Below, one piece after another: positions 1-64,000 of a DNA stretch of 64,000 nt. A model generated the notes under the pieces. The model was not told the DNA's origin and ran no database searches. It worked only from the letters and a program-made list of their open reading frames with translations. The first letter of the stretch is position 1. Each line of letters begins with the position of its first letter. Origin of the DNA: Faecalibacter macacae (GTDB lineage Bacteria; Bacteroidota; Bacteroidia; Flavobacteriales; Weeksellaceae); NCBI RefSeq assembly GCF_003687725.1, contig NZ_RDOJ01000006.1, positions 62,001-126,000 on the forward strand, in the 5' to 3' direction. The position numbers were made by a program, and so were the translations under genes.

Positions 1-372
1 AGAATTGGTAAAAATCTTTGGGAAGCTCAGGATTTATACATCGAAAATTCGCCTTTATTTTATACGCCAAATGTAAATACACCAGTTGCAATTATGCACA
101 ATGATAATGACGGAGCTGTGCCGTGGTACCAAGGTATTGAAATGTTTATGGCACTACGTCGTTTAGGAAAACCAGCATGGTTGTTAAATTACAACAACGA
201 TGAACATAACTTAATGAATCGTGCCAATAGAAATGATATTCAAAGACGTCAACAACAATTTTTTGATCATTATTTAAAAGGTGCTCCTGCTCCGAAATGG
301 ATGACTACTGGAGTTCCTGCTACAATGAAAGGAATTGATTGGGGCTTTGAAGTGGAAGAAGTAAATCATTAA
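1..372 (+). CDS. S9 family (prolyl oligopeptidase-type) peptidase, C-terminal end
   Basis: Only the last ~123 codons are in the window; the reading frame is open from base 1, so the gene starts upstream. The visible part is the end of an alpha/beta-hydrolase peptidase domain. HNDNDGAVPW carries the acidic residue of the triad, and NNDEHNL carries the catalytic His, followed by the final helix (RRQQQFFDHYLKG) typical of the family. These enzymes cleave peptides after specific residues, usually in the periplasm of Bacteroidota. The nucleophile Ser and any signal peptide lie outside the window, so subfamily (DPP IV-like or acylaminoacyl-peptidase-like) cannot be decided. The family call is firm. 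Confidence 0.85.
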   Translation, partial: RIGKNLWEAQDLYIENSPLFYTPNVNTPVAIMHNDNDGAVPWYQGIEMFMALRRLGKPAWLLNYNNDEHNLMNRANRNDIQRRQQQFFDHYLKGAPAPKWMTTGVPATMKGIDWGFEVEEVNH

Positions 373-475
373 TAATTAATCAATTAAATAATTAACTATT
401 TGAGTGTTAATCTTATGTGTACTTCAATATGTTTTAATAAGATTCAATAATATTCACTTTGGTTCAATAAATCTC

Positions 476-510
476 CCCCTATTTCTCCCCCCGAGGAATA
501 GGGGTATTTT
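476..510 (+). terminator. Likely rho-independent terminator after the S9 peptidase
   Basis: Twelve-base arms (CCCCTATTTCTC at 476-487 and GAGGAATAGGGG at 493-504, one G-T pair) enclose a loop of five C. A short T-rich run (TATTTT) follows. It lies about 100 bases after the peptidase stop. The T tract is weak, so termination strength is uncertain. Confidence 0.5.
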
Positions 511-562
511 AGTTGCAGTTAATTCTAATACCAAAGTTATAGCATGATTAATTTTCATTTAA

Positions 563-1927
563 AAAGAAAGGAAACTAATAAACCTACAATCTGTAGACGC
601 ATATCTTACGGGATACTTTAGAAATCCAAGTGACAGACTTAAAATCTCAGTAGGTAAATCAATCAATCCAATAGAATTCGGTGATGCTGGTAATAATTTT
701 AAGTTTAATAGAGATAAAATTAATAAGTCTAAGAAGCACGGTGTTATAATCTTTAAACAGATGTTGGAGGATTTTGAGGCGGCGACTTCTAAAACTGAAG
801 CTTTCTTCATAGCGAATGGAATTAAACCCTTTAAAGATGATTTTAAAGAACAATTATTAATTAATCTTGGAAGGAAATTCGAAGAAGATGATAATAGGAT
901 ATTATTAGTCGATTTTATTGAGAAGTATTGCAATGAAAGAACCCAAATGACTCTCAAAGGACAGAATCCAATTAAGGAGAATTCATTAAATAAATATAGG
1001 GAGCAAGGAACTCACATTAAGAACTATCAGGAATATCTTAAAAGACAAATTTATGTTGATGAGTTTAGCTATGAAATGTATATGGAGTTTTTAGATGTGA
1101 TTAATAAAATTGCAATTTAATCACATTAAGAGTAAGAGTAGATTAACTAATAAACTAGGATATTCTCAAGACACCATGAATACGATATCAACTAAACTTA
1201 GATATATTTTGAAACAAGCACGTATTCGTGGTTATAATATACATTCAACATTGTTTTAGATGATGACAGGTTGGTTGTTGGAGTTGGTAAGGGATCAAGA
1301 GGTTATTATTTTAATGAAGAACTACTTCTTCAGATTTATAATCATCAACCTGAATCTGAAATGACCCAGCATGCAAAGGATTTTATTATGATCGCATCAA
1401 CAACAGGAATGCGTCATCAATCTGTAGCTTTAATATATGATGAACATCCAATTGAAATTATAACACCAGAAGTGGATAAGTTTTATGTTGTCATGTATCA
1501 GGCTGATAAAACTGGAATCAAGTTGCTATCACCTATTATGAAGCCAGCAATGGAGGTTTATGATCGTTTGGGAAGGTTCCCTTCTTATAATAGTGTAACT
1601 ACAATAACTAGGCAGATTCGGAGGTTACTAATAGAAATTGGAATTGAAGATGAGGTTAATTTAACCAAAACTATATTCGGAGTAGGTGAGGTGAAAGTAA
1701 CCAAAAAATTAAATGAAATTGCAAGTAGCCATGTTTGTAGAGCTAGCTTTATAACAAATGCACTTAATCTTAGAATGGATAGGAATAAAGTTAAAATGAT
1801 GACGCATCAAGGAATGAATGATGGAACTGCAATCTTCCTTTAAGATAAACGAAGTGATATAGATAGAGCGATTCAGTTTTATGAGGCAAGTAAAGATCTA
1901 GATTCAGTATTATTTACATATAAATAA
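563..1927 (+). pseudogene. Decayed tyrosine recombinase (phage/transposon-type integrase)
   Basis: Three stretches in different frames add up to one integrase of about 450 residues. From 563 to 1120 (frame 2) there is an N-terminal beta region (YFRNPSDRLKISVGK) and a SAM-like core-binding helical domain. The frame then shifts to frame 3 (about 1137-1257, NTISTKLRYILKQARIRGYN) and back to frame 2 (1259-1843), which holds the catalytic domain: Arg I in TTGMRHQSV, the HxxR box as HVCR, and a later His in MTHQG. A TAA at 1841-1843 interrupts this frame, yet the frame stays open beyond it (DKRSDIDRAIQFYEAS) to 1927. Two frameshifts plus a nonsense codon make activity very unlikely. It probably once mobilised the neighbouring restriction island. 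No clear att repeats were found. Confidence 0.8.
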
Positions 1928-2158
1928 AAAAGAGGGGTTTTTATACCCACTTTTGTGTCTTAGTAACCAATTAACAACTTCTTCCTCTATAAAATATTTT
2001 GTAGAAAATGGATTGTCTTTATCTTCTAAATAATGAGGTAATCCGCTCTTTACTCTACGTTTTAAAGTTGATGGTGACCATCTTAGCTTTTGACAATTAT
2101 CTGCACCGTACAGAATTTCTTCTAGCTTATTTTTTTTCTGAAAAACTTTTTTAGCCAT
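1910..2158 (-). CDS. Small predicted HTH DNA-binding protein (AlpA/excisionase-like)
   Basis: This 82-residue basic protein overlaps the tail of the integrase pseudogene by 18 bases, on the opposite strand. The segment RWSPSTLKRRVKSGLPHYL, then FIEEEVVNWLLRHK, resembles the winged helix of AlpA/MerR-type small regulators and excisionases, where a 'site-recognition then linear target' pattern is followed by a short acidic/aromatic tail. No further domain is visible. It reads away from hsdM, with 220 bases between the two starts and a 20-bp dyad in that gap. It could be an old recombination directionality factor of the element, or a regulator of the restriction operon. Function is inferred from size, charge and position only. 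Confidence 0.5.
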   Translation of the reverse strand: MAKKVFQKKNKLEEILYGADNCQKLRWSPSTLKRRVKSGLPHYLEDKDNPFSTKYFIEEEVVNWLLRHKSGYKNPSFLFICK

Positions 2159-2263
2159 ATGTTATTCATAGACTATCTTTTTTTAAAACGTTTATGAAGT
2201 TATAGTGATTTCTCTAATCAAAAAAAATAGGATTTCAACTTATTTTATCTTATATTATATTGA

Positions 2264-2283
2264 CAAAAATAGTACTATTATTG
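2264..2283. promoter_or_regulatory. 20-bp dyad between the HTH gene and hsdM (operator candidate)
   Basis: CAAAAATAGTACTATTATTG reads the same on both strands at 18 of 20 positions, with a perfect 12-bp core AATAGTACTATT. It lies 106 bases upstream of the HTH gene start and about 95 bases upstream of the hsdM start, so it could serve both. A TATTTTCG (-7-like) at 2346-2353 is a possible hsdM promoter element downstream of it. That it binds the HTH protein is inference. Confidence 0.4.
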
Positions 2284-2378
2284 TGACAGAATAACTACAT
2301 CCAATAAATTTCTTCGCTTCACTTTATATCCGATTGTTATTTTCGTATTTTCGAACAATAAGATCCATAGCATATAAA

Positions 2379-4718
2379 ATGACACACCATTCACATAATA
2401 AATTAGTTAGCTTTATTTGGTCAATAGCAGATGATTGTTTGCGCGACGTTTATGTACGAGGAAAATACAGAGATGTTATATTGCCATTCGTAGTTTTACG
2501 TCGTATCGACTCGCTTTTAGAACCAACAAAAGATAAAGTTCTTGAAGAAGTTAAATTCCAAAGAGAAGAGTTAGGACAAGTAGAATTAGATCCACAAGGG
2601 TTAAGAGATGCATCGGGTTATGTATTCTACAACACCTCATCGTGGACAATGGAGAAGCTAAAAGGTACAGCTACTAATTCTCAACAAAAACTTATCGCTA
2701 ATTTTGAAGAATATTTAAACGGATTCTCGTCGAATGTGAAGGAAATCATCGAGAAATTCAATTTAGTTGCTCAGGTGCGCCATATGGCTTCTAAAGATGT
2801 TTTATTAGATGTTTTAGAGAAGTTTACTTCACCGTATATCAATTTAACTCCATTTGAAATTAACGATCCCGAAGGTCGTCCACTACCAGCGTTATCTAAT
2901 CTTGGTATGGGGTATGTTTTCGAAGAATTGATTCGTAAATTCAATGAAGAAAATAACGAAGAAGCAGGGGAACACTTTACGCCACGTGAAGTTATTCAGT
3001 TGATGACGTCAATGGTTTTCGAACCAATCAAAGATAAATTACCTCCTGTTATTACGATTTATGACCCATGTTGTGGTTCTGGAGGAATGTTGTCGGAGTC
3101 AGAGAATTTCTTAATCGAAGATAGTGGAATCAGTTATGCTGGTGATATTTATCTGTACGGAAAAGAAATCAATGATGAAACCTATGCGATATGTAAATCG
3201 GATATGATGATTAAAGGGAAGAATCCAGAAAATATTCGTGTCGGTTCTACTTTGTCAACGAATGAGTTTTCAGGGGAGAAATTCGATTTTATGTTATCTA
3301 ATCCACCATACGGGAAATCGTGGGCTTCGGAAGTAAAATACATCAAAGATGGAAAAGATGTCATTGATACTCGTTTCCAATTCAAATTAAAAGATTATTG
3401 GGGAAATTGGGAAGTAGTGGATGCCACACCAAGAACTTCAGACGGACAATTACTGTTTTTAATGGAAATGGTGGATAAAATGAAAGCACCAACTGCCAAT
3501 AAAATCGGAAGTAAAATTGCTTCGGTTCACAACGGTTCGTCTTTATTTACTGGTGATGCAGGTTCGGGTGAGTCCAACATTCGACGTTACATTATTGAGA
3601 ATGATTTATTAGATGCCATCGTACAATTACCCAACAATATGTTTTATAACACGGGGATTACGACGTATATCTGGTTATTGAACAATAACAAACCAAAAGA
3701 ACGACAAGGTTATGTGCAATTGTTAGATGCCAATAATTTATTTCAGAAATTACGTAAAAATTTAGGTTCTAAAAACTGCGAATTAACGCCAGCACAAATT
3801 CAAGAAATTGCTCAAGCTTATTTAGATAACTTAGAGGAAACGAAAGAAGGTTCTGAATTAAAAATCAAACGTTTTAAAAATACTGATTTCGGTTATTACA
3901 AAGTAAACATCGAGCGTCCAAAACGTTTACGTTCTCAGTTTACGAAAGAAGCTTTAGAAACTTTACGTTTCGATAAAGCTTTGGCTACGCCAATGCAATT
4001 AATTTACGATACCTACGGTGATTTAGCGTATGTAGATTTATCATCGAAAATTGATGAAATTGCTAAACGCGCCGAAAAAGAAGATTGGGGTTTAAATAAA
4101 AAACAGATTGCGAAGTTAGTGGATCCTGCGACTTGGCAAAAACCAAAAGCCATTTACGACGCTGCGCTAGCTTTATGGAATCACGTTGGTGATGATATTT
4201 TTATGGATTTTAACGCCTTTAGTTCGTTAGTGGATGAAATTGTTAAGAAACATAAATTCAACCTTTCAGCAGCTGAGAAAAAGGCGATCTTAAACGCCAT
4301 TTCTACTTACGATGCAACAGCTGAAAAAGTAATTAAAAAAGTTGAAAAACTTTCTGGTGACAAGTTAAACCAATTGCTTGATAAATTAGGATGTACAGTC
4401 GACGAATTACCATTCTTTGGCTATTACCCAACGGCTAAAGCAGGTGAATTTATTACGTATGAAACCGAATCAGACTTACGTGATAGTGAACAAATCTCGC
4501 TAAACGAAGAAATCTTAACTTATTTCCAACGCGAAGTAATTCCTCACGTAGAAGAAGCATGGATTAATCTAGATTCAGTTAAAATTGGGTACGAAATTTC
4601 GTTTAACAAATATTTTTACCAACACACACCACTTCGTTCAATTGAAGCCATTACAGCCGATTTATTAGCCTTAGAAGAACAAGGTGATGGTTTATTGGCT
4701 GAAATCCTAAAATTTTAA
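2379..4718 (+). CDS. hsdM: Type I restriction-modification system, DNA methyltransferase subunit (M)
   Basis: N6-adenine methyltransferase subunit of a type I restriction-modification complex; with HsdS it methylates the recognition site, and with HsdR added it forms the restriction complex. The ATG at 2379 (MTHHSHNKLVSF) is preferred over an upstream TTG at 2334, because family members start at this helical segment and a -7-like TATTTTCG lies between the two. Counting from this ATG: N-terminal helical domain to about residue 170, AdoMet motif I DPCCGSGG at about 229-236, catalytic motif IV NPPYG at about 308-312, preceded by the conserved EHFTPREVIQLM. At 779 residues it is longer than the ~500 of the E. 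coli enzyme, with a C-terminal extension typical of this branch. It ends 3 bases before hsdS, so they are co-transcribed. Confidence 0.95.
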   Translation: MTHHSHNKLVSFIWSIADDCLRDVYVRGKYRDVILPFVVLRRIDSLLEPTKDKVLEEVKFQREELGQVELDPQGLRDASGYVFYNTSSWTMEKLKGTATNSQQKLIANFEEYLNGFSSNVKEIIEKFNLVAQVRHMASKDVLLDVLEKFTSPYINLTPFEINDPEGRPLPALSNLGMGYVFEELIRKFNEENNEEAGEHFTPREVIQLMTSMVFEPIKDKLPPVITIYDPCCGSGGMLSESENFLIEDSGISYAGDIYLYGKEINDETYAICKSDMMIKGKNPENIRVGSTLSTNEFSGEKFDFMLSNPPYGKSWASEVKYIKDGKDVIDTRFQFKLKDYWGNWEVVDATPRTSDGQLLFLMEMVDKMKAPTANKIGSKIASVHNGSSLFTGDAGSGESNIRRYIIENDLLDAIVQLPNNMFYNTGITTYIWLLNNNKPKERQGYVQLLDANNLFQKLRKNLGSKNCELTPAQIQEIAQAYLDNLEETKEGSELKIKRFKNTDFGYYKVNIERPKRLRSQFTKEALETLRFDKALATPMQLIYDTYGDLAYVDLSSKIDEIAKRAEKEDWGLNKKQIAKLVDPATWQKPKAIYDAALALWNHVGDDIFMDFNAFSSLVDEIVKKHKFNLSAAEKKAILNAISTYDATAEKVIKKVEKLSGDKLNQLLDKLGCTVDELPFFGYYPTAKAGEFITYETESDLRDSEQISLNEEILTYFQREVIPHVEEAWINLDSVKIGYEISFNKYFYQHTPLRSIEAITADLLALEEQGDGLLAEILKF

Positions 4719-4721
4719 GCC

Positions 4722-6029
4722 ATGACCTACGTACAGTACAAAGATAGCGGGATCGACTGGATTGGACAGATTCCGGCGCATTGGGAACTAGAAAAATTTA
4801 AATATTTAGGATTTATATACCCTGGTTTAAGTGGTAAAAAAGGAGATGATTTTAATAAAGAAATTTTTGAAGGAGCAAAAGAGTTTGTTCCATTTACAAC
4901 TATATGTAATTATTCACAAATTAAAGATGAAAGATTTCAATATGTGAGAATTTCTCAAAACGAAATTCAAAATAAAGTAATAAAAAATGATTTACTTTTT
5001 TTAATGAGTAGTGAGACTTTAAATGATATTGCTAAAACATCTGTTTATTTATTAGATAAGTCTTCGTATTTAAATTCTTTTTGTAAGGGTTTTAGAATTT
5101 CATCAACTAAACTGAATTCAATTTTTACAAATTATTTACTAAGTAGTAAGAATTATAGAAATTATTATGAGTTATGTGGACGTGGATTTACTAGAATTAA
5201 CATTAAACAAGAATATATAAATGACACTATAATTTCTATACCCCCAATCCACGAACAAGAAGCCATTGCGAATTTCTTAGACGAAAAAACAGCGAAAATT
5301 GATGCGTTGGTGCAAACCAAAAAGCATCAAATAGAAAAGCTTAAAGAACTGCGCCAAGCCAAAATTCATCAAGCTGTTACCAAAGGTTTAGATGCCAATG
5401 CACCAACAAAATATTCAGGTGTAGCATGGATCGGTGAAATTCCAGCGCATTGGGAGGTGAAGAAAGTTAAAGAAATATTTAAATTAATAATTGAGCCAGC
5501 ACCTATCGGTAATGATTATGAATTACTATCGGTATATACTGACATCGGAGTAAAACCTAGAAAAGAACTTGAAGAGAAAGGTAATAAAGCTTCAACTACT
5601 GACGGTTATTGGATTGTTAGAAAAGGAGATATAATTGTTAATAAACTACTTGCTTGGATGGGTGCAATAGGTATTTCCAATTATAATGGCGTTACCAGTC
5701 CAGCATATGATATATTAAGAAATAAAGTTCCTATTATAGGTCTATATTACCATAATTTATTTAGAATGAAGTCCACATCAACTGAATTAAAAAGACATTC
5801 TAGAGGAATAATGGAAATGAGATTACGTTTATACTTTGAAAAATTTGGTCAAATTTTAGTTCCTTATCCTCCATTAGATGAACAAGAACAAATTGTTGCT
5901 TATTTGGATGAAGTCACAGGAAAAATAGACGAAGCCATTGCCCAAAAACAAGAACAAATAACCAAATTAAAAGAATACAAACAAAGCTTAATTAACGATG
6001 TAGTAACGGGGAAAGTTAAGGTTTGTTAA
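4722..6029 (+). CDS. hsdS: Type I restriction-modification system, specificity subunit (S)
   Basis: Target-recognition subunit with the usual two-fold layout in 435 residues. Each half begins with a near-repeat (KDSGIDWIGQIPAHWE at 7-22, KYSGVAWIGEIPAHWE at 230-245), followed by a target recognition domain. Each half ends with a conserved spacer helix that starts at PPIHEQE (174-180) or PPLDEQE (383-389). The two recognition domains (about 23-170 and 247-380) are visibly more AT-rich and less family-like than the spacers, as expected for exchangeable domains. The DNA sequence recognised cannot be read from the protein. It starts 3 bases after hsdM; hsdR follows after 93 bases. Both halves look intact, and no second hsdS or inverted recognition domain lies nearby, so shuffling is not indicated here. 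Confidence 0.95.
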   Translation: MTYVQYKDSGIDWIGQIPAHWELEKFKYLGFIYPGLSGKKGDDFNKEIFEGAKEFVPFTTICNYSQIKDERFQYVRISQNEIQNKVIKNDLLFLMSSETLNDIAKTSVYLLDKSSYLNSFCKGFRISSTKLNSIFTNYLLSSKNYRNYYELCGRGFTRINIKQEYINDTIISIPPIHEQEAIANFLDEKTAKIDALVQTKKHQIEKLKELRQAKIHQAVTKGLDANAPTKYSGVAWIGEIPAHWEVKKVKEIFKLIIEPAPIGNDYELLSVYTDIGVKPRKELEEKGNKASTTDGYWIVRKGDIIVNKLLAWMGAIGISNYNGVTSPAYDILRNKVPIIGLYYHNLFRMKSTSTELKRHSRGIMEMRLRLYFEKFGQILVPYPPLDEQEQIVAYLDEVTGKIDEAIAQKQEQITKLKEYKQSLINDVVTGKVKVC

Positions 6030-6122
6030 TCAATACCAACTAAACGACTATAATTAAAAGGTTAAAAACGAATCATATATTAATTCAAATTAACCTTTAC
6101 TAAACTTAACACAAAGAATAAA

Positions 6123-9100
6123 ATGTCAACTCACTATAACGAACAAGCACTAGAATCTTCAATCGAAAAATCCCTTGTTGGTGTTTCCTTGGAAGATTTA
6201 AAAAACGAAGGAAAAACTTTATCTTTATTTAACGAGGAAAATCAAGTCTATATTACTGCAAACAAATATTATATTGGTTCACCAAGTGATTTTGATAAAC
6301 GATATGCAATTGACACAACTCGTTTCTGGGATTTTTTAGAAAATACACAGAAATTAGAATTAGAAAAATTAAAAGTTTCTCCAGATTGGCAGCTAAAAAT
6401 CTTGGAACGTTTCGAGCGAATGATCAAGAAAAAAGGATTGTTGCATCTACTTAAAAAAGGTTTAGATGTCGACAATGCTCACTTCACTTTATTCTACGAA
6501 GCTCCAAGTGCAAGTAGTGCACAATCGATCAAAGATAACTTCAAGAAAAATCAGTTTTCTGTAACACGTCAATTAAGATATTCTTCGGTAAATGCGGGAG
6601 AAGAAATTGATATGGTAATTTTTATCAACGGTTTACCCTTTTGCACCATCGAATTAAAAAATGCTTGGACAGGTCAAACAGCTGCTGTACAAGGCATACA
6701 TCAATACAAACTTACAAGAGATTTCAAACAACCATTATTAGAATTTGGTCGTTGCTTAGTTCATTTCGCTGTAGATACAGACGAAGTGTATATGACGACG
6801 AAATTACAAGGTAAAGACACGTTTTTCTTACCTTTCAATAAAGGTAACAATTTAGGGAAAGGAAATCCTGTAAATCCAAATGGTCACAAGTCAGCTTATT
6901 TGTGGGAAGAAGTTTTTCAAAAAGAAAATATTGCCAAAATTATTCAACACTTTATGTTGTTGGAAGGTGCTGACAAAGATCCATTGAATAAAAAGTTTTA
7001 TATTTTTCCGCGTTACCATCAACTAGATGTTGTTGCTAAACTGATTAATGATGTTCAAGAAAATGGTGTAGGAGGAACTTATCTTATCCAACATTCAGCT
7101 GGATCTGGCAAGAGTAATTCAATAACATGGGCTGCATTCCAACTAATTGAGTTAGAAAATACTGATGGTAATCCAATGTTTGATTCTGTTATTGTGGTAA
7201 CCGACAGACGTATATTAGATAAACAGCTGAGAGATAATATTAAGAGCTTCTCAGATATCAAAAATATTATTGGAGCTGCTTACTCATCTAATGATTTAAA
7301 ACTCGCTTTAGAGGGCGGAAAAAGGGTAATTATCACAACCATCCAGAAATTTCCACATATCATAGACAGTGTAGATGAAATGAGTGATAAACGTTTCGCT
7401 GTAATTATCGATGAGGCTCATTCATCTCAAGGTGGAACCGCTGCGGATAAGATGAACCAAGTTCTGGGGAAACTAGAAACCAATGAAGAAGGTGAAGTAG
7501 ATGGACAAGATTTAATTATTCGTGCAATGGAAGCTAGAAAAATGAGATCTAATGCGTCCTACTTTGCTTTTACAGCAACGCCTAAAAATGCGACTTTAGA
7601 ACGATTCGGCGTTAAACAGGATGATGGTTCATTTAAACCTTTTCATTTGTATTCGATGAAACAAGCGATCGAAGAAGGTTTTATCTTGGATGTTTTATCG
7701 AATTATACAACATACAGAAGTTATTATCAACTTCAGAAATCTATCGAAGACGATCCTGAATTTAATACAAAGAAAGCGCAACAAAAATTAAAGGCTTTTG
7801 TGGAACGTGATGAGCGTACGATAGAAGCAAAAGCCCGTATCATGATTGATCATTTTGTGCAGCAAATTTATGATCGAAAATTATTAAAAGGGAAAGCGAA
7901 AGCAATGGTTGTAACACAAAGCATTGAATCAGCTATTCGATATTACAAAGAGATCAAGAAAATTTTAGAAGAAAAAAATAATCCATTCAAAGTGGTCGTT
8001 GCATTTTCTGGAACAAAAATGATTAATGGTGTTGAACATACTGAGTCTGGAATGAATGGATTCCCTGACACGGAAACGAAAGATAAATTTGACACAGATG
8101 AGTACAAGATATTAGTTGTTGCGAATAAATACCTTACAGGTTTTGATCAACCTAAATTAACAGCGATGTATGTGGATAAGAAACTACAAGGAGTTTTATG
8201 CGTACAAGCTTTATCTCGTTTAAACCGTTCGAATCCAAAATTGGGTAAGAAAACAGAAGATTTATTTGTGTTGGATTTCTTTAATGACTCGGAAGATATC
8301 AAACGATCATTTGATCCGTATTATACCTCAACATCGTTGTCTAAAGCAACTGATGTGAATGTATTACACGAATTGAAAGAAGAACTTGATGATTCTGGAG
8401 TTTATGAATGGTACGAAGTGGAAGATTTTAATACCAGATTTTTTAAAGGTGAACCAGCAGAATCACTAAGCCCAATAATTGATGTTGCTGCTCAACGTTT
8501 TAATAAAGAATTAGAATTAAACGATGATCAAAAAGCTGATTTAAAAATTAAAGCCAAGCAATTTGTTAAGGTGTATGGGCAGGTAGCAGCTATTATTCCG
8601 TTCGAAAAATTGGAATGGGAAAAATTATTTTGGTTTGCCAAATTTTTAATTCCTAAAATGATTGTAAAGCGCAAGGAAGACGAAATACTGGACGAATTGC
8701 TAGAATCTGTTGATCTTGCGACTTATGGTATTGAACGAGTTAAATTAAATGAAAAGCTGGAATTAGATGCTGATGAAACAAGATTAGATGCAACTGGCAA
8801 TCTACCACGAGGTGCGCATGCTGATGATGATAAAGCTAGACTAGAAGAAATTATTCGTGATTTTAACGAAAGATGGTTTGCGAATTGGGATGCTACCCCA
8901 GAAGATAAACGACAATTATTCTTTACATTTACAGATAAAGTTGTAACTCATCCAGACTACGAAACAAAATATCTTAATAATCCAGATGAGCATACCAAAC
9001 AATTGGCGTATAAAAAGATATTTGATGAGGTTGCATTAAGTATGCGTAAATTTCAAATAGAGTTTGCGAAGAAATTAACTGATGAGCATTTCAAGCAGGA

Positions 9101-9137
9101 TATGCTGAATAGTACACAAAGATTTTTAAAAAGATAA
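6123..9137 (+). CDS. hsdR: Type I restriction endonuclease subunit R
   Basis: ATP-dependent translocase and nuclease of the type I system; 1004 residues, normal length. The PD-(D/E)xK nuclease domain is N-terminal, with Asp163 and E177-x-K179 in IDMVIF...TIELK. The superfamily 2 motor follows: Walker A AGSGKS at about 326-331, DEAH box at 430-433, TATP at 484-487, and the second RecA-like fold with NKYLTGFDQPKL and ALSRLNRSNP (motifs V/VI). A helical C-terminal domain that contacts the methylase fills the last ~250 residues. All key residues are present, so the restriction system looks functional. It is the third gene of hsdMSR and is followed 5 bases later by a terminator. Confidence 0.96.
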   Translation: MSTHYNEQALESSIEKSLVGVSLEDLKNEGKTLSLFNEENQVYITANKYYIGSPSDFDKRYAIDTTRFWDFLENTQKLELEKLKVSPDWQLKILERFERMIKKKGLLHLLKKGLDVDNAHFTLFYEAPSASSAQSIKDNFKKNQFSVTRQLRYSSVNAGEEIDMVIFINGLPFCTIELKNAWTGQTAAVQGIHQYKLTRDFKQPLLEFGRCLVHFAVDTDEVYMTTKLQGKDTFFLPFNKGNNLGKGNPVNPNGHKSAYLWEEVFQKENIAKIIQHFMLLEGADKDPLNKKFYIFPRYHQLDVVAKLINDVQENGVGGTYLIQHSAGSGKSNSITWAAFQLIELENTDGNPMFDSVIVVTDRRILDKQLRDNIKSFSDIKNIIGAAYSSNDLKLALEGGKRVIITTIQKFPHIIDSVDEMSDKRFAVIIDEAHSSQGGTAADKMNQVLGKLETNEEGEVDGQDLIIRAMEARKMRSNASYFAFTATPKNATLERFGVKQDDGSFKPFHLYSMKQAIEEGFILDVLSNYTTYRSYYQLQKSIEDDPEFNTKKAQQKLKAFVERDERTIEAKARIMIDHFVQQIYDRKLLKGKAKAMVVTQSIESAIRYYKEIKKILEEKNNPFKVVVAFSGTKMINGVEHTESGMNGFPDTETKDKFDTDEYKILVVANKYLTGFDQPKLTAMYVDKKLQGVLCVQALSRLNRSNPKLGKKTEDLFVLDFFNDSEDIKRSFDPYYTSTSLSKATDVNVLHELKEELDDSGVYEWYEVEDFNTRFFKGEPAESLSPIIDVAAQRFNKELELNDDQKADLKIKAKQFVKVYGQVAAIIPFEKLEWEKLFWFAKFLIPKMIVKRKEDEILDELLESVDLATYGIERVKLNEKLELDADETRLDATGNLPRGAHADDDKARLEEIIRDFNERWFANWDATPEDKRQLFFTFTDKVVTHPDYETKYLNNPDEHTKQLAYKKIFDEVALSMRKFQIEFAKKLTDEHFKQDMLNSTQRFLKR

Positions 9138-9141
9138 TTGA

Positions 9142-9168
9142 AGCAGGATTAGTTCCTGCTTTTTTTTA
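9142..9168 (+). terminator. Rho-independent terminator of the hsdMSR operon
   Basis: AGCAGGA (9142-9148) pairs with TCCTGCT (9154-9160) around a five-base loop, followed directly by a run of T. It begins 5 bases after the hsdR stop and separates the restriction operon from the toxin-like unit. Confidence 0.85.
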
Positions 9169-9171
9169 GAT

Positions 9172-9201
9172 TTGATTATTGTAAGGGTTTCACTAAATTT
9201 G
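9172..9201 (+). promoter_or_regulatory. Bacteroidota-type promoter for the zeta-toxin unit
   Basis: A TTG at 9172-9174 and TAAATTTG at 9194-9201 fit the Bacteroidota -33/-7 consensus exactly, with a 19-base spacer. The first ATG of the downstream small gene lies 45 bases further on. It would drive the frameshifted partner gene and the toxin-like gene together. Confidence 0.6.
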
Positions 9202-9245
9202 CCTATATTTATGTGAGTTGTAATACTCACTTAAAACCTTTCAAA

Positions 9246-9484
9246 ATGAATAAAGACTCAGATATACTAAAATTAGAAGAAACTAACGTTTAAATCGTTT
9301 AGCAAAATCTGCATCCCAAACTGCAATTAGAGTTTCGGAAGCGTTAGATTTATCGGTTCAGTATGTTCAAGGGAATCGTATCGTTGAAAGACAGCCAAAT
9401 GGTGAGATTAAAATCATAAAAACTATCGACCGTGTAAAAGCTCCAAAGGAATTAAAAAAAGGTGCTAAATTATGTCTAAAATAA
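9246..9484 (+). pseudogene. Frameshifted small partner gene (candidate antitoxin) of the zeta-like toxin
   Basis: An ATG at 9246 opens a frame that stops after 15 codons (TAA 9291-9293). A second frame, open from 9287 with no ATG, GTG or TTG start, encodes LNRLAKSASQTAIRVSEA, then LDLSVQYVQGNRIVER and a charged tail, ending at 9484. Joining the two by one inserted base near 9287 gives a protein of about 79 residues, of the kind found directly upstream of this ATPase family in Bacteroidota. Its end overlaps the toxin-like gene by 13 bases, the translational coupling expected for a toxin-antitoxin pair. The single-base lesion is either a real loss or a sequencing error. The antitoxin role is inferred from position and size. 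Confidence 0.55.
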
Positions 9485-10182
9485 AACGTTTACGCGTTTT
9501 TGCTGGACCTAACGGTTCTGGGAAATCTACATTATTCGAAACCATTTCATCTAAGTTTAACGCTGGATATTTTATTAATTCTGATCTTATCGAAAAGGAA
9601 ATTTCATCAAAAGGTTTCATTGATTTAGATCGCTATGAATTAAAACTTACCGAAAAGGACTTCGAAGATTTTAAAACTGAAACAGCATCAATTTCTCTTT
9701 TTGAGAAAGCTAAATTAGAAGGTAAATCAATTGATGTTATATTTAAAAATAATGTTTTAGTCGATAAGTCGAAGGCTACACATAGTTATGAGGCAGCATT
9801 TATTACATCTTTCATTCGTAAACACTTGTTAATTAAAGGTAAGTCATACTCTTTCGAAACTGTGATGAGCCATCCATCTAAACTCGATGAGATTATGGAT
9901 GCAAAAAAGAAAGGGTTCAAAACTTATATGTATTTTGTATGTATTGAAGATCCCTTAATTAATATCTCTCGTATAGAAAATAGGGTAGAAAAAGGTGGAC
10001 ATCCTGTGCCAGAAGAAAAAGTTGTTAAACGATACCATTCTACTCTAAATAATTTATTTCCGGCTTTAAAGTTGGTGGACAAAGCATATATTTTTGACAA
10101 CTCAACTCAAGAAATGAGGCTATTCGCTCAAGTTAAAAAGAGTGAATTGGAAATTTTTATTCAACATCTTTTGAAGATATAA
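9472..10182 (+). CDS. Zeta-toxin family P-loop ATPase/kinase
   Basis: This 236-residue protein belongs to the zeta toxin/COG4185 group of P-loop kinases. Known zeta toxins phosphorylate UDP-N-acetylglucosamine and block wall synthesis; whether this branch does so is not established. Visible motifs are Walker A GPNGSGKST at 12-20, the substrate-side Asp in INSDLI (about 38), the SFETVMSHPSK segment, and the Arg-rich lid RIENRVEKGGHPVPEEKV, followed by KRYHSTLNN. All match intact family members. The gene overlaps the frameshifted partner by 13 bases, and the ars operator starts 7 bases after its stop. A toxic role is possible, but a housekeeping kinase role cannot be excluded, since the partner gene appears broken while this gene is intact. 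Confidence 0.8.
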   Translation: MSKIKRLRVFAGPNGSGKSTLFETISSKFNAGYFINSDLIEKEISSKGFIDLDRYELKLTEKDFEDFKTETASISLFEKAKLEGKSIDVIFKNNVLVDKSKATHSYEAAFITSFIRKHLLIKGKSYSFETVMSHPSKLDEIMDAKKKGFKTYMYFVCIEDPLINISRIENRVEKGGHPVPEEKVVKRYHSTLNNLFPALKLVDKAYIFDNSTQEMRLFAQVKKSELEIFIQHLLKI

Positions 10183-10188
10183 ATTATT

Positions 10189-10204
10189 ATCGTAATATTG
10201 CGAT
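10189..10204. promoter_or_regulatory. ArsR operator candidate, copy 1
   Basis: ATCGTAATATTGCGAT is an imperfect 16-bp palindrome (14 of 16 positions symmetric) ending 13 bases before the arsR start. A near-identical copy sits before the next gene. Position and repetition point to autoregulation by ArsR; binding is inferred. Confidence 0.65.
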
Positions 10205-10217
10205 GTAAATAATTACG

Positions 10218-10547
10218 ATGGGAATTACAAAATCAGAAATATATTCAGACGAGCAAAATAGGATAGCTACTTTATTTAAAGTTTTAGCTCATCCAGCTCG
10301 TATTGCAATTTTGCAGTGTATAATTAAGCAAAATGCTTGTATTTGTAATGATTTAGTTGATGAATTGGGATTGGCTCAGGCTACAATTTCTCAGCATTTA
10401 AAAGAATTAAAAAATAGCGGGATCATACAAGGTACAATCGAAGGAAAGTCTGTTTGTTATTGTATCGATGAAAAGATTTGGAAAGAAATCCAAGTTGATT
10501 TTAACCAATTTTTTAATCAAAATGTAACTGTTAATCAATGCTGTTAA
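10218..10547 (+). CDS. arsR: ArsR/SmtB family metalloregulatory repressor
   Basis: Winged-helix repressor of 109 residues that would release DNA on binding arsenite or antimonite. The segment FKVLAHPARIAILQ is the family signature. The recognition helix region is AQATISQHLKELKNSG, and a CxC pair (ACICND, about residues 36-38) lies just before it, close to the CxC-type As(III) site of classical ArsR. Two more Cys end the protein (NQCC). The start codon lies 13 bases after the palindrome at 10189-10204. A short hairpin with a T run at 10537-10558 overlaps the stop and may weaken readthrough to the next gene, which has its own operator copy. Neighbours (DUF6428-like gene, arsenate reductase) confirm an arsenic context. 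Confidence 0.85.
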   Translation: MGITKSEIYSDEQNRIATLFKVLAHPARIAILQCIIKQNACICNDLVDELGLAQATISQHLKELKNSGIIQGTIEGKSVCYCIDEKIWKEIQVDFNQFFNQNVTVNQCC

Positions 10548-10570
10548 AAGCATTTTTTATAATTCATATC

Positions 10571-10586
10571 ATCGTAATATTGCAAT
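10571..10586. promoter_or_regulatory. ArsR operator candidate, copy 2
   Basis: ATCGTAATATTGCAAT differs from the copy upstream of arsR at only one base. It begins 24 bases after the arsR stop and ends 21 bases before the next ATG. It implies a second, separately repressed start for the DUF6428-arsC pair. Confidence 0.6.
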
Positions 10587-10607
10587 TTTACATTAAAAAT
10601 AAAAATT

Positions 10608-11072
10608 ATGAAATTATCTGAAATCAAATCTATTTTACAAACATTAGATAATGTTGAATTTAAATTGGAAGATGGAACTTTTGTTCCAGAACATTTTCAT
10701 GTAACTGAAGTTGGACAAATTAATAAAAAATTTATTGATTGTGGAGGAGTTATTCGTGAAGAAAAAGTCGTGAATTTCCAACTATGGAATGCTGATGATT
10801 ATGAACATCGTTTAAAACCAGGTAAATTACTTTCGATTATCGAACTTTCAGAGAAACATTTAGGAATAGAAGATTCAGAAATCGAAGTAGAATATCAAGC
10901 GACTACAATTGGAAAATACGATTTAGAATTTGATGGAAAAACGTTTATCTTAAAGAATAAACAAACTGCTTGTTTAGCCGAAGACGCATGTGGTATTCCT
11001 GCTCAAAAGCCAAAAGTTAAATTGTCTGAAATCCAATCTAATTGTTGTACTCCAAATTCTGGATGTTGTTAA
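10608..11072 (+). CDS. DUF6428-like arsenic-operon protein with Cys-rich tail
   Basis: This is a 154-residue soluble protein with no signal peptide. The N-terminal 100 residues form a compact alpha/beta domain (EHFHVTEVGQINKKFIDCGG, then NFQLWNADDYEHRLKPGK) that I recognise as the DUF6428 type found next to arsR and arsC in Bacteroidota. The last 35 residues are a linker ending in NCCTPNSGCC. Together with Cys in AEDACG this gives several thiols that could bind As(III), but no function is established. It lies between arsR and the arsenate reductase, behind its own copy of the dyad, and 15 bases before arsC. Confidence 0.7.
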   Translation: MKLSEIKSILQTLDNVEFKLEDGTFVPEHFHVTEVGQINKKFIDCGGVIREEKVVNFQLWNADDYEHRLKPGKLLSIIELSEKHLGIEDSEIEVEYQATTIGKYDLEFDGKTFILKNKQTACLAEDACGIPAQKPKVKLSEIQSNCCTPNSGCC

Positions 11073-11087
11073 TTTAGTTTAAAATTC

Positions 11088-11696
11088 ATGTTTAATTCGT
11101 TATCCAAAACTATAGAACAGTTTCTGAATTTTGATACTATTAATGCTGATAGAAAAGTAATTTTACAACCATTAATTGACTTTATTCAATCAAAACAAGC
11201 GAATAAAGAAGCTATTAATTTAAATTTCATTTGTACACATAATTCTCGCAGAAGTCACTTAGCTCAAATTTGGGCTCAAGTTGCAACTTATTATTATGGT
11301 GTTGAAAAGCTAACAACTTATTCGGGAGGAACAGAAGAAACAGCTTTATTTCCTAAAGTTGCAGAAATACTTTCCATACAAGGTTTTTCTATCGCTAGTA
11401 TTTCTGAAGGAAATAATCCTATTTATGCTATAAAATATGCAGATAATATTCAGCCAATTATAGGATTTTCCAAGAAACACGATCATTCTTTCAATCCAAT
11501 TTCGAATTTTGTTGCGATTATCACTTGTTCGCAAGCTGATGATGAATGTCCATTTATTGTAGGAGCAGAAACGAGAATTTCAATTCCTTTCGAAGATCCA
11601 AAAGCATCAGACTATTCATCTATTCAAGACAAAGTTTATACTGAAAGAAGTTTACAAATTGCTGCTGAAATGTTTTATGTTTTTAGCCAAATTTAA
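11088..11696 (+). CDS. arsC: Arsenate reductase of the low-molecular-weight phosphatase fold
   Basis: Predicted cytosolic reductase of arsenate to arsenite (202 residues). The phosphatase-type P-loop CTHNSRRS (Cys49-x5-Arg55) matches the CTGNSARS loop of thioredoxin-linked ArsC. The later TCSQADDECP supplies the Cys pair expected for the disulfide relay, and PFEDPKASD supplies the general acid region. An N-terminal helical extension of about 45 residues precedes the catalytic fold, as is usual in Bacteroidota members, which databases often call protein-tyrosine-phosphatases. It is the last gene of the ars unit, and a strong terminator follows. No arsB or acr3 pump gene lies in the unit. Confidence 0.8.
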   Translation: MFNSLSKTIEQFLNFDTINADRKVILQPLIDFIQSKQANKEAINLNFICTHNSRRSHLAQIWAQVATYYYGVEKLTTYSGGTEETALFPKVAEILSIQGFSIASISEGNNPIYAIKYADNIQPIIGFSKKHDHSFNPISNFVAIITCSQADDECPFIVGAETRISIPFEDPKASDYSSIQDKVYTERSLQIAAEMFYVFSQI

Positions 11697-11713
11697 ATTC
11701 TATAAAAGAAAAA

Positions 11714-11745
11714 ACACCCATTATTTAATTATTAATAATGGGTGT
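11714..11745. terminator. Bidirectional terminator between arsC and the RND operon
   Basis: ACACCCATTATT (11714-11725) pairs perfectly with AATAATGGGTGT (11734-11745). An A-run precedes it and T-rich sequence follows, so it can serve arsC (plus strand) and the efflux operon that ends at 11752 (minus strand). Confidence 0.75.
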
Positions 11746-11751
11746 ATAAGT

Positions 11752-12891
11752 TTATTCTTCTTCACCGTTATTTTTCAATGCAGTTAAAAGATTATAAGCA
11801 CCTTTTGTTACATATACTTTTCCTGAATTGGCTGGTGATTTAATTTCGACCATTTTGTTAGCAGAAGCTCCGATCGTCACAGGAATTAATTTGAATTGAT
11901 TTTTGTTTTGTCGTTCAAATACAAAATCTTTCCCCTCGTAATGTACTACAGCATCTTCTGGCAAAACATTGGCGTGCATTTGATTCACAGTCAATTCAAT
12001 ATTAAAATACATATTCGCTGTCATTTTAATGCCATTTGGATTTGTAATTCGAGCAAATACATCAACCGTTCCATCTTCATTGACTTGTTTCGAAATTGAT
12101 GAAATTTGCGCTGTCATTTTCTGATTAGGATTCGCATTCGTATACGCGTTTAAATATTGACCAATTTGTACACTTGCTAAATCTTTTTCAAACACTTTTA
12201 CGTTCAATAAGGAACTGTTTGGATTGATAATTTCTAACATAGCATCAGCTGGAGAAACATATTGACCCGTATTAGCAAAAACTTCGCTCACCATACCACT
12301 CATCGGCGCATACACATTAATTGTACGTTTAATATTTGATAACGAAACAGCATTTGGATTAATATTCATCAATCGTAATTTCTCTTCCAACGCACGTTTT
12401 TTAACCAACAATGTTTGCTTTGTCGCTTTTGCTTGTTGCATTACTTTATCACTTGCAGCTTTATCCGCATTCAATTCTTTTTGACGTGTAAAATCTGCAT
12501 CAGCTTGTTCTAATAACGCTTTTGTGGTCAAATAATCCTCTTGCATTTGGATATATTGTGGATCCTCCAAAACCACAACAATTTGCCCTTGTTTCACGTA
12601 ATTTCCAGGAATCAGCGCAATGCGTTTTACATAACCGCCAAAAGGATTCGTAATCGAAATGGTATTTTGTGGCGTAACTTCTGTTTTCGCATTTAAACGA
12701 ACAGTTGTTGGTAAATGTTGATTTTGCAATGAAGCTGTATCAATCACAAAATTCTTTAATTGCACATCTGTTAATTTCAAAATCGAGGTTTCAGCGGCAA
12801 CCGTTTCTTGTTCTTCAGCTTTCTTTTCTTCTTTAGAACAGTTGGTAAAAAGTACCAATGATGAACAAAGTAGGATAATATATTTTTTCAT
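11752..12891 (-). CDS. RND efflux periplasmic adaptor (CusB/CzcB family), lipoprotein
   Basis: Membrane-fusion protein that joins the inner-membrane pump to the outer-membrane channel; 379 residues. It begins with a lipoprotein signal (lipobox LFTNC, Cys18). The beta-barrel/lipoyl half follows (NPFGGYVKRIALIPGNYVKQ, with the mirror half at IKRTINVYAPMSGMVSEV). Between the lipoyl halves is an alpha-helical hairpin of about 80 residues (TTKALLEQADADFTRQKELN onward). The metal is not readable from this subunit. It is translated immediately after the pump gene, 2 bases away, so stoichiometric expression is likely. Confidence 0.9.
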   Translation of the reverse strand: MKKYIILLCSSLVLFTNCSKEEKKAEEQETVAAETSILKLTDVQLKNFVIDTASLQNQHLPTTVRLNAKTEVTPQNTISITNPFGGYVKRIALIPGNYVKQGQIVVVLEDPQYIQMQEDYLTTKALLEQADADFTRQKELNADKAASDKVMQQAKATKQTLLVKKRALEEKLRLMNINPNAVSLSNIKRTINVYAPMSGMVSEVFANTGQYVSPADAMLEIINPNSSLLNVKVFEKDLASVQIGQYLNAYTNANPNQKMTAQISSISKQVNEDGTVDVFARITNPNGIKMTANMYFNIELTVNQMHANVLPEDAVVHYEGKDFVFERQNKNQFKLIPVTIGASANKMVEIKSPANSGKVYVTKGAYNLLTALKNNGEEE

Positions 12892-12893
12892 TT

Positions 12894-15800
12894 TTAATCA
12901 ATTGTATAATAAGACATCGTGGCTAATGTTTGCTCGCGTAAATTCTTAGCTTCTAAGAATTTTGTTTTCACTTCAATGATTTGATTGTTTAAAATCACCC
13001 AATCCAAAAAGTTAATTTCACCTTCTAATAATTGACGATTAATCGTTTTTTGTAAATCGTCTGAAGCTGGAATTTGCGAAGTTTCAAAATCAATTACAAT
13101 CGTATTATAAGCTTGAATTTGATTGTTTAAAATTTCGAAATCTTGATTCAATTTAGCTTGTTGAATGAAATAATCTTGTTTCGCCATATCGGTTTTAATT
13201 CTTGAAGCTTCAATTGATGAATTGATTCCACGATTAAACAACGGAATTTGTAATCCTAATTGAAAAGAATTGTAACGGTTTTGATCTAAATCAGAAAAAC
13301 TTTGATTAGAATAACCGACAGATAATTGTGGCGATTTTTTCGATTTCTCAACTTCCGTTTCTAAAGTTGAAGTTTTGATATTTTCTTCTGCAATTTTTAA
13401 AATGGGATGCGAAGTTGCAACTTGTAATTGATTCAATGTAGTCCAATGAATTGGTTCTTTCGTCGCATAAATTTTAGTCGAAGAATTCGTTAAATATTGC
13501 AATTGACGCGCTTGATTATCAATTTCAGTTGATATCATTTTGATTTGATTTTCAATCGACTTTAACTGAATAGTAGCTGTTGCAACTTCGCTTCGGTTCG
13601 ATTCACCTTTCTTTAATCGTAAATTAGCTTTGTCTAAAAATTGCTGATATATGGCTTGATTTTCTTTCAATAAATCTTGTTGCGCTTCTAAGTTTTGCAT
13701 CATCACATACACTTGTGCAATGCGTTGTTTAATTTCCGCTTTAGTTAAGGATTGATTCATTTTAGAAGCCGAAATCATTTGCTCATTTAATGCTTTTTGA
13801 CGTTTGAAAACGACCGGAAACTGAAAAGTTTGAGCAACTGTAATCTTATTGTCAAATTGACCTGAATTGACTTGACCTAATTCAGCAGAAATTTCTGTTG
13901 GACCTAAAGAGCGATTCGCAAATACATTCTTTTCGTGGTACAACGTATTTAGTTCAGCTTGTTTCACTTCAAGATTATTCGCTTCAGCTAATTTCACCAC
14001 TTCATCAAAACTCAATTTTTCTTGTGCTTGAGTTGGAATAGAAAACAATGCAAAAGCGATAATTACCGCAGTAGAAATTGCTTTTTTATTTCTACGTTTC
14101 TTTTTAAATTGAATATGTTCAAACATCACATATAAGATTGGTAAAACAAAAAGGGTAAGGAATGTGGCACCCATTAAACCACCGATAACTACTGTAGCCA
14201 ACGGACGCTGAACTTCTGCTCCTGATCCGTTACTAATTGCCATTGGTAAGAAACCTAACGAAGCAACTGCAGCTGTCATTAATACAGGACGAAGACGAGT
14301 TCTTGTTCCTATTATAACAATTCGAGTTGTATTTTTAATTCCGTGATCGCGTAGACGGTTGTATTCAGAAATTAATACAATTCCGTTCAATACAGCAATA
14401 CCAAATAAGGCGATAAATCCGACACCCGCACTAATACTAAATGGCATATCACGTGCAGCTAAGAATAAAACTCCACCAATGGATGATAATGGAATGGCAG
14501 TGTAGATTAATAAACTTTCTTTGATCGATTTAAATGCAAAGAATAATAAGACAAAGATTAAAACTAAAGCAACTGGAACCGCGATTCCTAAACGAGCTTT
14601 CGCTTGATTTAAGTTTTCAAAAGCACCACCGTAAGTTGTATAGTAACCAGTTGGTAATTTAACTTTAGCATCTACTTTTTGTTGTAATTCAGTCACAACA
14701 CTTTCAATATCTCGGCCTTTTACATTAAATCCAATTACGATACGACGTTTAGCATCTTCTCGTTGAATTTGATTTGGTGTATTTTTATAGTCTACTTTCG
14801 CTAATTGACTCAACGGAATTTGAGTTCCTGATGGTGTTGGAATCAATAGGTTTCTAATATCTTCGATATTCGCACGTTTTTCTTGTGCTAAACGAACGAC
14901 TAAATCGAAACGTTTTTCTCCTTCGAAAACTTGTCCTGTTGATTGACCTGCAAAAGCCATATTAACGATTCGATTAGCTTCACCGATTGACAAACCATAT
15001 TGCGCGATTAACGCTCGGTCAAATTCGATAACCACTTGCGGAATTCCATTAACCGGTTCGATGTATAAATTATCTGTACCTTCAACCGAATTGATGATTT
15101 TTCCAATTTTTTGTGCATTTTCAACTAATTTATCTAAATCTTCACCGAAAATTTTAACCACAACATCTTGTTTTGCACCAGTCATTAATTCGTTAAAACG
15201 CATTTGCACTGGGAACTGGAAACTCACCGATAAACCAGGAATTTCTTCCAATTCTTTTTGCATCTTCGCTGATAATTCTGGGAAAGTTGTAGCTGATGAC
15301 CATTCTTTTTTCGGTTTCAAAACAATAATCATATCACCAGCATCCATTGGCATTGGTTCGGTTGGAATTTCACCACTACCAATTTTTGTCACCACCATTT
15401 CCACTTCAGGGAAACGATCCTTTAAAATTTTGGCTGCTTTGGTCGTATATTCTATGGTTGTTGAAATATTACTTCCTGGTAAAATTCGCGCTTCTACGGC
15501 AAAATCTCCTTCTTCTAAAGCTGGAATAAATTCTCCACCTAAACGAGACATTACAAAAACTGCGACAGCGAATAAAGAAATAACAACGGTTAAAATAATC
15601 GTTCTTGCTTTTAAAGCTTTGATTAAATATTTTTGATGAAAGACTTCTATTTTCGCCATTACAAGATCCGAAAGATTTGGTTTTTCTTTCTTTTTACGGC
15701 TCAATAAAATACTACTCATCATCGGAACGTAAGTCAGCGATAATATAAAAGCGCCAACTAAGGCAAAGGCAACAGTTTGTGCCATTGGCTTGAACATTTT

Positions 15801-17222
15801 CCCTTCAATTCCTTGTAAACTAAAGATTGGTAAATAAACGATTAAGATAATAATTTGACCAAATACCGCAGAATTCACCATTTTCTTGGCTGATTCTCCC
15901 ACTGTTTGATCCATATCTTTTTGAGATAATTTATTATTTATCCCAAACTTTTTGCTATGTGCCAATTGGTGCATTGCCGCTTCGACAATAATTACGGCTC
16001 CATCGACTATTAAACCAAAATCTAAAGCACCCATACTCATTAAATTTCCACCTACTCCGAACATATTCATCATTATGATGGCAAATAATAAGGCTAAGGG
16101 AATAACAGAAGCTACGATGATTCCGGCTCTCGCATTTCCTAAGAAAATAACCAAAATGAAAACAACGATTAATGCACCTTCTAATAAGTTAGTTTCGACT
16201 GTAGAAATGGTATTATCTACCATTTTTTTACGATCCAAGAAAGGTTCGATTACTACGCCTTCAGGTAAGGTTTTTTTGATGTCTTCGATTCGAGCTTGTA
16301 CATTTTTAACAACATCGTTACTATTAGCACCTTTTAGCATTAAAACGATCGCTCCAGAAACTTCGCCTTTGTCGTTATAGGTCATCGCTCCGTAACGAGT
16401 TGCAAAACCTGTTTTGATTTCTGCAACATCACGCATTAAAATTGGTGTTCCGCTTCCAGAACGTTTTACGACGATATTCTGAATATCTTCAATCTTTCCT
16501 ATTAAACCTTCAGAACGAATAAATAAAGAAGTTTGTCCTTTTTCGATATAAGCTCCACCAGTGTTTTGATTATTTTCACTTAAAGCCTCAAAAATATCAT
16601 TAATTGTAAGATTAAAAGCTTGTAATTGTTGAGGATTAATTCCGATTTCGTATTGTTTTAATTTCCCACCAAAACTACTGACATCGGCCACTCCTGGAAC
16701 GCCTAATAATTGGCGACGAACAATCCAATCCTGAATTGTTCGTAATTCTGTTGCATCGTATTGGTCTTCGTAACCATCTGCTGGACGAACCACATATTGA
16801 TAAATTTCTCCTAAACCAGTTGAAATTGGTCCCATAGAAGGTTCGCCAATTCCTTCAGGAATTTCGCTTTTCACTTGCGCTAATCGTTCTCCAACTTGTT
16901 GACGAGCCCAAAAGACATCCGTATCATCATCAAAAACGATTGTTACTAACGATAATCCAAAACGAGAATAACTTCTAATTTCTGAAATTCCAGCAATGTT
17001 AGAATTTGCTTGCTCGATCGGGAAAGTAACTAAACGCTCGATATCCTCTGCACTAAAAGAAGGTGCAACGGTAATAACTTGTACCTGATTAGATGTAATA
17101 TCAGGTTGTGCATCCATAGGTAATTTGGTCGCTTCATAAACCCCAAAGATTAATAAAGCTACCGTAAATAAACCTACGATGAATTTGTTCTTGATTGAAA
17201 AATCAATGATTTTATTTAACAT
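12894..17222 (-). CDS. CzcA-type heavy-metal RND pump fused to a TolC-like outer-membrane factor domain
   Basis: One frame of 1442 residues carries two proteins' worth of sequence. Residues 1 to about 1040 are a heavy-metal-efflux RND pump: TM1 (FIVGLFTVALLIF), two periplasmic loops, and TM4 with the proton-relay motif ALDFGLIVDGAVIIVEA. That motif carries Asp, Asp and Glu, as in Zn/Co/Cd-type CzcA rather than the single Asp of Cu/Ag CusA. After a basic linker comes a hydrophobic stretch ending TQAQ, then from about residue 1065 a TolC-like coiled-coil domain (LSFDEVVKLAEANNLEVKQ onward) to the end. Such fusions are known in Flavobacteriia. The hydrophobic stretch looks like a signal peptide that must act internally or be cleaved, which fits release of a separate outer-membrane protein. 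Confidence 0.9.
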   Translation of the reverse strand: MLNKIIDFSIKNKFIVGLFTVALLIFGVYEATKLPMDAQPDITSNQVQVITVAPSFSAEDIERLVTFPIEQANSNIAGISEIRSYSRFGLSLVTIVFDDDTDVFWARQQVGERLAQVKSEIPEGIGEPSMGPISTGLGEIYQYVVRPADGYEDQYDATELRTIQDWIVRRQLLGVPGVADVSSFGGKLKQYEIGINPQQLQAFNLTINDIFEALSENNQNTGGAYIEKGQTSLFIRSEGLIGKIEDIQNIVVKRSGSGTPILMRDVAEIKTGFATRYGAMTYNDKGEVSGAIVLMLKGANSNDVVKNVQARIEDIKKTLPEGVVIEPFLDRKKMVDNTISTVETNLLEGALIVVFILVIFLGNARAGIIVASVIPLALLFAIIMMNMFGVGGNLMSMGALDFGLIVDGAVIIVEAAMHQLAHSKKFGINNKLSQKDMDQTVGESAKKMVNSAVFGQIIILIVYLPIFSLQGIEGKMFKPMAQTVAFALVGAFILSLTYVPMMSSILLSRKKKEKPNLSDLVMAKIEVFHQKYLIKALKARTIILTVVISLFAVAVFVMSRLGGEFIPALEEGDFAVEARILPGSNISTTIEYTTKAAKILKDRFPEVEMVVTKIGSGEIPTEPMPMDAGDMIIVLKPKKEWSSATTFPELSAKMQKELEEIPGLSVSFQFPVQMRFNELMTGAKQDVVVKIFGEDLDKLVENAQKIGKIINSVEGTDNLYIEPVNGIPQVVIEFDRALIAQYGLSIGEANRIVNMAFAGQSTGQVFEGEKRFDLVVRLAQEKRANIEDIRNLLIPTPSGTQIPLSQLAKVDYKNTPNQIQREDAKRRIVIGFNVKGRDIESVVTELQQKVDAKVKLPTGYYTTYGGAFENLNQAKARLGIAVPVALVLIFVLLFFAFKSIKESLLIYTAIPLSSIGGVLFLAARDMPFSISAGVGFIALFGIAVLNGIVLISEYNRLRDHGIKNTTRIVIIGTRTRLRPVLMTAAVASLGFLPMAISNGSGAEVQRPLATVVIGGLMGATFLTLFVLPILYVMFEHIQFKKKRRNKKAISTAVIIAFALFSIPTQAQEKLSFDEVVKLAEANNLEVKQAELNTLYHEKNVFANRSLGPTEISAELGQVNSGQFDNKITVAQTFQFPVVFKRQKALNEQMISASKMNQSLTKAEIKQRIAQVYVMMQNLEAQQDLLKENQAIYQQFLDKANLRLKKGESNRSEVATATIQLKSIENQIKMISTEIDNQARQLQYLTNSSTKIYATKEPIHWTTLNQLQVATSHPILKIAEENIKTSTLETEVEKSKKSPQLSVGYSNQSFSDLDQNRYNSFQLGLQIPLFNRGINSSIEASRIKTDMAKQDYFIQQAKLNQDFEILNNQIQAYNTIVIDFETSQIPASDDLQKTINRQLLEGEINFLDWVILNNQIIEVKTKFLEAKNLREQTLATMSYYTID

Positions 17223-17321
17223 CGTAAAATAATATAAATTAGACTATTAGCTAAATGAATTCTTCAAATAGCATAATGCATTTACGATCTAATGAGAAAG
17301 TAAATGGTTGATTTATAAATT

Positions 17322-17702
17322 TTACGCTTGTCTTGGCGGTTGCCAAATTGAATTTAAGTAATGAGAATATAGATTATCTTCATCAAAATATTCAATAGAT
17401 GAAGTGATTTTTTCTTTGACAATAAATGGTGAAATAAATGTGATTTTAGGAAGTGCAGCTAAATCAATGTGAGCAATTTCAACCTTCATAAAAGGAAGTT
17501 TCTGATCGGTTTCCCAATCTTCATCTTTATCATGTCCACCATAATGATGAATTAAATAGACTTTCATTTCATCAAAGAAATTTCCGCCTTTATCGTGTTC
17601 GATAAAATGGGAGATAAATATTGGTAATTTGTACACTTGCGACAACTGTGTAGATGTCGTTAGATATAGAAATGTAAATATATAAATTACCCAGGTTTTC
17701 AC
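17322..17702 (-). CDS. Hypothetical exported protein upstream of the RND operon
   Basis: I do not recognise a defined family. The protein has 126 residues, starting with a short hydrophobic segment (WVIYIFTFLYLTTS) that may be a signal peptide. The middle is rich in His and acidic residues (FIEHDKGGNFFDE, HHYGGHDKDEDWE), and the C-terminal part is beta-rich. It lies 99 bases upstream of the pump gene on the same strand, in the position where many Flavobacteriia metal-efflux operons carry a small unnamed His/Asp-rich protein. A metal-binding or sensing role is possible but unproven. A -7-like TAATTTTG ends only 5 bases before its start, so the transcript would have almost no leader or would start within the gene. 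Confidence 0.6.
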   Translation of the reverse strand: MKTWVIYIFTFLYLTTSTQLSQVYKLPIFISHFIEHDKGGNFFDEMKVYLIHHYGGHDKDEDWETDQKLPFMKVEIAHIDLAALPKITFISPFIVKEKITSSIEYFDEDNLYSHYLNSIWQPPRQA

Positions 17703-17706
17703 ATTT

Positions 17707-17714
17707 CAAAATTA
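17707..17714 (-). promoter_or_regulatory. -7 element candidate for the metal-efflux operon
   Basis: On the minus strand TAATTTTG matches the Bacteroidota -7 consensus TAnnTTTG at every fixed position. It lies 5 bases before the ATG of the 126-residue gene. No clear TTG was seen 17-23 bases upstream, so the call rests on one element. Confidence 0.35.
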
Positions 17715-17827
17715 GTGATAATAAGCCATAAAAACATTACTTTAATAATTTATATTACGTTTTTAATAAACATATAGATTATAATATATTTAAATAAAGA
17801 AAATAATTTATACATTTACTTTATTCG

Positions 17828-17955
17828 TATGGTGTATAAAGTATCACTAAGGGAATCGTGTGAAATTCACGAACTGTCGCGCAACTGTAAATAGACAAAA
17901 GTCTAAAGTCAGATACCTTAACGAAATAAAACTGTAATTCCGCGGGATGATTTAT
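17828..17955 (+). promoter_or_regulatory. Cobalamin riboswitch
   Basis: The leader contains the conserved core of the B12 riboswitch in order: AAGGGAA (17849-17855), GTGTGAAATTCAC (17858-17870), AACTGTCGCGCAACTGTAA (17871-17889), then AAAGTCAGATACC (17905-17917), the counterpart of the conserved GCCAGGAGACC box. CCGCGGG near 17940 may close the outer stem. It ends about 80 bases before the first gene of the cob unit. Adenosylcobalamin or a related cobamide is expected to reduce expression of 18035-20972. No strong intrinsic terminator is visible before the start codon, which favours control of translation initiation. Confidence 0.9.
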
Positions 17956-18034
17956 AGAAAATATTTGACTTATATTTCAAATATTCTAATTTATTTCAGA
18001 CTGCTGTTTCAACAAAAAATATTAAAAATAATAT

Positions 18035-18607
18035 ATGAAAACAGCAAAAATCAACGTAAGACATTTATTTGTCTTTGCATTAATTGTCTTAGTTGCCTCG
18101 ACGCGATTAATGACTTTCTTACCTAATTTTTCGCCATTAACTGCAATTAGTTTATTTGGTGGAGCATATTTTGTTAAAAAATGGCAAGCTATTTTGATTC
18201 CAATTCTTTGTGTTTGGACAAGCGATTTATTAGTTAATAACATTCTATATAAAGAATATTTTCAATCATTCACTTTCTTTTATCAAGGCTTTTATTGGCA
18301 ATATCTTTGTTATGCGATAATTGCACTTGTTAGCATTTTTGCATTAAAGAAAGTAACGACATTACGCGTGTTAACAATGGGCTTATTTGGTTCATTTCTT
18401 TTCTTTTTAGTATCAAATTTCGGCGTTTGGATTTCATCTAATATGTACCCAAAATCTTTAGAAGGGTTAATTCAATGTTACATAGCCGGAATTCCATTTA
18501 TAAAAGGAACATTATTAGGAGATTTAGGATTTTCAGCTTTATTATTTGGGACTTTTGCTCTTGCTGAAAAACAATTTCCTGTATTAAATCAAAAAACAAT
18601 TTATTAA
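18035..18607 (+). CDS. DUF6580-like membrane protein, B12-regulated; candidate cobamide/cobalt uptake component
   Basis: This 190-residue protein has about five hydrophobic segments, including LFVFALIVLVASTR, SPLTAISLFGGAYF, AILIPILCVWTSDL, VLTMGLFGSFLFFLVSNFG and LGDLGFSALLFGTFAL. It matches the DUF6580 pattern (FSPLTAISLFGGAYF, SNFGVW, GDLGFSALLF) and resembles the substrate-binding S components of ECF transporters in size and topology. It is the first gene after the cobalamin riboswitch and is followed 7 bases later by cobT. Context suggests uptake of a corrinoid, a lower-ligand base or cobalt. No ATPase partner is encoded nearby. Family placement is moderate; the transported molecule is unknown. 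Confidence 0.7.
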   Translation: MKTAKINVRHLFVFALIVLVASTRLMTFLPNFSPLTAISLFGGAYFVKKWQAILIPILCVWTSDLLVNNILYKEYFQSFTFFYQGFYWQYLCYAIIALVSIFALKKVTTLRVLTMGLFGSFLFFLVSNFGVWISSNMYPKSLEGLIQCYIAGIPFIKGTLLGDLGFSALLFGTFALAEKQFPVLNQKTIY

Positions 18608-18614
18608 AAATAAA

Positions 18615-19643
18615 ATGATTCAAAATTCAACTACTACAACTACTTTAACTGATCAATTACAACAAAAAATTGATTTAAAAACTAAACCTTTAGGAGCTTT
18701 GGGCTTATTAGAAAAATTAGCTTTTCAGATAGGTAAAGTGCAACAATCGTTAAATCCTAAATTAATTAATCCTACGATTTTATTATTTGCAGGAGATCAT
18801 GGCGTTGCAAAAGCTGGTGTTAGTGCGTATCCACCAGAAGTTACTTTTCAAATGGTGATGAATATAGTTCAAGGTGGTGCTGCTGTTACGGTTTTTTGTA
18901 AGCAAAATAAACTAGATTTTTTAACTATTGATGCAGGTGTAAATTATGATTTTGGCGTTGTAGATGGTTTAATTGATAATAAGATAAATTTTGGAACGAA
19001 GAATTTCATTGTCGAAAAAGCAATGTCAAGTGATGAACTAAATTTATGTTTCGAAAAATCTGCTCAAATTGTAGATCAAGTTGCTAAAAGCGGTTGTAAT
19101 GTGATTGGTTTTGGAGAGATGGGAATTGGAAATACTTCCTCGGCATCGATGATTATGCACCACGTTACAAAGATTACTTTAAATGATTGTATTGGGAGAG
19201 GAACAGGAGTTAATGACGAACAATTATTGAAGAAAATTGAATTATTAACTGAAGCAAATAATTTTCATGGCGAATTAAATGATCCAATGGAAATTCTTCA
19301 AACGTATGGTGGTTTTGAAGTTGCTCAGATTTGCGGTGCTATGATCGCAGCTTATAAGAACGAAATGTTAATTTTAGTTGATGGTTTCATAGCGACAAGT
19401 GCTTTTTTAGTTGCTCAAGCTCTGTATCCAGAAATTAAAGAATATGCAGTTTTTTGTCATAATAGTAATGAAATTGGACATCAAAAAATGTTGAATTATT
19501 TAGATGTTAAACCAATATTACATTTAGATATGAGAGTCGGGGAAGGAACAGGTTGTGCTTTGGCTTATCCAATTCTTGAAAATGCTGTTGCTTTCTTAAA
19601 TGAGATGGCAAGTTTTGAAAGTGCTGGCGTATCTAACAAATAA
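18615..19643 (+). CDS. cobT: Nicotinate-nucleotide--dimethylbenzimidazole phosphoribosyltransferase
   Basis: Activates the lower-ligand base: nicotinate mononucleotide plus dimethylbenzimidazole gives alpha-ribazole phosphate plus nicotinate. Its 342 residues match the family length. Landmarks are LLFAGDHGVAKAGVSAYP near the N-terminus, GFGEMGIGNTSSASM in the middle, LVDGFIATSAF, and DMRVGEGTGCALAYP near the end, whose Glu is the expected catalytic base. It follows the membrane gene by 7 bases and ends 1 base before the cobS ATG, so both are translated from the riboswitch-controlled transcript. Confidence 0.95.
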   Translation: MIQNSTTTTTLTDQLQQKIDLKTKPLGALGLLEKLAFQIGKVQQSLNPKLINPTILLFAGDHGVAKAGVSAYPPEVTFQMVMNIVQGGAAVTVFCKQNKLDFLTIDAGVNYDFGVVDGLIDNKINFGTKNFIVEKAMSSDELNLCFEKSAQIVDQVAKSGCNVIGFGEMGIGNTSSASMIMHHVTKITLNDCIGRGTGVNDEQLLKKIELLTEANNFHGELNDPMEILQTYGGFEVAQICGAMIAAYKNEMLILVDGFIATSAFLVAQALYPEIKEYAVFCHNSNEIGHQKMLNYLDVKPILHLDMRVGEGTGCALAYPILENAVAFLNEMASFESAGVSNK

Positions 19644-19644
19644 T

Positions 19645-20436
19645 ATGAAAAAAGAATTAGAATTATTTTGGATTGCATTGATGTTTTATACTCGTATTCC
19701 AATTCCATTTAAAATTGAATATAGCGATGATAAACTAAATAAAGCAACTCGATATTTTCCATTAATTGGATATGTCGTAGGTGCATTGTCTTTCATTACT
19801 TTTTATTTGTTGCAATTTGTATTGCCTTTAGAATTAAGTGTAATTGGATCTTTAGTGGTTGGTATGTTAACAACCGGCGCTTTTCATGAAGATGGTTTAG
19901 CTGATTTTTTTGATGGTTTTGGCGGTGGTTGGACTAAAGATAAAATCCTTGATATAATGAAGGATAGTCGTGTCGGTACATATGGAATGGTTGCGACAAT
20001 TATTCAGTTAGCGATAAAATATTATGGTCTTATTTTTCTGATTCCAATTTTTACTCAATTTGGTATTTTAGCTGTATTTATATTATTTGTTGGATATCAT
20101 GCATTTGCTCGTCTTGCAGCAATTTCCTTGAGTTTTGTGCTTGATTATGTACGTGATGATGAGAAAAGTAAAGCGAAACCAATTGCTAAAAAACAGACAA
20201 AAAAAGAATTATTTTGGGTTTGTTTTTTTGGACTAATTCCTTTATTTCTGATATGTTCTTATTCGGTTTATTTTATATTTTCGATAGTTCCTATTTTCTT
20301 CGTATTACTTTATTTTAAAAACTTTTTATTTAAATGGATTGGCGGTTATACTGGGGATTGTTTAGGCGCTGTAGAACAAATTTGTGAAGCGATTTTCTTA
20401 ATAAGTTTATTAGCAATATGGAACTTTATATCATAA
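19645..20436 (+). CDS. cobS: Adenosylcobinamide-GDP ribazoletransferase (cobalamin synthase)
   Basis: Integral membrane enzyme that joins adenosylcobinamide-GDP and alpha-ribazole (or its phosphate) in the last assembly step. The ATG at 19645 (MKKELELFWIALMFYTRIP) is used rather than an in-frame ATG at 19600 inside cobT, because the FYTRIPIP start is conserved. The catalytic acidic signature GAFHEDGLADFFDGFGGG lies near residue 75, followed by DSRVGTYG. About six membrane segments follow, and near the C-terminus GGYTGDCLGAVEQICE is the second conserved motif. The 263 residues are normal. The gene overlaps cobC by 19 bases. Confidence 0.95.
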   Translation: MKKELELFWIALMFYTRIPIPFKIEYSDDKLNKATRYFPLIGYVVGALSFITFYLLQFVLPLELSVIGSLVVGMLTTGAFHEDGLADFFDGFGGGWTKDKILDIMKDSRVGTYGMVATIIQLAIKYYGLIFLIPIFTQFGILAVFILFVGYHAFARLAAISLSFVLDYVRDDEKSKAKPIAKKQTKKELFWVCFFGLIPLFLICSYSVYFIFSIVPIFFVLLYFKNFLFKWIGGYTGDCLGAVEQICEAIFLISLLAIWNFIS

Positions 20437-20972
20437 GACATACACCTGTAAATCTTGAAAAAGGAATTTGTTATGGTCAAAGTGATGTTGGTTTAAATAA
20501 GGCAGATTTAGAAAAATATTTATCTATTTATAAAGAAGAATTAGCTGTTGATTTTGATGCAATAATTTCAAGTCCGTTAAAAAGATGTACGCAACTGGCA
20601 GAAGTATTAGGTTTTGATGACTATCAAATGGATCATCGTTTAATGGAAATGAATTTTGGTGATTGGGAGTTGAAAAAATGGAATGAAATTCCTTTGGAAG
20701 AATCTGAAAATTGGATGAACAATTTTGATTCGGTTTCAACTCCAAATGGTGAATCGATGCTACAGCTTTTTAATCGAGTAAATTCATTTTATCAAGAGTT
20801 AAAACAATACAATCATCAAAAAGTATTAATTGTAGCGCATGCAGGTGTTATTCGTTGTTTTTGGAAAATTATTTTAGAAATTTCTTTGAAAAATACAATG
20901 AAAATACCTGTTGATTATGGTGAAATTTTTATTATTGATTCGACTTTTGATATGATAAAACGCAAGAAATAA
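20418..20972 (+). CDS. cobC: Alpha-ribazole phosphatase-type histidine phosphatase
   Basis: Histidine phosphatase superfamily protein of 184 residues, predicted to remove the phosphate from alpha-ribazole phosphate. Phosphohistidine motif IRHTP (Arg7-His8) is at the start, SSPLKRCTQLA carries the second Arg, NFGDWE the acid region, and VAHAGVIR the second His. The start overlaps cobS, the classic arrangement in short cobalamin operons. No adenosylcobinamide kinase/guanylyltransferase (cobU) gene follows within the window, so that step must be encoded elsewhere. Superfamily is certain; substrate is inferred from context. Confidence 0.85.
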   Translation: MELYIIRHTPVNLEKGICYGQSDVGLNKADLEKYLSIYKEELAVDFDAIISSPLKRCTQLAEVLGFDDYQMDHRLMEMNFGDWELKKWNEIPLEESENWMNNFDSVSTPNGESMLQLFNRVNSFYQELKQYNHQKVLIVAHAGVIRCFWKIILEISLKNTMKIPVDYGEIFIIDSTFDMIKRKK

Positions 20973-21082
20973 AAAGAGTATTATTTAATTGATTTTATTA
21001 GTAAATCTATAGTAATCAATGTTTTTTATTCGTTTATTGTAATAAATTATTGATACGATAAACGAATAAAACTTAAATTTTA

Positions 21083-21090
21083 TACATTTG
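21083..21090 (+). promoter_or_regulatory. -7 promoter element before the alpha/beta-hydrolase gene
   Basis: TACATTTG fits TAnnTTTG perfectly and lies 12 bases before the first possible ATG, implying a very short leader. No well-spaced TTG was seen. Confidence 0.45.
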
Positions 21091-21102
21091 CGGTCGCTTT
21101 AA

Positions 21103-21642
21103 ATGAAAATGATGATTGCAGAAGGAAACAAAGTATTTTATATTCACGGTTTATACGGATCAAGAAGTTCAAGAAAATTTGGATTTATTCAACAAAAATA
21201 CCCAACAGCTATATGTTTAGAATGGAAATTCAACGATAATGTAGATGTTTTTTTACAAAATACATTTCATATGTTAGAGACTGTAAAAGATCCTATTACT
21301 TTGATTGGTAGTTCGATTGGTGGAAATTTCGCTTGGCAAATTCAACAAAAATTATTGACTGAAGGAATTAATTGTGAATTAATTCTAATAAATCCGATGA
21401 TCGAATTGATGTATAAATTCGAGGATAACTTCCCTAATCATTTAGTTCAATACTTAAGTCCAATGGATACTTTTTCAAATACAAAAGTTATTATTGGTTT
21501 AAAAGACGAGGTTTTAGACGCTCATCAAACTAAAGCATTTTTCGAAATGTACGATTATAATAATCCTAATAAAATAGAAATTACTTTGGTTGAAGATGAC
21601 CATAGAATTTCAAATTTTCATAAATTATTAGTTGATTTCTAG
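21103..21642 (+). CDS. YqiA/YcfP-like alpha/beta-fold hydrolase
   Basis: A small (179-residue) serine hydrolase of the UPF0227/YqiA type. It has the oxyanion-side YIHGLYGS near residue 15 and the nucleophile elbow IGSSIGGNFA. A late Asp lies in IGLKDEVLDAHQT, and the catalytic His is in DDHRISNFHK. The domain is minimal, without a lid insertion or signal peptide, so it acts in the cytosol. Three in-frame ATGs (21103, 21109, 21112) are possible starts; the -7 element at 21083-21090 does not separate them. Related proteins have esterase activity on short acyl esters; the physiological substrate is unknown. It is a single-gene unit between the cob genes and a porin. Confidence 0.75.
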   Translation: MKMMIAEGNKVFYIHGLYGSRSSRKFGFIQQKYPTAICLEWKFNDNVDVFLQNTFHMLETVKDPITLIGSSIGGNFAWQIQQKLLTEGINCELILINPMIELMYKFEDNFPNHLVQYLSPMDTFSNTKVIIGLKDEVLDAHQTKAFFEMYDYNNPNKIEITLVEDDHRISNFHKLLVDF

Positions 21643-21691
21643 ATAGTTTACTATATTTAGTTATACCAAAAGTTGGTTGTATTGCATCTCA

Positions 21692-21740
21692 AACTTAACA
21701 TTAAGTTAAACTTGAAGCAACATTAATTTAACTATTTTCG
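21692..21740 (+). promoter_or_regulatory. Promoter with upstream dyad before the porin gene
   Basis: TTG at 21712-21714 and TATTTTCG at 21733-21740 (TAnnTTcG, 18-base spacer) form a Bacteroidota-type promoter 17 bases before the porin ATG. A perfect inverted repeat AACTTAA-CA-TTAAGTT lies at 21692-21707, abutting the -33 element. This is a position suited to an activator or repressor, possibly linked to phosphate supply given the gene product. Confidence 0.5.
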
Positions 21741-21757
21741 CTCTACAAACAACAAAT

Positions 21758-22993
21758 ATGAAGAATTTACTTTTCACGCTATTTTTTGTAGCAGCAAATT
21801 TAGTTTTTGCTCAAACTGATTCAACCATAGTTAAGGTAAAAAAGGAGGCAGTATCTGATGATTATAAAATCAATATGTCACCTTATTATAGCTACGGCGA
21901 TGGATTAGGTATTACTTCAGCAGATAGTATTTATCAAGTAAACATTCGTTTTAGAATGCAAAATCGTGTCACTTATTTTAATAATGAGGACGAAGAAGAC
22001 GCAATTGATGCACAAATTAGACGTTTACGTTTACGATTTGATGGGTATGTAGGAAATCCAAAATTTGAATATTCGATTCAATTATCGTTTGCTTCAGGTG
22101 ATGTAGGAGCAGCTGAAGAAGGTAAAAATACAAACATCATACGTGATGCCATGATTTTCTATAAACCAAATAAACATTGGAGTTTTGGTTTTGGTCAGAC
22201 AAAATTACCTGGAAATAGACAGCGTATAAATTCTTCTGGTGCTTTACAATTAACTGATCGTTCGATTAATAATGCAGATTTTAATATTGATCGTGATTTT
22301 GGTTTACATGTACAACATAGTAAAAAACAAAAAGATAAATTTTCTTATACTTTACGAGGTGCAATTTCAAGTGGGGAAGGGCGTAACTGGACCGATCATA
22401 ATGATACAGGTTTAGCTTATACAGGTAAAGTTGAATTATTACCTTTAGGTTCGTTCAAAAATGATGGGACAAATTTTGAGGGTGATATTATGCGTGAAGA
22501 AAAACCAAAATTAATGGTTTCTGCAGCATATTCATACAATAACAATGCACATCGTACGCAAGGACAATTAGGTGACGAAATGTTTGGTACAGCAAATATT
22601 CAATCATTATTTTTAGATGCAATGTTAAAATATAATGGATGGGCTTTTATGTATGCATATATGAATCGTAATTCTGATACAATTTTTACGTATAATCCTG
22701 AGGATACTACTGATTTTAGATATGTTTATGCTGGACAAGGACACGATTTCCAAACATCGTATACATTTCCTAAAAATTATGAAGTAATTGGTCGTTATTC
22801 TAATCAAAAAATGAAGAATGAGATTTTCCAATTCGCACCAAATTCTAATCAATATAGTTTAGGTTTAACGAAGTATATTTGGGAACATGCTTTTAAGTTA
22901 CAGGCTGAGGTTACGTACGAAAATTTAAAATTCTACGATAGTTCTACTAAAAATAACTGGTACGCACGTTTACAAGTTGAAATAGGAATTTAA
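21758..22993 (+). CDS. Outer-membrane porin of the phosphate-selective O/P family
   Basis: This 411-residue beta-barrel protein has a clear Sec signal peptide (LLFTLFFVAANLVFAQ). The mature part shows alternating aromatic/polar strands. Family features include IDAQIRRLRLRFDGYVGNPKFEYSI, RDAMIFYKPNKHWSFGFGQT followed by PGNRQRINSSG, and a final strand ending in a hydrophobic residue (ARLQVEIGI). The domain match is to the porin O/P group. In other bacteria these respond to phosphate limitation, but in Bacteroidota the substrate is usually unknown. The promoter has a dyad directly upstream. The gene stands alone and ends at a bidirectional terminator. Confidence 0.8.
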   Translation: MKNLLFTLFFVAANLVFAQTDSTIVKVKKEAVSDDYKINMSPYYSYGDGLGITSADSIYQVNIRFRMQNRVTYFNNEDEEDAIDAQIRRLRLRFDGYVGNPKFEYSIQLSFASGDVGAAEEGKNTNIIRDAMIFYKPNKHWSFGFGQTKLPGNRQRINSSGALQLTDRSINNADFNIDRDFGLHVQHSKKQKDKFSYTLRGAISSGEGRNWTDHNDTGLAYTGKVELLPLGSFKNDGTNFEGDIMREEKPKLMVSAAYSYNNNAHRTQGQLGDEMFGTANIQSLFLDAMLKYNGWAFMYAYMNRNSDTIFTYNPEDTTDFRYVYAGQGHDFQTSYTFPKNYEVIGRYSNQKMKNEIFQFAPNSNQYSLGLTKYIWEHAFKLQAEVTYENLKFYDSSTKNNWYARLQVEIGI

Positions 22994-23010
22994 TAATTAT
23001 ATAAAAAAAG

Positions 23011-23040
23011 AAACGGGATGAAAGTAACTTCATCCCGTTT
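23011..23040. terminator. Bidirectional terminator between porin and acyltransferase
   Basis: AAACGGGATGAA (23011-23022) pairs perfectly with TTCATCCCGTTT (23029-23040) around a six-base loop. It is preceded by a run of A and followed by TTTTCTTA, so it can end the porin transcript and the minus-strand operon whose last stop is at 23043. Confidence 0.9.
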
Positions 23041-23042
23041 TC

Positions 23043-24089
23043 TTATTTGGTAAATATTTGTTTAATCTTTTTAGCTAAAGGCTTTTCAAAAAACTCAAAA
23101 CAAAGAATACTTAGTATGATTGCGATTGTGAAGTAAACTCCAATCTTTATGAAATCATTTCCTTCAGGAACTAAATAGTTTCCATATTTAATGACAATCA
23201 TGTGTATCATATAAAATCCGAAACTGATTTCGCCTAAATATATTAAGCTTTTATTTTGTAATAATTTTGAAATAAATCCTTTTTGTAATGCGAAAACTAA
23301 TGTAATTAATACCATTGGAATCCAATAGTAAATATTAAATCTGAATGTTCTCGAAACTTCTCCATAATAGCTGAAAAACAGAATGAAAACAGCTAATACT
23401 CCAACTTCAAATAATGTTCCTTTGGTGAACGAAATTTGTTTATCTTTTATCGTTTTATACACTTGACATAATAAAATTCCTATGATAAAATCTAAACTTC
23501 GTACAATAGGATTAACGTAATAAAACCCTTTTTCCCAGTCTTTATGTCCTCTTACATAAGGTTCAAAATAGATTAATAATGGAATAGCTATGATAAATAA
23601 AGCATATTTTAACCATTTGTATTTATGTAACCAAATAACATAAAGAGGAAACATTAAATAGAAGAAAAATTCTGTAGAAATACTCCAAGATACATTATTA
23701 ATAGAGAAGTTATAATCTTTAATTGGAATGTATGATTGGAGTAAGAATAAGTTTAAAAGTGCTTTATCCCAACCAAAAATTCCTTGGATGATTACATAAG
23801 GAATCATTAATGCAAACGTAAGGACATGTAGTGGATAAACCCTTGCCATACGTGCAATGTAGAAGTTTTTAAAAGAAAATTTAGGATTGTCTATAATCTT
23901 GTGTTCGTAATTTAATGCAAGTACAAATCCACTAAGAATAAAGAAAAATCCAACACCAACGTATCCTTCAAAGAATACAACGTTTTTTAACCAATTATAC
24001 CATTGCAAATCTGTTTTTACAAATGTTAAATGAGATAAGAATACAGCAAATGCGAAGAAAAATCGCAAAGAAGTTAAGCTGTTTAGCAT
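23043..24089 (-). CDS. Acyltransferase family 3 membrane protein
   Basis: Integral membrane O-acyltransferase (348 residues, about ten membrane segments) of the OafA/NodX type, which transfers acetyl or other acyl groups to surface sugars. It starts with LTSLRFFFAFAVFLSHL, the family's RFF...SH signature with the essential His. FFILSGFVLALNYEH follows, then NNVSWSISTEFFFYLMFPL with the conserved Trp-Ser-Glu segment. The C-terminal Ser-rich periplasmic domain seen in long homologues is absent. It starts at the last base of the yigZ stop (overlap of one base), so it is the final gene of a ribD-yigZ unit. The acceptor is unknown. Confidence 0.85.
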   Translation of the reverse strand: MLNSLTSLRFFFAFAVFLSHLTFVKTDLQWYNWLKNVVFFEGYVGVGFFFILSGFVLALNYEHKIIDNPKFSFKNFYIARMARVYPLHVLTFALMIPYVIIQGIFGWDKALLNLFLLQSYIPIKDYNFSINNVSWSISTEFFFYLMFPLYVIWLHKYKWLKYALFIIAIPLLIYFEPYVRGHKDWEKGFYYVNPIVRSLDFIIGILLCQVYKTIKDKQISFTKGTLFEVGVLAVFILFFSYYGEVSRTFRFNIYYWIPMVLITLVFALQKGFISKLLQNKSLIYLGEISFGFYMIHMIVIKYGNYLVPEGNDFIKIGVYFTIAIILSILCFEFFEKPLAKKIKQIFTK

Positions 24090-24694
24090 TAGTCTATAAT
24101 TTTTATTTCCATTTGATAGTATTCGTCAAATTGTCGAATAAAATCATCCATTTTACTTTCTCTGACAGAAATTGTAAACATGCATTTATCGGAAAAATGC
24201 TTGTCTATAATTTCACCCTCCATACGATCTACATTACGCTCAACAATTCCTTGCTGATCATATGAAAATACCATTTTAACTCGTTTTGTGACAAATTTTT
24301 CAACTATTTTAGCTTCTTCTAAAACAACCTGAGCTGCATATTTATATGCTTTCACCAAACCAGGAATTCCTAATTTAGTTCCGCCATAATAACGTACAGA
24401 AACGATTAAAACATTTGTTATTTCGTTTGATAATATTTGATTGTAAATAGGTAATCCAGCTGAACCTCCAGGTTCACCATCATCATTTGCTCTAAATTTT
24501 TTTCCGTCAATTCCTATAATATAAGCATAACAATGATGAGTTGCATCAGGCCATTTTTCGTAAAGTTGACTCAAATAGAATTCTACATCATCTTCAGAAT
24601 CTACAGGATAAGCGTAATTAATAAATTTACTTCCAGATTCTTTAAAAATAATATCTTCTATAGGTTCTTTTATCGTTCTGAATGAATCACTCAT
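24089..24694 (-). CDS. YigZ/IMPACT family protein
   Basis: A 201-residue cytosolic protein with the IMPACT/UPF0029 N-terminal fold. Conserved landmarks are ATHHCYAYIIG near residue 60, then NDDGEPGGSAGLPI and VSVRYYGGTKLGIPGLVKAY. The remaining ~70 residues match the ferredoxin-like DUF1949 domain. The family has been linked to translation control and nucleic-acid binding, but no bacterial reaction is settled. Its start overlaps the end of ribD by 8 bases, and its stop overlaps the acyltransferase start, so it is translated as part of that operon. Identification as the family is firm; function is not. Confidence 0.9.
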   Translation of the reverse strand: MSDSFRTIKEPIEDIIFKESGSKFINYAYPVDSEDDVEFYLSQLYEKWPDATHHCYAYIIGIDGKKFRANDDGEPGGSAGLPIYNQILSNEITNVLIVSVRYYGGTKLGIPGLVKAYKYAAQVVLEEAKIVEKFVTKRVKMVFSYDQQGIVERNVDRMEGEIIDKHFSDKCMFTISVRESKMDDFIRQFDEYYQMEIKIID

Positions 24695-25730
24695 TTTCTT
24701 GATTTCTAATTACTGTAACGTAATCGTTTAATACTTTGTGTTGATTTACTCTTTTTCCACGTACTGTAGGTGCTAAAATACCTTCATTCCAAAAAGTGTC
24801 CGAAGTTAATATTCTTGCTTCATCCCACAAATTTAAATCAATAAATTTTTGAATCGTATCACTGCCACCTTCAACGATTAATGATTGATAATTATTTTGA
24901 TATAAATAATCTAAAATTGGAGGAATGATATTTTCGTTAAAATCAATTTTTATCAGTTTTAGATTAACTTGTTCAGAATCTTCAATCGCATTAAAAATCA
25001 CAGTAGGAACATTTTGATCATACAAATGATAATTTCTAGGAATAGCTAAAAATTTATCGATAGACAGTCGCAATGGATTTTTACCATGCCAATATCTTGT
25101 GTTTAATTGTGGGTTGTCAATTAAAGCGGTCTTTTTTCCAACTAAAATTGCTTGTTCTTCTGTGCGCCACTGATGGACAATTTGTTTAGAAAAACGATTC
25201 GTAATCCATTTTTGTACATCATTATGTCCCATATATCCATCCTGAGTTTGTGCCCATTTCAGAATTATATATGGTCTTTTTTCTTGATGAAAAGTAATAA
25301 AACGACGATTTAGCTCAATACATTCTTTTTCTAAAACTCCAAGTGTAACATCTATACCGTTTTCTAATAATCTTAGATACCCTTGTCCATTAACTTCTGC
25401 GAACGGATCCAATGTTCCAATAACTACACGTTTAAAGTTTTTAGCAATAACCAAATCGCAACAAGGAGGTGTTTTACCGAAATGCGAACATGGTTCTAAG
25501 GTAACATATAAAGTACATTCACTTAAAAGAGATTGGTCTTTAACACTATTTACAGCATTTACTTCAGCATGCGGGCCACCATATTTAGAAGTAAATCCTT
25601 CGCCTATAATTTTTCCTTTATGAACTATTATAGAACCAACAAACGGATTAGGATATGTAGACCCTAACCCGTTTTGAGCAATTTGTATACAACGAGCCAT
25701 AAATTGCTCATCGATAATATTTTGTGACAT
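24687..25730 (-). CDS. ribD: Bifunctional riboflavin biosynthesis protein RibD (deaminase/reductase)
   Basis: Two early steps of riboflavin synthesis: deamination of the pyrimidine and reduction of its ribosyl side chain. The zinc deaminase domain has His54-Ala-Glu56 and the Cys pair Cys81/Cys90 in TLEPCSHFGKTPPCCD, with the family start MARCIQIAQNGLGSTYPNP. From about residue 150 the reductase domain follows (RPYIILKWAQTQDGYMG, ILVGKKTALIDNPQLNTR, LIVEGGSDTIQKFID). Length (347) is normal. It leads a minus-strand group with yigZ and the acyltransferase; the DUF349 gene ends 16 bases upstream of its start. Confidence 0.95.
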   Translation of the reverse strand: MSQNIIDEQFMARCIQIAQNGLGSTYPNPFVGSIIVHKGKIIGEGFTSKYGGPHAEVNAVNSVKDQSLLSECTLYVTLEPCSHFGKTPPCCDLVIAKNFKRVVIGTLDPFAEVNGQGYLRLLENGIDVTLGVLEKECIELNRRFITFHQEKRPYIILKWAQTQDGYMGHNDVQKWITNRFSKQIVHQWRTEEQAILVGKKTALIDNPQLNTRYWHGKNPLRLSIDKFLAIPRNYHLYDQNVPTVIFNAIEDSEQVNLKLIKIDFNENIIPPILDYLYQNNYQSLIVEGGSDTIQKFIDLNLWDEARILTSDTFWNEGILAPTVRGKRVNQHKVLNDYVTVIRNQENE

Positions 25731-25745
25731 TTAATTTTTGATCAT

Positions 25746-27599
25746 TTAAAATTCAACACTATAAAGTGTTCTTAATTTTACTTCAGCATTAGTCAATTTT
25801 GTACGTTTTTCGTCTATTTGCTTGTACACATCTTTTAATAAAGGGCTGTTTGCATTTGCATTCGCAAAGAAACTAACATTGTTATCTAATTGATTGATTT
25901 CTTTTTCAAGATCTTCAATTACTTTTTTAGTTTTACGGATTTCATCGTCTAATAATCTATTGTCTCTGTTAGCTACGATTTGATCTACAAAAGCTTGTAA
26001 TTTATAATCCTGAATCTGGTTTTGTGATAATTGTAACGATTTTAATTTTTCGTTATATAATTTGGAATATTCTTGGTTAATTTCTGCTTTGTTGTTTGGC
26101 AATTTTCCAATTTTATTCCATTTCGCATTAAAATTAGTTAATAAACTTAATGCTTCTTCTTTATTTTCTGGAATTAGAATTTCTTTGAACTCCTTTAATA
26201 ATTCAGTTTTTTCTACTAAATTTTGTTCAAATTCTTCGTTGTACTCATTTTGACGATTTTTGTAACGATCAAAAAATTGATTACAAGTGTCTTTAAATTC
26301 TTTCCAAATTTTGTCTGAATTTTTGCGCGGAACATGTCCAATATTTTTCCAGTCGTTTTGTATTTTCTTAATCACCTTCACAGAATTGTTCCAATCACGA
26401 CTATCTTTGTGTTCTTTTGCAATTTCTAATAAAGCTAATTTCTTTTTTAAATTATCTTGTTGATCATTTTTAAGCGTTTTATAGAAATCGTTTTTAATAT
26501 GGTTAAACTCACGTGTAGCTTCTTTAAAAGCATCCCAAGTTTTATTGTTTTTATCTTTTGGTACACGACCAATAGTTAAGAAAGCATCACGTAAATCATT
26601 AATATCTTTGATTGCTTTTTGCCATTCGCTGTGCGATTTTTTAGCGGTAGCTTCTGAAATTTCTTTGATTCTATTAATGATTTCAATTTTCTTCTCGTAA
26701 TTAACTATTTGTTCTTTCTTTAGACGTTCATTAAGTACCGATTTACGATCGTGAATTTTATTGGTAATCGCTTTAAATTGCTGCCAAGTTTCCTCACGTT
26801 TTTCTTCGATTACAGGTACAGCTTCTTCTTTCCAAAGACGGTGTAAATATTGTAATTCGTTTAATGCTTTTTGTACATTTTCTTCCTCAACTAATTCTTC
26901 CGCTCGTTTGATAATTGAATATCTAACCTCTAAATTATGTTGGTAGTCCAAAGCTTGTAATTCTTTGTTCATGTCCAAATATTTGTAGAAGTTATCTAAA
27001 TGGAAGAAGTAGTTTTTGAACACATTCTCTGCATTAGATGCCGGAATACGTCCTGCGTTATGCCATCTCGTTTTTAAATCACGAAATGATTTAAACATTT
27101 GAGTATTTGATTCGTTTTGCTCAGTATAAAGAGCTTTTAACTCATCAACAATAGATAAACGTTCCACAAGATTTTCTTTTTCTTGTTTTTCGTTTTCTTT
27201 ATGATAAATTGAAAGTTGATTTTTATAATCATTGTAAACCAAAGAGAATTTAGATCTGTAGCTATTTTCATATCTAAAATCTAATACATCACCACCATCA
27301 GCAAGGAAAGCTTCCTTTTTTTGATTTTCATCATTTTCAATTTTTTGACGAAAAACTTCTTTGATTTGCTCGATGTGATTTCTCACTTGATTAACCGGAT
27401 ATTTGTTTAAAAGATTTTTAGCTTCATCAATTAAAACATCAAATCCAAACGAGTTGTAATCTTTCCTCTCGATTACAGCTTCTTGCTTTGTATCGTTGTT
27501 TTCACTTAGTTTATATGACTCATTATTTAAGTCATTAGAAGTGTTATTTGCTAAGTTTTGTCCGTCTGCTGAGTGCAGGTTATCCATTTCAATACTCAT
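25746..27599 (-). CDS. DUF349 repeat protein
   Basis: This highly charged, almost entirely helical cytosolic protein of 617 residues carries several DUF349 units of roughly 70 residues. The repeat signature recurs as a Trp-centred motif: RWHNAGRIP, LWKEEAVPV, AFLTIGRVP, DWKNIGHVP and KWNKIGKLP, each followed by a segment like W.EFKDTCNQFFD. The C-terminal 90 residues form a coiled coil (RKTKKVIEDLEKEINQLDNN). DUF349 proteins are universal in Bacteroidota, but their role is not established; some related Gram-negative proteins affect (p)ppGpp or stress responses. It stands between aroE and ribD, on the same strand as both. Confidence 0.9.
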   Translation of the reverse strand: MSIEMDNLHSADGQNLANNTSNDLNNESYKLSENNDTKQEAVIERKDYNSFGFDVLIDEAKNLLNKYPVNQVRNHIEQIKEVFRQKIENDENQKKEAFLADGGDVLDFRYENSYRSKFSLVYNDYKNQLSIYHKENEKQEKENLVERLSIVDELKALYTEQNESNTQMFKSFRDLKTRWHNAGRIPASNAENVFKNYFFHLDNFYKYLDMNKELQALDYQHNLEVRYSIIKRAEELVEEENVQKALNELQYLHRLWKEEAVPVIEEKREETWQQFKAITNKIHDRKSVLNERLKKEQIVNYEKKIEIINRIKEISEATAKKSHSEWQKAIKDINDLRDAFLTIGRVPKDKNNKTWDAFKEATREFNHIKNDFYKTLKNDQQDNLKKKLALLEIAKEHKDSRDWNNSVKVIKKIQNDWKNIGHVPRKNSDKIWKEFKDTCNQFFDRYKNRQNEYNEEFEQNLVEKTELLKEFKEILIPENKEEALSLLTNFNAKWNKIGKLPNNKAEINQEYSKLYNEKLKSLQLSQNQIQDYKLQAFVDQIVANRDNRLLDDEIRKTKKVIEDLEKEINQLDNNVSFFANANANSPLLKDVYKQIDEKRTKLTNAEVKLRTLYSVEF

Positions 27600-27657
27600 A
27601 AAAAGAAAGTTTAGTTCCTAACAAATCTAATAAAACAAAACTATAAAATCAAGTGAA

Positions 27658-28392
27658 TTACAATAGTTTATTCCATATTTCCCAAGATTTTTCAGCTTGC
27701 TGAACTAACATCTCGTATCCATTTTTTATAGTTGCTCCTTTTTCAATCCCATTTTGTAAGAATTGTGTAACTTCTGGATTATAGATTAAATCATATAATA
27801 AATGCTCAGATGTTAAGAATTCATAAGGAATATTTGGGGCTGAAGTGATGTTTGGAAATGTTCCAATAGGAGAGCAGTTGATGATTAATTGATGTGAATT
27901 AATTATTTCTTCATTTAAATCATCATAGGAAATTCTACCTTCTGAAGCTTCTCTTGATACAATTTGATATTGAATACCTAATTTTTCTAAAACATAGATT
28001 ACCGCTTTAGCAGCACCTCCATAACCTAATACTAATGCATTGGTATGATTGGGTTTTAAAAGCGGTTGTAAAGAAGTTTGGAAACCAAAACAATCTGTAT
28101 TATAACCAATTTTTTTTCTATCCTGAATTAAAACTGTATTTACAGCACCAATTTCTTTAGCTTCAGGCGAAAGTTCGTCTAAAAATGGAATGACATCTTG
28201 TTTATAAGGAATAGTTACGTTAAAACCTTTTATATCTTCGGTTTCGAATACTTTTTCTACTTCTTGGATTTGCTGTAAATCAAAAACATCATAGGCAGAA
28301 CCTACGATGTTTTCGTTTTTAAATTTATCAGCAAAATAACCTTTGGAAAAAGAGTAGGAGATGTTTCTCCCGATTAATCCAAATTGTTTCAT
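27658..28392 (-). CDS. aroE: Shikimate dehydrogenase
   Basis: NADPH-dependent reduction of 3-dehydroshikimate in the aromatic amino-acid pathway. The start MKQFGLIGRNISYSFSKGYF (ATG at 28392) is chosen because the GLIG...SYSFS shikimate-binding segment normally begins at the N-terminus; a longer in-frame start at 28425 would run into the dedA coding region. Further landmarks are NVTIPYKQDVIPFLDE with the catalytic Lys, AVNTVL and NTDCFGFQTSL with the Asp partner, and the nucleotide loop VLGYGGAAKAV. Length (244 residues) is normal to slightly short. Only one base separates it from the dedA stop, so they are co-transcribed. Confidence 0.93.
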   Translation of the reverse strand: MKQFGLIGRNISYSFSKGYFADKFKNENIVGSAYDVFDLQQIQEVEKVFETEDIKGFNVTIPYKQDVIPFLDELSPEAKEIGAVNTVLIQDRKKIGYNTDCFGFQTSLQPLLKPNHTNALVLGYGGAAKAVIYVLEKLGIQYQIVSREASEGRISYDDLNEEIINSHQLIINCSPIGTFPNITSAPNIPYEFLTSEHLLYDLIYNPEVTQFLQNGIEKGATIKNGYEMLVQQAEKSWEIWNKLL

Positions 28393-28393
28393 G

Positions 28394-29062
28394 CTATTTA
28401 TTTTTATTGAATTGAGCTTTAACAATACGTGTAATTAAAGGCATATTTGCTGCAATGATAATTCCGAAAATGAATTTTTCTAAATGATTTTGAACGATTT
28501 CAAAACCACCTAAAAAATATCCTAAAATAGAAATTACACCAACCCATAAAAATGCACCAATTACACTATATGTAAGAAATGTTCGATAATTAAGATTTGT
28601 AGTTCCACAAATAAACGGAATTATCGTTCTTACAACTGGCATAAAACGAGCAATAATAATCGCTTTTTTACCATTTTCGTTAAAGAATTCAGTTGCTTTT
28701 TCTAAATGTTTTTTCTTTAGGAAAAATGAATCTTCTTTGTTTAAAATCCAGTGACCGAATTTTTTACCAACATAGTAGTTTACATTATCTCCGAGAACAG
28801 CAGCAAACATTAACAATGGAATGATATATTCTATATGTAAATGATTTTGTGCGTCATTTGCGGCAATCATCCCAATTGAAAATATTAAAGCATCGCCAGG
28901 AAGAAATGGCATTAAAAATGTCATTACAATTAAACCTGTTTCTGCAAAAATAATAGTGAATAAGATAATATAAATCCAATAGCCATAAGCATCAATCATA
29001 TTCATGATTACTCGATCTGGACGTTGTACAAAATCACTAAAAAAATCAATAATAGATTGCAT
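28394..29062 (-). CDS. DedA family membrane protein
   Basis: This 222-residue inner-membrane protein has the DedA/VTT (SNARE-associated) fold. Landmarks are FLPGDALIFSIGMIA, LGDNVNYYVGKKFGHWI and the Arg-rich FMPVVRTIIPFICGTTNLNYRTF, which holds the conserved FxPxxR segment. About five hydrophobic segments are visible. Family members act as lipid flippases (undecaprenyl phosphate or phosphatidylethanolamine), with effects on envelope integrity and polymyxin sensitivity. Its position 11 bases after murA and one base before aroE fits a link to envelope precursors, although the lipid it moves cannot be told. Confidence 0.88.
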   Translation of the reverse strand: MQSIIDFFSDFVQRPDRVIMNMIDAYGYWIYIILFTIIFAETGLIVMTFLMPFLPGDALIFSIGMIAANDAQNHLHIEYIIPLLMFAAVLGDNVNYYVGKKFGHWILNKEDSFFLKKKHLEKATEFFNENGKKAIIIARFMPVVRTIIPFICGTTNLNYRTFLTYSVIGAFLWVGVISILGYFLGGFEIVQNHLEKFIFGIIIAANMPLITRIVKAQFNKNK

Positions 29063-29073
29063 AATGCTTTATT

Positions 29074-30387
29074 TTAAGCCGTTCTAATGATATCTGCTCC
29101 TAAAGCTCTTAGACGTGTATCGATGTCTTCGTAACCACGATCAATTTGGTCGATGTTATGAATAACTGTTGTACCTTTTGCAGATAAAGCAGCAATTAAT
29201 AAAGACATACCAGCACGAATATCAGGAGAAGTTAATTGAGCACCTTTTAATGGATTTTCGTGATTTAAACCGATAACAGTAGCACGGTGTGGATCACATA
29301 AAATGATTTGAGCTCCCATTTCGATTAATTTATCTACGAAGAATAAACGAGATTCGAACATTTTTTGATGAACTAATACACTTCCTTTTGCTTGTGTAGC
29401 AATTACTAAAATAATTGATAATAAATCAGGTGTGAATCCTGGCCATGGAGCATCAGAAACAGTTAAAATAGAACCGTCGATAAAACGCTCGATTTCGTAA
29501 TTTTCCTGAGCTGGTACAAAAATATCATCACCTCGACGCTCTAATTGAATACCTAATTTTCTAAATACATTAGGAATTACACCTAAATTATCCCAAGAAA
29601 CATCTTTGATTGTAATTTCAGATTTTGTCATGGCAGCTAAACCAATCCAAGATCCAATTTCAATCATATCTGGTAAACATGTATGTTCTGTTCCACCTAA
29701 TTCTTCAACACCTTCAATAGTAACTAAATTAGAACCAATACCAGTGATTTTTGCACCCATACGGTTTAACATGTTACATAATTGTTGAATGTAAGGTTCA
29801 CAAGCAGCGTTGTAAATAGTTGTTGTTCCTTTCGCTAAAACTGCAGCCATAATAATGTTAGCAGTTCCTGTTACAGAAGCTTCGTCTAATAACATGTAGG
29901 CACCTTGTAATCCATTTTCGTCAACTTCTACACCGTAGAAATCTTCATCTGGATTGAAACGGTATTTTGCACCTAATGCAAAGAAACCTTCAAAGTGTGT
30001 ATCTAAACGACGTCGTCCAATTTTATCTCCTCCTGGTTTTGGCATAAATGCTTCTCCAAAACGAGCTAATAAAGGTCCCATTAACATGATTGATCCACGT
30101 AATGAAGCACCGTCTTTTTTAAATTCTTTTGATTTTAAATAATCTAAACGTAAATCATCAGATTGGAAAGTGTAATCACCTTTTCCGTTTTTCTGAGTTT
30201 TAACACCTAAATCTCCCAAAATTTCGATTAAACGATTCACGTCACGAATGTCTGGAATGTTTTTTACTCTAACTTCTTCACTTGTTAATAAAACAGCACA
30301 TAAAATTTGTAAAACTTCATTTTTAGCACCTTGAGGTGTAATTTCACCTTTTAATTTCTTTCCTCCCTTTATTTGAAATGTTGCCAT
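29074..30387 (-). CDS. murA: UDP-N-acetylglucosamine 1-carboxyvinyltransferase with Asp in place of the active-site Cys
   Basis: First committed step of peptidoglycan synthesis: transfer of enolpyruvate from PEP to UDP-GlcNAc. The 437 residues cover both inverse alpha/beta domains, with FQIKGGKKLKGEITPQGAKN at the N-terminus carrying the conserved Lys-Asn pair. The active-site loop reads MPKPGGDKIGRRRLDTHF. Asp121 occupies the place of Cys115 of the E. coli enzyme, the residue alkylated by fosfomycin. Cys-to-Asp enzymes are known to be active and fosfomycin-insensitive, so target-based resistance is predicted. It lies between the DUF4290 gene (23 bases upstream) and dedA (11 bases downstream). 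Confidence 0.95.
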   Translation of the reverse strand: MATFQIKGGKKLKGEITPQGAKNEVLQILCAVLLTSEEVRVKNIPDIRDVNRLIEILGDLGVKTQKNGKGDYTFQSDDLRLDYLKSKEFKKDGASLRGSIMLMGPLLARFGEAFMPKPGGDKIGRRRLDTHFEGFFALGAKYRFNPDEDFYGVEVDENGLQGAYMLLDEASVTGTANIIMAAVLAKGTTTIYNAACEPYIQQLCNMLNRMGAKITGIGSNLVTIEGVEELGGTEHTCLPDMIEIGSWIGLAAMTKSEITIKDVSWDNLGVIPNVFRKLGIQLERRGDDIFVPAQENYEIERFIDGSILTVSDAPWPGFTPDLLSIILVIATQAKGSVLVHQKMFESRLFFVDKLIEMGAQIILCDPHRATVIGLNHENPLKGAQLTSPDIRAGMSLLIAALSAKGTTVIHNIDQIDRGYEDIDTRLRALGADIIRTA

Positions 30388-30410
30388 TGTAAGTGATGAT
30401 AATATTTTAA

Positions 30411-31169
30411 TTAACCTTTATTGTTATTATTCCTAACATTTTGGTTACGGTTATTATTTCTATTTTGATTGTTATTATTTGTATTGTTCGAATTGTTGTT
30501 TTGACGGTTTTGGTTATTCTGTCTGTTATTATTTTGGTTGTTGGTATTTTGATTATTCGAACGATGTTGATAATTAGAATGCGTACGTTGTTGGTAATTA
30601 TTCTGATTATTATTTTGTTGTCTTTCTGGTTGAACTAGATTTTCATCTACATCTCTTAAATCAATTTTCCCGTCAGAAAGTTCGTATAAGTGCTCAAAAA
30701 TTACGTTATCATCTACAGTTTCTTTGTTCCATTTAAGGTAACATTTTTTCATGTGATTTGCGATAGCGAAATATAATCCTTCACTTTTTTCTCCTTCTTC
30801 CCATGTTACAGCAACATTAATCATTTTACGAATGTTATTTCCGTAATAACGGTATTTGTAAATTGATTTAGGATATTCTACCTTATTTGGTTTACTGTAT
30901 ACAGTATCATGTTTCGTTGGAATAGGATACGGAGATTTTACATCTAATCTAAAATCAGACATAATAAATAATTGATCCCATAATTTATGTTGAAAATCTG
31001 GAACATCACGAAGGTGAGGGTTTAATTCTCCCATTACTTCGATAATAATTTCTGCGAATTCGTTTCTTTCTTGTTCGTCTTGAATCGTTAAACAATGATT
31101 AACCATTTCTTGGATGTGACGTCCATATTCTGGAATAATTAATTGTGAACGTAGTGTATTATATTCCAT
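30411..31169 (-). CDS. DUF4290 domain protein with Asn/Gln-rich tail
   Basis: This 252-residue cytosolic protein is of a type restricted to Bacteroidota. The DUF4290 domain fills residues 1 to about 185: YNTLRSQLIIPEYGRHIQEM at the start, IIEVMGELNPHLRDVPDFQH, KLWDQLFIMSDF. The last ~65 residues are a low-complexity tail of mostly Asn and Gln with scattered Arg (NNNRQNNQNRQNNNSNN type), probably disordered and suited to RNA or protein assembly. It stands directly upstream of murA, as in many relatives, so it may belong to cell-wall or growth control, but no function is known. The long plus-strand frame opposite the tail is an artefact of its composition. Confidence 0.85.
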   Translation of the reverse strand: MEYNTLRSQLIIPEYGRHIQEMVNHCLTIQDEQERNEFAEIIIEVMGELNPHLRDVPDFQHKLWDQLFIMSDFRLDVKSPYPIPTKHDTVYSKPNKVEYPKSIYKYRYYGNNIRKMINVAVTWEEGEKSEGLYFAIANHMKKCYLKWNKETVDDNVIFEHLYELSDGKIDLRDVDENLVQPERQQNNNQNNYQQRTHSNYQHRSNNQNTNNQNNNRQNNQNRQNNNSNNTNNNNQNRNNNRNQNVRNNNNKG

Positions 31170-31266
31170 AGAATTTTTCTACAATTTTAAGTCTACAAAC
31201 TTACTAATTTTAATTTGAAAAAGGTGTACGATATCCTTGTATTGGAACGTATTTAACCCAATTTTA

Positions 31267-32937
31267 TCATTCTCCTAATAAAACTCCCGAAACAGCCCAT
31301 GAACTAAAGCTTCCACCTTCTGTTTCTCCTTGTGGGATTTTTACTTGTATTGTGTGTTTACCGGCTTTTAAATCACCAAGTTCGATGATGTACGGATTAG
31401 TTACAGTACCTGGACACCAATTAGATCGGCTATAATCTGATGATGATAATCCGTTGTCAAAATTTCCTGATGCAGGATTATATAACCTATATGCGCCGCA
31501 ATCTTGTCTCCAAGGAGCTAAAGAAAACACTTTTTTATCATCTATGAAAATAGAATTTACTTTTGGTACAAATTCATCTCCATTTTCCCAACCACCATGG
31601 CCAGTTGTAGTGTATCTAAGTTTAGCATTTTTCCAATCATCTTTTAATTCAAATTCGATGCGTAAACCTTGATCTGAATTAAATAAAGTGGGATATTCTT
31701 GACCTGCCATTTCCATTACGTTAGTTGTATTGAATAAAGCAAGAATTTTATTGTTCGGAATTAATTGCTTGTTTGAGTCATGTATTGTGATATTTGCATC
31801 AATTTTATGTCCGCCTTTATCATAATTTCCTATAAAGAATCCAATATAAACTTCTTTATCATTCAATAAATCATAATACTCAGAGATATCCTGTCGATAA
31901 GATGCAATTTTATGCCATTCTTTATCTTTGATTTGAATGTAATTGTATTTATCAATTCCGAAAGGAGTAAAGAATCGCATCAATTCAATTAATGGTTCAT
32001 AATCTTGAGTTAAAGTAATTCCTTGATATTTTTTACCATTTCCGTTTTCGTAAATCGGTAACTTGTTTATTCCGTTTTTAAGGCCATCTAAAAATGATTG
32101 TTTTTTATTGAATGGAATTAAGAATGCAGATCCAGTTCTATCATATGCATCACCATTAGATATTTGGTTAATATCTAAAAAAATCTGAGAACCTTTACGT
32201 ATTCTCGGTAATCTTATTTTTCTAACTGCTATTGTTCCGTGTGCAAATCTTAAGATACTATCGTTAGAAGTGATTTCATTTCCGAAATTAATCTCTTGAT
32301 TTTGTAGTAAGGGAACAGTTATGAATTTACTTTTCCAAACTAAATCTTTATAGGTTAATGGATCTAAAGTTGGTAAATTTATCTCATCGTGATATTTTTC
32401 TGTAGGATCATTTTTTATACGTTCAATTTTTGATGCTCTAATTGTATAATTGTTATTTCGTGTATGTTCTAACACAAATCCTAAGTCTAAACCAACAGTA
32501 TTTGGTGCAGCTTTTATATTAATATTATCTACATACCAAAGATCAATCGTATTAGAATTGATGATTATTTGCGCATGTTTAGCTCTTAAACCTAATATCT
32601 TTTTTGTGCCATTCAGCTTCTTAAATTCATGTTTTTTAAGTGAAATAGTATCGATAGTTTTTATAGTTTGTAAGCTATCAAACTGAATTAAAGAATAAAT
32701 ATTATTTGGTTCTTCGTTCGTATAATAAGTGATTTCATTTGGATAAAATCGATATTCGTCAAACGAATTACTTGTACCAATAATGGTTTTTTGACTGTTT
32801 GCTAAAACTAAAGTCGGATTAGATTCTGATATTTTCTTTTGATGCGTGTATTTCTCGTAAGTTATTTTGTATGTTTCTTGTGCAGAAACGTGAATAGAAA
32901 TACAAGTTAAAATAATAGCTGAGAGTATTTTGAACAT
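31267..32937 (-). CDS. PNGase F-II-like peptide-N-glycosidase, exported
   Basis: Predicted secreted amidase that removes whole N-glycans from glycoproteins (556 residues, about the length of PNGase F-II of Elizabethkingia). A Sec signal (ILTCISIHVSAQ) is followed by an N-terminal beta-rich domain of ~200 residues with GLPGLI-like features (TYKITYEKY; KILGLRAKHAQI). That domain corresponds in place to the bowl-like domain of PNGase F-II. The two jelly-roll catalytic domains follow. The C-terminal signature RYTTTGHGGWENGDEFVPK, then RQDCGAYRLY and SNWCPGT (two Cys near 481 and 507), parallels WGH and GWCPG in PNGase F. It is a single gene and may serve host or dietary glycoprotein use. Catalytic acids were not assigned residue by residue. 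Confidence 0.85.
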   Translation of the reverse strand: MFKILSAIILTCISIHVSAQETYKITYEKYTHQKKISESNPTLVLANSQKTIIGTSNSFDEYRFYPNEITYYTNEEPNNIYSLIQFDSLQTIKTIDTISLKKHEFKKLNGTKKILGLRAKHAQIIINSNTIDLWYVDNINIKAAPNTVGLDLGFVLEHTRNNNYTIRASKIERIKNDPTEKYHDEINLPTLDPLTYKDLVWKSKFITVPLLQNQEINFGNEITSNDSILRFAHGTIAVRKIRLPRIRKGSQIFLDINQISNGDAYDRTGSAFLIPFNKKQSFLDGLKNGINKLPIYENGNGKKYQGITLTQDYEPLIELMRFFTPFGIDKYNYIQIKDKEWHKIASYRQDISEYYDLLNDKEVYIGFFIGNYDKGGHKIDANITIHDSNKQLIPNNKILALFNTTNVMEMAGQEYPTLFNSDQGLRIEFELKDDWKNAKLRYTTTGHGGWENGDEFVPKVNSIFIDDKKVFSLAPWRQDCGAYRLYNPASGNFDNGLSSSDYSRSNWCPGTVTNPYIIELGDLKAGKHTIQVKIPQGETEGGSFSSWAVSGVLLGE

Positions 32938-32951
32938 TTGTAAAATAAAAA

Positions 32952-32982
32952 AGGTTTACACAAATTGTATTTATGTAAACCT
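32952..32982 (-). terminator. Terminator of the glutaryl-CoA dehydrogenase gene
   Basis: AGGTTTACA and TGTAAACCT form a nine-base perfect stem. Read on the minus strand it is followed by a T run (A run just left of 32952 on plus). It lies 36 bases beyond the dehydrogenase stop. Confidence 0.8.
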
Positions 32983-33017
32983 AAAGATTTATATGGATAA
33001 AATCAAATTTTTATCGA

Positions 33018-34184
33018 TTAAACAAATGCATTAATACCAGTAATATCAGCACCAGTAATTAATAAATGTACATCATGCGTTCCTTCGTATGTAATTACTG
33101 ATTCAAGGTTTGCTGCATGTCTCATGTTAGGATAATCACCAACAATACCCATAGCACCAATTATCTGACGAGATTCTCTCGCAATATCTATTGCCATTCT
33201 TACATTGTTACGTTTTGCCATAGAAATTTGTTCAGGGGTAGCTTTGTCTTCATTTTTTAAAGTTCCTAATCGCCAAACTAATAATTGGGCTTTCGTAATA
33301 TCTGTAATAAATTCGGCTAATTTCTTTTGTTGTAGTTGATATGAAGCAATTGGTTTTCCGAATTGTGTACGCTCTAAACTATATTTTAAAGCCGTTTCAT
33401 AACAATCAATTGCAGCACCGATAACTCCCCAAGAAATTCCGTATCGAGCCGAGTTTAAACAAGATAATGGACCTCTTAAACTTTTTACTCCAGGTAAAAT
33501 ATTTTCTTCTTTAATCAAGATATTATCAAAAACTAATTCTCCAGTTTTAGAAGCACGTAAAGACCATTTGTTCATTGTTTCAGGGGTAGATAATCCTTCC
33601 ATAGCTCGTTCAACAATTACACCTCTAACTTTCCCTTCATCATCTTTTGCCCAAACTACCGCTAAATCACAAACAGGTGCATTTGTAATCCACATTTTTG
33701 CTCCATTTAAACGATAGTGATCACCATCTTTTGTTAAACGAGTCTCCATTCCACCAGGATTAGATCCATGATTTGGTTCCGTTAATCCAAATGATCCAAT
33801 AAATTCTCCTGAAGCTAATTTTGGTAAGAATTTTCTTTTTTGTTCTTCAGAACCATAGCTAAAAATAGGATACATGACTAATGATGATTGTACAGATGCA
33901 GCAGATCGAACAGCCGAATCACCTCGCTCTAATTCTTGCATGATAATTCCGTAAGCCATTTGGTCTAATCCTGCTCCACCATATTCTTCCGGAATGTATG
34001 GACCTAAAGCTCCAATAGCACCTAATTTTTTCATTAAATCAGGAACATCTTTATGTTCATGTGCACATTCGTCTATGATTGGTTTTATTTCTTTATCGAC
34101 AAAATCTCTTATGGATTGTCTAATAATTAAATGTTCTTCAGATAAAAGGTCATCTATTTTAAAGTAATCTGTTGTTGTGTTCAT
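33018..34184 (-). CDS. Glutaryl-CoA dehydrogenase-type acyl-CoA dehydrogenase
   Basis: FAD enzyme that oxidises and decarboxylates glutaryl-CoA to crotonyl-CoA, the last specific step of lysine degradation via aminoadipate. In its 388 residues the flavin segments are GSFGLTEPNHGSNPGGM and MWITNAPVCDLAVVWAK; the substrate-side Arg lies in NSARYGISWG, and the catalytic base Glu367 in TYEGTHD. These features match the glutaryl-CoA branch better than short-chain enzymes. It diverges from an operon for the first two steps of the same pathway, across 140 bases that contain a dyad. That supports the substrate call. Confidence 0.88.
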   Translation of the reverse strand: MNTTTDYFKIDDLLSEEHLIIRQSIRDFVDKEIKPIIDECAHEHKDVPDLMKKLGAIGALGPYIPEEYGGAGLDQMAYGIIMQELERGDSAVRSAASVQSSLVMYPIFSYGSEEQKRKFLPKLASGEFIGSFGLTEPNHGSNPGGMETRLTKDGDHYRLNGAKMWITNAPVCDLAVVWAKDDEGKVRGVIVERAMEGLSTPETMNKWSLRASKTGELVFDNILIKEENILPGVKSLRGPLSCLNSARYGISWGVIGAAIDCYETALKYSLERTQFGKPIASYQLQQKKLAEFITDITKAQLLVWRLGTLKNEDKATPEQISMAKRNNVRMAIDIARESRQIIGAMGIVGDYPNMRHAANLESVITYEGTHDVHLLITGADITGINAFV

Positions 34185-34215
34185 TTTGTGCAGTTATGTT
34201 TCTATAAAACTAAAT

Positions 34216-34292
34216 ATTATTCAGAATAATAAAAAGAAATATGAATATTATTTATTAAAAATTTTGTTTCTATTAACTTTTGTTTAATTTAG
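34216..34292. promoter_or_regulatory. Divergent control region of the lysine-degradation genes
   Basis: A perfect palindrome ATTATTC-A-GAATAAT occupies 34216-34230. For the plus-strand operon, TTG at 34264-34266 and TAATTTAG at 34285-34292 (18-base spacer, one mismatch to TAnnTTTG) form a promoter. On the minus strand TAGTTTTA near 34205-34212 is a weaker -7 for the dehydrogenase. The palindrome lies between the two promoters and could bind a shared regulator, for example of the Lrp/AsnC type. Confidence 0.5.
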
Positions 34293-34324
34293 GTATCAAA
34301 TCAAAACACAAAATAATTGAAAAA

Positions 34325-35854
34325 ATGTTAGGAAACGAAAAAACTATATTAGGAATACAGCAAGAAAATTTTGGAACATCAACGGGACAAGATTGGTTTG
34401 GTACTGGAAACTTTATAACTTCTTTCTCTCCAGTTGATGGAAATGAAATTGGAAAAGTTAGAGCTACAACAAAAGAAGAATATGAACTAGTTGTTTCGAA
34501 AGCACAGATAGCTTTTAAAGAATGGCGATTAATTCCAGCTCCGAAACGAGGTGAAATTGTAAGACAATTAGGAGATAAATTAAGAAAGTACAAAGAAGAT
34601 TTAGGAAAACTTGTTTCATACGAAATGGGGAAATCTTTACAAGAAGGTTACGGTGAAGTACAAGAAATGATTGATATCTGTGATTTTGCTGTAGGTTTAT
34701 CTCGTCAATTATACGGATTAACAATTCATTCAGAACGTCCATCACACCGTATGTACGAACAATATCATCCATTAGGAATTGTAGGAGTAATTACAGCATT
34801 TAACTTTCCAGTAGCTGTATGGTCGTGGAATACATGTTTGGCTTTGGTTTGTGGTGATTCAATTATTTGGAAACCGAGCGAAAAAACACCTTTATGTGCA
34901 GTTGCATGTCAGAATATTTTAGCAGAAGTTTTAAAAGAAAATAATTTACCAGAAGGTATTTGTTCTTTGATTAATGGGGAAAAAGAAGTAGGTGAGTGGA
35001 TGTCAAAAGACGAAAGAATTCCTTTAATTTCTGCAACAGGCTCAACTCGTATGGGAAAAGAAGTAAACCAAGTGGTAGCTGCTCGTTTAGGTAAAACTTT
35101 ATTAGAATTAGGTGGTAATAATGCGATTATTGTAACTCCAGATGCAGATTTAAAAATAACATTAACTGCTGCAGTTTTTGGTGCAGTAGGTACTGCTGGA
35201 CAACGTTGTACAACAACTCGTCGTTTAATTGTTCATGATTCAATTTACGATCAAGTAAAAGTTATCCTTAAAAATGCTTATGAACAATTAAAAATAGGAA
35301 ATCCTTTGGATGCTTCAAATCATATCGGACCATTAATCGATCAAGATGCTGTTAGAAATTATTTGCTTGCTCTGGAAAAAATTAAAGAACAAGGAGGTGA
35401 ATTTTTAGTACATGGTGGAGTTTTAGAAACAGAAGAATATAGTTCAGGATGTTATGTAAAACCAGTTATTGCAGAAGCTTCTAATGAATTAGAAATTGTT
35501 CAGACCGAAACTTTTGCACCAATTTTATATTTAATTAAATATTCAGGTGATGTTTTAGATGCGATTGATATTCAGAATGGAGTTAAACAGGGTTTATCAT
35601 CAGCAATTATGACTACTAATTTACGTGAAGCTGAATTATTTTTATCTCATCAAGGTTCAGATTGTGGTATTGCTAACGTTAATATTGGAACTTCTGGAGC
35701 TGAAATTGGTGGAGCATTTGGTGGAGAAAAAGAAACAGGTGGAGGAAGAGAATCAGGTTCTGATGCTTGGAAAATCTACATGCGCCGTCAAACAAACACA
35801 ATCAATTATTCTACAGAATTACCTTTAGCACAAGGAATTCAATTTAACTTTTAA
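34325..35854 (+). CDS. Aldehyde dehydrogenase, probably alpha-aminoadipate semialdehyde dehydrogenase (ALDH7-like)
   Basis: NAD-dependent oxidation of the semialdehyde made by the neighbouring lysine transaminase to L-2-aminoadipate. The ATG at 34325 (MLGNEKTILGIQ) is preferred to an in-frame upstream start at 34280, which overlaps the promoter. The protein then has 509 residues, with LLELGGNNAIIV (Glu at about 261) and GTAGQRCTTTRRL (catalytic Cys at about 295). FNFPVAVWSWN and FGGEKETGGGRESGSDAWK are typical of the ALDH7/antiquitin group, which includes bacterial aminoadipate semialdehyde dehydrogenases. It is 10 bases upstream of the transaminase gene. Confidence 0.88.
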   Translation: MLGNEKTILGIQQENFGTSTGQDWFGTGNFITSFSPVDGNEIGKVRATTKEEYELVVSKAQIAFKEWRLIPAPKRGEIVRQLGDKLRKYKEDLGKLVSYEMGKSLQEGYGEVQEMIDICDFAVGLSRQLYGLTIHSERPSHRMYEQYHPLGIVGVITAFNFPVAVWSWNTCLALVCGDSIIWKPSEKTPLCAVACQNILAEVLKENNLPEGICSLINGEKEVGEWMSKDERIPLISATGSTRMGKEVNQVVAARLGKTLLELGGNNAIIVTPDADLKITLTAAVFGAVGTAGQRCTTTRRLIVHDSIYDQVKVILKNAYEQLKIGNPLDASNHIGPLIDQDAVRNYLLALEKIKEQGGEFLVHGGVLETEEYSSGCYVKPVIAEASNELEIVQTETFAPILYLIKYSGDVLDAIDIQNGVKQGLSSAIMTTNLREAELFLSHQGSDCGIANVNIGTSGAEIGGAFGGEKETGGGRESGSDAWKIYMRRQTNTINYSTELPLAQGIQFNF

Positions 35855-35864
35855 TACAACACTT

Positions 35865-37172
35865 ATGAATATAACGACTTTAAACGAAACAATTCACGAA
35901 AGATTAGGAAAACACATCTTAGCTGATGGTTATCCTATTGTGATGGACATTGACAAATCACATGGTTCTTTTTTAGTAGACCAAAATGGAGACGAATATC
36001 TAGATATGTTTTCTATGTTTGCTTCTACTGCAATTGGATATAATCATCCACATTTGGTTGCACATAAAGATTTTTTAGGTCAAAATGCTATCAATAAGCC
36101 AGCAATGTCTGATATCTATACAAAGGATTATGCAGATTTAATAGATACTTTTGCACGTGTGGCTATGCCAAAAGAATTACAATATTGTTTCTTCATTTCT
36201 GGTGGTTCTCTTGCAGTAGAAAATGCATTGAAAGCTGCATTTGATTGGAAAACAAAGATTAATTTTTCTAAAGGAATAGAAAAAGAGGCAGGAGAAGTTA
36301 TACATTTTAAACAAGCATTTCACGGTCGTTCAGGTTATACATTATCATTAACTAATACAAAAGACCCACGTAAATATCAATATTTCCCAAAATTTGATTG
36401 GCCTCGAATCGAGAATCCTAAAATCATTTTCCCAGAAACAGACATAAACATCGCGCAAACAAAACAAACAGAAGAATTAGCAATCAATCAAATTAATAAA
36501 GCACTTACGGATCGTAAAGATCAAATTGCTTGTATTATTATTGAAACCATTCAGGGAGAAGGTGGTGATAATTATTTCCGTCCAGAATTCTTGAAACAAT
36601 TAAGAGAAATATGTGATAAAGAGGAAATTTTATTAATTTTTGATGAGGTACAAACAGGAATGGGAATGACTGGTAAAATGTGGGCTTTTCAACATTATGA
36701 TATTATTCCTGATATTATTTCTTTTGGTAAAAAAACACAAGTTTGTGGAATTTTAGCTAACAAAGAAAAATTAGATATTGTTCCAAATAATGTTTTTAAA
36801 GAATCAAGCCGTATCAATTCAACTTTTGGTGGAAATTATATTGATATGTTACGTTTTAAATTAATTTTAGAGGTGATTGAGCAAGAAAATTTAGTAGATA
36901 ATGCAGCCGAAAAAGGTGAATATATTATTGATAGACTAAATGATATTGCAAATCATACTAATAAGATAAAACATGTAAGAGGAAAAGGTTTATTTATTGC
37001 TTTTGATTTTGATAATGATCAATCTAGAACTGATTTTATTAAGAAATGTTTTGATTCTAAATTGATTTTATTGCCTTGTGGTGATAATTCGGTTCGATTT
37101 AGACCGCATCTTAATGTTTCGTTTAAAGAAGTTAATCAAGCTTTAGACATTGTTAAAAAAGCATTGGCTTAA
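35865..37172 (+). CDS. lat: L-lysine 6-transaminase
   Basis: PLP-dependent transfer of the epsilon-amino group of lysine to 2-oxoglutarate, giving aminoadipate semialdehyde. The 435-residue protein shows FISGGSLAVENALKAAFDWK (cofactor phosphate region), ETIQGEGGDNYFRPEF, IFDEVQTGMGMTG with the PLP Asp, and the Schiff-base Lys in ISFGKKTQVCG (about residue 290). The KKTQVCG segment is diagnostic for lysine 6-transaminases as opposed to other class III enzymes. With the aldehyde dehydrogenase directly upstream and the divergent glutaryl-CoA dehydrogenase, the route lysine to aminoadipate and glutaryl-CoA to crotonyl-CoA is present. The steps between aminoadipate and glutaryl-CoA are not in the window. 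Confidence 0.93.
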   Translation: MNITTLNETIHERLGKHILADGYPIVMDIDKSHGSFLVDQNGDEYLDMFSMFASTAIGYNHPHLVAHKDFLGQNAINKPAMSDIYTKDYADLIDTFARVAMPKELQYCFFISGGSLAVENALKAAFDWKTKINFSKGIEKEAGEVIHFKQAFHGRSGYTLSLTNTKDPRKYQYFPKFDWPRIENPKIIFPETDINIAQTKQTEELAINQINKALTDRKDQIACIIIETIQGEGGDNYFRPEFLKQLREICDKEEILLIFDEVQTGMGMTGKMWAFQHYDIIPDIISFGKKTQVCGILANKEKLDIVPNNVFKESSRINSTFGGNYIDMLRFKLILEVIEQENLVDNAAEKGEYIIDRLNDIANHTNKIKHVRGKGLFIAFDFDNDQSRTDFIKKCFDSKLILLPCGDNSVRFRPHLNVSFKEVNQALDIVKKALA

Positions 37173-37192
37173 TTATTTTATTTATTGAATGG

Positions 37193-37226
37193 GGGTGAAA
37201 TTAATTATTTATTTTCACCCTTTTTT
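37193..37226 (+). terminator. Terminator of the lysine operon
   Basis: GGGTGAAA (37193-37200) pairs with TTTCACCC (37213-37220) across an AT-rich loop and is followed by six T. It begins 20 bases after the transaminase stop. Confidence 0.75.
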
Positions 37227-37295
37227 GTTTTTAATCAGTTCTATGTTTGTAGAATTAAAGAAATTTATTATCTTCATAAAAATTTAATTATCAAT

Positions 37296-38045
37296 ATGAA
37301 AAAACTACTATTAACTTTACTATTAAGTACAGCTTTTGTGAATGCCCAAGATCAAATGATTGTAGAATATCGTCAAAGAAATGAAATGGATCCTGAAAAA
37401 GTAAAGGAATTTGAAAAAGAAAGAAGTTCATCAACTGGTGGTTTTGTTAAAATTAGTGGAGGCCCTGATCAAAAATATGAATTAACCTATAACCAAGGAA
37501 TTACACATTATAGAAAGTTAGAATTGGTTAATAATAATCAAGATGCTCCAACTTCTTCTTTTTCTATTAGTGTTGGAGGTCAATTTAAAACATTAATTAA
37601 TGATCCTGTAAACAAAGTTTTTAATCAAGAAATTAATCTGGATAAAGTTGATTATATTTTAAAATCGCCTTACAAAGATTACCAATGGAAAATTACTGAT
37701 ATTGAAGAAACAATTTTAGGTTATAAAACGATAAAAGCCGTAGCTGAAATTAATGGGAACAAAATAGCTGCTTGGTATGCACCAGATTTGAAAGTAAATG
37801 CTGGTCCGAATCAAATCAATGGTTTGCCAGGTGTTATCTTAAAATCGATTAGTGAAACAAGCAGTAAATTAGGAACTATTTTAATAATAGAAGCAGAGAA
37901 GATTAATATAAATCCTAAGAAATTACCTAAAATTAAACCTCTAAAAGGTATGGAAATTTCTCCAGACGATTTCAAAAAGTTACAAGAAGAATCGCGTAAA
38001 AAAATGATAGAAAGTTTTTCATCAGAAATGGATTTAAAAAAGTAG
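37296..38045 (+). CDS. GLPGLI family exported protein
   Basis: Bacteroidota-specific family of unknown function. The ATG at 37296 is chosen because it begins a good signal peptide (MKKLLLTLLLSTAFVNAQ); an in-frame start at 37185 would read through the lysine-operon terminator. The 249-residue protein has a beta-rich body with the family signature NQINGLPGVILKSISE near residue 180, preceded by KIAAWYAPDLKVNAGP. The tail is a charged helix without a sorting domain. The family is often near TonB receptors, but here it stands alone between the lysine operon and a HAD phosphatase, each side with a terminator. The leader has no recognisable promoter. Confidence 0.85.
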   Translation: MKKLLLTLLLSTAFVNAQDQMIVEYRQRNEMDPEKVKEFEKERSSSTGGFVKISGGPDQKYELTYNQGITHYRKLELVNNNQDAPTSSFSISVGGQFKTLINDPVNKVFNQEINLDKVDYILKSPYKDYQWKITDIEETILGYKTIKAVAEINGNKIAAWYAPDLKVNAGPNQINGLPGVILKSISETSSKLGTILIIEAEKININPKKLPKIKPLKGMEISPDDFKKLQEESRKKMIESFSSEMDLKK

Positions 38046-38106
38046 ATAAATAAATAGTTATATAAAAGAGTTAGGTTTTAATAATTAAATATTTAATTAT
38101 AATTTT

Positions 38107-38133
38107 AAAGGAGTAATTAATACTCCTTTTTTT
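38107..38133 (+). terminator. Terminator of the GLPGLI gene, touching the next start codon
   Basis: AAAGGAGTA and TACTCCTTT (38107-38115, 38121-38129) form a nine-base stem with a T run to 38133. The ATG of the HAD phosphatase begins at 38134. A purine-rich AAAGGAG lies within the stem. Confidence 0.75.
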
Positions 38134-38916
38134 ATGCCAATAAATTCATTTTTCTTCGATTTCGATGGAACTTTACAAGGTTTCGAAACACATTCTATAA
38201 GCGCTTCAACTAAAGAGGCTTTACATCTTTTAAAAGCAAAAAATAATAAAATATTTTTAGCAACAGGTCGTAATTTGACAGATATTCCGGAAACTCTTTC
38301 CGAATTAAATTTTGATGGTTTCATTAACAATAATGGTGGAATGTGTTCTGATGAGAATAGAATTCCTTTTCATATTGATTATATTTCTAAAGTAGATGTA
38401 AAAGCATTGTTACAATATGATGAGGTACATCCTTTTGCTTTTTCATTTATGACTGAAAAAGGTTTTTCAATCAATCGAGTGAATGATTTTGTAGAAAAAT
38501 CTTTTGAATATTTCGGAATGAATGTTCCGAAACTTATGGATGCAAAAGAGATTGAATTGGATAAAATTATGCAGATGAATTTTTTTGTTGATGAAGAACA
38601 AGAAGAAAGGTTAATGAAAGAAGTGATGATTAATAGTGAATCTTCTCGTTGGATGCCTTATTTTGCTGATGTTAATCCGAAAGGAATCAATAAAATGAAA
38701 GGAATCGAACGAATGGCTAAACATTATAACTTGGATTTGAGTAAGACAATGGCTTTTGGAGATGGTGGAAATGATATTCCAATGATTAATGGTTGTGCTA
38801 TTGGTGTGGCGATGGGTAACTCAAAAGAAAATGTGCAAAATGCTGCAGATTATGTGACAACTTCGGCTGATGAGGATGGAATTTGGAATGCCTTAAAATA
38901 TTACGATATTATTTAG
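38134..38916 (+). CDS. Cof-type HAD-IIB phosphatase
   Basis: Cytosolic haloacid-dehalogenase-type phosphatase, 260 residues, probably acting on sugar phosphates or flavin/PLP phosphates as related Cof enzymes do. Motif I FFDFDGTLQG is at residues 7-16, motif II ATGRN near 48, and motif III/IV MAFGDGGNDIPMINGCAIGVAMGNS near the end. Between II and III sits the type IIB cap of about 90 residues. The start ATG lies immediately after the T run of a terminator, with no space for a usual leader. Expression may therefore come from readthrough or from a promoter within the preceding gene. A later start is unlikely, because motif I would be lost. Confidence 0.88.
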   Translation: MPINSFFFDFDGTLQGFETHSISASTKEALHLLKAKNNKIFLATGRNLTDIPETLSELNFDGFINNNGGMCSDENRIPFHIDYISKVDVKALLQYDEVHPFAFSFMTEKGFSINRVNDFVEKSFEYFGMNVPKLMDAKEIELDKIMQMNFFVDEEQEERLMKEVMINSESSRWMPYFADVNPKGINKMKGIERMAKHYNLDLSKTMAFGDGGNDIPMINGCAIGVAMGNSKENVQNAADYVTTSADEDGIWNALKYYDII

Positions 38917-39177
38917 TTCAGTATAGGTATTTAAGTCTTTCGTAAACTGAATATCTGTTTTTGTATATTTTAAAGTTTTAGTTTATATATTATTAGGTTA
39001 ATTTGTAATACAAAATAGAAACCAACCTTATAATCTATAAATTATTAAAAAGTGTCTTTTATTGTAGTAGTAGAAGGTGCTTTTATTTTTCGCTTTGAAA
39101 AGTCAACCGAAAGGATGATATTTAATAAAAATACTTTTAAGAATATTTTCAAAAAGTAATGAGTAGTTTTCATGTGT
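38917..39177 (+). other. Gap after the HAD gene with a possible 35-residue ORF or small RNA
   Basis: No recognised gene lies between the HAD stop and a strong terminator 260 bases later. A GTG-started frame at 39052-39159 encodes 35 residues (SFIVVVEGAFIFRFEKSTER then a Lys/Asn-rich tail). It ends 18 bases before the terminator hairpin at 39178-39205. It has no recognised family and could be chance. Either this is a small protein or RNA gene, or the terminator serves the HAD gene through a long 3' leader. Confidence 0.25.
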
Positions 39178-39210
39178 ACCCTAATCTTTAGTCTAAGATT
39201 GGGGTTTTTT
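39178..39210 (+). terminator. Rho-independent terminator
   Basis: ACCCTAATCTTTA pairs with TAAGATTGGGGT (one G-T pair) around a short loop and is followed by six T. It is the first strong terminator downstream of the HAD gene at 38134-38916. Confidence 0.8.
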
Positions 39211-39218
39211 ATGGTATA

Positions 39219-39246
39219 AAAAGAGCAACCATTTGGTTGCTCTTTT
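39219..39246. terminator. Bidirectional terminator for the MaoC gene
   Basis: AAAAGAGCAACC (39219-39230) and GGTTGCTCTTTT (39235-39246) form a perfect twelve-base stem with a four-base loop. Read on the minus strand it ends the MaoC gene, whose stop is at 39267. Confidence 0.85.
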
Positions 39247-39266
39247 ATTAAATATTGTTTTTAATC

Positions 39267-39728
39267 TTAATCATTGAAGTGATACAAGAAAACAACATCA
39301 CCAACATAAGCAGGTTTTGCGTTATCCTTGATTATTAAAGTAGATTCAATTGTAACTTTAATAACGCCTCTTAAATTAAGAATTGATTTTAATTTAGCTT
39401 GTAATTGAACTTCGCTATTAACTAATACTGGTTGCCCAAATTTAAAGTTTTCAATTCCATAATTAATCTCCATTTTAATATTACGAACATCAGCAATCTC
39501 TTTCCATAAATAAGGAATTAAAGATAAAGTTAAATATCCATGAGCAATTGTAGATTTAAATGGTCCTTCCTTTTCTGCTTTTTCCTTGTCACAATGAATC
39601 CATTGGTGATCTCTTGTAGCATCAGCGAAAATGTTGATTTGTTCTTGGTCAATTGTGTGCCAATTAGAAGTTCCAATTATTTTTCCTTCAAATGCTTTAT
39701 ATTCTTCGAAGTTGTTAATTATTACCAT
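39267..39728 (-). CDS. MaoC-like (R)-specific enoyl-CoA hydratase
   Basis: Hot-dog fold hydratase of 153 residues. The hydratase motif appears as DATRDHQWIHCDKEKAEKEG (Asp and His of the catalytic pair), followed by PFKSTIAHGYLTLSLIPYLW, the helix and strand that close the active site. The C-terminal half carries NFGIENFKFGQPV-like strands. These proteins add water to trans-2-enoyl-CoA to give the (R)-3-hydroxy form, in polymer or fatty-acid metabolism. It is convergent with the HAD region and divergent from the mutase gene, 388 bases away. Family is firm; substrate chain length is unknown. Confidence 0.85.
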   Translation of the reverse strand: MVIINNFEEYKAFEGKIIGTSNWHTIDQEQINIFADATRDHQWIHCDKEKAEKEGPFKSTIAHGYLTLSLIPYLWKEIADVRNIKMEINYGIENFKFGQPVLVNSEVQLQAKLKSILNLRGVIKVTIESTLIIKDNAKPAYVGDVVFLYHFND

Positions 39729-40116
39729 TTTTGGTCTATTTGTTTTTAATTTTAGTAAAGTTTACGAGTATAATTGTATTCAATTATGGGTTAAAAATAT
39801 TAAAAACATTTGACAATAAAATTCTTTTTACAATGATTAAGAATGCATGCATAGTAATAGTATTTATATAAATTTAATTAACAGATTATAACATGTTAAA
39901 ATTCAAGGTTATTGGCTCTATAAGTGTCTTTAATTGATAAATTAAAAATAATTTTATTTAATACATATTCTTTTATAGAACTCATAGAATAAGTTAAATA
40001 TTATTATATTTTTTACTTAAAACAATTATTTACAAAATGTAATAATTAATTAAATTTCTGATGTTTTATTAATTCCGTTTTTTATATATTCGTATAAATC
40101 AAAACCCAACAAAAAA
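39729..40116. other. 388-base AT-rich divergent intergenic region (MaoC / IcmF)
   Basis: No gene is visible on either strand. Two short perfect palindromes occur, ATGCATGCAT (39843-39852) and TAACATGTTA (39889-39898). TATATTCG near 40087-40094 is a -7-like element about 23 bases before the mutase start. The region may hold control sites for both genes. No cobalamin riboswitch core was found here. Confidence 0.4.
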
Positions 40117-43100
40117 ATGTCTGAACTATCAAAAGAAGTAAAGCAAGAGAAATTTGTGCATCCAGTACAAGAAATTTATCAGCCACAAAATAAAGTAAGA
40201 ATTGTTACTGCAGCCGCGTTATTCGACGGACACGATGCAGCAATTAATATTATGCGCAGAATCATTCAGTCTACAGGATGTGAAGTAATACACTTAGGTC
40301 ATGATAAATCTGTAGAAGATGTTGTAAATACTGCAATTCAGGAAGATGCAAATGCTATTGCTGTTAGTTCTTACCAAGGTGGTCATAACGAATACTTTAA
40401 ATACATGTACGACCTTTTACAAGAAAAAGGTGCCGGACATATTAAAATTTTTGGTGGAGGCGGAGGTGTAATCCTTCCAGAAGAAATTAAAGATTTAATG
40501 GATTATGGTATTACACGTTTATATTCACCAGATGACGGACGTGCCATGGGATTACAAGGTATGATTAACGATAAAGTAACTAAAGCCGATTTCCCAACAC
40601 CAGATTTAAAACTTCCAGAAGGTAAAACCATTTACCAATCTCTATTAGATAAAGATGTTACAACGGTTGCTCGTTTAATTTCGTTAGCCGAAAATAGAGA
40701 ACATGAATTTGAAAAACTTTTCGATTACGATAAAGTAGAAGATAAATCTACACCAGTTTTAGGAATTACAGGAACAGGTGGAGCCGGAAAATCATCGATG
40801 GTAGACGAGTTAGTTCGTCGTTTCTTAATCGATTTCCCAGAAAAAACAATCGCTTTAGTTTCTGTCGATCCTTCTAAAAAGAAAACCGGAGGTGCTTTAT
40901 TAGGAGATCGTATTCGTATGAACTCGATTAACAATCCACGCGTTTATATGCGTTCGTTAGCTACGCGTCAATCCAATTTAGCTTTATCTAAATATGTAGA
41001 TCAGGCTATTCAGGTTTTAAAAGCAGCGAAATACGATTTAATTATTTTAGAAACTTCAGGAATTGGTCAATCGGATACCGAAATTTTAGACCATTCAGAT
41101 GCTTCGTTATACATCATGACACCAGAGTTTGGTGCCGCTACGCAATTAGAAAAAATTGATATGTTAGATTTTGCTGACATTGTAGCGATCAACAAATTCG
41201 ATAAGCGTGGCGCTTTAGATGCCATTCGCGATGTAAAAAAACAATACCAACGCAACCACAACCTTTGGGATGAAAACCCAGATACCATGCCAGTTTTTGG
41301 AACAATTGCTTCGCAGTTTAACGATCCAGGAACAAACCAATTGTACAAAGCAATTATGGATAAAGTGGTTGAGAAAACGGGAGCTGATTTAAAATCGACT
41401 TTCGAAATTACCAAAGAAATGTCTGAAAAGATATTTGTTATACCAGCAAACAGAACACGTTATTTATCTGAAATTGCTGAAAACAATCGTGGGTATGATG
41501 CCAAAGCTGTAGCTCAAAAAGAAGTAGCGCAAAAGTTATATGGTTTCTTTAAAACAATAGAAACAGTTTCTGGTAAACAACCAAAACTAGCTACACACGG
41601 AATCGAAATTGTTGGAACAGAAAATGCCGATTTAACAAAAGTGCTTTTAGCTGAGTTCGACAAATTAAAAATGAATTTAGATCCTTTTAACTGGGAAGTA
41701 ATTACAACCTGGGACGAAAAGGTAAATAAATATAAAAATCCGGTATATTCGTTTAAAGTACGCGATAAAGAAATCAAGATTCAAACGCATTCCGAATCTC
41801 TTTCTCACTTACAAATACCAAAAGTTTCGTTACCAAAATACGAAGCTTGGGGCGATATTTTACGTTGGGTTTTACAAGAAAATGTTCCGGGCGAATTCCC
41901 TTTCACGTCTGGTTTATATCCATTCAAACGTGAGGGCGAAGATCCAACACGTATGTTTGCTGGAGAAGGTGGACCAGAGCGTACCAACCGTCGTTTCCAC
42001 TACGTATCTAAAGGTATGCCTGCTAAACGTTTATCAACAGCGTTCGACTCGGTAACTTTATACGGTAACGATCCAGGGCACCGTCCGGATATTTACGGAA
42101 AAATTGGTAATGCCGGAGTTTCTATTTGTTGTTTAGACGATGCGAAAAAACTATATTCTGGTTTCAATTTAGCACATGCAATGACATCGGTTTCTATGAC
42201 CATTAATGGTCCAGCACCTATGTTGTTAGGTTTCTTTATGAACGCAGCTATCGATCAGCAATGTGAAATTTACATCAAAGAAAACGGTTTAGAAGCAGAA
42301 GTAGAAGCGAAGATTGCAGCTATTTATAAACAAAAAGGTGCAGAGCGTCCGCGTTATAATGGCGAATTGCCAGAAGGAAACGATGGTTTAGGATTGATGC
42401 TTTTAGGTGTTACCGGAGATCAAGTTTTACCAGCAGACGTTTATGCCGAAATCAAGAAAAATACCTTAGCGCAAGTTCGTGGAACAGTTCAGGCAGATAT
42501 TTTAAAAGAAGATCAGGCACAAAATACGTGTATTTTCTCTACCGAATTTGCTTTACGTTTAATGGGCGACGTGCAAGAATATTTTATCGAGAAAAATGTT
42601 CGTAATTTCTATTCGGTTTCTATTTCAGGATACCACATTGCTGAGGCTGGTGCAAATCCGGTAACGCAATTGGCATTTACATTGGCAAATGGATTTACTT
42701 ACGTAGAGTACTATTTATCTCGCGGAATGGATATTAACGCATTCGGACCAAACTTATCATTCTTTTTCTCGAATGGTATCGATCCAGAATATTCAGTAAT
42801 TGGACGTGTAGCTCGTAAAATTTGGGCAAAAGCCTTAAAAAATAAATACGGAGCAAACGAGCGTGCGCAAATGTTGAAATATCACATTCAAACATCAGGT
42901 CGTTCGTTACACGCACAAGAAATTGATTTCAACGATATCCGTACCACATTACAAGCCTTATACGCTATTTACGACAACTGTAACTCGTTACACACCAATG
43001 CGTATGATGAGGCCATTACAACACCTACCGAAGAGTCAGTTCGTAGAGCTATGGCAATTCAGTTAATCATCAACAAAGAATTAGGTTTAGCTAAAAACGA

Positions 43101-43578
43101 AAATCCAATTCAAGGTTCGTTCATTATCGAAGAATTAACGGATTTAGTAGAAGAAGCTGTTCTTGCCGAATTCGATCGTATTACAGAACGTGGAGGTGTT
43201 TTAGGAGCTATGGAAACCATGTACCAACGTTCAAAAATTCAAGAAGAATCGTTGTATTACGAAACCTTAAAACACGACGGAACCTTCCCAATTATTGGGG
43301 TTAACACGTTCTTAAGTTCTAAAGGATCGCCAACGGTAATTCCAGCCGAAGTAATTCGTGCGACAGAAGAGGAAAAGCAATTCCAAATCAAAACAAAAGA
43401 CAGTCAAAATGCGCGCAACGAAAACGAAGTTGCCCAAGCGTTAGAAAAAGTGCAAACCGCAGCCATAAACAACAAAAACATTTTCGAGGTGTTAATGGAT
43501 GCATCTAAAGTTTGTACTTTAGGTCAAATTACATCGGCATTGTTCGAAGTAGGAGGTCAGTACCGCCGCAATATGTAA
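40117..43578 (+). CDS. icmF: Fused B12-dependent acyl-CoA mutase (IcmF type)
   Basis: This 1153-residue single chain has the IcmF order. The N-terminal B12-binding domain ([17 protein letters not shown] with the cobalt-ligand His39, then FGGGGGV) spans about 25-160. A MeaB-like GTPase chaperone has its P-loop GTGGAGKS at 219-226. The mutase TIM barrel runs from about 590 ([19 protein letters not shown]) to the end. IcmF interconverts isobutyryl-CoA and butyryl-CoA and sometimes pivalyl/isovaleryl-CoA. Methylmalonyl-CoA mutase normally uses a separate chaperone and an opposite domain order, so the layout favours IcmF. Substrate-pocket residues were not assigned, so specificity stays open. Codon use is slightly more GC-rich than neighbours. 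It is a likely consumer of the cobamide made by the cob genes at 18-21 kb. Confidence 0.92.
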
Positions 43579-43600
43579 ACGCATTTTTAGTATAAAAACA

Positions 43601-43632
43601 AAAACGTATCTGTTAATTCAGATACGTTTTTT
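43601..43632 (+). terminator. Terminator of icmF
   Basis: AAAACGTATCTG (43601-43612) pairs perfectly with CAGATACGTTTT (43619-43630) around TTAATT, with more T following. It begins 23 bases after the icmF stop. Confidence 0.88.
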
Positions 43633-43652
43633 TATGTTTAAATTTTTATTTT

Positions 43653-43731
43653 GGGCGTTCCCTTCGGTCGGGCTTTACGCTATATCTTTGGTTCGTTCCT
43701 CACCAAAGGATGCCGCTGCAATCCCTAACGC
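43653..43731. repeat. GC-rich folded intergenic element (REP/interspersed repeat type)
   Basis: These 79 bases are much more GC-rich than their surroundings. They begin GGGCGTT and end AACGC, which can pair as an outer stem. Inside are CCC-TTCGGTC-GGG, CTTTGGT with ACCAAAG around a ten-base loop, and GGATGCCGCTGCAATCC, partly self-complementary. This multi-hairpin design and wording (CCCTTCGGTCGGG, TGCCGCTGCAATCCCTAACGC) I recognise as a family scattered between genes in Flavobacteriia. Only one copy was noticed in this window. Function is not known. Confidence 0.65.
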
Positions 43732-43742
43732 TGAATTATAAT

Positions 43743-44049
43743 TTAGCCAATAGATAATCCGTTTTTATATAAATATAATCCTAACAATAAGATTATTATA
43801 GTTTCTATTATCCAGACAGGTTTAGGATTAAATTTTATACTTTTCAAAATTAATTGTTCTAATCCTAAAACTATCCCTACAATAATAAATCCGATTAAGG
43901 TAATAACTCCTCCTAAAGCCATACCTCCATTATTGTTTATGAAGATAAAATTTAAAGCTAAAATGAGTTGAATTAATTCAAGAATTCCGAAAACAATAAA
44001 AAAGGCGTGATTTTCATTGGTATTGAGATTATTTATTAAATATAACCAT
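43743..44049 (-). pseudogene. Frameshifted small membrane-protein gene
   Basis: Read on the minus strand, an ATG at 44049 gives MVIFNK and stops. The overlapping frame, read down to a stop at 43743-43745, encodes about 95 residues with three hydrophobic segments: HAFFIVFGILELIQLILALN, GVITLIGFIIVGIVLGLEQL and VWIIETIIILLLGLYLY. This frame has no ATG, GTG or TTG before GGMALGG in the middle. A single-base shift near the start would restore one protein of ~100 residues with good membrane topology. No family is recognised. Either a small membrane protein was lost, or the call at one base is wrong; it could also start at the internal ATG. Confidence 0.45.
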
Positions 44050-44103
44050 TATTGTAAACGAATAATCATTTAAAGTTTTTATCACTAAATTCTCAATATA
44101 GCT

Positions 44104-44111
44104 TATTTTTG
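44104..44111 (+). promoter_or_regulatory. -7 promoter element before the M28 peptidase gene
   Basis: TATTTTTG fits TAnnTTTG fully and lies 22 bases before the peptidase ATG. No clear TTG is found at the usual distance upstream. Confidence 0.45.
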
Positions 44112-44133
44112 AATAATCATTTAAATCAATCAG

Positions 44134-45078
44134 ATGAAAGTATTGTACATTTTCTTACTTCTATTTACTATCCAATTAAATGCACAGCAAATTGAGGTTA
44201 AAAATCTTCAAAATCATATTTATTTCCTTTCAGATGATCAAATGAAGGGTCGTGGAACTGGAAGTAAACAAAATACAAAAGCATCAAAATATATAGCGAA
44301 AGAGTTTAAAAAATTAGGCTTAGTACCTTTAGGTACAGATGGATATTATCAAAATTTTTTAGCTAAAGTGAAAAGAGTTGTAGTTCCTGATAGCATTCGT
44401 TCTGCACGAAATGTGATTGGTTTTATTAACAATCATGCAGATAAAACAATTGTGATTGGAGCACATTATGATCACATTGGTGAAGGAAAACAAGGAAGTT
44501 CATTGGCTGACAATAGTTATGGAATTATACATAATGGCGCTGATGATAATGCATCTGGAATTGCAGGGTTATTGGAATTAGCGAGAATTTTTAGTTCAAA
44601 TTCTATTCAAGAACCTGTTAATTTTCTATTTATAGCATTTGGTGCTGAAGAATTAGGTTTAGTCGGTTCACGTTATTTTGTGAATAATCCAACATTGCCA
44701 TTAAGTAATATACATTGGATGTTAAACATGGATATGATTGGTAGATTTAATCCAGATAATGGAGTTTCGATTATAGGATATGGTTCTTCTCCAGAATTTG
44801 AAATGTTATATGAGAAATTAGATAAAGCTAAATTCATTAAACATTATACTGGTTATGAAGGTAGAGGAGGATCAGATCAAACATCGTTTTACGAAAAAGA
44901 TATACCTGTATTATTTTTCCATACAGGTGGTCATCCAGATTATCATCGTCCAACAGATGATGCAGATAAGGTAGATTATTTAAGTTTAAAAAGAATTTTA
45001 GAACTTGAAATGGCCTTTATCGAAGGTAGTTTTCCTTTTCAAAAAATGAATTTTAGAAGTACAGATAAGTCAAAATAA
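44134..45078 (+). CDS. Exported M28 family zinc metallopeptidase
   Basis: Two-zinc aminopeptidase-like enzyme of 314 residues with a signal peptide (IFLLLFTIQLNAQ). The ligand set is complete: His111 in GAHYDH, bridging Asp137 in NGADDNASG, catalytic and ligand Glu172/Glu173 in GAEELG, Asp200 in LNMDMIGR, and His271 in HPDYHRPTDD. The N-terminal 90 residues (FLSDDQMKGRGTGSKQN) are the usual lead to the fold. It should release N-terminal residues from peptides in the periplasm or outside the cell; glutaminyl cyclases share the fold, but their Trp-rich features are not obvious. It is a single gene ending at a bidirectional hairpin. Confidence 0.92.
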   Translation: MKVLYIFLLLFTIQLNAQQIEVKNLQNHIYFLSDDQMKGRGTGSKQNTKASKYIAKEFKKLGLVPLGTDGYYQNFLAKVKRVVVPDSIRSARNVIGFINNHADKTIVIGAHYDHIGEGKQGSSLADNSYGIIHNGADDNASGIAGLLELARIFSSNSIQEPVNFLFIAFGAEELGLVGSRYFVNNPTLPLSNIHWMLNMDMIGRFNPDNGVSIIGYGSSPEFEMLYEKLDKAKFIKHYTGYEGRGGSDQTSFYEKDIPVLFFHTGGHPDYHRPTDDADKVDYLSLKRILELEMAFIEGSFPFQKMNFRSTDKSK

Positions 45079-45087
45079 TAGAATATG

Positions 45088-45109
45088 AAACCTGCATTTT
45101 TGCAGGTTT
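45088..45109. terminator. Bidirectional terminator, M28 peptidase / TonB receptor
   Basis: AAACCTGCA and TGCAGGTTT form a perfect nine-base stem with a four-T loop, then TTTTT on plus. It lies 10 bases after the peptidase stop and 3 bases from the receptor stop on minus. Confidence 0.88.
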
Positions 45110-45111
45110 TT

Positions 45112-47139
45112 TTATAATGTAAATCGTGTTCCAAAATAGAAGTTGATGGTTGCTGCCGGATTATAAAATCGATTTCCAAAAGCATTTAAATCATATCCCG
45201 CACTGTACTTCGAATTGTATAGATTATTTACACCAGTATAGATGGATAATGAACTTTTCTTGATTTTAAAATTTGTGTCTACGAGTATATTTCCAATGAT
45301 ATATTCTTTTTCTTCAACTGTATTTGCATCATTTAAATAAAGCTTCGAATTAAAATAATTGCTCCAAATCACTTGTATTTTATTCAATAATTCTATAGAT
45401 ATGCTATTTTGAATTGAAAATTTAGAAATTCCAGGTATGATATTATTTGAATAATCATTGTTAGCGATTTTGTATTGATTATATTTAAAATCATAGAGAT
45501 GACCTGAAACAAAAAATGAACCTTTCGTGAAAATTGAATGGTCAAAATTAAATGGTTTTGATTGTAGTTGAAATTCAATTCCTCGTTGTTTTGTTCCTCC
45601 AGAATTGATAAAATAATCGTTACCATTTTCATCTTGTCTTCGAACAATTGCATCTTTTAGATCAAAATCAAATACAGTGAATTCGAAAAACCATTGGTTA
45701 ATACTGTGGCGAATACCAATCTCTTTATTCCATCCATATTCTGAATTTAGATTTTGTTGAATTTCTTGGGAAGAAGATCTTACTTCTTCTGTCGTAGGTG
45801 ATGAAATACCTTTAGCAATTTTTCCTCGAACACTCCAATTATTCATAAATTTATAAGTTACGCCCAATTGAGGTAACCATTGCATTTGAAATGACTTTTT
45901 CCCTGATTCTACAATAGGATATAATGTTTCCCAATTGTAGTTCATCGTATTAAGACTTAGCGAAGCATCAATAAACCATTGATTGGCGATGTTTGCGTGC
46001 TGATTGATGTAATAATATCCGCTGTAAGTTTGTAAATCATCAAATTTTTGAGGATTTCCTTTTGTTCCTGCGTTATTATCATAGTTTCGAAAAGAAGTTT
46101 TATTCAATCCTAATTCAGTTCCGAAACGAGTATTTAATTTGATTTGATCTAATTGTTTTTCGTACTCAAAATACAAACGTCCTTGAAAGTTATTTTCTTT
46201 TCGCACTTCAAAATTTGAAATAAATGGATTTTTAAAATCTGTAAAAGAAGATTGAAGCATGATAAAATTTTTCCAATTCGGATTGATTTTCCATAAATGA
46301 CTTATTCCTCCAAGAAAAGTTTTATTCTTAATTCCAGCTTGTTGTTCAACTGCACTTGGTAAAGTTGCAGTGGCTAATCGTGCTTGTCTACGATCTGCCT
46401 GCATTTGATTATAAGTTAATCCACCAGGTGTTTGATACTGTAAATCTGTGAATAAAAGTAAAAGATTTAATTCATTCTCATTTTTGTAATTCCATTGATC
46501 TTTCAATAGAAATGAATTTCGTTTTATTGCAGATTGCTCGCGATAACTATCGGATTGATAATGTGATTGACCTAAATGTAAATGATGATTTCCTATTTGT
46601 TTATTGAAATTGATATTTTCATGAAATTGGTTATAACTTCCTGTACCAATAGAAGCTTTTACACCATCTTTTTTTAATGTTTTTAAAACTGCTACACCAC
46701 CAGTTTCTACTCCAAATTCTCCACCTTGAGGACCTTTCATTATATCTATTGATGATAAAAATTGAGGTTCAATTAAATTTAAATAGGCATTTCCTGTTGC
46801 ATCAGTTAAAATAAAATCATCCAAATATATTTTGACATTTCTAACACCAAATGGAGAACGAATTGTACTTCCTCTTAATGATAAGCGATAACTACCAGGC
46901 GAGCGTTCCTCCATTTTAACTCCAGGAACAGTATTAAAACTCTCCATTAATCGTTCTGGATGATTCAATTGCATTTGATGTTTATTAATTGAATTTAAAG
47001 AAGTTGTAGTTTCTAAAATTGGAGTTGTGCGATGAAATGTTTGAATGATTGTTTCATTCAATTGGATACTATCATTTTCTTGTGCATGAGAAGAAAAACT
47101 TGTGACTAAAAATAATACAGGAATATAAATGTTTTTCAT
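45112..47139 (-). CDS. TonB-dependent outer-membrane receptor
   Basis: This 675-residue receptor has a signal peptide (VLFLVTSFSSHAQ), no carboxypeptidase-like N-terminal domain and no STN domain. The plug domain follows: ERLMESFNTVPGVKMEERSP, YRLSLRGSTIRSPFGVRNVK, IDIMKGPQGGEFG. A 22-strand barrel then runs to the C-terminus, ending in Phe-Thr-Leu (FYFGTRFTL). The shape and size suit uptake of siderophores, metal complexes or vitamins rather than SusC-type glycans, since no SusD partner adjoins. The B12 riboswitch is far away, and no core of one was seen upstream. The substrate is unknown. Confidence 0.88.
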   Translation of the reverse strand: MKNIYIPVLFLVTSFSSHAQENDSIQLNETIIQTFHRTTPILETTTSLNSINKHQMQLNHPERLMESFNTVPGVKMEERSPGSYRLSLRGSTIRSPFGVRNVKIYLDDFILTDATGNAYLNLIEPQFLSSIDIMKGPQGGEFGVETGGVAVLKTLKKDGVKASIGTGSYNQFHENINFNKQIGNHHLHLGQSHYQSDSYREQSAIKRNSFLLKDQWNYKNENELNLLLLFTDLQYQTPGGLTYNQMQADRRQARLATATLPSAVEQQAGIKNKTFLGGISHLWKINPNWKNFIMLQSSFTDFKNPFISNFEVRKENNFQGRLYFEYEKQLDQIKLNTRFGTELGLNKTSFRNYDNNAGTKGNPQKFDDLQTYSGYYYINQHANIANQWFIDASLSLNTMNYNWETLYPIVESGKKSFQMQWLPQLGVTYKFMNNWSVRGKIAKGISSPTTEEVRSSSQEIQQNLNSEYGWNKEIGIRHSINQWFFEFTVFDFDLKDAIVRRQDENGNDYFINSGGTKQRGIEFQLQSKPFNFDHSIFTKGSFFVSGHLYDFKYNQYKIANNDYSNNIIPGISKFSIQNSISIELLNKIQVIWSNYFNSKLYLNDANTVEEKEYIIGNILVDTNFKIKKSSLSIYTGVNNLYNSKYSAGYDLNAFGNRFYNPAATINFYFGTRFTL

Positions 47140-47160
47140 GGCAGTAAAGGATTTACGTTA

Positions 47161-47190
47161 AAAAAGTGGTAATCAACATTACCACTTTTT
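47161..47190 (-). terminator. Terminator of the sugar dehydrogenase gene
   Basis: AAAAAGTGGTAAT (47161-47173) and ATTACCACTTTTT (47178-47190) form a perfect stem with loop CAAC. It lies 7 bases beyond the minus-strand stop at 47198 and 21 bases before the TonB receptor start, so it separates the two. Confidence 0.88.
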
Positions 47191-47197
47191 TCTTCAA

Positions 47198-48430
47198 TTA
47201 TTTTTTAGCGATTCGGTATAGTTTCCCATTGTCACCAACTGCATACAAATGACCATCAATACCAGTAACCATATCTCGAATACGATCTTTTTGATCTAAT
47301 AATAAATGTTCTTCACCTATTACTTTATTCCCTTCAATTACTAAACGAACTAAAGCTTGTTTTACCATACCACCAACAAATAAACTTCCTTTCCATTCGT
47401 CAATCGAACCAGTGTAAAATTCGGCTCCACTTGGTGCAATTACAGGATCCCAATAATAATTTGGTTGTTCTAAACCTTCATTATTTGTAGCTCCATTTGC
47501 AATTTTACCACCAGCATATTCAATACCGTATGTAATTAAAGGCCAACCATAGTTTTTACCTGGCTGAATTAAATTTAATTCGTCTCCACCACGTGGTCCA
47601 TGTTCTATTTCCCATAATTCACCTTTATCATTAAACGCTAAACTTTGTGGGCTTCGGTGACCTAAACTATAAATTTCTGGTAAAACCTCTTTGTTTGATT
47701 CAAAAGGATTTCCAGATGCAGGTTTTCCATCTGTTGTAATACGAATAATTTTACCCAAAGGTGATTTTAAATCTTGAGCATATTTACGCATTTCATCAGA
47801 AGAACGTTCACCAAAAGAAGCATATAAATATCCGTCTTTATCAAAAACTAATCGGCTTCCGTAATGTAAACCACTATCATGAGATGGGAATGTTCTATAA
47901 ATTATTTTTACATTTTCTACTTTGGTTTCGTCAGTAGATAACGTTGCTTTAGCAATAGATGTTTGATCATTTTTACTTCCATCAGTTGCAGGTTCAGAGA
48001 AAGTCCAATAAATCGTTCGATTTTCTTTAAAATTTGGATCTAAAATAACATCCAATAATCCACCTTGATTGTATTGATTTACTTTAGGTAAACCTGTTAT
48101 TTTTTTTAATTCATATGGTTTCTGTAAATCAATAATCATCATATAACCAGACTTTTCAGTCATTAATAATTTTCCATCAGGTAAATTAACAATAGCCCAA
48201 GGTAAACCTAAATTCTCATTCACGACACTCACATCATAACCACTTTTCGTTTTGATATAATTTGCGCGTGTTTGGCCCTCAAATGCTGGTTTATATTCAG
48301 TATTTGCAGCTTCAGTTTCTTTGGAAATGCTTTCATTGGTTTTAGCATCAGCATTTTCAGTATTATTCTTATTGTTAGTACAAGAAAATAAGAAAAGCAT
48401 TGATAATGTTAATGTTGCAAGATTCTTCAT
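47198..48430 (-). CDS. PQQ-dependent aldose sugar dehydrogenase-like lipoprotein
   Basis: Soluble glucose-dehydrogenase-type six-bladed propeller, 410 residues, with a lipoprotein signal (LSMLFLFSC, Cys17) and an acidic, Asn-rich linker. Family landmarks include GLPWAIVNLPDGKLLMTEKS, VILDPNFKENRTIYWTF, the catalytic His region HDSGLHYGSRLVFDKDG, HRSPQSLAF, and EHGPRGGDELNL with NYGWPLITYG. It would oxidise aldoses at the cell surface, passing electrons to the respiratory chain, if PQQ is available; no PQQ synthesis genes are in the window. It is followed by its own terminator and has no evident operon partner. Confidence 0.87.
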   Translation of the reverse strand: MKNLATLTLSMLFLFSCTNNKNNTENADAKTNESISKETEAANTEYKPAFEGQTRANYIKTKSGYDVSVVNENLGLPWAIVNLPDGKLLMTEKSGYMMIIDLQKPYELKKITGLPKVNQYNQGGLLDVILDPNFKENRTIYWTFSEPATDGSKNDQTSIAKATLSTDETKVENVKIIYRTFPSHDSGLHYGSRLVFDKDGYLYASFGERSSDEMRKYAQDLKSPLGKIIRITTDGKPASGNPFESNKEVLPEIYSLGHRSPQSLAFNDKGELWEIEHGPRGGDELNLIQPGKNYGWPLITYGIEYAGGKIANGATNNEGLEQPNYYWDPVIAPSGAEFYTGSIDEWKGSLFVGGMVKQALVRLVIEGNKVIGEEHLLLDQKDRIRDMVTGIDGHLYAVGDNGKLYRIAKK

Positions 48431-48600
48431 GGATATATTATTTAACTCGAATTTACTATTTTAATTTTAAAATATTCCAAACCAAATCAAAGTTCGATAA
48501 CCTATTTATTTTAAGTTGTTTAATTTGATTTAAAAAAATAAAGACAATTAGATAAATAGCGAATTAAGAATGATGATATTTGTAAACTGATTTTTTATAA

Positions 48601-49617
48601 ATGAAAGAATTTCTTAAAAGAAAAGATATTGAGTTATCGCCTAAACGCTATTTTATTGATGCGATGGGAGCAATGGCTTATGGTTTATTTGCTACTTTAT
48701 TGGTTGGTACGATTTTAAAAACGATTGGCGAAGAATTTGGAATCTCTTTCTTGAAAGATGTTATTTGGCCCGTTGCCAATCAAGCAACAGGTCCAGCAAT
48801 TGCATTAGCCATTGCATATAGTTTACGCGCACCACAATTGGTTATGTTTTCTTCAGCTGTTGTTGGTATAGCTGCTTATCAATTAGGTGGTCCTTTAGGA
48901 GTCTTTATAGCGACTATATTTGCTGTAGAAATTGGTAAAATGGTTGCAGGCGAAACTAGAATTGATATAGTAATTACGCCAATTATAACCGTTTTGGTCG
49001 GAGTAATTTTAGCTCAATTTATTGGTCCAACTGTAAATCAATTAATGAAATGGATTGGCGAATTAATTATGTTATCTACAGATACTAATCCTTTAGTTAT
49101 GGGAATTGTAATAGCAGTTATTGTTGGAATTGTGTTAACCTTACCAATATCATCAGCTGCATTATGCTTGATGTTAGAATTGGACGGATTAGCTGCCGGA
49201 GCTGCTACAATTGGATGTTGTGCTCAAATGATAGGATTCGCAACGATTAGTTTTAAAGATAATGGAATAAAAGGTCTTTTGGCGCAAGGTTTAGGGACAA
49301 GTATGTTGCAAATGCCGAACATTTATAAAAATTGGAGAATTTGGATTCCGCCTACTTTAGCATCTGCTATAATTGGTCCGATTGCAATTATTTATTTTAA
49401 TTTGACAAATTCGGCATTAGAATCTGGTATGGGAAGTTGTGGATTGGTTGGTCAAATTGGTACATTTAACGTAATGAAAACTGAATATTCGTCAATTTAT
49501 ATTTTAACATCAATCCTTGGTTTACAAATTATTGCACCAGCAATTTTATCATATATTTTTTATTTCTTGATGAAGAAAAAACAATGGATTAAAGATGGTG
49601 ATATGAAGATTTTTTAA
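48601..49617 (+). CDS. PTS EIIC-like membrane protein without PTS partners
   Basis: This 338-residue integral membrane protein has about ten hydrophobic segments and matches the PTS_EIIC_2 (PF13303) group. Landmarks are RYFIDAMGAMAYGLFATLLVG at the start, VANQATGPAIALAIAYSLR, TRIDIVITPIITVLVG, and LPISSAALCLMLELDG, followed by GAATIGCCAQMIGFA. No EIIA, EIIB, HPr or EI domain is encoded in it or nearby, and no sugar-specific His/Cys site is visible. It may be a transporter working without phosphotransfer. The next gene is a uracil permease, 43 bases downstream but with its own -7 element. Substrate unknown. Confidence 0.78.
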   Translation: MKEFLKRKDIELSPKRYFIDAMGAMAYGLFATLLVGTILKTIGEEFGISFLKDVIWPVANQATGPAIALAIAYSLRAPQLVMFSSAVVGIAAYQLGGPLGVFIATIFAVEIGKMVAGETRIDIVITPIITVLVGVILAQFIGPTVNQLMKWIGELIMLSTDTNPLVMGIVIAVIVGIVLTLPISSAALCLMLELDGLAAGAATIGCCAQMIGFATISFKDNGIKGLLAQGLGTSMLQMPNIYKNWRIWIPPTLASAIIGPIAIIYFNLTNSALESGMGSCGLVGQIGTFNVMKTEYSSIYILTSILGLQIIAPAILSYIFYFLMKKKQWIKDGDMKIF

Positions 49618-49632
49618 TCGAATTGTTTCTTC

Positions 49633-49640
49633 TAATTTTG
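49633..49640 (+). promoter_or_regulatory. -7 promoter element before the uracil permease gene
   Basis: TAATTTTG fits TAnnTTTG fully and ends 20 bases before the permease ATG, within the 43-base gap after the EIIC-like gene. It suggests the permease can be expressed separately. Confidence 0.4.
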
Positions 49641-49660
49641 TAACAACAAAAAACATTATA

Positions 49661-50980
49661 ATGAGTCAGAATAATGACAAAAATATTGTGCTAAGAATTG
49701 AAGATAAACCCAAACTAGGACAAGGAATATTATTAAGTATTCAACACTTGTTCGCGATGTTTGGAGCGACGGTATTAGTTCCTGCATTAACAGGAATGAA
49801 TCCATCCATAGCTTTAATCTCAAGCGGTCTTGGAACCTTAGCTTTTATATTAATTACAAGAGGAAAAGTTCCATCTTATTTAGGATCTTCATTTGCATTT
49901 ATCAATCCAATTATAGCTTTAAAAGTTTTAGAAGCAGATCCTGCAAGTGGTATACAAACAGGGAGTTTTCTTGTAGGAAGTTTTTTAGTAGGTTTAGTTT
50001 ATGCATTAGTTGCATTAATTATCGCAAAAGCAGGTACAAATTGGTTAATGAAATTATTACCACCAATTGTAGTTGGTCCAGTTATTATGGTAATTGGTTT
50101 AGGATTAGCTTCAACAGCTATTGGAATGGTAACCAATAATCCAAAAGGAGAATACGATTTAACGTATGTAACAATTGGTTTTGTAACTTTGTTAATTACA
50201 ATAATCACTGCAATTTTTAGTAAAGGATTCTTAAGTGTAATTCCTGTTTTAGTTGGAATTGTAGGTGGTTATATTTTTTCAATTTTTATGGGTGTTGTTA
50301 ATTTACAACCTGTATTAGATGCCAATTGGTTTCAAATTCCAGATTTCACAGTTCCATTTATCGATTATTCACCTTTTATTTCTTGGTATGTTATTTTGTT
50401 GATGGTACCAGTTGCAATCGTTCCAATTGCAGAGCATATAGGGCATCAATTGGTATTAAGTAAAGTGGTAAATAAAGATTTGATCAAAGATCCAGGTTTA
50501 GATCGATCAATGTTAGGAGATGGAATTGCAACAATGATTGCAGCTTGTATCGGTGGACCTCCAAATACTACATATGGAGAAAATATTGGAGTATTAGCAA
50601 TAACTCGTGCATTCAGTATTTATGTATTTTTAGGCGCTGCATTTTTTGCAATAATATTTGGTTTTTGTGGCAAAATTTCTGTTTTACTAAGTACAATTCC
50701 AGGCCCAGTAATGGGTGGAGTTTCTATTTTATTATTTGGAATTATTGCTTCAAGCGGATTAAGAATGTTAGTAGAAAATAAGGTAGATTTTAAAATAAAA
50801 CGTAACTTAATTATATCATCTGTTATCTTAATTATAGGAATTGGTGGAGCAGCGATTCATATTGGTAAAATGTTTTCTTTAGAAGGAATGGCTTTAGCTT
50901 CGATTGTAGGAGTAATGCTAAATTTAATTTTACCTGGACGAGAGGAAGTTAGCTTTGATGATATGTTTAACGAAGAATAA
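49661..50980 (+). CDS. uraA: NCS2 family uracil/xanthine permease
   Basis: Proton-coupled nucleobase transporter with 14 predicted membrane segments in 439 residues. Landmarks are ILLSIQHLFAMFGATVLVPALTG at the start, SYLGSSFAFINP, and VVGPVIMVIGLGLASTA. The substrate-binding Glu lies in VAIVPIAEHIGHQL, and the NCS2 signature in GGPPNTTYGENIGVLAITRAFS, with a second Glu, gives the proton/substrate site. The AEHIGH and TTYGENIG pattern matches uracil permeases (UraA) better than xanthine/urate carriers. No pyrimidine salvage gene adjoins. Confidence 0.88.
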   Translation: MSQNNDKNIVLRIEDKPKLGQGILLSIQHLFAMFGATVLVPALTGMNPSIALISSGLGTLAFILITRGKVPSYLGSSFAFINPIIALKVLEADPASGIQTGSFLVGSFLVGLVYALVALIIAKAGTNWLMKLLPPIVVGPVIMVIGLGLASTAIGMVTNNPKGEYDLTYVTIGFVTLLITIITAIFSKGFLSVIPVLVGIVGGYIFSIFMGVVNLQPVLDANWFQIPDFTVPFIDYSPFISWYVILLMVPVAIVPIAEHIGHQLVLSKVVNKDLIKDPGLDRSMLGDGIATMIAACIGGPPNTTYGENIGVLAITRAFSIYVFLGAAFFAIIFGFCGKISVLLSTIPGPVMGGVSILLFGIIASSGLRMLVENKVDFKIKRNLIISSVILIIGIGGAAIHIGKMFSLEGMALASIVGVMLNLILPGREEVSFDDMFNEE

Positions 50981-51056
50981 AACCAAATTATAGTAAAGCT
51001 TATGGTATAGATTTTATACTTTAGTAATCAATTATAAATAATGAATTTTCATTCTA

Positions 51057-52670
51057 ATGAAATTAAATCATAAAACATTATTGGTGATGCTAGGTATTGC
51101 ATCACTTACATTTACTGCTTGTTCATCGAATAAATCATCGAAACAAGTCGTTTATAAAAAAGTATCAAAACCGGTAACTAAACCAGTAACACCGAATCAA
51201 AATAAAACTACAACTGTAGTAAAACCACAAGTTACTAAACCGCAAGAGGAAATTTATAAGGTAGCATTACCAGAAATTAACCGAGAATTTAGAGCTGCTT
51301 GGGTTGCAACTGTTGCAAATATAAATTGGCCATCTAAACGAACTTTAACAACAGATCAGCAAAAAGACGAAGCGGTTAAGATTTTAGATATGTTAGAATC
51401 TAATAACTTCAACGCTGTAATTTTTCAGGTTCGTCCTTCGGGAGATGCCTTATATAAAAGTAATTATGAACCTTGGTCTTATTTCTTAACAGGCGAAATA
51501 GGTAAAAGTCCATATCCATATTATGATCCTTTAGAGTTTTGGGTTGAAGAAGCTCATAAACGTGGATTAGAATTACACGTTTGGTTAAATCCATATCGTG
51601 CACACCATTCTAGTGGAGGAGCAGTTACAAGTCAATCAATGGTGAAACAAGCTCCAGAAAATGTTGTTCGTTTAAAGAACGGAATGTATTGGTTTGATCC
51701 TGCAGATAAGCGTACACAAAATCACGTGTCTAATGTAGTTAAAGATATTGTTTCACGTTATGATATTGATGGTGTTCATTTTGATGATTATTTCTATCCA
51801 TATGCTTCTTACAACGGAGGAGCAGATTTTCCAGATAATACAACTTGGAATCAATATGTTAAAAATGGTGGAAAATTAGCTCGTGCTGATTGGCGTCGTG
51901 ATAATGTAAATTACATCATCGAACGTATTTATAGAGAAATCAAAGCTGAAAAACCATTTGTAAAGTTTGGTATTAGTCCATTCGGAATTTGGAAGCCAGG
52001 TTATCCTGTAGGAATTACAGGTTCTTCTCAGTACGATGAATTATATGCAGATGCTAAATTATGGTTGAATAAAGGTTGGGTTGATTATTTTTCACCTCAA
52101 TTGTATTGGCCAATTGAATCGAAAGGGCAACCATTTCCTAAATTATTAGAATGGTGGAAATCAGAGAATACACATAATCGTCACTTATGGCCTGGATTAA
52201 ATACCGTTGAGGTAAAAGCTACAGATCGTACAACAGAAATTGTAAATCAGGTTAAAGTTTCAAATGAAATTTTAGATCAACATCCTGGTGTTATTCACTG
52301 GAGTATAGCTGGATTAACAAAAAATCCTTCGATGTTAAGTTCTTTAAAAAACGGACCTTATAAATCAAAAGCATTAGTTCCAACAATGAATTGGATTAAA
52401 TCTGCAAAGTTAGATAAGCCAAAAGTTTTAGTTACAAATCAACCAAAAGATGTTGTAGTAAATTGGAAAGAATCGAAGTCAAACAATATTTCTCAATGGG
52501 TTTTATTTGCAAGATATAATGACAATTGGGAAACGATATTTTTAAATCCACATACAACATACCACACAGTTTCTAAATCGAAAAATGGTAAAACTTTAAA
52601 TGCGGTTGCGTTAAAAGGAATTGATCGTTTAGGGAATGAAAGTGATTATGTAGCGGAAAGAATTAATTAA
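51057..52670 (+). CDS. GHL10/DUF187 glycoside hydrolase-like lipoprotein
   Basis: Predicted surface or periplasmic lipoprotein of 537 residues: signal with lipobox ASLTFTAC (Cys22), then a Thr/Lys/Pro-rich linker. From about residue 80 a TIM-barrel GHL10 domain follows: EINREFRAAWVATVANINWP, NFNAVIFQVRPSGDALYKS, GLELHVWLNPYRAHH, YDIDGVHFDDYFYPY with likely catalytic acids, and KFGISPFGIWKPG. The last ~85 residues are a fibronectin-like or beta-sandwich end. Related proteins act on peptidoglycan-derived or other amino-sugar polymers (YngK group), but no reaction is settled. Single-gene unit with a terminator behind. Confidence 0.85.
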   Translation: MKLNHKTLLVMLGIASLTFTACSSNKSSKQVVYKKVSKPVTKPVTPNQNKTTTVVKPQVTKPQEEIYKVALPEINREFRAAWVATVANINWPSKRTLTTDQQKDEAVKILDMLESNNFNAVIFQVRPSGDALYKSNYEPWSYFLTGEIGKSPYPYYDPLEFWVEEAHKRGLELHVWLNPYRAHHSSGGAVTSQSMVKQAPENVVRLKNGMYWFDPADKRTQNHVSNVVKDIVSRYDIDGVHFDDYFYPYASYNGGADFPDNTTWNQYVKNGGKLARADWRRDNVNYIIERIYREIKAEKPFVKFGISPFGIWKPGYPVGITGSSQYDELYADAKLWLNKGWVDYFSPQLYWPIESKGQPFPKLLEWWKSENTHNRHLWPGLNTVEVKATDRTTEIVNQVKVSNEILDQHPGVIHWSIAGLTKNPSMLSSLKNGPYKSKALVPTMNWIKSAKLDKPKVLVTNQPKDVVVNWKESKSNNISQWVLFARYNDNWETIFLNPHTTYHTVSKSKNGKTLNAVALKGIDRLGNESDYVAERIN

Positions 52671-52684
52671 TATTTTATCATAAA

Positions 52685-52716
52685 AAAAAAAAGGGATGCA
52701 TTTGCATCCCTTTTTT
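52685..52716. terminator. Bidirectional terminator after the GHL10 gene
   Basis: GGGATGC (52693-52699) and GCATCCC (52704-52710), flanked by A and T runs, form a hairpin of about 13 pairs including the A/T ends. It serves the GHL10 gene and the convergent lipoprotein gene ending at 52730. Confidence 0.88.
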
Positions 52717-52729
52717 AGCTTTATAATTA

Positions 52730-53236
52730 TTATAAAGCTTTTATTACTTTATCGTTAATGTTATAATAGTTAATTACATCGTCGTAATTTTCATAATTAA
52801 TTCCATTTGCAGATCTTCCAAAGTTAGCAGGAATAACAACTACTCTAAATGTTTGATTTCTGATAAATTCAGATCCAGTTAAGTCAAAGGTTCCTCCAGC
52901 ATAAATTGTAATATCATTTACAGTGAAATCAAAAGTATAATCAACTTCATTTCCGTCAGATAAATAATACGTTTTAGGTAAAAGTTCCCAAACTGGATTA
53001 CCGTTAGCAGTTGCAGATTGTCTGTAGATTAAAACTACATCACTGCTATATAATGGTACTTGAAATTGTCTAAAAATATTGTAACCATTATTATCGTAAG
53101 TAAAGTTTACATTTTTGATGTCGTATACAGAAGAAATTGTATCAGTATCTTGTGTATAATTATCATCGTCAGTTGTACAACTCACTACAAATACACTAAA
53201 AAGTGCAATTAAAAATAAGGGTAGTAATTTTTTCAT
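52730..53236 (-). CDS. Hypothetical lipoprotein
   Basis: This is a 168-residue predicted lipoprotein of unrecognised family. The ATG at 53236 (MKKLLPLFLIALFSVFVVSC, Cys20) gives the better signal; an in-frame ATG at 53254 adds six residues. After the Cys comes the acidic stretch TTDDDNYTQD typical of surface-exported Bacteroidota lipoproteins. The body is beta-rich, with paired Tyr/Asn strands (IKNVNFTYDNNGYNIFRQFQ, VVLIYRQSATANGNPVWELL, VDYTFDFTVNDITIYAG), and ends with NFGRSANGINYENYDDVINY. No catalytic motif is seen. It stands alone and shares its terminator with the GHL10 gene. Confidence 0.75.
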   Translation of the reverse strand: MKKLLPLFLIALFSVFVVSCTTDDDNYTQDTDTISSVYDIKNVNFTYDNNGYNIFRQFQVPLYSSDVVLIYRQSATANGNPVWELLPKTYYLSDGNEVDYTFDFTVNDITIYAGGTFDLTGSEFIRNQTFRVVVIPANFGRSANGINYENYDDVINYYNINDKVIKAL

Positions 53237-53355
53237 ATTGTAAATTTTTTTCAAATATAATTCAAACCTTATACCAAATAATATTATTTATTATAATTAA
53301 ATTAGAATTTACACGTTATTACGTTTTTAATCATGGCTTATAATTATTTACGATT

Positions 53356-54378
53356 ATGAAATATTTGTTTTTATTATTATCTAGTTTTTCGCTAGCTCAA
53401 ACATATAAAGTTTTAAATGAAGAAAAATCCGATGTTAGTTTTCGTGGCTTAGCGGTAGAATCAGCAACTAATTTTGTAGTTTCTGGATCTAAAAATACAA
53501 TTGGTAGAACTACAGATGGAGGTAAAACATTTAAATGGATCAATCCAACGGTTGTTGAAAATAGAGATTTTCGTGATATAGAAGTGTTGGGAAAAGATAC
53601 GTATTTAGCTATTGGGATTGACGCGCCAGCCTATATTATTTTAACAAAAGATGGTGGGAAAACGTGGAACAAAGTGTATGAAAATACTCAGAAAGGAATC
53701 TTTTTAGATGCAATTCATTATAACCCAAAAACAAAACAAATTATCGTATTAGGAGATCCAATTGAAGCTGGTAAACCTTTTGTTTTAACCTCTACAAGTA
53801 CAGATCCAACGAAATGGACAATTGCAAAATCTTTAATGAATCAAGGTTTACGTCTTAAAAATCCAAAAGAAGCATTTTTTGCTTCAAGTGGTAGTAATTT
53901 ATATGCAGACGATAAGCAAGTGTTAATCGTTTCTGGTGGAGCAGCATCTAATCTTTATCGTTATACACCAAAAGGTGGGCAGTTGTATACATTAGAAAAA
54001 ACAGCTTCTACCAATTCAGGAATCAATGGTATGGCATACGATGCAACGAATAATGTTGGATATTTAGTAGGTGGAGATTATACAAAACCTAATGAATCGA
54101 AGTATAATTTGTATAAATTTAAAATTAATGCTACAACAAATAAAATTGAATTTATTGATTCGTGGAAATATCCTGAAGGATATAAATCAGGTGTAACAAT
54201 CTTAAGTAAAGATAAGGTTTTAGTTTGCGGCTATTCAGGGGTTGATTATTCTTCTGATGGTGGTCACAATTGGAAAATCATAACAAAAGATAGTTACAAT
54301 ACTTGCAATGCCTCTCCTGATAAAAAATCGGTTATTTTGGTCGGTAATAAAGGTAAAATCGGAAAGGTTACTTTATAA
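53356..54378 (+). CDS. Exported beta-propeller protein with Asp-box (BNR) repeats
   Basis: This 340-residue protein has a short signal (YLFLLLSSFSLAQ). At least three Asp-box turns of the form S/T-x-D-G-G-x-x-W/F are visible: GRTTDGGKTFKW, LTKDGGKTWNKV and YSSDGGHNWKII, spaced as in a six- or seven-bladed propeller. The overall pattern (FRGLAVESATNFVVSGSKNT at the start, GNKGKIGKVTL at the end) matches 'oxidoreductase' or YCF48-like propellers of Bacteroidota. No sialidase Arg triad is apparent, so enzyme activity is doubtful. It probably works as a binding or assembly protein in the periplasm. It is monocistronic, with a terminator behind. Confidence 0.75.
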   Translation: MKYLFLLLSSFSLAQTYKVLNEEKSDVSFRGLAVESATNFVVSGSKNTIGRTTDGGKTFKWINPTVVENRDFRDIEVLGKDTYLAIGIDAPAYIILTKDGGKTWNKVYENTQKGIFLDAIHYNPKTKQIIVLGDPIEAGKPFVLTSTSTDPTKWTIAKSLMNQGLRLKNPKEAFFASSGSNLYADDKQVLIVSGGAASNLYRYTPKGGQLYTLEKTASTNSGINGMAYDATNNVGYLVGGDYTKPNESKYNLYKFKINATTNKIEFIDSWKYPEGYKSGVTILSKDKVLVCGYSGVDYSSDGGHNWKIITKDSYNTCNASPDKKSVILVGNKGKIGKVTL

Positions 54379-54398
54379 CCAAATTCAAATCTAAATAT

Positions 54399-54426
54399 AA
54401 ATCCAGCTTTACGGCTGGATTTTTTT
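54399..54426 (+). terminator. Terminator of the propeller gene
   Basis: ATCCAGC (54401-54407) and GCTGGAT (54414-54420), extended by A/T pairs, loop TTTACG, with a T run to 54427. It begins about 20 bases after the stop. Confidence 0.85.
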
Positions 54427-54541
54427 ATTTCAATTACTTTAAACTATTTTAATTTATTGTTTTGATGCGTATTATCTATTTTAAATTCATATTTATTAAA
54501 CATTTTTTTATCTAAATTAGATAGTATAAAATCCAAGCAAT

Positions 54542-54988
54542 ATGAAAATTACAGCTCAAGCAAGTATACAGATTTTAAGACCTATTCACGAAGTGTATGA
54601 AGCGATTATCATGCCTGATAAAATGAGTACTTATTTTATTGAATCTTCATCTGGTCAGTTAGAAGCATATAAAACTGTGATTTGGAAATTTCCTGAATTC
54701 AATGATACTTTTCCTGTGACTGGAATTTTAATGAAACCCAATGAATATATTTCGTTCGATTGGAGTGGTGGCGAAGATAATATGATGGTTGAAATTTATC
54801 TTGAAAAATTTGGAGAAGATTTTACAGTTATCAATGTCATCGAACACGAATTTAATTCGGATAAAGAAGGCATCGAACAAGCGATGCGACAAACTGGTGG
54901 TTGGGCTAATTTCTTGGCTTGTATGAAAGCGAGTTTAGAGTATGGAATCAATCTTCGTACAGGTGCTTTTGATTTTATGAAACCTTAA
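54542..54988 (+). CDS. SRPBCC (AHSA1-like) domain protein
   Basis: This single START-like ligand-binding domain of 148 residues begins ITAQASIQILRPIHEVYEAI, with the conserved 'P..VYEAI..P..MS' lead. GILMKPNEYISFDWSGGED lies in the central strand region, then VINVIEHEFNSDKEGIEQ. The C-terminal helix GGWANFLACMKASLEYGIN closes the cavity. Such proteins bind hydrophobic ligands or chaperones. It is the first of six small genes in a row on the same strand, with gaps of at most 30 bases, likely one transcript: SRPBCC, broken VOC, DUF1801-YdeI, DUF1801, DUF2461, PhnB-like. No ligand can be named. Confidence 0.82.
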   Translation: MKITAQASIQILRPIHEVYEAIIMPDKMSTYFIESSSGQLEAYKTVIWKFPEFNDTFPVTGILMKPNEYISFDWSGGEDNMMVEIYLEKFGEDFTVINVIEHEFNSDKEGIEQAMRQTGGWANFLACMKASLEYGINLRTGAFDFMKP

Positions 54989-55012
54989 AATTGATAAAAT
55001 AAACTACTATAA

Positions 55013-55408
55013 ATGGCTGAAAACACGAATAATTTCGGTAAAATACTTTGGTCTGATTTAACAGTTGAAAATGCTGATGAAATCAAAAATTTCTACAAAG
55101 AAGTTGTTGGTTGGGAAGAAAATACTGTACCGATGAAAGATGGCGAGGAGGATTATGTAGATTACGGAATGGGAAATAATGGCGAAGGTTCTGCCGGAAT
55201 TTGTAATAAGCGTGGTAAACATAGTCATTTACCTTCGTAATGGATCATGTACATCAATGTAGAAAATGTTGAACATTCTTTGAGTAAGGTGATTGAATTA
55301 GGTGGGAAATTGATTCATGAAGCTCGTAAAAAAGATGGATCTTATTTTTATGTAATAGTTGAAGATCCAGCTGGTGCAGTTTTCGGTTTAGGAAATTTTA
55401 ATGCTTAA
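55013..55408 (+). pseudogene. VOC family (glyoxalase-like) gene with an internal stop
   Basis: The frame begins with NNFGKILWSDLTVENADEIK and runs to a TAA at 55238-55240 after 75 codons. It then continues open, in the same frame, to 55408 (WIMYINVENVEHSLSKVIE, DPAGAVFGLGNF). Both parts together are a normal VOC protein of about 131 residues with two paired beta-alpha-beta units. The stop lies where homologues have PxQW; CAA changed to TAA would explain it by a single base. Either the gene is lost, or two fragments are made. It sits in the small-domain gene row between the SRPBCC and DUF1801-YdeI genes. Confidence 0.75.
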
Positions 55409-55411
55409 TTG

Positions 55412-56341
55412 ATGACGCAAACTTTTTCAACTATCGAGGAATATATTGCAACTTTTGAAGGTGATAAAAAAACTATTCTTCAATCGATTTCAGATTTTGT
55501 CCAAAAGATAGTTCCTGAGGCAAAAGCTATTATTAATTATAAAATGCCAACATATAAGCTAAATGGAAATTTAATTCATTTTGCTATGTTTAAAAATCAT
55601 GTAGGAATTTATCCTGGTGATGAAATGATTGTACATTTTAAAGAAGATCTAAAGGCTTATAAAATAACAAAAGGAACAATTCAACTTCCATTAGACCAAG
55701 ATATCCCTTTTGATTTACTTGAAAAAATAATTCTTTATAAAGCTGAAATTTTAAAAGACAAAGAAGTTCCAGATTGGAAAAAATACCACGATCAATATGC
55801 AGATATTACTGAAAAATTAGTCGAAATTGTTTCTAAAACTGATTTAGTAAGAGAGTTTAAATGGGGCGGAGATATTTATACTTACAACGGTAAAAATGTT
55901 TTAGCTTTTAGTGGATTCAAAAATCATTATTCGTTATGGTTTCATAATGGAGTTTTCTTAGAAGATAAAGCAAAAGTTTTGATGTCTGCTAATGAAGAAA
56001 AAACAAAAGGATTACGTCAATGGCGTTTTAAAACATTAGCAGATTTAGATGAAAAATTAATTGAAAAATATATCAAAGAAGCAATTCAGATTGCTAAAGA
56101 TGGTAAAGAACTAATCATAGAAAAAGCTCCACCAAAAGAACCGCAAGGTATTTTAAAATATGCTTTAGAAGAGGATCAGGATTTTAGTTTAGCTTTTTTC
56201 GCTTTAACTCCAGGTAGACGAAAAGATTACATTGAATACATAGACGAAGCAAAACAAGAAAAAACCAAAATAACGAGGTTGGATAAAATTAAACCCTTGA
56301 TTTTGGACGGAAAAGGATTAAACGATAAATACAAAAGCTAA
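55412..56341 (+). CDS. DUF1801-YdeI/OmdA fusion protein
   Basis: This cytosolic protein of 309 residues joins two related units. Residues 1-115 are a DUF1801 domain of the YdhG type (IEEYIATFEGDKKTILQSI, IINYKMPTYKLNGNLIHFA, HVGIYPG). Residues 120-309 match the YdeI type: a second DUF1801-like domain (FKWGGDIYTYNGKNVLAF, NHYSLWFHNGVFLED), then an OmdA-like C-terminal helix region (FALTPGRRKDYIEYIDEAKQ). An ATG at 55412 is used; a TTG one codon earlier is less likely. It overlaps the next gene by one base (TAATG). Some YdeI/OmdA relatives have been tied to envelope or peptide-stress responses; function here is unknown. Confidence 0.82.
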   Translation: MTQTFSTIEEYIATFEGDKKTILQSISDFVQKIVPEAKAIINYKMPTYKLNGNLIHFAMFKNHVGIYPGDEMIVHFKEDLKAYKITKGTIQLPLDQDIPFDLLEKIILYKAEILKDKEVPDWKKYHDQYADITEKLVEIVSKTDLVREFKWGGDIYTYNGKNVLAFSGFKNHYSLWFHNGVFLEDKAKVLMSANEEKTKGLRQWRFKTLADLDEKLIEKYIKEAIQIAKDGKELIIEKAPPKEPQGILKYALEEDQDFSLAFFALTPGRRKDYIEYIDEAKQEKTKITRLDKIKPLILDGKGLNDKYKS

Positions 56342-56802
56342 TGCAATATACAGCAACAAATGCACAAGAATATTTTGATGGAATTCCAGAAGAGCGTAAA
56401 GCAGGTTTCGAGAAATTATATCAAACCATAAAAGAGAATTTACCTTCTGGTTTTTCCGAGCATGTAAGTTATGGACATATCGGATTTGTAGTTCCGTTTA
56501 CTACTTACTCAAAAGGATATCATTGCGATGCTTCTCAACCTTTACCTTTTGTAGGAGTTGCTTCTCAGAAAAATCATATAGCGGTTTATCACATGGGAAT
56601 TTACATGAATCCAGAAATTTTAGATTGGTTTGTAACTGAATTTCCAAATCATTCTAAAAAGAAATTAGACATGGGGAAAAGTTGTATTCGATTCAAGAAA
56701 GTAGAGGATATTCCATACGATTTAATTGCTGAATTGTCAACTAAATTCACGGTAGATGATTATGTAAATTTGTACGAAAGTCTTTTAAAACCTAAAAAAT
56801 AA
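56341..56802 (+). CDS. DUF1801 domain protein
   Basis: A stand-alone DUF1801 domain of 153 residues. Landmarks are GIPEERKAGFEKLYQTIKEN at the start, EHVSYGHIGFVVPFTTYSKG, QKNHIAVYHMGIYMNP, and the final GKSCIRFKKVEDIPYDLIAE. It differs from the domains of the upstream fusion gene in having a longer middle segment, and resembles the family's iron-chaperone-like (frataxin-fold) proteins. No metal ligands are evident. It starts at the last base of the previous gene and ends 3 bases before DUF2461, so translation is coupled. Confidence 0.82.
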   Translation: MQYTATNAQEYFDGIPEERKAGFEKLYQTIKENLPSGFSEHVSYGHIGFVVPFTTYSKGYHCDASQPLPFVGVASQKNHIAVYHMGIYMNPEILDWFVTEFPNHSKKKLDMGKSCIRFKKVEDIPYDLIAELSTKFTVDDYVNLYESLLKPKK

Positions 56803-56805
56803 GTA

Positions 56806-57462
56806 ATGACAAATTTGTTCGATTTTCTACATCAATTAGAGCGAAATAATAACAGAGAATGGTTTACAGAAAATAAACCAGCCTATGAAATTGCTAAAAA
56901 GGAGGCGGATACAATTTTTGAAGAAGTTTATGAAGCTTTGTCAGAAATAGAAGCTTTGCAACCTTTAAAAAAATATCGTATTTATCGTGATGTTCGATTT
57001 TCTTTAGATAAAACACCTTATAAAACTCATTTTTCAGCTTTTGTTGGTCGTAAAAAACCGAAAGATAGAGGTGGTTTTTATATTCATTTTGAAAATGGAA
57101 ATTGTTTTATCGGAGGAGGATTTTGGGGACCTGAAAAAGACGATTTATTTCGAATTAGAAAAGCCATTGATTCGTCATCTGAATTAGAAAAATTATTAAA
57201 TGATAAAAAGTTAGTAAATGCTTTTGGAGAATTATATGGAGATGAATTAAAAACTGCTCCTAAAGGTTTTCCGAAAGATCATGCTCGTATTCATCTTTTA
57301 AGAAAGAAACAATTTTTATTGATCAAGAAGTTTGAAGATGATGAAATTTTTCAGTCAGATTTTCCTCAAAAAGTAGTAGACGCATATCAAATTTTATTAC
57401 CATTTTATCATTACATGACTGAAGTTTTAACGATAAATGAAAATGGAGAATCTTTAATCTAA
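56806..57462 (+). CDS. DUF2461 (TIGR02453) family protein
   Basis: This 218-residue cytosolic protein has the full DUF2461 pattern: FDFLHQLERNNNREWFTENK at the N-terminus, YRIYRDVRFSLDKTPYKTHF in the middle, GGFYIHFENGNCFIGGGFWG and LKTAPKGFPKDHARIHLLRK towards the end. No catalytic site or cofactor site is established for this family, though it is widespread and often near DUF1801 genes, as here. The conserved Trp, Arg and Lys/Asp clusters suggest a substrate-binding pocket. It follows the DUF1801 gene by 3 bases and precedes the PhnB-like gene by 27. Confidence 0.88.
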   Translation: MTNLFDFLHQLERNNNREWFTENKPAYEIAKKEADTIFEEVYEALSEIEALQPLKKYRIYRDVRFSLDKTPYKTHFSAFVGRKKPKDRGGFYIHFENGNCFIGGGFWGPEKDDLFRIRKAIDSSSELEKLLNDKKLVNAFGELYGDELKTAPKGFPKDHARIHLLRKKQFLLIKKFEDDEIFQSDFPQKVVDAYQILLPFYHYMTEVLTINENGESLI

Positions 57463-57489
57463 AATACAAAACCACATAAAAGTATTACA

Positions 57490-57948
57490 ATGGCTAAAAT
57501 TCATGCTTATTTAAATTTTAATGGAAACTGTGCTGAGGCATTTAGTTTCTATGAAGGCGTTTTCAACACAAAGAATGTTGGAATTTATAAAATGGGAGAT
57601 ATGCCTCCGATGGAAGGAGCGCCTGCTATTCCAGATTCGGCAAAGGAAAAAGTAATGCATACAGCACTTTTTATCAATGAAACTACAATGATTATGGGTT
57701 CTGATGTAGTTCCAGAATTTGGACATCAGTACCAAGCTGGTAATAATGTCTATGTGATGTTAGATACCGAAACGGCTGAAGAAGCAAAATCGATTTATGA
57801 AAAATTATCCGTAAATGCGCAACGAATGGAAATGCCTTTGGGAGAGCAATTTTGGGCTGAATTGTATGCTTCGTTTGCAGACCAATTCGGAATTAATTGG
57901 ATGATTCATTTCGAAGGAAATAAAGCACAAAAATGCGAAGATGAATAA
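57490..57948 (+). CDS. PhnB-like VOC family protein
   Basis: This 152-residue VOC-fold protein of the PhnB/3-demethylubiquinone-methyltransferase-like type has AYLNFNGNCAEAFSFYEGVF at the start, MGDMPP, VMHTALFINETTMIMGSD, GNNVYVMLDTETAEEAKSIYE, and the final WAELYASFADQFGINWMIHF. The position-specific metal ligands of glyoxalases are not evident; in this subgroup the metal site is often lost. It is the last of the small-domain row, with a strong terminator behind it. Ligand unknown. Confidence 0.87.
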   Translation: MAKIHAYLNFNGNCAEAFSFYEGVFNTKNVGIYKMGDMPPMEGAPAIPDSAKEKVMHTALFINETTMIMGSDVVPEFGHQYQAGNNVYVMLDTETAEEAKSIYEKLSVNAQRMEMPLGEQFWAELYASFADQFGINWMIHFEGNKAQKCEDE

Positions 57949-57950
57949 TT

Positions 57951-57981
57951 AAAAATCCCCTCAAGAATTGAGGGGATTTTT
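57951..57981. terminator. Bidirectional terminator, PhnB-like gene / DUF805 gene
   Basis: AAAATCCCCTCAA (57952-57964) and TTGAGGGGATTTT (57968-57980) form a perfect 13-base stem with loop GAA and a T run on plus. The minus-strand DUF805 gene stops at 57983. Confidence 0.9.
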
Positions 57982-57982
57982 T

Positions 57983-58330
57983 TTAGTTGTTACCTAGCTC
58001 TTCTAAATTAAGTGCTGTATTACCAATTCCTTTCGGATTTTCTCCATATTCGTTTTCTCCATGTTCACCATCTCCGAATAACATCCATAATCCATAAAAC
58101 GGGATTAATTGATACCACCCACTATTACCTCTATCGTGGCATCTTTTCGCTCCTTGCGCAATAATAAACCAAACGAATGGTACATATAAAATAATTGCTA
58201 TCCAAACTAAAGATTCATTTATTTCTAATAGAATTGATGGTATAATACATATTATAGCATATATAATGTAGGAAAGTCCGTACTCTAATCTTCTAATTCT
58301 TCCTTCAAAAGAAAATGGGTTTTTAAACAT
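57983..58330 (-). CDS. DUF805 membrane protein
   Basis: This 115-residue membrane protein starts with the family signature MFKNPFSFEGRIRRLEYGLS (ATG at 58330); an upstream in-frame ATG at 58366 lacks it. Hydrophobic segments YIIYAIICIIPSILLEI and WIAIILYVPFVWFIIAQGAK follow, then the conserved RCHDRGNSGWYQLIPFYGLW and LFGDGEHGENEYGENP. DUF805 proteins are common in Bacteroidota and Proteobacteria; no function is proven. It is a single gene on minus, convergent with the small-domain row and divergent from the ligase gene. Confidence 0.85.
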   Translation of the reverse strand: MFKNPFSFEGRIRRLEYGLSYIIYAIICIIPSILLEINESLVWIAIILYVPFVWFIIAQGAKRCHDRGNSGWYQLIPFYGLWMLFGDGEHGENEYGENPKGIGNTALNLEELGNN

Positions 58331-58520
58331 ATTATTGATTTTTATATATTTAAATCTTTTATGCAATAATGTATAAAAGATTTAAATATATGATTAAAAT
58401 CGTATAATTTGATTTATTTTTCTTCATTCAAAACAATTCTCGATATTGTTAAATAAGACTTAAATGTCTTTTTTTACAATAATAATTTGCCGAAATTTGA
58501 TTTTTATACAAAATCATCAA

Positions 58521-60287
58521 ATGAAAAATCCAACTAGAGTTTTCGACCTTCCTTATTTTCAATTAAAAAAATACAACGAAATTGATATCTTCAGTTCCAA
58601 AACTGATGGTACTTGGCAAGGAATCAAAACAAAAGACTTCATTCAACGTGTAAATAACATTTCAAAAGGTTTATATGCTTTAGGTGTTCGTCCAAACGAT
58701 AAAGTTGCAATGATTAGCGAAAATCGTTTAGAATGGAATTTAGTTGATTTTGCAATACAGCAAATTGGTGCTGTTGTAGTAGCTGTATATCCAAATATTT
58801 CGGATAATGATTATGAGTATATTTTTAATCATTCCGAAATTAAATATTGCTTAGTTAGCAACGATTCTTTATATCAACGTCTTTTAAATCTAAAGGATAA
58901 AATTCCTACGTTAAAAAACGTTTTTACATTTAATTCTTATCCACATATTCCGCATTGGTTTGATATGATTAAGGAAGGAATTCATGTGGAAGATGCAATT
59001 TTAGATGATTTAAAAGCGAATGTCAAAACAGATGATTTAGCAACTATCATTTATACTTCTGGTACAACTGGCGATCCCAAAGGAGTTATGTTAACGCATA
59101 AAAATCTTTTATCGGATGTTATTAGTTCAGAATATTCGTTTCCAATTACGGCTTACGATCGTGCATTAACTTTTTTACCTGCATGTCATGCCTACGAACG
59201 TGTTTTTCAATACGTTTATATCTACATGGGAGTTTCGATTTATTTTGCTGAATCCATGGAGGTAATTGGTGAGAATATGAAAGAAGTTAAACCTCATATT
59301 TTTTCTGCTGTTCCTCGTGTTTTAGAAAAAGTTTTTGATAAAATCATGGCAACTGGAGAGCAGTTAACAGGTTTAAAAAGAGCTTTATTTTTCTGGGCGA
59401 TTAAATTAGGTGAGCAATATGATGTAGATCAATCTAAACATTCAGCTTGGTATAAATTTCAATTGAATATTGCACGTAAATTAATCTTTTCAAAATGGAA
59501 AGATGCATTAGGTGGTAATATTAAAGGTGTAGCATCTGGTTCAGCTACTTTACAAGAGCGACTTTTAAAAATTTATTTAGCTGCCGGGATTCCAATTTGG
59601 GAAGGTTATGGTTTAACTGAAGCTGCGCCTTGTGTGTCTGTAAACTGTATTAAACGTGGAATTAAGATCGGAACTGTTGGTATTCCTTTAATCAATATTG
59701 ATGTAAAATTAGCTGAAGACGGAGAAATCTTAGTCAAAGGTGATAATGTAATGAAAGGGTATTTTAAAAATCCTGAAGCTACTGCTGAAGTGATTAAAGA
59801 TGGATGGCTACACACAGGTGATATTGGAGTATTTGAAGGGGAATTTTTAAAGATTATCGACCGTAAAAAGGAAATGTTTAAAACTTCTGGAGGTAAATAT
59901 ATCGTTCCACAACAGATCGAGAAAAAAATGGTTGAATCTAAATTCATAGAACAAGCCATGGTAATTGGTGAAGGAAAGCATTATCCTGTTGCTTTAATTG
60001 TACCTAGTTATTCTAATTTGTTGGATTGGGCGAAAGCTGATAATAACGATTTAATTAATTTACCAAAGAAAGAGTTTTTATTGCATGATAAAGTAATTGC
60101 TAAAATTCAGGCAGAGGTTGATTCTTCCAATAATTACTTCGGTAATTGGGAAAAAGTAAAACGATTTGGTATACTTCCTGAAGAATTTACAATAGAAACT
60201 GGCGAATTAACCCCAACGTTAAAACTGAAAAGAAAGATAATTTTAGAAAAATTTGATTCAGAGATTCAAAAAATATACGCTAAATAA
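58521..60287 (+). CDS. Long-chain fatty-acid--CoA ligase (AMP-forming), copy 1
   Basis: ATP-dependent activation of fatty acids to acyl-CoA. The start MKNPTRVFDLPYFQLKKYNE (ATG at 58521) is chosen by alignment with the two neighbours; the in-frame ATG at 58464 adds 19 hydrophobic residues. In 588 residues, the P-loop-like YTSGTTGDPKGVM is near 198, the A5-type motif GYGLTEAAPCVS near 370, the ATP/hinge region HTGDIG near 434 and DRKKEMFKTSGGKY near 450. The C-terminal LTPTLKLKRK carries the conserved adenylation Lys. No membrane segment is seen, so it probably acts at the cytosolic face of the inner membrane. First of three tandem homologues, each behind its own gap. Confidence 0.9.
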   Translation: MKNPTRVFDLPYFQLKKYNEIDIFSSKTDGTWQGIKTKDFIQRVNNISKGLYALGVRPNDKVAMISENRLEWNLVDFAIQQIGAVVVAVYPNISDNDYEYIFNHSEIKYCLVSNDSLYQRLLNLKDKIPTLKNVFTFNSYPHIPHWFDMIKEGIHVEDAILDDLKANVKTDDLATIIYTSGTTGDPKGVMLTHKNLLSDVISSEYSFPITAYDRALTFLPACHAYERVFQYVYIYMGVSIYFAESMEVIGENMKEVKPHIFSAVPRVLEKVFDKIMATGEQLTGLKRALFFWAIKLGEQYDVDQSKHSAWYKFQLNIARKLIFSKWKDALGGNIKGVASGSATLQERLLKIYLAAGIPIWEGYGLTEAAPCVSVNCIKRGIKIGTVGIPLINIDVKLAEDGEILVKGDNVMKGYFKNPEATAEVIKDGWLHTGDIGVFEGEFLKIIDRKKEMFKTSGGKYIVPQQIEKKMVESKFIEQAMVIGEGKHYPVALIVPSYSNLLDWAKADNNDLINLPKKEFLLHDKVIAKIQAEVDSSNNYFGNWEKVKRFGILPEEFTIETGELTPTLKLKRKIILEKFDSEIQKIYAK

Positions 60288-60292
60288 TTCAG

Positions 60293-60317
60293 AAGCTTCC
60301 AATTGGAAGCTTTTTTT
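60293..60317 (+). terminator. Terminator of ligase copy 1
   Basis: AAGCTTCC-AATT-GGAAGCTT (60293-60312), then a T run, directly after the copy 1 stop at 60287. It shows that copies 1 and 2 are separate transcription units. Confidence 0.88.
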
Positions 60318-60505
60318 ATCTGTCTTGATTAAATAAAATCATTTTAATATTATTTATTATTATCTCAATAATACTTACTAATATTGTTAATTAATTATGT
60401 ATTTAGAATAAAAAGGCATGAAATTTTAAAAATTTATTATTCTTGCATAGGAAAATTAAATTTTTAGTTGATATTTGTTTCTATCAAAACCATAAAGAAT
60501 TTATT

Positions 60506-62272
60506 ATGAATCAACCAAAAAGATTGTTTGATTTACCTTACCGACAATTAGAATTATTTCCTAACCTAAACATGCTTAATACAAAAGTTGATGGGCAATG
60601 GAAAGCTATTTCATCAAGTCAGTTTATTGACATGGTGAACGAAGTTTCACGTGGACTTATAGCAGTTGGTGTAAAGCCGGGTGAAAAAGTTGGTTTAATC
60701 TCGGAAAATCGTTTAGAATGGAATGTTATCGATTTTGCTATTCAGCAAGTTGGTGGAGTTGTTGTAGCAATCTATCCAAATATTTCCGATTCTGATTACG
60801 AATATATTTTTAAAGATGCGAACATCAAAGTTTGTTTCGTTAGTAACGATAATTTATACGATCGTATCAATACTTTAAAATCTCAATTACCTACTTTAGA
60901 TAAGTTATTCATGATTAATTCCTCTCAAGGAAAAACGAATTGGAATGAATTAAAGAAAGTTGGTAATGCGATTAATCAATCAGAAGTTGAAGCTTCAAAA
61001 GAGGCAGTTAAAGAAGATGATTTAGCTACTTTAATTTATACTTCTGGTACAACAGGAAATCCAAAAGGTGTGATGTTATCACACAAAAATATTCTGAGTA
61101 ATTCGATGGCAGCTGATCGGCCAACGCCTACAAAAGCATACGATAAATCGTTGACATTTTTACCTGCTTGCCATGCGTACGAACGTATGATTCAGTATCT
61201 GTACATGTACAAAGGAATGCAAGTTTACTTTGCCGAATCGATGGATACGATTGGTGAAAATATGAAGGAAGTTCAGCCAGATATGATTTCTGCAGTTCCT
61301 CGTTTACTTGAAAAAGTATACGAAAAAATCATGGCAAAAGGAAATGAATTAACAGGTTTTAAGCGTAAGTTATTCTTTTGGGCTGTTGAAGTCGGAGAAG
61401 CTTATGATCCAGATCCAACAAAGCGAGATTTTTTCTACGACATCAAATATGCTATTGCACATAAATTAGTTCTTTCAAAATGGAAAGAAGGTTTAGGCGG
61501 AAATTTAGGAGCTGTTTGTTCAGGAAGTGCTGCTTTAAATCAACGTTTAATGCGTTTATATTTTGCTGCAAAAGTAAATGTGTACGAAGGTTATGGTTTA
61601 ACAGAAGCTTCACCTTTAATTTCAGTAAATTCATACCAAGATGGTGTTTTAATCGGAACGGTTGGACCTGCAATTCCTGGTGTTGAGTTTAAGTTAGCTG
61701 ATGATGGTGAAATTATGGTAAAAGGTCCTAATGTAATGTTAGGATACTACAATAATCCAGAAGCAACTGCTGAAGTTTTAAAAGAGGGATGGTTATATAC
61801 AGGTGATATTGGAGAAATTATCGATAATAAATTCCTGAAAATTGTTGACCGTAAGAAAGAAATGTTCAAGACTTCTGGTGGAAAATATATTGTTCCCACT
61901 GCAATCGAATCTAAAATGGTCGAATCTGATTATATCGAACAAATGATGGTTATTGGTGAAAATCATAAATTTCCAGCAGCATTAATTGTCCCTTCTTATC
62001 AAAATTTATTGGATTGGGCTAAAACAAATGCTAAAGATTTGATTACGTCAACTAAAGAAGATTTCTTTAAGTCTGAAGCAGTTTACAATAAAGTAATGCA
62101 AGAAGTAGAGAAAGGAAATGCTAATCTTGGAAATTGGGAGAAAATTAAAAAAGTAGCAATATTATCTAACGAATTTACAATTGATGGTGGTGAATTAACT
62201 CCAACTTTAAAATTAAAACGTAAAGTAATTATTGAAAAATATAAAAAAGAGATTGAAGAAATTTATCAATAG
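60506..62272 (+). CDS. Long-chain fatty-acid--CoA ligase (AMP-forming), copy 2
   Basis: 588 residues from the ATG at 60506 (MNQPKRLFDLPYRQLELFPN); the in-frame ATG at 60443 is not supported by the neighbours. It has the same order of motifs as copy 1: YTSGTTGNPKGVM, FLPACHAYERM, GYGLTEASPLIS, YTGDIGE, DRKKEMFKTSGGKY, LTPTLKLKRK. It resembles copy 1 closely throughout by eye, so these are recent or conserved paralogues, likely with different chain-length or expression roles. A 188-base gap after the copy 1 terminator holds its own control region, with a -7-like GATATTTG near 60463-60470. A long hairpin terminator follows. Confidence 0.9.
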   Translation: MNQPKRLFDLPYRQLELFPNLNMLNTKVDGQWKAISSSQFIDMVNEVSRGLIAVGVKPGEKVGLISENRLEWNVIDFAIQQVGGVVVAIYPNISDSDYEYIFKDANIKVCFVSNDNLYDRINTLKSQLPTLDKLFMINSSQGKTNWNELKKVGNAINQSEVEASKEAVKEDDLATLIYTSGTTGNPKGVMLSHKNILSNSMAADRPTPTKAYDKSLTFLPACHAYERMIQYLYMYKGMQVYFAESMDTIGENMKEVQPDMISAVPRLLEKVYEKIMAKGNELTGFKRKLFFWAVEVGEAYDPDPTKRDFFYDIKYAIAHKLVLSKWKEGLGGNLGAVCSGSAALNQRLMRLYFAAKVNVYEGYGLTEASPLISVNSYQDGVLIGTVGPAIPGVEFKLADDGEIMVKGPNVMLGYYNNPEATAEVLKEGWLYTGDIGEIIDNKFLKIVDRKKEMFKTSGGKYIVPTAIESKMVESDYIEQMMVIGENHKFPAALIVPSYQNLLDWAKTNAKDLITSTKEDFFKSEAVYNKVMQEVEKGNANLGNWEKIKKVAILSNEFTIDGGELTPTLKLKRKVIIEKYKKEIEEIYQ

Positions 62273-62292
62273 CTTCTATTCTTTTAAATTAT

Positions 62293-62335
62293 AAAAAGTG
62301 ATTTGAGTTAAAATTATTCAAATCACTTTTTTTTT
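62293..62335 (+). terminator. Terminator of ligase copy 2
   Basis: AAAAGTGATTTGA and TCAAATCACTTTT form a long stem with an AT-rich loop, followed by nine T. It lies 21 bases after the copy 2 stop. Confidence 0.88.
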
Positions 62336-62506
62336 CGTATATTATTTTAGAGTTTATGAATCTTAGATAAATAAGATAGTTTTTTATTTAATATGAAATT
62401 GTACTCCAGCTATATAATAAATTTTCGTTAACGAATATTTAAGAAAAATTTAATATTGTGGAAAAATATCACGAAATTTGCACTCTTTTTTGGAAAATAT
62501 AAACAG

Positions 62507-64000
62507 ATGAATAATCCGACTAGAATATTTGATTTAGCATATCGTCAAGCTGAATTATGGCCAGACAATAATATGTTTGCTACTAAAGTTGATGGTGAAT
62601 GGAAATTCACAAAACCTTCAGAATTTATTCAACAAACGAAAGAAATCTCGAATGGACTTTTAGCATTAGGTATTAAACCAGGCGATAAAGTTGGATTAGT
62701 ATGTGAAAGCCGATACGAATGGCATGTTATTGATTTTGCTATTCAGCAAATCGGAGCAATTGTTGTTGCAGTTTATCCTAATATTACAGATGCAGAATAT
62801 CAATTTATTTTTAACGATGCGGATATTAGTCTTTGTATCGTTAGCAATAAAAATTTATACAATCGTATTAGTAAATTAATAGACTCTATGTTCAATTTAC
62901 AATACATTTTTGCTATTAATGAATTTCCTGATTCAAGAAATTGGAAAGAATTAATAACAATAGGAAAAGACATTTCAGATGAATATGTTTCTAATCTAAG
63001 TCAAGCCGTTCGTCCTTCTGATTTAGCTACTTTAATTTATACTTCAGGTACTTCAGGTCGTCCCAAAGGAGTAATGTTATCACACAATAATATGGTTTCC
63101 AATTTTAAAGCTTCTAATGAGTTATTAGTTTTAGAACCAGGTAGTAGAGGATTAACTTTTTTACCACCTTGTCATGCTTATGAACGTACTGTAATTTACT
63201 GTTATTTAAATTTAGGAATCAATGTTTATTTTGCTGAAGGTTTAGAGAAAATTGGTGAAAATATCAGTGAAATTAAACCTCATATTATGACTGCTGTTCC
63301 ACGTTTAATGGAAAAAGTCTATGAAAAAATTATTAAAACAGGTAGTTCTTTAACAGGAACTAAACGTAAGATTTTCGATTGGGCTGTTGAAGTTGCTGCT
63401 GAATACGAACCAGATGCATCTAAAAGATCATTAGCTTATAATATGAAATTAGCTGTTGCTCGTAAATTAGTCTTAAATAAATTTTACGATGCTTTAGGAG
63501 GTAATTTCAAAAATATCATTTCGGGAAGTGCTTCATTACAAGGGCGCATTGCTCGAGTTTTTATGGCTTCTGGTTTGCCTTTTTATGAAGGTTACGGTAT
63601 GACAGAAACATCTCCTTTAATTACTGTAAATAATCCTTATCGCTTAGGAGTTCGTATTGGAACTGTTGGCTCTCCAATTTCTGGTGTTGAAGTAAAATTA
63701 GCTGAGGATGGCGAAATTTTGGTGAAAGGTCCCAACGTTATGACGGGATATTACAAAAATCCTGAGGCTACTGCTGAAGTAATTATTGATGGATGGTTAC
63801 ATACAGGAGATATTGGAACTTGGGTAGAAGGAGAAGGTAAGTTCTTAAAGATTGTCGATCGTAAAAAAGAAATGTTTAAAATTTCTGGAGGAAAATATGT
63901 TGTTCCAGCTCCGATTGAAAATAAATTATCAGAATCTAAATTCATTGAACAAGCAATGGTTGTTGGTGATGGAGAGAAATTCCCGTCAGCTTTAATCGTT
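62507..64000 (+). CDS. Long-chain fatty-acid--CoA ligase (AMP-forming), copy 3, 3'-truncated by window end
   Basis: From the ATG at 62507 (MNNPTRIFDLAYRQAELWPD) the frame stays open to base 64000, so about 498 residues are visible and the last ~90 lie outside. Motifs present: YTSGTSGRPKGVM, FLPPCHAYERT, SGSASLQGRI, GYGMTETSPLIT, HTGDIGTW and DRKKEMFKISGGKY. It is more distant from copies 1 and 2 than they are from each other (for example SGTSGRP in place of SGTTGxP, and a short insertion near HTGDIGTWVEGEGK). It is preceded by 170 bases after the copy 2 terminator, with GAAATTTG at 62473-62480 as a possible -7. The missing end should hold the adenylation Lys. Confidence 0.9.
   Translation, partial: MNNPTRIFDLAYRQAELWPDNNMFATKVDGEWKFTKPSEFIQQTKEISNGLLALGIKPGDKVGLVCESRYEWHVIDFAIQQIGAIVVAVYPNITDAEYQFIFNDADISLCIVSNKNLYNRISKLIDSMFNLQYIFAINEFPDSRNWKELITIGKDISDEYVSNLSQAVRPSDLATLIYTSGTSGRPKGVMLSHNNMVSNFKASNELLVLEPGSRGLTFLPPCHAYERTVIYCYLNLGINVYFAEGLEKIGENISEIKPHIMTAVPRLMEKVYEKIIKTGSSLTGTKRKIFDWAVEVAAEYEPDASKRSLAYNMKLAVARKLVLNKFYDALGGNFKNIISGSASLQGRIARVFMASGLPFYEGYGMTETSPLITVNNPYRLGVRIGTVGSPISGVEVKLAEDGEILVKGPNVMTGYYKNPEATAEVIIDGWLHTGDIGTWVEGEGKFLKIVDRKKEMFKISGGKYVVPAPIENKLSESKFIEQAMVVGDGEKFPSALIV

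Follow-up and report, generated by a model that had tools for sequence, protein, structure and literature searches.

Relatives of a Flavo-1 element behind icmF in Faecalibacter macacae suggest a foldable chromosomal DNA repeat rather than an RNA gene

Introduction

Among the closest described systems to the element treated here are the REP and REPIN sequences with their RAYT (REP-associated Tyr-transposase). In the parts of the REP literature used for comparison (PMC3733652, PMC2817692 and, beside them, PMC12306157), these repeats resemble Flavo-1 in being intergenic, palindromic and multi-copy, in showing compensatory stem changes and in having copy numbers that are very uneven between relatives. 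According to the same excerpts, REPs measure 20-40 nt, whereas Flavo-1 copies have ~70-140 nt, lack a GTAG or CGTC tag and an adjoining RAYT, and possess stems that are very variable within one genome. The CGTC-tagged REPs, which occur in Bacteroidetes among others, have no dedicated transposase known in the sections of PMC3733652 consulted and are like Flavo-1 in this respect, but they consist of a simple 8-9 bp stem plus the CGTC tag, whereas Flavo-1 is a longer, interrupted and untagged hairpin.

Flavo-1 was described as a motif in 2010 (Weinberg 2010, PMC2864571) and is catalogued in Rfam as RF01705. As far as the extracts of that description go, its core is the same as in the copies studied here: a stem P1, two 3x3 internal loops, an upper stem and a variable loop. 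Its Rfam type is 'Gene; sRNA', and an excerpt of PMC9029176 lists it as one of the annotated sRNA families with the highest abundance; it is also mentioned in PMC3765529 and PMC7682815. Within the portions of the literature covered, including papers on REPs, MITEs and palindromic repeats, we found neither an established function, in keeping with an earlier note on this DNA, nor any treatment of Flavo-1 as a DNA repeat.

Results and discussion

A Flavo-1 copy downstream of icmF

The window, i.e., the whole stretch of 64,000 nucleotides analysed from contig NZ_RDOJ01000006.1, contains a Flavo-1 copy of 79 nt at positions 43653-43731 on the minus strand (5' end at 43731). Cmscan matched RF01705 at 43736-43662 on the minus strand with 48.1 bits (E 2.8e-07), which exceeds the family's gathering cut-off of 42 bits; the ends of the element were set beyond this match, out to the outer stem seen in the copies of the genus. 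The sequence behind icmF is a single copy of a dispersed repeat, Flavo-1, already catalogued in Rfam. Its GC content of 0.557 exceeds that of both the window (0.314) and the flanks (0.23-0.36), and equally GC-rich 79-nt windows make up a fraction of 1.6e-5 of all. The earlier note, made from the letters alone, had located the element exactly, had remarked that it is far richer in GC than its surroundings and had named the upstream gene as icmF, which the match to NF045497 confirms. The features of the region are as follows.

40117..43578, plus strand: icmF, fused isobutyryl-CoA mutase/GTPase (NCBIfam NF045497, 1746 bits)
43600..43631, both strands scored: terminator-like hairpin of 13 bp with T tail, between icmF and the element
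43653..43731, minus strand: Flavo-1 element, genus variant (RF01705 match plus extension by genus copies)
43655..43659, minus strand: outer stem P0, 3' arm AACGC (partner 43727-43731)
43661..43667, minus strand: mini-hairpin CC-GAA-GG between P1 and P0 (from the sequence and genus copies)
43670..43672, minus strand: P1 3' arm CCC (partner GGG 43723-43725)
43684..43711, minus strand: upper arm, 'type 2' stem, ATC-C-TTTGGT (43711-43702), loop, ACCAAA-GAT (43692-43684)
43717..43719, minus strand: internal loop 1, GCA facing GTA at 43678-43676 (GNA/GNA in 95/105 aligned matches)
43723..43725, minus strand: P1 5' arm GGG (partner CCC 43670-43672; CCG/CGG or CTG/CAG in other genera)
43727..43731, minus strand: outer stem P0, 5' arm GCGTT (partner 43655-43659; 5/5 pairs in 58/61 genus copies)
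43743..43922, minus strand: 59-aa ORF without NCBIfam match, which stops ~12 nt short of the element

On the plus strand the element starts with GGGCGTT from 43653 and runs to AACGC at 43731. Read 5' to 3' on the minus strand, it consists of GCGTT, A, GGG, A, TT, GCA, GC, GGC, ATC, C, TTTGGT and a 9-nt loop, followed by ACCAAA, GAT, ATA, GC, GTA, AA, G, CCC, GA, CC-GAA-GG, G, AACGC, CC. The complementary ends GCGTT/AACGC pair as had been claimed, and the outer stem formed by them encloses two parts, a long interrupted arm and the small hairpin CC-GAA-GG, so that the "at least two more hairpins" of the earlier note hold once the relatives are used. The folding energy of the single window sequence was no better than that of shuffles (z -0.09 on the plus and -0.71 on the minus strand), and the structural claim therefore relies on comparative evidence and not on energy. 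Compared with RF01705, the genus variant has a GGG/CCC version of P1 and two additions that the Rfam model lacks, an outer stem of 5 bp and a mini-hairpin of the GNA kind; in the genus copies this mini-hairpin, placed between P1 and the outer stem, has mostly GNA triloops. Two types of upper stem, GGAAATCC/GATTG and GGCATCC/GATAY, are distinguished by the loss of a single base pair, one base from each arm. The window copy belongs to the GGCATCC/GATAY type, unlike the other copies viewed in its own genome. The variable loop of two of these, L005 and L009, holds another repeated word, CTTCGACAAGCTCAGT.

The element lies ~75 nt past the icmF stop codon (43578), a place that would suit a stabiliser or terminator of the icmF transcript. 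We regard such a role as extremely improbable. The 13-bp terminator-like hairpin with its T tail precedes the element, which argues against an icmF stabiliser, and no such element was present in the stretch inspected downstream of icmF in 13 of 13 sister species. From this absence it follows that the element was either gained in the lineage of the window or lost in the others; the flanks in the 13 sister species are too different to give a clean empty site at this place. G007, for example, has icmF beside an M28 peptidase gene without the element, and is too diverged for boundaries to be drawn. Most likely, the copy behind icmF is a passenger of a spreading process and has no role in icmF expression. 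The 59-aa ORF on the other side has an open frame upstream of its ATG (window 43743-44060, minus strand) with no other start before an in-frame stop, and may be what is left of a gene for a longer membrane protein. The sole other Rfam match in the window is a cobalamin riboswitch at 17811-17937 on the plus strand (37 bits); icmF encodes a B12-dependent enzyme.

Copies within and beyond the genus

The genome of the window (G000) has 12 Flavo-1 matches, 11 of them above the cut-off, and altogether 56 of the 99 genomes searched (own included) carry the family, with none detected in the remaining 43. The further copies and the spread through Flavobacteriia that the earlier note had proposed were thus found, but as a catalogued family. 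Within the genus, 13 genomes have 4-22 copies, whereas the sister species G004 has at least 150 (all 150 of the candidates that were scored), and the 30 of these that were viewed are very diverse in sequence. Outside the genus, the single-contig genome G021 (genus g9) holds 97 copies and G049 at least 42. Two exact patterns, run without a positive control against a viral contig collection, and searches of phage and plasmid records gave no match. Flavo-1 is multi-copy, intergenic (outside ORFs of at least 100 aa in 105 of 108 cases), present on either strand, vertically kept at many sites and amplified in a lineage-specific manner. With 12, 97 and at least 150 copies in G000, G021 and G004 it compares with REPs in abundance and placement; in its ends, GCGTT...AACGCC in the window copy, no terminal GTAG or CGTC tag as in the 20-40 bp REP palindromes was present among the copies viewed.

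In G010, 6 of the 12 Flavo-1 copies (L041, L143, L145, L147, L151, L153) lie just past the 5S rRNA gene of rRNA operons, on the same strand and in near-identical surroundings; L006 in G000 shows the same arrangement.

Compensatory changes in the stems

In an alignment of 29 sequences from several genera, 96.3% of the cells were paired, and 101 cells had changed on both sides, compared with 25.9 in shuffled alignments and 12-18 when the partners were slid by 1-3 columns. A larger alignment of 104 distinct rows, fitted to the covariance model, gave 96.7% paired cells and 436 double-changed cells versus 127.6 in shuffles; 6 + 2 weak matches (reverse-strand or chance) are kept in these 104 rows as well as in the counts of 2792 cells and 105 matches. 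The earlier note had asked whether base changes keep the pairing, and they do. Versions of P1 include CCG/CGG and CTG/CAG, with GGG/CCC in the window's genus, and one pair above P1 occurs as T-A, A-T or G-C. The outer stem is complementary at 5/5 positions in 58 of 61 genus copies (30 of the 61 from G004) in 14 sequence versions, whereas stems swapped between copies reached 5/5 in 0.4%; the search takes the best of 14 registers, and the swapped null was allowed the same freedom. With double changes in excess over both the shuffled and the slid controls, the Flavo-1 copies are constrained to a single folded architecture by compensatory changes, nearly all of them Watson-Crick.

Integron attC sites likewise conserve structure while their sequence varies and have a variable terminal loop, together with conserved AAC/GTT crossover boxes. 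Flavo-1 differs from them in lacking such boxes, in an outer stem that is free to vary and in not having been seen in cassette arrays; because of the varying outer stem, an identity with attC was dropped.

The short inverted ends of 5 bp and the lineage-specific high copy number could also belong to an ordinary MITE of a DDE insertion sequence. Transposases of that kind recognise inverted ends of constant sequence, whereas those of Flavo-1 vary (the 14 versions above) and the inner arms co-vary, too. No parent insertion sequence was seen in a search that covered Y1 transposases. This explanation is very improbable in our judgement.

DNA fold or RNA fold

Wobble pairs are scarce in the stems. 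The outer stem has one G-T and one A-C among 305 cells, and the stems of the model have 41 G-T and 14 A-C among 2792 cells, whereas the acceptor stems of tRNAs in the same sequences, a small control of 13 tRNAs, have 11 G-T and no A-C among 91 cells. This scarcity favours a fold of DNA, while the excess of G-T over A-C (41 vs 14) leans towards RNA on this strand; as the two pull in opposite ways, the wobble argument is not decisive. Motifs of the GNA type can be stable in DNA and RNA alike.

A structured RNA, either an independent sRNA or a UTR element whose transcribed copies bind a protein or RNase, is the first alternative to be weighed. The strong covariation, the purine-rich GNA/GNA internal loops and the G-T excess are in its favour, and some 5' regions of F. 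psychrophilum coincide with Flavo-1 matches in the parts of PMC9723704 available. A further argument for RNA comes from the pdxA-ribE site, where Flavo-1 lies just upstream of ribE and on the ribE strand in 18 of 78 loci, among them 17/17 of those whose RibE is at least 83% identical and 1/61 others. Apart from this site, neither strand nor place is constant relative to a gene that might be regulated in cis. After one of 107 copies had been dropped for an undecided strand, the downstream gene was on the same strand in 56 and on the opposite strand in 50 of the 106 copies placed. This even split and the intergenic placement agree with the extracts of the PMC9723704 transcriptome, in which Flavo-1 matches lie indistinctly in sense or antisense and many are outside transcribed regions. 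The very few wobble pairs and the diversity of the viewed copies among the at least 150 of G004 also speak against an RNA, and neither an own promoter nor an own terminator of the window copy was demonstrated. Taken together, we place the structured RNA on the unlikely side, and despite the Rfam type the evidence speaks more for a DNA repeat than for an sRNA gene.

The placement of the copies bears on another alternative, a chromosome-organising DNA site of the BIME type that binds gyrase, nucleoid proteins or SMC and is selected between transcription units instead of being selfish. Perfect hairpins of at least 8 bp, i.e., terminator-like, occur within ~100 nt of 30/108 copies compared with 28/440 intergenic control points, and the spacing of the 150 matches listed for G004, which has at least that many, is more even than random (CV 0.80 vs 0.99). 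The lack of copies in the viral contigs, phages and plasmids searched and the positions that are stable between species fit such a site as well. However, the range of copy numbers in a single genus (4 to at least 150), the 43 of 99 genomes with none detected, and convergent and divergent neighbours that are equally common (21 and 22 among 106) do not, which makes this explanation distinctly unlikely.

Insertion into single-stranded DNA would lead one to expect an orientation bias along the replichores. In G021, the strand of the element follows the replichores (71/97, permutation p 0.0008), flipping at ~0.75 and 2.73 Mb, and the sampled GC skew changes sign close to these positions. The bias was absent in four other genomes (G038, p 0.18; G039, p 0.97; G044, p 0.41; G004, p 0.40), and as it is clear in G021 only, it was dropped as a general property.

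Stable sites with exchanged interiors

Positions are largely kept between related genomes. G010 and G013, whose icmF genes are 96.9% identical over 1500 nt, have 5 of the 6 non-rrn sites of G010 in common. The flank of L161 is absent from G013. Between G021 and G049, 10 of 13 compared sites are common to both (a fourteenth, L204, was left out of the comparison); at two of the remaining three the element is absent (L200/L227, L205/L231), and one has no synteny. Neither a clean empty site nor a target duplication was obtained from these, the flanks at L200/L227 and L205/L231 being diverged, and an rrn-linked site of G004 without the element has no clean boundary.

At 5 of the 10 sites common to G021 and G049 the copies differ in their interior, with the same ends and flanks on either side. 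The whole interior is exchanged at L203/L211, L207/L209, L213/L228 and L215/L230, and the loop at L216/L226; some of the exchanged interiors are equal to those of other copies in the same genomes. Similarly, the 18-row tree of the pdxA-ribE site shows four switches of the upper-stem type. At the rsmA-idi site, 21 loci of genus g9 were viewed, with Flavo-1 within 330 nt in 13 and within the locus in 16. The exchange of interiors could be explained by gene conversion between copies or by re-insertion at the same place. A bolder reading is that Flavo-1 is a self-folding chromosomal DNA element and not an RNA gene family, in which a process acting on single-stranded DNA, perhaps at replication forks, overwrites interiors in place, keeps the ends and the site, and drove the burst to at least 150 diverse copies in one species; we consider it tentative and unlikely.

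At two sites (loci L317, L245, L321 and L322), the 3' end of Flavo-1 is replaced or directly adjoined by another short repeat of hairpin-like form, whose last letters are AGCTCC or AGCTCT. Judging from the coordinates, L491 of G004 and L152/L155 of G010/G013 occupy the same intergenic place with Flavo-1 seemingly in opposite orientation.

Mobilisation and the preferred reading

Y1 transposases (PF01797) matched in 45 of the 99 genomes. The earlier note had suggested looking for a REP-associated Tyr-transposase; none of 20 RAYT-like loci, which were drawn from the weaker Y1 matches with the strong IS200-type matches left out, had Flavo-1 within ~1.5 kb, and no RAYT gene flanked by copies was seen among them. 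Copy number does not track the presence of Y1, as G049, G002 and G011 carry Flavo-1 and have no Y1 match. On both grounds the link to RAYT was rejected.

The relatives suggest that Flavo-1 is a foldable DNA repeat that multiplies within chromosomes, rather than an RNA gene. Of the three options offered by the earlier note, which is partly supported as a whole, the non-autonomous DNA repeat fits best, and the transcript stabiliser became unlikely for icmF with the terminator in between. Our preferred reading, to which we give a probability of roughly 50%, is that of a REP-like repeat that acts or spreads as folded single-stranded DNA with an enzyme provided in trans. The relevant folded form would be DNA, either as a cruciform or as the single strand that becomes accessible during replication. 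The enzyme would recognise the fold and would have placed copies at further sites between genes, and the same enzyme may have exchanged the interiors of resident copies. Flavo-1 would then work like a non-autonomous repeat of the REP/REPIN type, although neither its sequence nor a linked transposase would make it a REP. Counting against the DNA repeat are the mobiliser that was not found, the absence of a clean empty site or target duplication among the sites compared, the stable positions, the lack of copies in the viral contig, phage and plasmid searches, the excess of G-T over A-C, and a replichore bias that is clear in one genome and absent in four. If the DNA-repeat reading is true, annotations of Flavo-1 as sRNA are misleading, and hairpins that stay Watson-Crick while diverging and exchange their interiors at fixed sites would point to a new DNA-handling enzyme in Flavobacteriia.

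As a separate observation, partial DnaA-like matches of equal score occur at six places in G004, in 248-aa frames that contain one stop; they may represent an insertion sequence's helper ATPase.
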